Assembly (NCBI GenBank): GCA_902803635.1
Contig: CADCQU010000206.1
Span: 1-11,137, forward strand
Length of the DNA: 11,137 nucleotides
Origin: an uncultured Lachnospiraceae bacterium
GTDB lineage: Bacteria; Bacillota; Clostridia; Lachnospirales; Lachnospiraceae
Direction of reading: 5' to 3'
In this document: positions 1-11,137 of the stretch, in pieces
How positions within the stretch are numbered: the first letter of the stretch is position 1
Layout: the number at the start of each line of letters is the position of its first letter
Notes under the pieces: generated by a model
Database searches by the model: none
Told to the model about the DNA's origin: nothing
The model's input: the letters and a program-made list of their open reading frames with translations, nothing else
Program-made: the position numbers and the translations under genes

Positions 1-76
1 CAAATGCCAGCGACAGGGCGCAGCAGATCGTGGATTTTCCAATCCCGCCCTTGCCGTAAATTGCGATTTTTTTCAT
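1..76 (-). CDS. NifH/ParA-type P-loop ATPase, N-terminal fragment
   Basis: Only the first 25 codons are in the window; the gene continues past the left edge. It begins MKKIAIYGKGGIGKSTI, a deviant Walker A motif (GKGGIGKST) preceded by IAIYG, which is typical of nitrogenase iron protein (NifH) and the related BchL/ChlL/CfbC reductases, and less exactly of MinD/ParA proteins. The start is supported by a GAGGTGG ribosome binding site four to five bases upstream. The gene lies 71 nt downstream of a TM1266-type hydrogenase regulator on the same strand, so the two probably share a transcript. Family knowledge: NifH-like proteins use ATP to pass electrons from a 4Fe-4S cluster to a partner enzyme. 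The cluster cysteines and the partner would lie outside the window, so a nitrogenase-like role is inference and another ParA-like ATPase is possible. Confidence 0.75.
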   Translation of the reverse strand, partial: MKKIAIYGKGGIGKSTICCALSLAF

Positions 77-95
77 AAAACCACCTCAGTTTTTC

Positions 96-112
96 GCATG
101 GATTACCCATGC
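96..112 (-). other. Small stem-loop before the NifH-like gene
   Basis: GCATGG and CCATGC form a perfect 6-bp stem with a 5-nt loop in the 71-nt gap between the TM1266 gene and the NifH-like gene. It ends about 20 nt before the NifH-like start codon, just upstream of its ribosome binding site. It could affect translation or mRNA processing. No U-tract follows, so it is not a standard terminator. It may also be chance. Confidence 0.3.
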
Positions 113-147
113 ACATGCATTGGATGGATGAAATTCCACGATATTCC

Positions 148-393
148 TTAGTTCTTCGCGTAGATCGCCCGTGCGCTGACGCCCGGAAGGCTTCCGAGCT
201 TGCCGGCGAGGGTGTTGATGAGGTCGGCGGGCGCGTCGAGGGCCACGCTGATGATGCTGACGCCGCGCTTTTCGTACGGGATCCCCATGCGGCCGATGAT
301 GTAGGCCGCCGCCCCGTGCAAAAGGTCCTGGACGGCATTTGCCGCATTTGCATCCTCTATGATAATTCCCAGAATGGCGAGCCTTGTACCCAT
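148..393 (-). CDS. TM1266-family putative iron-only hydrogenase system regulator
   Basis: An 81-aa protein, the usual length for this small family (named after Thermotoga maritima TM1266), found mainly in organisms with [FeFe]-hydrogenase maturation genes and proposed to regulate that system. Recognisable blocks are LAILGIIIED near the N-terminus, the core IIGRMGIPY at residues 32-40, SIISVALDAP at 46-55, and the closing LAGKLGSLPGVSARAIYAK at 62-80. The family has a ferredoxin-like fold resembling the C-terminal domain of NikR; no DNA-binding domain is visible, so its mode of action is unknown. The start at 393 is chosen because a perfect AGGAGG lies four bases upstream; a longer frame to 483 would run through the leader terminator. 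It is the first gene of a probable operon with the NifH-like ATPase, and none of hydE, hydF or hydG is in the window. Confidence 0.87.
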   Translation of the reverse strand: MGTRLAILGIIIEDANAANAVQDLLHGAAAYIIGRMGIPYEKRGVSIISVALDAPADLINTLAGKLGSLPGVSARAIYAKN

Positions 394-600
394 ATGGCCT
401 CCTGTCAAATATTTAGGGTTCCGGGGCAGCTGCGGCTTCCGAAAAAAGAAGCGCACCCCGAAGGATGCGCAAAAGACAGCCAAATGGCTGTGAAGGGTCT
501 TTTAAACGCAGCTTCGGACGCAACGGACGTTTTGCCCTCAGATGTGCAGGTATATGTTGGGGGAGCTTTCCGGTCAGGCGACGACCTTTCCGTAAGCTGA
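394..600 (-). promoter_or_regulatory. Structured leader of the TM1266/NifH-like operon (candidate attenuator or riboswitch)
   Basis: About 200 nt separate the probable transcription start (near 600) from the start codon at 393. Read on the minus strand it holds: a hairpin with outer arms AGCTT/AAGCT and inner arms GGTC/GACC (about 566-600); arms AAACG/CGTTT enclosing a GC-rich stretch (about 504-532); a perfect ACAGCC/GGCTGT hairpin with a 4-nt loop (476-491); and a strong terminator at 442-470. Promoter, folded RNA, terminator, then gene is the usual order for transcription attenuation. I could not match it to a riboswitch class I know. It could instead be a small RNA of about 150 nt ending at the terminator. 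Confidence 0.45.
442..470 (-). terminator. Intrinsic terminator inside the leader, upstream of the TM1266 gene
   Basis: On the minus strand GCGCATCC and GGGTGCGC form an 8-bp stem (one G-U pair) closed by a TTCG tetraloop and followed by TTCTTTTTT. Stem, stable tetraloop and T-tract make a textbook rho-independent terminator. It lies about 50 nt before the TM1266 start codon and downstream of a likely promoter, so it may control read-through. It could also simply end transcription from the protease operon further upstream. Confidence 0.8.
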
Positions 601-605
601 AGTCC

Positions 606-636
606 ATTATAACATAATTCCCCAAAAATGGGGGAT
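606..636 (-). promoter_or_regulatory. Extended -10 promoter with overlapping dyad
   Basis: On the minus strand a perfect TATAAT (606-611) is preceded by TG plus one base, giving an extended -10 element. No good -35 box sits 16-18 bp upstream. That position is instead occupied by a short dyad, ATTCCCC/GGGGGAT on the plus strand (617-623 and 630-636, one G-T pair, 6-base spacer). Extended -10 promoters can work without a -35 box, and a dyad here would suit an operator. It would drive the leader and the TM1266/NifH-like genes. Confidence 0.5.
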
Positions 637-657
637 ATATTTTCTATTTTTGTAAGG

Positions 658-689
658 ATCCCGTAAGTTTTTCGCAAAGTTAACGGGAT
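658..689. other. Stem-loop between the protease operon and the TM1266 promoter
   Basis: ATCCCGT (658-664) and ACGGGAT (683-689) form a perfect 7-bp stem around an 18-nt AT-rich loop. It lies about 70-100 nt downstream of the protease stop codon. No T-tract follows on either strand, so I do not call it a terminator, although it may protect or end the protease mRNA. Confidence 0.35.
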
Positions 690-717
690 TCTTCGTCGCT
701 ACGCTCCTCAGAATGAC
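688..717 (-). repeat. Dispersed intergenic repeat of the CATTCTGAGGAGCGTAGCGA type
   Basis: This 30-bp stretch, read on the minus strand, is an imperfect hairpin with ATTCT/AGAAT arms and inner G-A mismatches. In one frame it encodes the peptide HSEERSDEESR, which I recognise as a recurrent spurious peptide in bacterial annotations produced by a widespread intergenic repeat. It lies about 40 bp downstream of the protease stop codon. Copy number in this genome cannot be seen from one copy, so the repeat label rests on recognition, not on a second copy here. Confidence 0.55.
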
Positions 718-755
718 AAAAAGATGGTACGTCTGAATAGAGAATAACAAAAAAC

Positions 756-3700
756 TTACAACGTCGTCCTCTCAGCGTACCAGACAACGCCATTGTAGGT
801 CCAGCCGGCTTTTTTCCTCGCAAGGGCCGTGGTGCGGCTCGTGGTGTAGAAGTAGGTCGGCTTTTTCCCTTCCTTGCAGAGCTCGTAGACGGGCACCTCG
901 TCGGACATGGAGGCGTAGAAGGCAAAGCTCGCCTCATTGCCGGCCTTGATGGCGGCCTTGGCCTTGGCGCGGGAGAGGGTATAGCGGCGGCGTTTCGTCT
1001 TCACGTCGTAAATGCAATACACCGCCTTTTCGGATTTTCCGGCCGCGCGGAAGGCTTTCTGGCAGTGCCAGCCCTGGCGGGTAAGCTTTTTTACGGTGTC
1101 GGTATTGATGGTATAGAGGTACGCGCCGTCCTTTTCGCAGGCATAGACAAAGATCTGCTTTACCGAGACGGAGCACTCGGCGAAGACACCGTTGCCGGCG
1201 GTGGCGGTGATGGTGCAGGAGCCACAGCGGACGGCTTTGACATTTCCCTTCGCGTCGACCGTTGCCACCTTCGGGTTGCTGCTCTTCCAGGTGATGTCGC
1301 GGTCCACGGCATCCTCCGGTAAGGCAAGGGCCGTGAGACGGACGGAGAGGCCGACGTTTAGCTCCGCGCTCGTCCTGTTAAGCGAGACCTTTGTCACATG
1401 CGCGTAGGAGGCGACGAGGAGACAGGAGGCCTGCGTGCCATTTGCCGTGGCTGCCGTGATGGTGGTGGAGCCTTCGCGGTTGATGGTGACGAAGCCCTGC
1501 GGACTCACCGCCGCCACCCACTGGTCGCTGGAGGACCAGATGACCGTCGCGTCCACGGCGTCCTCCGGGGAGGTCGTCGCGGTGAGGGTCAGGGAGCGGC
1601 CAACGTAGCCTTCCACGTAGGTTTCGCTCAGCGTGACCTCCTGCACGGGGGGAGGCGTGACCACGATGCTGCAGAACGCCCGTGTTCCATTTGCCGTCCC
1701 CGCAAGGATGGTGCAGGCACCGGCCGTCTGGCTGGTCACGAGGCCGTTCGCGTCCACCGTCGCCACCTCCGGGTCGCTCGATGTCCAGAAAATCTCCGGG
1801 TCGGCGGCACCTAAAGGGAGAGCATAGGCAGATAGCGACAGAATGTCTCCAATGCCCATCTCCGCGTGTTCCGTATCAAGGTCAATCATCGTGACGGGAG
1901 GAAGCTTTACGGAAAGGTAGCAGAACGCGCGGACGCCATTTGCTGAGACCGCGAGAATCGCGCAGGTGCCGAGTGAAATGGTGGTGACGAGGCCATTCGC
2001 GTCCACCGTGGCCACGGACGGGTCGCTGGACGACCACGTGATGGCGGTGTCGATGGCATCCTCGGGGATGGCAAATGCCGTAAGCTGGAGGTTTTCCCCA
2101 ATAATGAGGTCTGCCGTCGCCCGGTCAAGGACGACCTCCGTCACGTGGGGGTAGGCTGCCGTGACCTTGCAGTAGGCCTTGACACCGTTGTCGGTCATGG
2201 CACGGATGGTCGCCGTGCCCTCCGCGAGGGCCGTGAGGAGGCCCGTGTCGCTGACCGTGCAGACAGCCTCGTTCCCGGAGACCCAGGTGAGGTGGTCGGG
2301 GGCTTTTTTCGGGAGGACCGTCGCGGTGAGCTGCCAGGTCGTTTCGGGACGGAGGGTGAGGGTGCTCTCGCTGAGGACGACCTCCTTCGGGCTCGGCAGC
2401 GGACGTTTGGCGCGGACCTCGGGGGACGTGCCGGGCTCGTAGGAGATGCCGCCTTTGACCGGGACGATCTTGTAGGTGCAGAAAAGGTCCGCGCAGAGCT
2501 CGGTGTCCACGAAGGAGCGGACGTCGGAAGCTGTGGTTCCAATCAGGGTATAAACTCCAAGGATAGGGTCGTCCTCTTCAGCAGTATCGGAAGAAACACC
2601 TTCCGAGCTCTCGGTTTCTGCGGCTTCGCTCTCCGCTGCCGGAAGGGGCGAAGAGCCATCCTCCGCAGGGGTGTTTTCCTCCTCCACCAGCCGCCACACC
2701 TCGTAGCCTTCCGCGTCCTTCGCGGCGGACCAGGTGAGGGAGAGGCCGTCCTCGGTGTTCTTGTGAAGGACGAGGTTCGTTACCGCGTCCGGAAGTTCTG
2801 CCTCGCTCCGGTCATTTGTCAGGGAACGGATGCAGAGGTTTCCGCGTGCGCCCTTGTACGACTTCTCGGCAAGGTCCACCCAGGCGCCATTTGTAAAATA
2901 GAAGCTCTCCGCCTCGTGCATGGTGACGTCCATGTTGAGCTGTTCTTTCCAGAGATTGTCGCACTCGCGGTCGATGGGCTTTTCGGTTTCGATGACCACG
3001 GCAAATGTCTCGCCGAGGGTGAGGGGGACGGGATTTGTCAGCGGGATGGTGTATTTTCCGGCGAGCGCGAGGGTCCCGGTCGTCGTGGCCTCCTCGATCA
3101 GCGTCCCGCTCTCGGGCTGGTAAGCGTCCGCCAGATTCCGATAAATGGACACACGGTATGCGCCGGGGGCATTTTCGGAAGCGTCAAATTGCACCGCCGA
3201 AAGCTCTTCGGCTTCCTTGACGGCCACGAAGACGTTGGCGACCTTGGTCGTGGCCACGCTCTTTACGCTGTGGAGCTGCCCGTCGTAGTAGTATTGGTTG
3301 TCGTAGGTTTCGCCCTTGTCCATGTCGGCCATCTCGTAGATGTAGGCGGCCTGGGCGAGGCTCGTGTCGTAATAGGAAATCCAGAAATAGGACTCCTCGT
3401 CAAAGCGGGTGTCCGTCGAATGACTGTTCCGGATGAGCCAGGCCCCGTTCCCCGGAGGAAGCTCTTTGAAGTTTTCGGCGGGATATGCATCGTCCCAGCC
3501 CACGGCGGTCACGACGTGGTTGAACCAGTCCAGCTCATAGTTATAGTAGGCATTTGTCTCGGAATTGAGGTATTTCGGGTCCGAATTGTAGGCCACGCCG
3601 GCCGCGCCATTTGCCAGAATGGCTTCTTTTATAATGTGGGAGTTCTCGTGGAGGTTCACGTAGAAGGCGTTTTTGAGATAGGCAATATCATAATTCGTGG

Positions 3701-4472
3701 CAAATTCGTCGGCGAGACCATCTGCCAGCACGTTTTCTGCGTTTGCATAGGAAGTCTCGTCGGCATCTGCTGTATAGCCCTTCTGCCGCATGAGGCTCTG
3801 GGAGGCCATCGCGAGGTTCCCGCCGAAGTTCAGGAAGTGCCTGTGGCTGCCGAGCGTAAGGTCGAGGTACGCAAGGTCATCCGTCGGACCCGAGATCGGC
3901 TCGGGGCACTGGTGGTAGGCGAAATAGGCAAGCTGCAGCTCGCTGTAATTGGTTTCGCGGCTTGCCGGTGCGAGCTTGTCCCGAAGGCCGTGGTTGATCA
4001 TGTAGAATTCGGCGAGGGCCGCGGCCGCGTGCGCCCAGCAGCTCCCGTAGTGGACGCCGTTCGTGGTCTGGTTGCGCGTGGCGGGGTAACGCTCCGTAAG
4101 GTAGGCGAGGATCTCGTCCTCGGTGGGGTAATCCGGGAATTTCGAGGGGAGCACATCCGGATCTTCCGGAACCACCTCCGGATCCGGATCCTCGGGGTCG
4201 TCTTCCAACGGATCTCCCGCCGGCCTGGCGGACTGGTCTTCCTCCCCGTCCACCATCATCTCCTGGACGGCCGCGTAGCGGAGGCTCTGGTCGACGGCCG
4301 CCACGTTGTTCTCGTCCCAGGGCGCGGCGGCATAGCCATCGTCCCACGCCTCCGTTCCGGCTTCGGCAAATGTCAGCTCCGTTTCAGTTTCGGCAAATGC
4401 CGCTTCCGCGGGGAGTGTCGAGAGGGCCAGCAGGACGGACAGGACAAATGCAAGACCTTTCTTTACGCGCAT
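756..4472 (-). CDS. Secreted papain-family (C1) cysteine protease with lectin-like, FnIII, five BIG2 and DUF5648-like domains
   Basis: A 1238-aa exported protein. Residues 1-27 are a signal peptide (basic start, hydrophobic core, AFA cleavage site), followed by an acidic Asp/Glu/Pro linker to about 107. The C1 peptidase domain (about 110-390) shows the catalytic triad: Cys145 in YGSCWAH, His319 in NHVVTAVGWDD and Asn349 in LIRNSHS. About 395-550 resembles the lectin-like domain often following such peptidases. A fibronectin type III-like domain (560-690) carries a Ser/Glu-rich insertion (about 597-637). Five BIG2 Ig-like domains follow (about 695-1106), each with ITW or similar and a closing cysteine. 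The end (1108-1238) resembles DUF5648, with FYTTS and AGWTYNGVVWYA. No LPXTG, SLH or terminal membrane anchor is visible, so it is secreted or held non-covalently. AAGGAG lies six bases before the ATG and overlaps the stop codon of the upstream phosphatase gene (12-nt gap), indicating co-transcription. The substrate is unknown. Confidence 0.9.
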   Translation of the reverse strand: MRVKKGLAFVLSVLLALSTLPAEAAFAETETELTFAEAGTEAWDDGYAAAPWDENNVAAVDQSLRYAAVQEMMVDGEEDQSARPAGDPLEDDPEDPDPEVVPEDPDVLPSKFPDYPTEDEILAYLTERYPATRNQTTNGVHYGSCWAHAAAALAEFYMINHGLRDKLAPASRETNYSELQLAYFAYHQCPEPISGPTDDLAYLDLTLGSHRHFLNFGGNLAMASQSLMRQKGYTADADETSYANAENVLADGLADEFATNYDIAYLKNAFYVNLHENSHIIKEAILANGAAGVAYNSDPKYLNSETNAYYNYELDWFNHVVTAVGWDDAYPAENFKELPPGNGAWLIRNSHSTDTRFDEESYFWISYYDTSLAQAAYIYEMADMDKGETYDNQYYYDGQLHSVKSVATTKVANVFVAVKEAEELSAVQFDASENAPGAYRVSIYRNLADAYQPESGTLIEEATTTGTLALAGKYTIPLTNPVPLTLGETFAVVIETEKPIDRECDNLWKEQLNMDVTMHEAESFYFTNGAWVDLAEKSYKGARGNLCIRSLTNDRSEAELPDAVTNLVLHKNTEDGLSLTWSAAKDAEGYEVWRLVEEENTPAEDGSSPLPAAESEAAETESSEGVSSDTAEEDDPILGVYTLIGTTASDVRSFVDTELCADLFCTYKIVPVKGGISYEPGTSPEVRAKRPLPSPKEVVLSESTLTLRPETTWQLTATVLPKKAPDHLTWVSGNEAVCTVSDTGLLTALAEGTATIRAMTDNGVKAYCKVTAAYPHVTEVVLDRATADLIIGENLQLTAFAIPEDAIDTAITWSSSDPSVATVDANGLVTTISLGTCAILAVSANGVRAFCYLSVKLPPVTMIDLDTEHAEMGIGDILSLSAYALPLGAADPEIFWTSSDPEVATVDANGLVTSQTAGACTILAGTANGTRAFCSIVVTPPPVQEVTLSETYVEGYVGRSLTLTATTSPEDAVDATVIWSSSDQWVAAVSPQGFVTINREGSTTITAATANGTQASCLLVASYAHVTKVSLNRTSAELNVGLSVRLTALALPEDAVDRDITWKSSNPKVATVDAKGNVKAVRCGSCTITATAGNGVFAECSVSVKQIFVYACEKDGAYLYTINTDTVKKLTRQGWHCQKAFRAAGKSEKAVYCIYDVKTKRRRYTLSRAKAKAAIKAGNEASFAFYASMSDEVPVYELCKEGKKPTYFYTTSRTTALARKKAGWTYNGVVWYAERTTL

Positions 4473-4484
4473 GGTTTTCTCCTT

Positions 4485-6704
4485 TTAACGGTCAAGGTCA
4501 AAGGTCAGCGTGAGGCGGTTTTGGCCGTCCTCATAGGCGTAGTGGGTGGTTTTGGCAATATTCTGGATGAGGAGGATGCCCATGCCGCCGGTGTCGAAGT
4601 CGTCAAAGTCCTTGTCGGGAGAGGCCTCGAAGGGGTTGAAGGGGGTGCCGTCGTCAACGAAGATGAGGCTGAGGTCGCTGTCATTTTTGCGGATTTCGTA
4701 ACCGATGGCGGTGGCTTTGGAGTAGCTGATGATGTTGACGAAGGCCTCCTCCGCGGCGAGGAGGATCTGCTTGGCTTCGGGGCTTCTTCCCACGATATTT
4801 AAAACCGTCTCCTTGATAACGTCAAAAGAGGAGAGGGCGGGCTCCAGCGAGCCGTAGAAGGCTGGGTTGTTCATGGAAATATCCTCCTTTGAAGGGGTGG
4901 CTGTTGAAACGGCGGTCGCCGAGGTGCCATTTGCCGAAATGATGCCCGCCGAGGAATCATTGGTCGCCGGGGCGCCATTTGCCGAAACGATGCCCGCCGA
5001 GGAAGCATTGGCCGCCGGGGCACCATTTGCCAAAGTGATATCGCCCGAGGAATCGTCCGCCGAAGGGGCTGCGTTGTCGCCACCGAGATACCGTACGGTG
5101 GCCATGGTCATGTCGTCAAATTGTTCCGCTCCGGCGGCGAAGGTGTCGACGGAGGAGAGGACGCCGGCGAGGACGGCCTGCGTGGACGTCTGTTCGGTCT
5201 GGAAGAATTTCAGGAGGCGGTCCATGCCGTAGAAGGTTTTGTCGATGCTCACGGACTCGGTAATCCCGTCCGTGTAGAGGAAAATGCCCTCTCCGGGGGC
5301 GAGCGTAAACTCTTCGTCCTCCAGGCCCGCATCTTCAAAAAGTGCCATGGCAATGCCGGGAGCAGGTGTATACAAACGTGGCTCGCCGTTTCCGTAGAGG
5401 ACCGGCGGGTTATGCCCGGCATTTGCCGCAAGAACCTTTCCTGTAAGCACGTCCAGCACCATGGCAAAGACCGTGACGAACATGCCCTCGGGATTCTGTG
5501 CGCAGAGCTCGTCATTTGCCCGGTTCAGGGCCTCCGCGGGGCTAAAGCCCAGCGAGAGAAGCTCGTGCAGTGTGGATTTCGCCATGGCCATAAAGAGCGC
5601 AGCCGTGATTCCCTTGCCGGAGACGTCCGCCATGACCACGCAGAGGTTCCCGTCGCGGCGGAAGAAGCAGTCGTAGAAATCGCCGCCGACCTCCCTCGCC
5701 GGCCGCATGGAGGCGGAAACCTCCGCGGCTGCCTTTTTCTCATAGAAGGTGGCCGGAACCATGCCGTATTGGATATTGCGGGCGATATCGAGCTGGGCAT
5801 GGACACGGGCCTGCGCATCGGCAATCTTCTTCTGGTTCTCGGTGTAGACGCGGATGTCCTTCGTCATTTTCTTGAAGGAGTCTGCAATCTCCTGCATTTC
5901 GTCCATCGAGGTGATGTGGAGCGGCTCCGCATGGAGATCCTGGCCGGAGGCAAAGCCAGACATCGCCTTGGAAATTTTGGCGAGCGGCAGGAAGACGCGC
6001 CTTCGCAGGATGAAGACGAGCAGGAACATCGTGGTCAGGAGGACGAGGAAGTATGGGATGGTGGCTGCAAGGAAGGAGCTGAGAAACTGGCTCACGAAGG
6101 AGGATACGAGGATGTCGCCCGTGATGACCGCGACCACCTTGCCGCTGTGGTCCTTGACGGGAAGCGTCCAGGAAATCACCTTGCCGTATTTATTGTCCGA
6201 GCTCCAGTACTGCGGCTCCTCGCTCCCGGCGAAGGCGGCCTTCTCCGCACTGCTAAAGTCCGCATCGATGACGGTGCCGTATCTTCGCTCGGCGCGCACC
6301 ATGGCGTCATCCGTATCACTGCTCGCGACAACGTAGAGGAACTCTACGCTATGGTCGTAAGGCCCTTTGGTGACGACGTAAATGTACTGCAGGCCGAACT
6401 TCTGGCAAATGTCTCGCATCAGGATTCGGGAGGAGGAGTAGGCTCCGGCGCTGATGGGCTTTGTAAGATCGATGTCCATCAGGATGGTCTTGCAAAGCTC
6501 CAGGGCTCCGAGGGCATCCTTTTTTGTCTCCGCGAGGATGCGGTCGAATTGGAGCTTGAAGGACAGGAGTCCGGAGATAATCGTGCTGAGAAGGATCGCG
6601 ATGAGGAAAAGGCGCAGGATGACGGCCTGGATGGAGTGCTTTTTGCGCAAGGAATCCATGAGGGTCGCTTTGGGGGTTTCGGTGTTTTTCCTGGAATTGG
6701 ACAT
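4485..6704 (-). CDS. Membrane SpoIIE-type PP2C phosphatase fused to an RsbW-like kinase domain
   Basis: A 739-aa signalling protein. A first membrane helix (about 27-48), an extracytoplasmic Cache-like sensor (50-207) and a second helix (208-234) lead to a HAMP segment (235-285) and short coiled coil. The PP2C/SpoIIE domain (300-541) shows GGDFYD at 340-345, MADVSGKG at 358-365, NAGHNPP at 428-434, LYTDGITE at 476-483 and DDMTM at 530-534. A repetitive Ala/Ser-rich linker (542-610) joins a HATPase domain (615-739) with an E-x5-N box near 652-658, DDGTPFNPF and GGMGILLI. In such systems PP2C dephosphorylates, and RsbW/SpoIIAB kinases phosphorylate, a STAS antagonist of an anti-sigma factor; here both activities sit in one chain, and no STAS gene is in view. 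The start at 6704 has AAGGAG six to seven bases upstream; a frame to 6875 would include non-coding 40-bp repeats. The protease gene follows after 12 nt. Confidence 0.92.
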   Translation of the reverse strand: MSNSRKNTETPKATLMDSLRKKHSIQAVILRLFLIAILLSTIISGLLSFKLQFDRILAETKKDALGALELCKTILMDIDLTKPISAGAYSSSRILMRDICQKFGLQYIYVVTKGPYDHSVEFLYVVASSDTDDAMVRAERRYGTVIDADFSSAEKAAFAGSEEPQYWSSDNKYGKVISWTLPVKDHSGKVVAVITGDILVSSFVSQFLSSFLAATIPYFLVLLTTMFLLVFILRRRVFLPLAKISKAMSGFASGQDLHAEPLHITSMDEMQEIADSFKKMTKDIRVYTENQKKIADAQARVHAQLDIARNIQYGMVPATFYEKKAAAEVSASMRPAREVGGDFYDCFFRRDGNLCVVMADVSGKGITAALFMAMAKSTLHELLSLGFSPAEALNRANDELCAQNPEGMFVTVFAMVLDVLTGKVLAANAGHNPPVLYGNGEPRLYTPAPGIAMALFEDAGLEDEEFTLAPGEGIFLYTDGITESVSIDKTFYGMDRLLKFFQTEQTSTQAVLAGVLSSVDTFAAGAEQFDDMTMATVRYLGGDNAAPSADDSSGDITLANGAPAANASSAGIVSANGAPATNDSSAGIISANGTSATAVSTATPSKEDISMNNPAFYGSLEPALSSFDVIKETVLNIVGRSPEAKQILLAAEEAFVNIISYSKATAIGYEIRKNDSDLSLIFVDDGTPFNPFEASPDKDFDDFDTGGMGILLIQNIAKTTHYAYEDGQNRLTLTFDLDR
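4874..4890 (-). promoter_or_regulatory. Internal ribosome binding site and start codon before the RsbW-like domain
   Basis: Inside the phosphatase gene the minus strand reads AAAGGAGGAT (4881-4890), then eight bases after AGGAGG an in-frame ATG (4872-4874) for Met611, starting MNNPAFYGSL. This is at least as good as the site before the full gene. Initiation here would give a free 129-aa kinase domain (4485-4874), the usual size of stand-alone RsbW/SpoIIAB-like proteins, and the domain boundary coincides with the site. It suggests that two genes were fused in frame while the second kept its start, or that both forms are made. Confidence 0.6.
4927..5070 (-). repeat. Three 48-bp tandem repeats in the linker of the phosphatase/kinase gene
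   Basis: Units 4927-4974, 4975-5022 and 5023-5070 each begin CCATTTGCC on the plus strand; the first two are nearly identical and the third has diverged. Each encodes 16 residues of the type SSAGIVSANGAPATN (minus strand), between the PP2C and HATPase domains. Because 48 is a multiple of three, copy number can change without a frameshift, so linker length may vary between strains. Each unit carries one copy of the over-represented word CATTTGCC. Confidence 0.85.
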
Positions 6705-6775
6705 AGATTTCTCCTTGGAAAAGAATTTGAAAGAGGCGGGAGGATTCCTGGTTGCGAGGGCGACATTTGGAGAGT

Positions 6776-6864
6776 GCCAAATGGAATCCTTTCGCATGAG
6801 ATCAGCATGGGAGCTGCCAAATGGAATCCTTTCGCATGAGATCAGTCTGGGAGCTGCCAAATGG
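6776..6864 (-). repeat. Two and a quarter 40-bp tandem repeats upstream of the phosphatase gene
   Basis: Units 6776-6815 and 6816-6855 match at 38 of 40 positions; a third partial copy starts at 6856 with GCCAAATGG. They fill half of the 174-bp gap between the phosphopantetheinyl transferase stop and the phosphatase start, ending about 70 bp from the latter. A 40-bp period is not a multiple of three, which argues against coding, and is close to four helical turns, which would place repeated binding sites on one face of the DNA. I see no convincing -35/-10 pair in this gap. Confidence 0.8.
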
Positions 6865-6878
6865 TATATTTGCACAGG

Positions 6879-7562
6879 CTACATTTTCGACGGTTGGTCC
6901 ATGATGCCGCTAAGCCAGGCCCTGTCCGGGAGCTGCAGGGAAAAGACGACAAGGCGAAGGGACGGGAAGGCGGACACGGGGGTCTTGAGGGACTCCTCCA
7001 GCGGAAGGCAGCGGCATTTACAGAGGGCTTCCTTGAGGGTCCAGAGGCGAAGGCGCTCGCTGGCATCGGCGGAGGCTTCGCCGGGGGCAAAGAAATGCTC
7101 CGCAACCTCCGGATCGACGGCAGTTGTCTCGACGTCCACCCCGCAGGGAACCTTCGCGACGGCGCAGGCCGCCCAGGGGCCTGCGTGTGAGAGACTGAAA
7201 TGCACGGGCGTCCCTTCGAGGTAGGGCTTCCCGTAGGGGTCGCGAAGGATGTGCAGGTGTTTTCCCGGCGGTTCTTCGGCATACAGAAGGCCGCCGGGAG
7301 AGAGCGCTTGCAAATGGCTGGCGAAGCTTTCCGGATGCTGCAGCGGTGCGGCCGCTTCCAGGGCTTCGGCGAGCATTTGCCGCGATAGCACCTCCGCAAA
7401 GAGCGTCCGTATGCGGTCGGCGTTCTGCCGATAGCGTAGGACGCGGGCGTGGGAGCTATCGGGCAGAAGCGAAAGACAGGCTTCCGCCGGCGATTGCAGC
7501 AATTCGTGAAGAGAAAGAAGACCGATGCGCATGCCTTCTGCAAGGAAATATTGTATCTGCAT
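6879..7562 (-). CDS. 4'-phosphopantetheinyl transferase, Sfp type
   Basis: A 227-aa protein of the superfamily that moves 4'-phosphopantetheine from coenzyme A to a serine of acyl or peptidyl carrier proteins. Conserved blocks appear in the usual order: GKPYLEG at 111-117, HFSLSHAG at 121-128, the metal-binding GVDVE at 141-145, FFAPGE at 157-162, and WTLKEAL with the catalytic-region Lys177 and Glu178. Length matches Sfp (about 224 aa). The ATG at 7562 has AAGGA about 11 bases upstream. An ATG at 7532 (MRIGLLSLHE) lines up better with the Sfp N-terminus but has only AGAAGG one base away, so the start is uncertain. No polyketide or non-ribosomal peptide gene is nearby, so the target may be the fatty-acid acyl carrier protein. 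It lies between the pgi terminator and the 40-bp repeats, and I see only a weak promoter candidate before it. Confidence 0.88.
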   Translation of the reverse strand: MQIQYFLAEGMRIGLLSLHELLQSPAEACLSLLPDSSHARVLRYRQNADRIRTLFAEVLSRQMLAEALEAAAPLQHPESFASHLQALSPGGLLYAEEPPGKHLHILRDPYGKPYLEGTPVHFSLSHAGPWAACAVAKVPCGVDVETTAVDPEVAEHFFAPGEASADASERLRLWTLKEALCKCRCLPLEESLKTPVSAFPSLRLVVFSLQLPDRAWLSGIMDQPSKM

Positions 7563-7672
7563 GGCCAGGCGGATCCTTTCCTATAATCTGTTCTCCATTT
7601 TACACCAAATTCCTTAGAAATGCTTTACTTATTCTGTGAAAAATTTAGATTTTTGCATTTGCAGGAAAACGC

Positions 7673-7703
7673 AAAAAATCCCACGGGCGGCTGGCCCGTG
7701 GGA
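7673..7703 (-). terminator. Intrinsic terminator of pgi
   Basis: On the minus strand CCCACGGGC and GCCCGTGGG form a perfect 9-bp stem with a 5-nt loop, extended by a T-A pair, and run into TTTTTT. It begins 24 nt after the pgi stop codon, so it ends the pgi transcript and separates it from the phosphopantetheinyl transferase gene. Confidence 0.93.
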
Positions 7704-7727
7704 AATATGATCAGATGCAGGGAATAA

Positions 7728-9308
7728 TCAGAAGATTCCCAGAAGGTCGCTGAAGGCGGTGAGGGCACCGTCGGTGTCCTTGGCGAGGACCTTCTTGGCA
7801 AGGAGCTTGCCGAGCTGCACGCCTTCCTGGTCGAAGCTGTTGAGGTTCCAGATAAAGCCCTGGAACATGACCTTGTTCTCGAAATGCGCAAGGAGCGCGC
7901 CGAGCGATGCGGGCGTGAGCTGCTCGCCCACGATGATGCTGGACGGGCGGTTGCCGGCGAAGAATTTGTTCGGGTTGTCGCTCGATTTGCCGAGGGCAAA
8001 CGCCATAATCTGGGCGGCGACATTTGCCGAAAGCTTCTGCTGGCTCGTGCTGCCTTCGATGACAACGTCGTTGGCCATCTGGCTCTTCTTATAGCCGACG
8101 AACTGCAGCGGGATGATGTCCGTGCCCTGATGGAGCAGCTGGTAGAACGAATGCTGGCCGTTCGTGCCGGGCTCGCCGAAAATGATGGGGCCGGTGCGGT
8201 AGCTGACCGGTTCGGCGAAGCGGTTCACGCTCTTGCCGTTCGACTCCATGTCAAGCTGCTGCAAATGTGCCGGGAAGCGGATGAGGGCCTGCGAGTAGGG
8301 CAGGACCGCCGTTGCGAAGGCACCGAGGAAATTGCGCTCGTAGACGCCGATGAGGGCGTCGAGCATGGCCGGGTTCTGGCAAATGTCCGTGTTCCTGGCG
8401 AGCTTGTCCTCTGCGGCCGCGCCTTCGAGGATCTGCGCGAAGACGTCCGCGCCAAATGCAAGCGAGAGGATCACGCCGCCGACTGCGGAGGTTGCCGAGT
8501 AACGGCCGCCGATGTAGTCGTCCATGTAGAAGGAGTCGAGGTAGTCGGGGTTGCCGGCCAGCGGGGAGGTCTCGCTTGTGACGGCGAGCATGTGCTTCGA
8601 CGGGTCGAGGCCGGCCGCGATGAGCGCGTTCTTTACGAAGGCCTCGTTGGTCAGGGTCTCCAGGGTCGTGCCGGATTTGGAGACGACGATGAAGAGGGAG
8701 TGCGCAAGGTCAACGGTGGCAAGGACTGCGGAAGCATCGTCCGGGTCCACGTTGCTGATGAAGCGGGCTTCCATCTTGAAACAGCCATTTGCCCTTGCCC
8801 AGTTTTCGAGGGCGTGGTAAAGCGCGCGCGGGCCAAGGTCGCTCCCGCCGATGCCGATCTGGACGGCGGTGGTGAACTTCTCGCCCTTTTCATTTGTAAT
8901 CTCGCCGGCATGGACCTTCGCGGCAAATTCGCCGGCGCGGCGCTGCTGCTCGACGTAGAAGAGGCGCTTGTCGGTTCCATCGGCGAGCACCGGCTCCCCG
9001 AGCTGCCCGCGGCAGAGCTGGTGGAGCACCAGGCGCTTCTCGCCGGTGTTGATCATCTCACCGTTGTAGAGGGCCTCGTACTTTTTCGTGAGCTCCGCCT
9101 CGTCCGCCAGTCCCTGCAGGGCGGCGAGGATGTCGTCGTCCACCTGCTTGGCGGCGAAGCTGTAGACCATGCCGCTCGACATGGGAACCTGGTATTTGGC
9201 AACACGCTCCGCGCCTGCCTCCCCCGCAAGGGCGACAGGAAGCTCCGGGGCCTTCAGGGCCGCCAGCTTTTTGTAGGAATCCAGCTTATCAAAATTTAAC
9301 CACTGCAT
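7728..9308 (-). CDS. pgi: Glucose-6-phosphate isomerase
   Basis: A 526-aa cytosolic enzyme interconverting glucose-6-phosphate and fructose-6-phosphate in glycolysis and gluconeogenesis. Visible blocks are IGIGGSDLGPRALY at 151-164, the phosphate-binding SKSGTTLETLTN at 210-221, IGGRYSATSAVG at 266-277, MESNGK with the catalytic-base Glu355, GTNGQHSFYQ with His386, and GVQLGK with Lys501 near the C-terminus. The start at 9308 is set by AGGAGG seven bases upstream; the in-frame ATG at 9383 would place the promoter inside the coding region. One oddity: the second signature, usually Gln-x-Gly-Val-Glu, reads DQEGVQLGK, with Gln498 in place of Glu. The other catalytic residues are intact, so activity is expected. 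It appears monocistronic, with its own promoter and terminator. Confidence 0.97.
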   Translation of the reverse strand: MQWLNFDKLDSYKKLAALKAPELPVALAGEAGAERVAKYQVPMSSGMVYSFAAKQVDDDILAALQGLADEAELTKKYEALYNGEMINTGEKRLVLHQLCRGQLGEPVLADGTDKRLFYVEQQRRAGEFAAKVHAGEITNEKGEKFTTAVQIGIGGSDLGPRALYHALENWARANGCFKMEARFISNVDPDDASAVLATVDLAHSLFIVVSKSGTTLETLTNEAFVKNALIAAGLDPSKHMLAVTSETSPLAGNPDYLDSFYMDDYIGGRYSATSAVGGVILSLAFGADVFAQILEGAAAEDKLARNTDICQNPAMLDALIGVYERNFLGAFATAVLPYSQALIRFPAHLQQLDMESNGKSVNRFAEPVSYRTGPIIFGEPGTNGQHSFYQLLHQGTDIIPLQFVGYKKSQMANDVVIEGSTSQQKLSANVAAQIMAFALGKSSDNPNKFFAGNRPSSIIVGEQLTPASLGALLAHFENKVMFQGFIWNLNSFDQEGVQLGKLLAKKVLAKDTDGALTAFSDLLGIF

Positions 9309-9354
9309 ATTTGTTCCTCCTATGAACAGAATGGCCGAAGAAATACCTACAACA

Positions 9355-9383
9355 AATATACTAAAAACGGAGAGATTTTTCAA
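9355..9383 (-). promoter_or_regulatory. Housekeeping-type promoter of pgi
   Basis: On the minus strand TTGAAA (9378-9383) and TATATT (9355-9360) match the sigma-A -35 and -10 boxes at five of six positions each, with an ideal 17-bp spacer. The start codon is at 9308, giving a leader of about 40 nt that includes the AGGAGG site. The region around it is clearly richer in A and T than the genes. Confidence 0.8.
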
Positions 9384-9413
9384 TGAAATCTATCGAAATT
9401 TCCTAAAAATTCA

Positions 9414-9450
9414 TTTTTTCTTTGGCGGCTTAAGCCTCCGGAAGAAAAAA
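9414..9450. other. AT-flanked imperfect palindrome upstream of pgi
   Basis: GGCTTAAGCC (9427-9436) is a perfect 10-bp palindrome. It is extended outward by GG/CC and TT/AA steps with mismatches, and bounded by T6 on the left and A6 on the right. It lies just upstream of the pgi promoter and about 30 bp from the possible cre site. The T-before, A-after order is the reverse of an intrinsic terminator. Its function is unknown. Confidence 0.4.
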
Positions 9451-9482
9451 CTTCGACCGAGGATAATATGTATATAGAATTG

Positions 9483-9496
9483 TGAAAACGTTTCTA
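9483..9496. promoter_or_regulatory. Possible catabolite response element (CcpA site)
   Basis: TGAAAACGTTTCTA matches the cre consensus TGNAANCGNWNNCA at all fixed positions but one (T for the second-last C) and contains the palindrome AAACGTTT. It lies between the divergent pgi and cpaF genes, 100 bp upstream of the pgi -35 box and 240 bp from the cpaF start. CcpA control of either gene is inference; a single degenerate site can occur by chance. Confidence 0.3.
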
Positions 9497-9518
9497 ATAT
9501 GTGCATGGCTTGATGTTT

Positions 9519-9616
9519 TGCACAAAAATGGGTGTGGATTTTTTGTGCATATTGTCGATCAAAAGGGTTCGGAAATTGGCGTTTTGCACGAAAAATCCAC
9601 ACCAAAATTCGTACAA
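9519..9616. repeat. Nested inverted-repeat element upstream of cpaF
   Basis: Three overlapping inverted repeats are visible. TGCACAAAAA (9519-9528) pairs perfectly with 9540-9549. TTGCACGAA (9584-9592) pairs with 9608-9616 at eight of nine positions. The longest is 9531-9549 with 9585-9603, 18 of 19 positions, carrying GGTGTGGATTTTT. The long pairing uses one arm of each short hairpin, so they cannot all form together. The 300-bp stretch before cpaF otherwise holds no supported gene; short open frames through it are products of the palindromes. It could be a dispersed palindromic element, a protein-binding region or an alternating RNA fold. Confidence 0.65.
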
Positions 9617-9625
9617 CATTCCGTC

Positions 9626-9655
9626 TTGTGCAGAGTGTGGATACATTGGTATGCT
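9626..9655 (+). promoter_or_regulatory. Weak candidate promoter for cpaF
   Basis: TTGTGC (9626-9631) and TATGCT (9650-9655) are 18 bp apart, and the second is preceded by TG plus one base, an extended -10 feature. The matches to consensus are only three and four of six. It would give a leader of about 60 nt to the start at 9723. Other starts further upstream, before the palindromes, are possible. Confidence 0.25.
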
Positions 9656-9722
9656 GGAAGCACGAAACCGAGGCCGCGGGCAGTTGGAACGGGATATGGG
9701 GCGGCCTGGAAAGGGGGCAGAC

Positions 9723-11012
9723 ATGGGAGTGGAAAAGCAGGATTGGATTCAGGAAGACCGAAGGACGACTGGAAGGCCGGAACGGCCGGGAGGGTACGGG
9801 GCTGATGCGGAACGGCAACGAGGGAGGCAAATGGAGGAGGAGCGGCTGGAACGGCTGCGGGGGTACCTCGTGGAGGAGCTTGGCCCCGAGAACGCCAGGG
9901 AGGATGCCGTCATCATGCAGAAGATCACGGCCCTTGTCGGGGAGGAGCATCGAAAAAGCCCGATGACGCTCGCGGTCCGCTCACGGCTTGCGGCGGAGCT
10001 ATTTGCCAGCGTGCGGGGACTTGGGCTTTTGCAGGAACTTCTCGACGACCCGGAGGTGACCGAGATCATGGTCAACGGCCCGGAGCGGATATTTGTCGAG
10101 AAGGACGGAAAAATCCGTCGCTGGGAGAGGTCCTTTCCCTCGGAGGAGAAGCTGATGGACCTCATCCGGCAGGTCGCGGGCAAATGCGACCGCGTGATTA
10201 ACGAGCAGAGCCCGGTGGTGGATGCGCGACTTGCGGACGGGAGCCGCGTCTGCGCGGTGGTGCCGCCGGTGGCCCTTGGCGGCGCGGTCCTCTCCATCCG
10301 GAAATTTCCGAAGGAGCCGATCACGCTCTCGGAGCTGGTGCGGCTCGGGACGATTCCCGGGGAGGCGGCCGACTTCTTAGCCCGCCTCGTGCGCGCGGGC
10401 TACTCGGTGCTCATCGGCGGCGGGACCAGCGCCGGGAAGACGACATTTCTAAATGCGCTTTCGGCATGCATTCCCAAGGACGAGCGCATCGTGACCGTGG
10501 AGGACAACGCGGAACTCGTGCTGCAGGGGCTGGAGAACCTGGTGCGGCTCGAAGCAAAGTCCTCGAACCTCGAGGGGGCGGCGGACATCACCATCCGCGA
10601 CCTCGTGAAGGCAAGCCTCCGGATGCGCCCCGACCGGATCGTGGTCGGCGAGGTCCGCGGCGGCGAGGCCGTGGATCTCCTCCAGGCGCTCAACACGGGA
10701 CACGAAGGAAGCCTCTCGACCATCCATGCGAATTCGGCCGAGGACATGGTCTCGCGCCTTGAGATGATGGTGCTCATGGCCTTCCCGCTGCCGCTCCCGG
10801 CGATTCGCAGGCAGATAGCAAGTGGCGTCGATATTTTCGTGTTCCTCAAGCGCCATCGAGATGGAAAGCGGCGGGTGGTGGAGATTATGGAGACCGACGG
10901 GCTTTTCGAGGACAATGTCCGCCTCCGCCCGCTCTTTCTGTGGGATGCCGAAGACGGCAGGCTCCGGCAGGCCGGAAAGCTTCTGCATACGGAGAAACTT
11001 TCAAGGATATGA
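9723..11012 (+). CDS. cpaF: CpaF/TadA-type secretion ATPase
   Basis: A 429-aa ATPase of the type II/IV secretion superfamily that powers Tad (Flp-type) pilus assembly or related secretion at the inner face of the membrane. An N-terminal helical region leads to LLDDPEVTEIMVNGPERIFVEK (about 106-127), the typical CpaF N-terminal domain. The ATPase core shows the Walker A GGTSAGKTT (233-241), Asp box TVEDNAEL (258-265), Walker B region RIVVGEVRGGE (305-315) and His box TGHEGSLSTIHANS (325-338). All catalytic blocks are present. The start at 9723 has AAGGGGG five bases upstream; ATG 9831 (MEEERLERL), with GGGAGG three bases away, is an alternative giving 393 aa. The frame opens at 9501, but that part lies in palindromic DNA. 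tadB, tadC and pilin genes are not in the window; 125 bp of AT-rich DNA follows the stop codon. Confidence 0.94.
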   Translation: MGVEKQDWIQEDRRTTGRPERPGGYGADAERQRGRQMEEERLERLRGYLVEELGPENAREDAVIMQKITALVGEEHRKSPMTLAVRSRLAAELFASVRGLGLLQELLDDPEVTEIMVNGPERIFVEKDGKIRRWERSFPSEEKLMDLIRQVAGKCDRVINEQSPVVDARLADGSRVCAVVPPVALGGAVLSIRKFPKEPITLSELVRLGTIPGEAADFLARLVRAGYSVLIGGGTSAGKTTFLNALSACIPKDERIVTVEDNAELVLQGLENLVRLEAKSSNLEGAADITIRDLVKASLRMRPDRIVVGEVRGGEAVDLLQALNTGHEGSLSTIHANSAEDMVSRLEMMVLMAFPLPLPAIRRQIASGVDIFVFLKRHRDGKRRVVEIMETDGLFEDNVRLRPLFLWDAEDGRLRQAGKLLHTEKLSRI

Positions 11013-11103
11013 ACGGAAAATGCACCTTGACAATTGCATAGGGGCTTGCAGGTATAGTCGATAACAATAGTAAAACCATGAAAATATATTTAAAATAATT
11101 ATA

Positions 11104-11132
11104 TTTACTTTATCGATACATTGTGATACACT
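11104..11132 (+). promoter_or_regulatory. Candidate promoter at the right edge
   Basis: TTTACT (11104-11109) and TACACT (11127-11132) are 17 bp apart, and TGA precedes the -10 box, giving an extended -10. The DNA from 11060 on is very AT-rich. A direct repeat of GATACA at a 10-bp spacing overlaps the spacer and -10 box and might be a binding site. If real, it would start a transcript whose gene lies beyond the window. Confidence 0.4.
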
Positions 11133-11137
11133 CTGTA

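Follow-up and report, generated by a model that had tools for sequence, protein, structure and literature searches.

The window, by which we mean the whole 11,137-nt stretch of DNA analysed here, has a GC content of 58.9%, close to the earlier estimate of about 60%, and contains six delimited genes, each with at least one exact copy of the octamer CATTTGCC or its reverse complement GGCAAATG. The octamer occurs 20 times, with 12 copies on the + and 8 on the - strand, against a mean of 0.46 and a maximum of 4 in 200 dinucleotide shuffles. CATTTG/CAAATG occurs 37 times, against a mean of 5.16 and a maximum of 12 in the same number of shuffles. Our recount thus reproduced exactly both totals, which the original prediction had given as approximate, as well as the strand split and the presence of copies in every gene. 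Six tandem entries (Table 1) are not independent, as had been pointed out: three octamers lie at 48-bp steps within a single gene, and three hexamers belong to a 40-bp repeat. The predicted leader hairpin at 476-491 was recovered with a 6-bp stem (ACAGCC-AAAT-GGCTGT), and the CATTTG copy described as non-coding near 7658 does fall between delimited genes.

Table 1. Copies of the octamer and of CATTTG/CAAATG in the window
Feature	Position	Strand	Basis
CATTTGCC	336..343	+	exact octamer match
CATTTGCC	1439..1446	+	exact octamer match
CATTTGCC	1688..1695	+	exact octamer match
CATTTGCC	2070..2077	-	exact octamer match
CATTTGCC	3000..3007	-	exact octamer match
CATTTGCC	3608..3615	+	exact octamer match
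CATTTGCC	4365..4372	-	exact octamer match
CATTTGCC	4392..4399	-	exact octamer match
CATTTGCC, first of three at 48-bp steps	4928..4935	+	exact octamer match
CATTTGCC, second of three at 48-bp steps	4976..4983	+	exact octamer match
CATTTGCC, third of three at 48-bp steps	5024..5031	+	exact octamer match
CATTTGCC	5420..5427	+	exact octamer match
CATTTGCC	5513..5520	+	exact octamer match
CATTTGCC	6404..6411	-	exact octamer match
CATTTGCC	7374..7381	+	exact octamer match
CATTTGCC; CATTTGCA at equivalent place in sibling G218	8021..8028	+	exact octamer match, alignment
CATTTGCC	8378..8385	-	exact octamer match
CATTTGCC	8786..8793	+	exact octamer match
CATTTGCC	9826..9833	-	exact octamer match
CATTTGCC	10179..10186	-	exact octamer match
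CATTTG only	1..6	-	hexamer match
CATTTG only, as CATTTGCA	345..350	+	hexamer match
CATTTG only, within 476-491 hairpin	481..486	-	hexamer match
CATTTG only	1937..1942	+	hexamer match
CATTTG only, as CATTTGTC	2813..2818	+	hexamer match
CATTTG only	2888..2893	+	hexamer match
CATTTG only, as CATTTGTC	3551..3556	+	hexamer match
CATTTG only, as CATTTGTC	4445..4450	-	hexamer match
CATTTG only	6764..6769	+	hexamer match
CATTTG only, 40-bp tandem repeat	6778..6783	-	hexamer match
CATTTG only, 40-bp tandem repeat	6818..6823	-	hexamer match
CATTTG only, 40-bp tandem repeat	6858..6863	-	hexamer match
CATTTG only	7311..7316	-	hexamer match
CATTTG only, between delimited genes	7656..7661	+	hexamer match
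CATTTG only, as CATTTGCA	8262..8267	-	hexamer match
CATTTG only	8453..8458	-	hexamer match
CATTTG only	8891..8896	+	hexamer match

The over-representation of the word was confirmed for the whole genome (G000; 2.42 Mb in 411 contigs, 88.65% complete), in which 2177 copies of CATTTGCC/GGCAAATG, or about one per kb, contrast with 49 copies of the reversed control word, an excess far above chance as expected of uptake words. In coding DNA, delimited by a simple codon-score script rather than a published gene finder, 269 words were found compared with 22 in codon-preserving shuffles (approximately 12-fold), and between genes there were 37 compared with 2.3 under a Markov null (16-fold). The word is thus genome-wide, and amino-acid choice is insufficient to explain it, both as originally claimed; a frequency close to that of the shuffles or an enrichment confined to the window, the two outcomes named beforehand as refuting the idea, did not occur. 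The excess spans both strands and all six frames, in line with the different codon frames reported earlier, with a preference for GCA-AAT and TTT-GCC, and the two orientations within genes are unequal (165 vs 104). The word excess even alters protein composition: Ala-Asn occurs 378 times in G000 proteins compared with 232 expected from siblings and ranks first among the 400 dipeptides.

Because the genome consists of 411 contigs, polarity was assessed contig by contig; five of 41 contigs (L099, L182, L192, L194, L199) are all N and were left out of this and later tests, contributing length alone to the preceding analyses. No polarity was detected over 32 contigs (chi2 = 39.3, p = 0.18; approximately 99 expected with 75% of copies co-oriented). 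Chi- and segregation-type words, both among the options originally offered, are therefore disfavoured; occurrence on both strands, in coding and non-coding DNA and with no polarity per contig is the pattern expected of an uptake word. A Chi-like or other recombination or repair word, recognised by AddAB or a nuclease like it, would agree with the properties of Chi and KOPS, which are short, over-represented and non-palindromic and, for Chi, species-variable, but known Chi words are G-rich and their excess and density lie below those of the G000 word, which makes this origin improbable. Slightly more improbable still is a chromosome architecture word serving segregation or a nucleoid protein: the spread over contigs is nearly even (Poisson chi2 = 49.5 on 35, p = 0.05), but FtsK-type words are polar, and the turnover of positions and the sibling spellings described below would be atypical of a binding protein with a house-keeping role. 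Within G000 genes, we found no gene-end bias (28 vs 37 expected), no depletion in genes whose codon use is atypical and, with two words overlapping a called start, no start-codon context effect. Inspection of the listed pairs in the G000 sample revealed no evident excess of close inverted word pairs. Gene-end bias and close inverted pairs are features of some known uptake words.

At the level of single letters, the core of the word is strict and its outer positions are graded. For the core ATTT, 11 of the 12 one-letter changes fell below expectation and one above it (107 seen vs 160 expected in sum), whereas all 12 outer changes were above expectation (1.2- to 8.8-fold), and CATTTGTC was the most frequent one-letter variant in the G000 sample. 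At flank position -2, G was favoured after codon correction (p = 1.7 × 10−6) and the G preference at -1 was non-significant; this flank test is noisy because some distant positions (e.g., -20) deviate too. The letter profile resembles the outermost-letter deviations of the cyanobacterial HIP1, which is highly iterated and is replaced by alternates in some related genomes (PMC4390886). A methyltransferase could accordingly mark the motif, and copies could then arise and persist through a mismatch-repair bias linked to methylation, with no uptake involved. We regard this as unlikely, since HIPs are palindromes tied to methyltransferases, whereas CATTTGCC, whose reverse complement is a different word, and the sibling spellings are non-palindromic.

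Many of the genus genomes used for comparison are fragmented and incomplete. In overlapping sets of 199 family, 41 genus and 290 class genomes, no other genome exceeded one third of the G000 density of CATTTGCC; G231 and G218 came next. Profiles of 12 genomes showed the spelling CATTTG(C/T/A)C in G000, G231 and G218, CATTT(G/A/T)CG in G204, TTCATTT followed by TC in G205 and G221, and CATTT(T/C)C in G215. The siblings thus have a CATTT core in common with differing extensions. CATTT exceeded codon shuffles by a factor of 2 or more in 10 of 30 genus genomes and in none of 65 loci of named relatives, nine of which reached at least 1.5-fold. The sibling dialects favour uptake-like words, and the original likeness to uptake sequences holds. 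On a tree of one gene (ComEC) covering 30 of the 42 genus genomes, G000 and G231, both of which carry CATTTGCC, are sisters, and G218 sits apart alongside G210 and G230; the three CATTTGCC genomes do not form one clade and show no significant clustering on this tree (a value as low arose in 48 of 500 label shuffles).

In aligned G000 and G231 DNA, 2 of 10 G000 words were common to both, which does not exceed the 21% identity that 8-letter windows show as background, and at words present in G000 alone the differences from G231 were a mixture of transitions and transversions. Words are thus gained by point substitution and their positions turn over. Because the changes are mixed, no single mutation type suffices. 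A bias in codons or amino acids, or context-dependent mutation, acting with no reader could draw on the preferred frames and on the mild CATTT excess in named relatives, but with an excess that extends between genes, to both strands and to every frame, we consider it the least probable of the origins weighed here.

G000 encodes ComEC and has an operon for a type IV pilus, and pilin-like genes in L200 are candidate ComP-like receptor genes. DprA, present in 40 of the 42 genus genomes, was not found in the 88.65% complete assembly, and of all G000 contigs the one bearing the pilus operon is the most word-depleted (7 vs 19.3 expected). The original prediction had envisaged a dedicated reader; candidate genes for one are present, but within the genus the CATTT family does not follow the pilus, although an uptake word would be expected to do so. 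With PilT as the marker and CATTTNC over its reversed control as a crude measure, whole-genome values were 3.26 in the 15 genomes with PilT and 3.33 in the 27 without (one-sided p = 0.54). These counts over all 42 genomes supersede an association (p = 0.049) obtained with 11 vs 19 sampled genomes, a sample that contained G234, in fact phage DNA. G205, G215, G221 and G222 have clear words with PilT not above the cut-off, and no ComEC match was found in G204 despite its clear dialect. G218 has PilT and 49 copies of CATTTGC vs 10.8; for its nearest relatives G210 and G230, in which PilT was not above the cut-off, the values were 5 vs 4.3 and 11 vs 4.5.

Our best reading, tentative and unproven, is that CATTTG(C/T/A)C represents the local dialect of a self-recognition word resembling DNA uptake sequences. 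A candidate DNA receptor on the competence machinery, most plausibly a minor type IV pilin, would prefer word-bearing DNA, which would enter via ComEC and recombine into the genome. Such biased uptake and recombination (molecular drive) would turn near-matches into further copies, up to a density of about one per kb, and sibling species would read other extensions of the common CATTT core. Three elements of this reading are inferred: the existence of any reader, its identity as an uptake receptor and the origin of the excess in uptake-driven drive.

The uptake signal sequence (USS) of Pasteurellaceae has a copy number similar to that of the G000 word. One orientation is likewise preferred within genes (PMC2346458), and the G000 word differs in showing no gene-end bias. 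The DNA uptake sequence (DUS) of Neisseriaceae is also present at about one copy per kb, is non-palindromic with a strict short core and graded outer letters, and varies in spelling among related species. Approximately 1900 copies of the 10-mer occur in an N. meningitidis genome, and DUS dialects have the core CTG in common and follow phylogeny (PMC3630211). As in G000, type IV pilus and ComEC genes accompany the word in the genome. Differences lie in the host, a member of the Lachnospiraceae, in the core, CATTT rather than CTG, in the length of 8-9 letters with degenerate ends, in the lack of an evident excess of close inverted pairs and in a word family not tied to pilus presence.

The introduction of a 2020 paper attributes strong preferences in uptake to two families, Pasteurellaceae and Neisseriaceae (PMC7811141). 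Among the matches listed from open-licence PMC articles (no preprints), titles and abstract beginnings reported no uptake words in Firmicutes, Clostridia or Gram-positives. It is conceivable, if slightly more doubtful than the uptake reading itself, that a Lachnospiraceae lineage invented sequence-specific uptake independently of those two families, and that the at least three CATTT dialects serve as barriers to transformation among related species. If true, this would be a third, independent, Gram-positive case in which it would be testable whether molecular drive creates uptake words, which part of the machinery reads them and how species become isolated. If methylation or repair were the cause instead, it would be a first HIP-like system outside cyanobacteria, where we know of none. 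Under either cause, a strong force shapes the DNA and even the protein sequence of G000.

Several genome pairs have high raw counts of TTCATTTTC in common, but these lack codon correction and the reversed control includes a stop codon; G213 has 657 copies genome-wide, yet 1 vs 0.7 in the genes of its sample. An array of ACCTTAGA in L012, considered as a further dialect, proved to be a 7-bp tandem repeat. G234 was rejected as a word-free sibling with its own word, because its 60-kb sample is phage DNA and therefore uninformative about the host.

The octamer CATTTGCC/GGCAAATG occurs 20 times in the window, which corresponds to contig C206 of genome G000, with 12 copies on the plus and 8 on the minus strand, and its hexamer form CATTTG/CAAATG occurs 37 times, as the original prediction had estimated; the hairpin claimed there was confirmed. 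The octamer had also been placed in every gene, and we found it in each of these ordinary-looking ones, which encode a TM1266-like regulator, a C1-peptidase-like protein with Big_2 domains, a SpoIIE-type phosphatase, a phosphopantetheinyl transferase, a phosphoglucose isomerase and a CpaF-like (T2SSE) ATPase.

The word is real, very strong and genome-wide in G000, the uncultured Lachnospiraceae genome under study (88.65% complete, 411 contigs), where we counted 2177 copies (1137 on one strand, 1040 on the other) compared with 49 of the reversed word. A sample of 36 unmasked contigs totalling 304,878 bp contained 308 copies (1.01 per kb; 16 expected from an order-2 Markov model). Their distribution over contigs was close to Poisson (chi2 49.5 on 35, p = 0.05), and they showed no contig polarity (chi2 39.3 on 32, p = 0.18). 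Shuffling synonymous codons within genes gave an expectation of 22 copies in the coding DNA of the sample, where 269 were observed, with enrichment in all six frames (about 4- to 21-fold); 45.6 kb of intergenic DNA held 37 copies (2.3 expected). The proposed genome count and codon-preserving shuffle thus bore out the predicted excess, as well as its presence on both strands and in differing codon frames. The effect of the word extends to protein composition: compared with siblings other than G231 and G218, Ala-Asn is the most over-represented dipeptide of G000 (378 vs 232).

In the core ATTT (positions 2-5), 11 of the 12 one-letter substitutions fell below expectation (107 observed vs 160 expected over all 12), the exception being CAGTTGCC (7 vs 4.5). 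At positions 1, 6, 7 and 8, by contrast, each of the 12 substitutions exceeded expectation (1.2- to 8.8-fold, led by CATTTGTC). In 13.6 kb aligned to the sister genome G231 (78.7% identity), two of ten G000 words were shared and eight were G000-only, with one further word G231-only, which indicates that copies arise by substitution; the differences include both transitions and transversions, and the sharing equals the level given by the background identity of 8-letter windows (21%).

We counted CATTTGCC in overlapping sets of 200 family genomes (one per genus), 42 genus genomes and 291 from the class, each including G000. Density was highest in G000 (about 900 per Mb), followed by G231 (289 per Mb, 751 copies), G218 (281 per Mb, 871 copies) and G089 (177 per Mb, 512 copies). 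The core CATTT was at least 2-fold over codon shuffles in 10 of 30 genus genomes with at least 12 kb each (G000, G204, G205, G215, G221, G222, G223, G224, G227 and G231) and in none of 65 loci of named relatives, not sorted by genus. Detailed profiles of 12 genomes showed that siblings favour related spellings: CATTTGCG (26 vs 1.3), CATTTACG and CATTTTCG in G204, TTCATTT before TC in G205 (32 vs 4.7) and G221 (16 vs 2.7), CATTTTC (94 vs 23.7) and CATTTCC (67 vs 16.6) in G215, and a mixture of these two in G212, G214, G223 and G227. No CATTT excess was found in the 16-40 kb examined of G200, G210 and G217. Raw whole-genome counts were highest in G204 for CATTTGCG (398) and in G222 (788), G203 (715), G205 (682) and G213 (657) for TTCATTTTC.

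In a phylogeny built from ComEC, which covers 30 of the 42 genus genomes, G000 and G231 are sisters, and high raw TTCATTTTC counts occur in each of the groups G213-G222-G205, G221-G225, G239-G226 and G203-G212; G218 is placed with the word-poor G210 and G230. The CATTTGCC label requires two changes, a number this low also being obtained in 48 of 500 shuffles, and we state congruence of the spellings with phylogeny only cautiously.

The best single reading, which we favour tentatively, is an uptake-sequence-like function. The uptake word (DUS) of N. meningitidis has ~1900 copies, and the eight DUS dialects of Neisseriaceae, which agree with phylogeny, all contain the core CTG (PMC3630211). A further source names two families as having an uptake preference (PMC7811141). 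Pasteurellaceae words show gene-end bias and one preferred orientation in genes (PMC2346458). The G000 word shares the orientation preference (165 vs 104) but not the gene-end bias (28 copies in the outermost 100 nt at either gene end, 37 expected). Ranked next is a methylation- or repair-driven origin. HIP1, the iterated palindrome of cyanobacteria, resembles the word in its deviations on outer letters, but differs in being a palindrome tied to methyltransferases (PMC4390886).

For the uptake-like reading, a candidate reader is the type IV pilus operon on G000 contig C50 (L200), with family matches to PilB, PilT, PilC, PilD, PilM and a pilin with N-methylation motif, and additional pilin-like and PilN/PilO-like genes assigned by eye. 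Among the 42 genus genomes, ComEC was found in 38, including G000 but not G204, and DprA in 40 but not in G000, which is 88.65% complete; PilT exceeded the family cut-off in 15, among them G000, G231, G218 and G204. G218 has both pilus and word, and its nearest relatives G210 and G230 have no PilT above the cut-off and little or no word. Over all 42 genomes, the pilus failed to predict the CATTTNC ratio (p = 0.54), and we offer a link between pilus and word as a hypothesis only.

The pilus contig was also the most word-depleted of the sample (7 vs 19.3; p = 0.0012, not corrected for the 36 contigs compared). Three of the 17 called genes of at least 2.5 kb were word-free.

Coordinates of word-poor regions and of a tandem array
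Locus	Position	Strand	Feature
L200	1-19097		Pilus operon contig
L200	1-2736		Word-free gene
L094	6567-10667		Word-free gene; no Pfam match
L183	8920-12900		Word-free gene; no Pfam match
L012	2364-2490	minus	7-bp tandem array (CCTTAGA)

Dispersed repeats, REP/MITE-like in look, were seen in G000 (L081-L100; 12-mers such as CTCAGAATGACA and CGAAGAATCCCG) and G218 (L101-L110; such as GCTCAGGATGAC and AGATCCTTCGCT), and 199 kb of G231 (L111-L120) carried a dispersed repeat with the 12-mers CCGTGCCAAACA (20 copies) and GTGACCAGAAAC (15 copies).

G234 was rejected as a word-free sibling because its sample is phage DNA: contig C1 (L153, L178, L179) is a temperate-phage contig encoding terminase, portal, tape measure and integrase. 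It carries 37 copies of GCTACAC in 60 kb, on one strand only, spaced more evenly than chance (cv 0.46; none of 5000 random sets as even). This polar word is phage-wide: across 33 related viral loci of at least 11 kb (602 kb, among L252-L310, excluding the near-identical L252), we counted 206 copies on the terminase strand (34 expected) and 3 on the other (9 expected), making it the most polar 7-mer among those with at least 120 copies. In 1.53 Mb of host DNA from the genus, without G234, it was little enriched (63 vs 49); because host genes show the same sense bias (49 vs 5), part of its polarity reflects gene direction.
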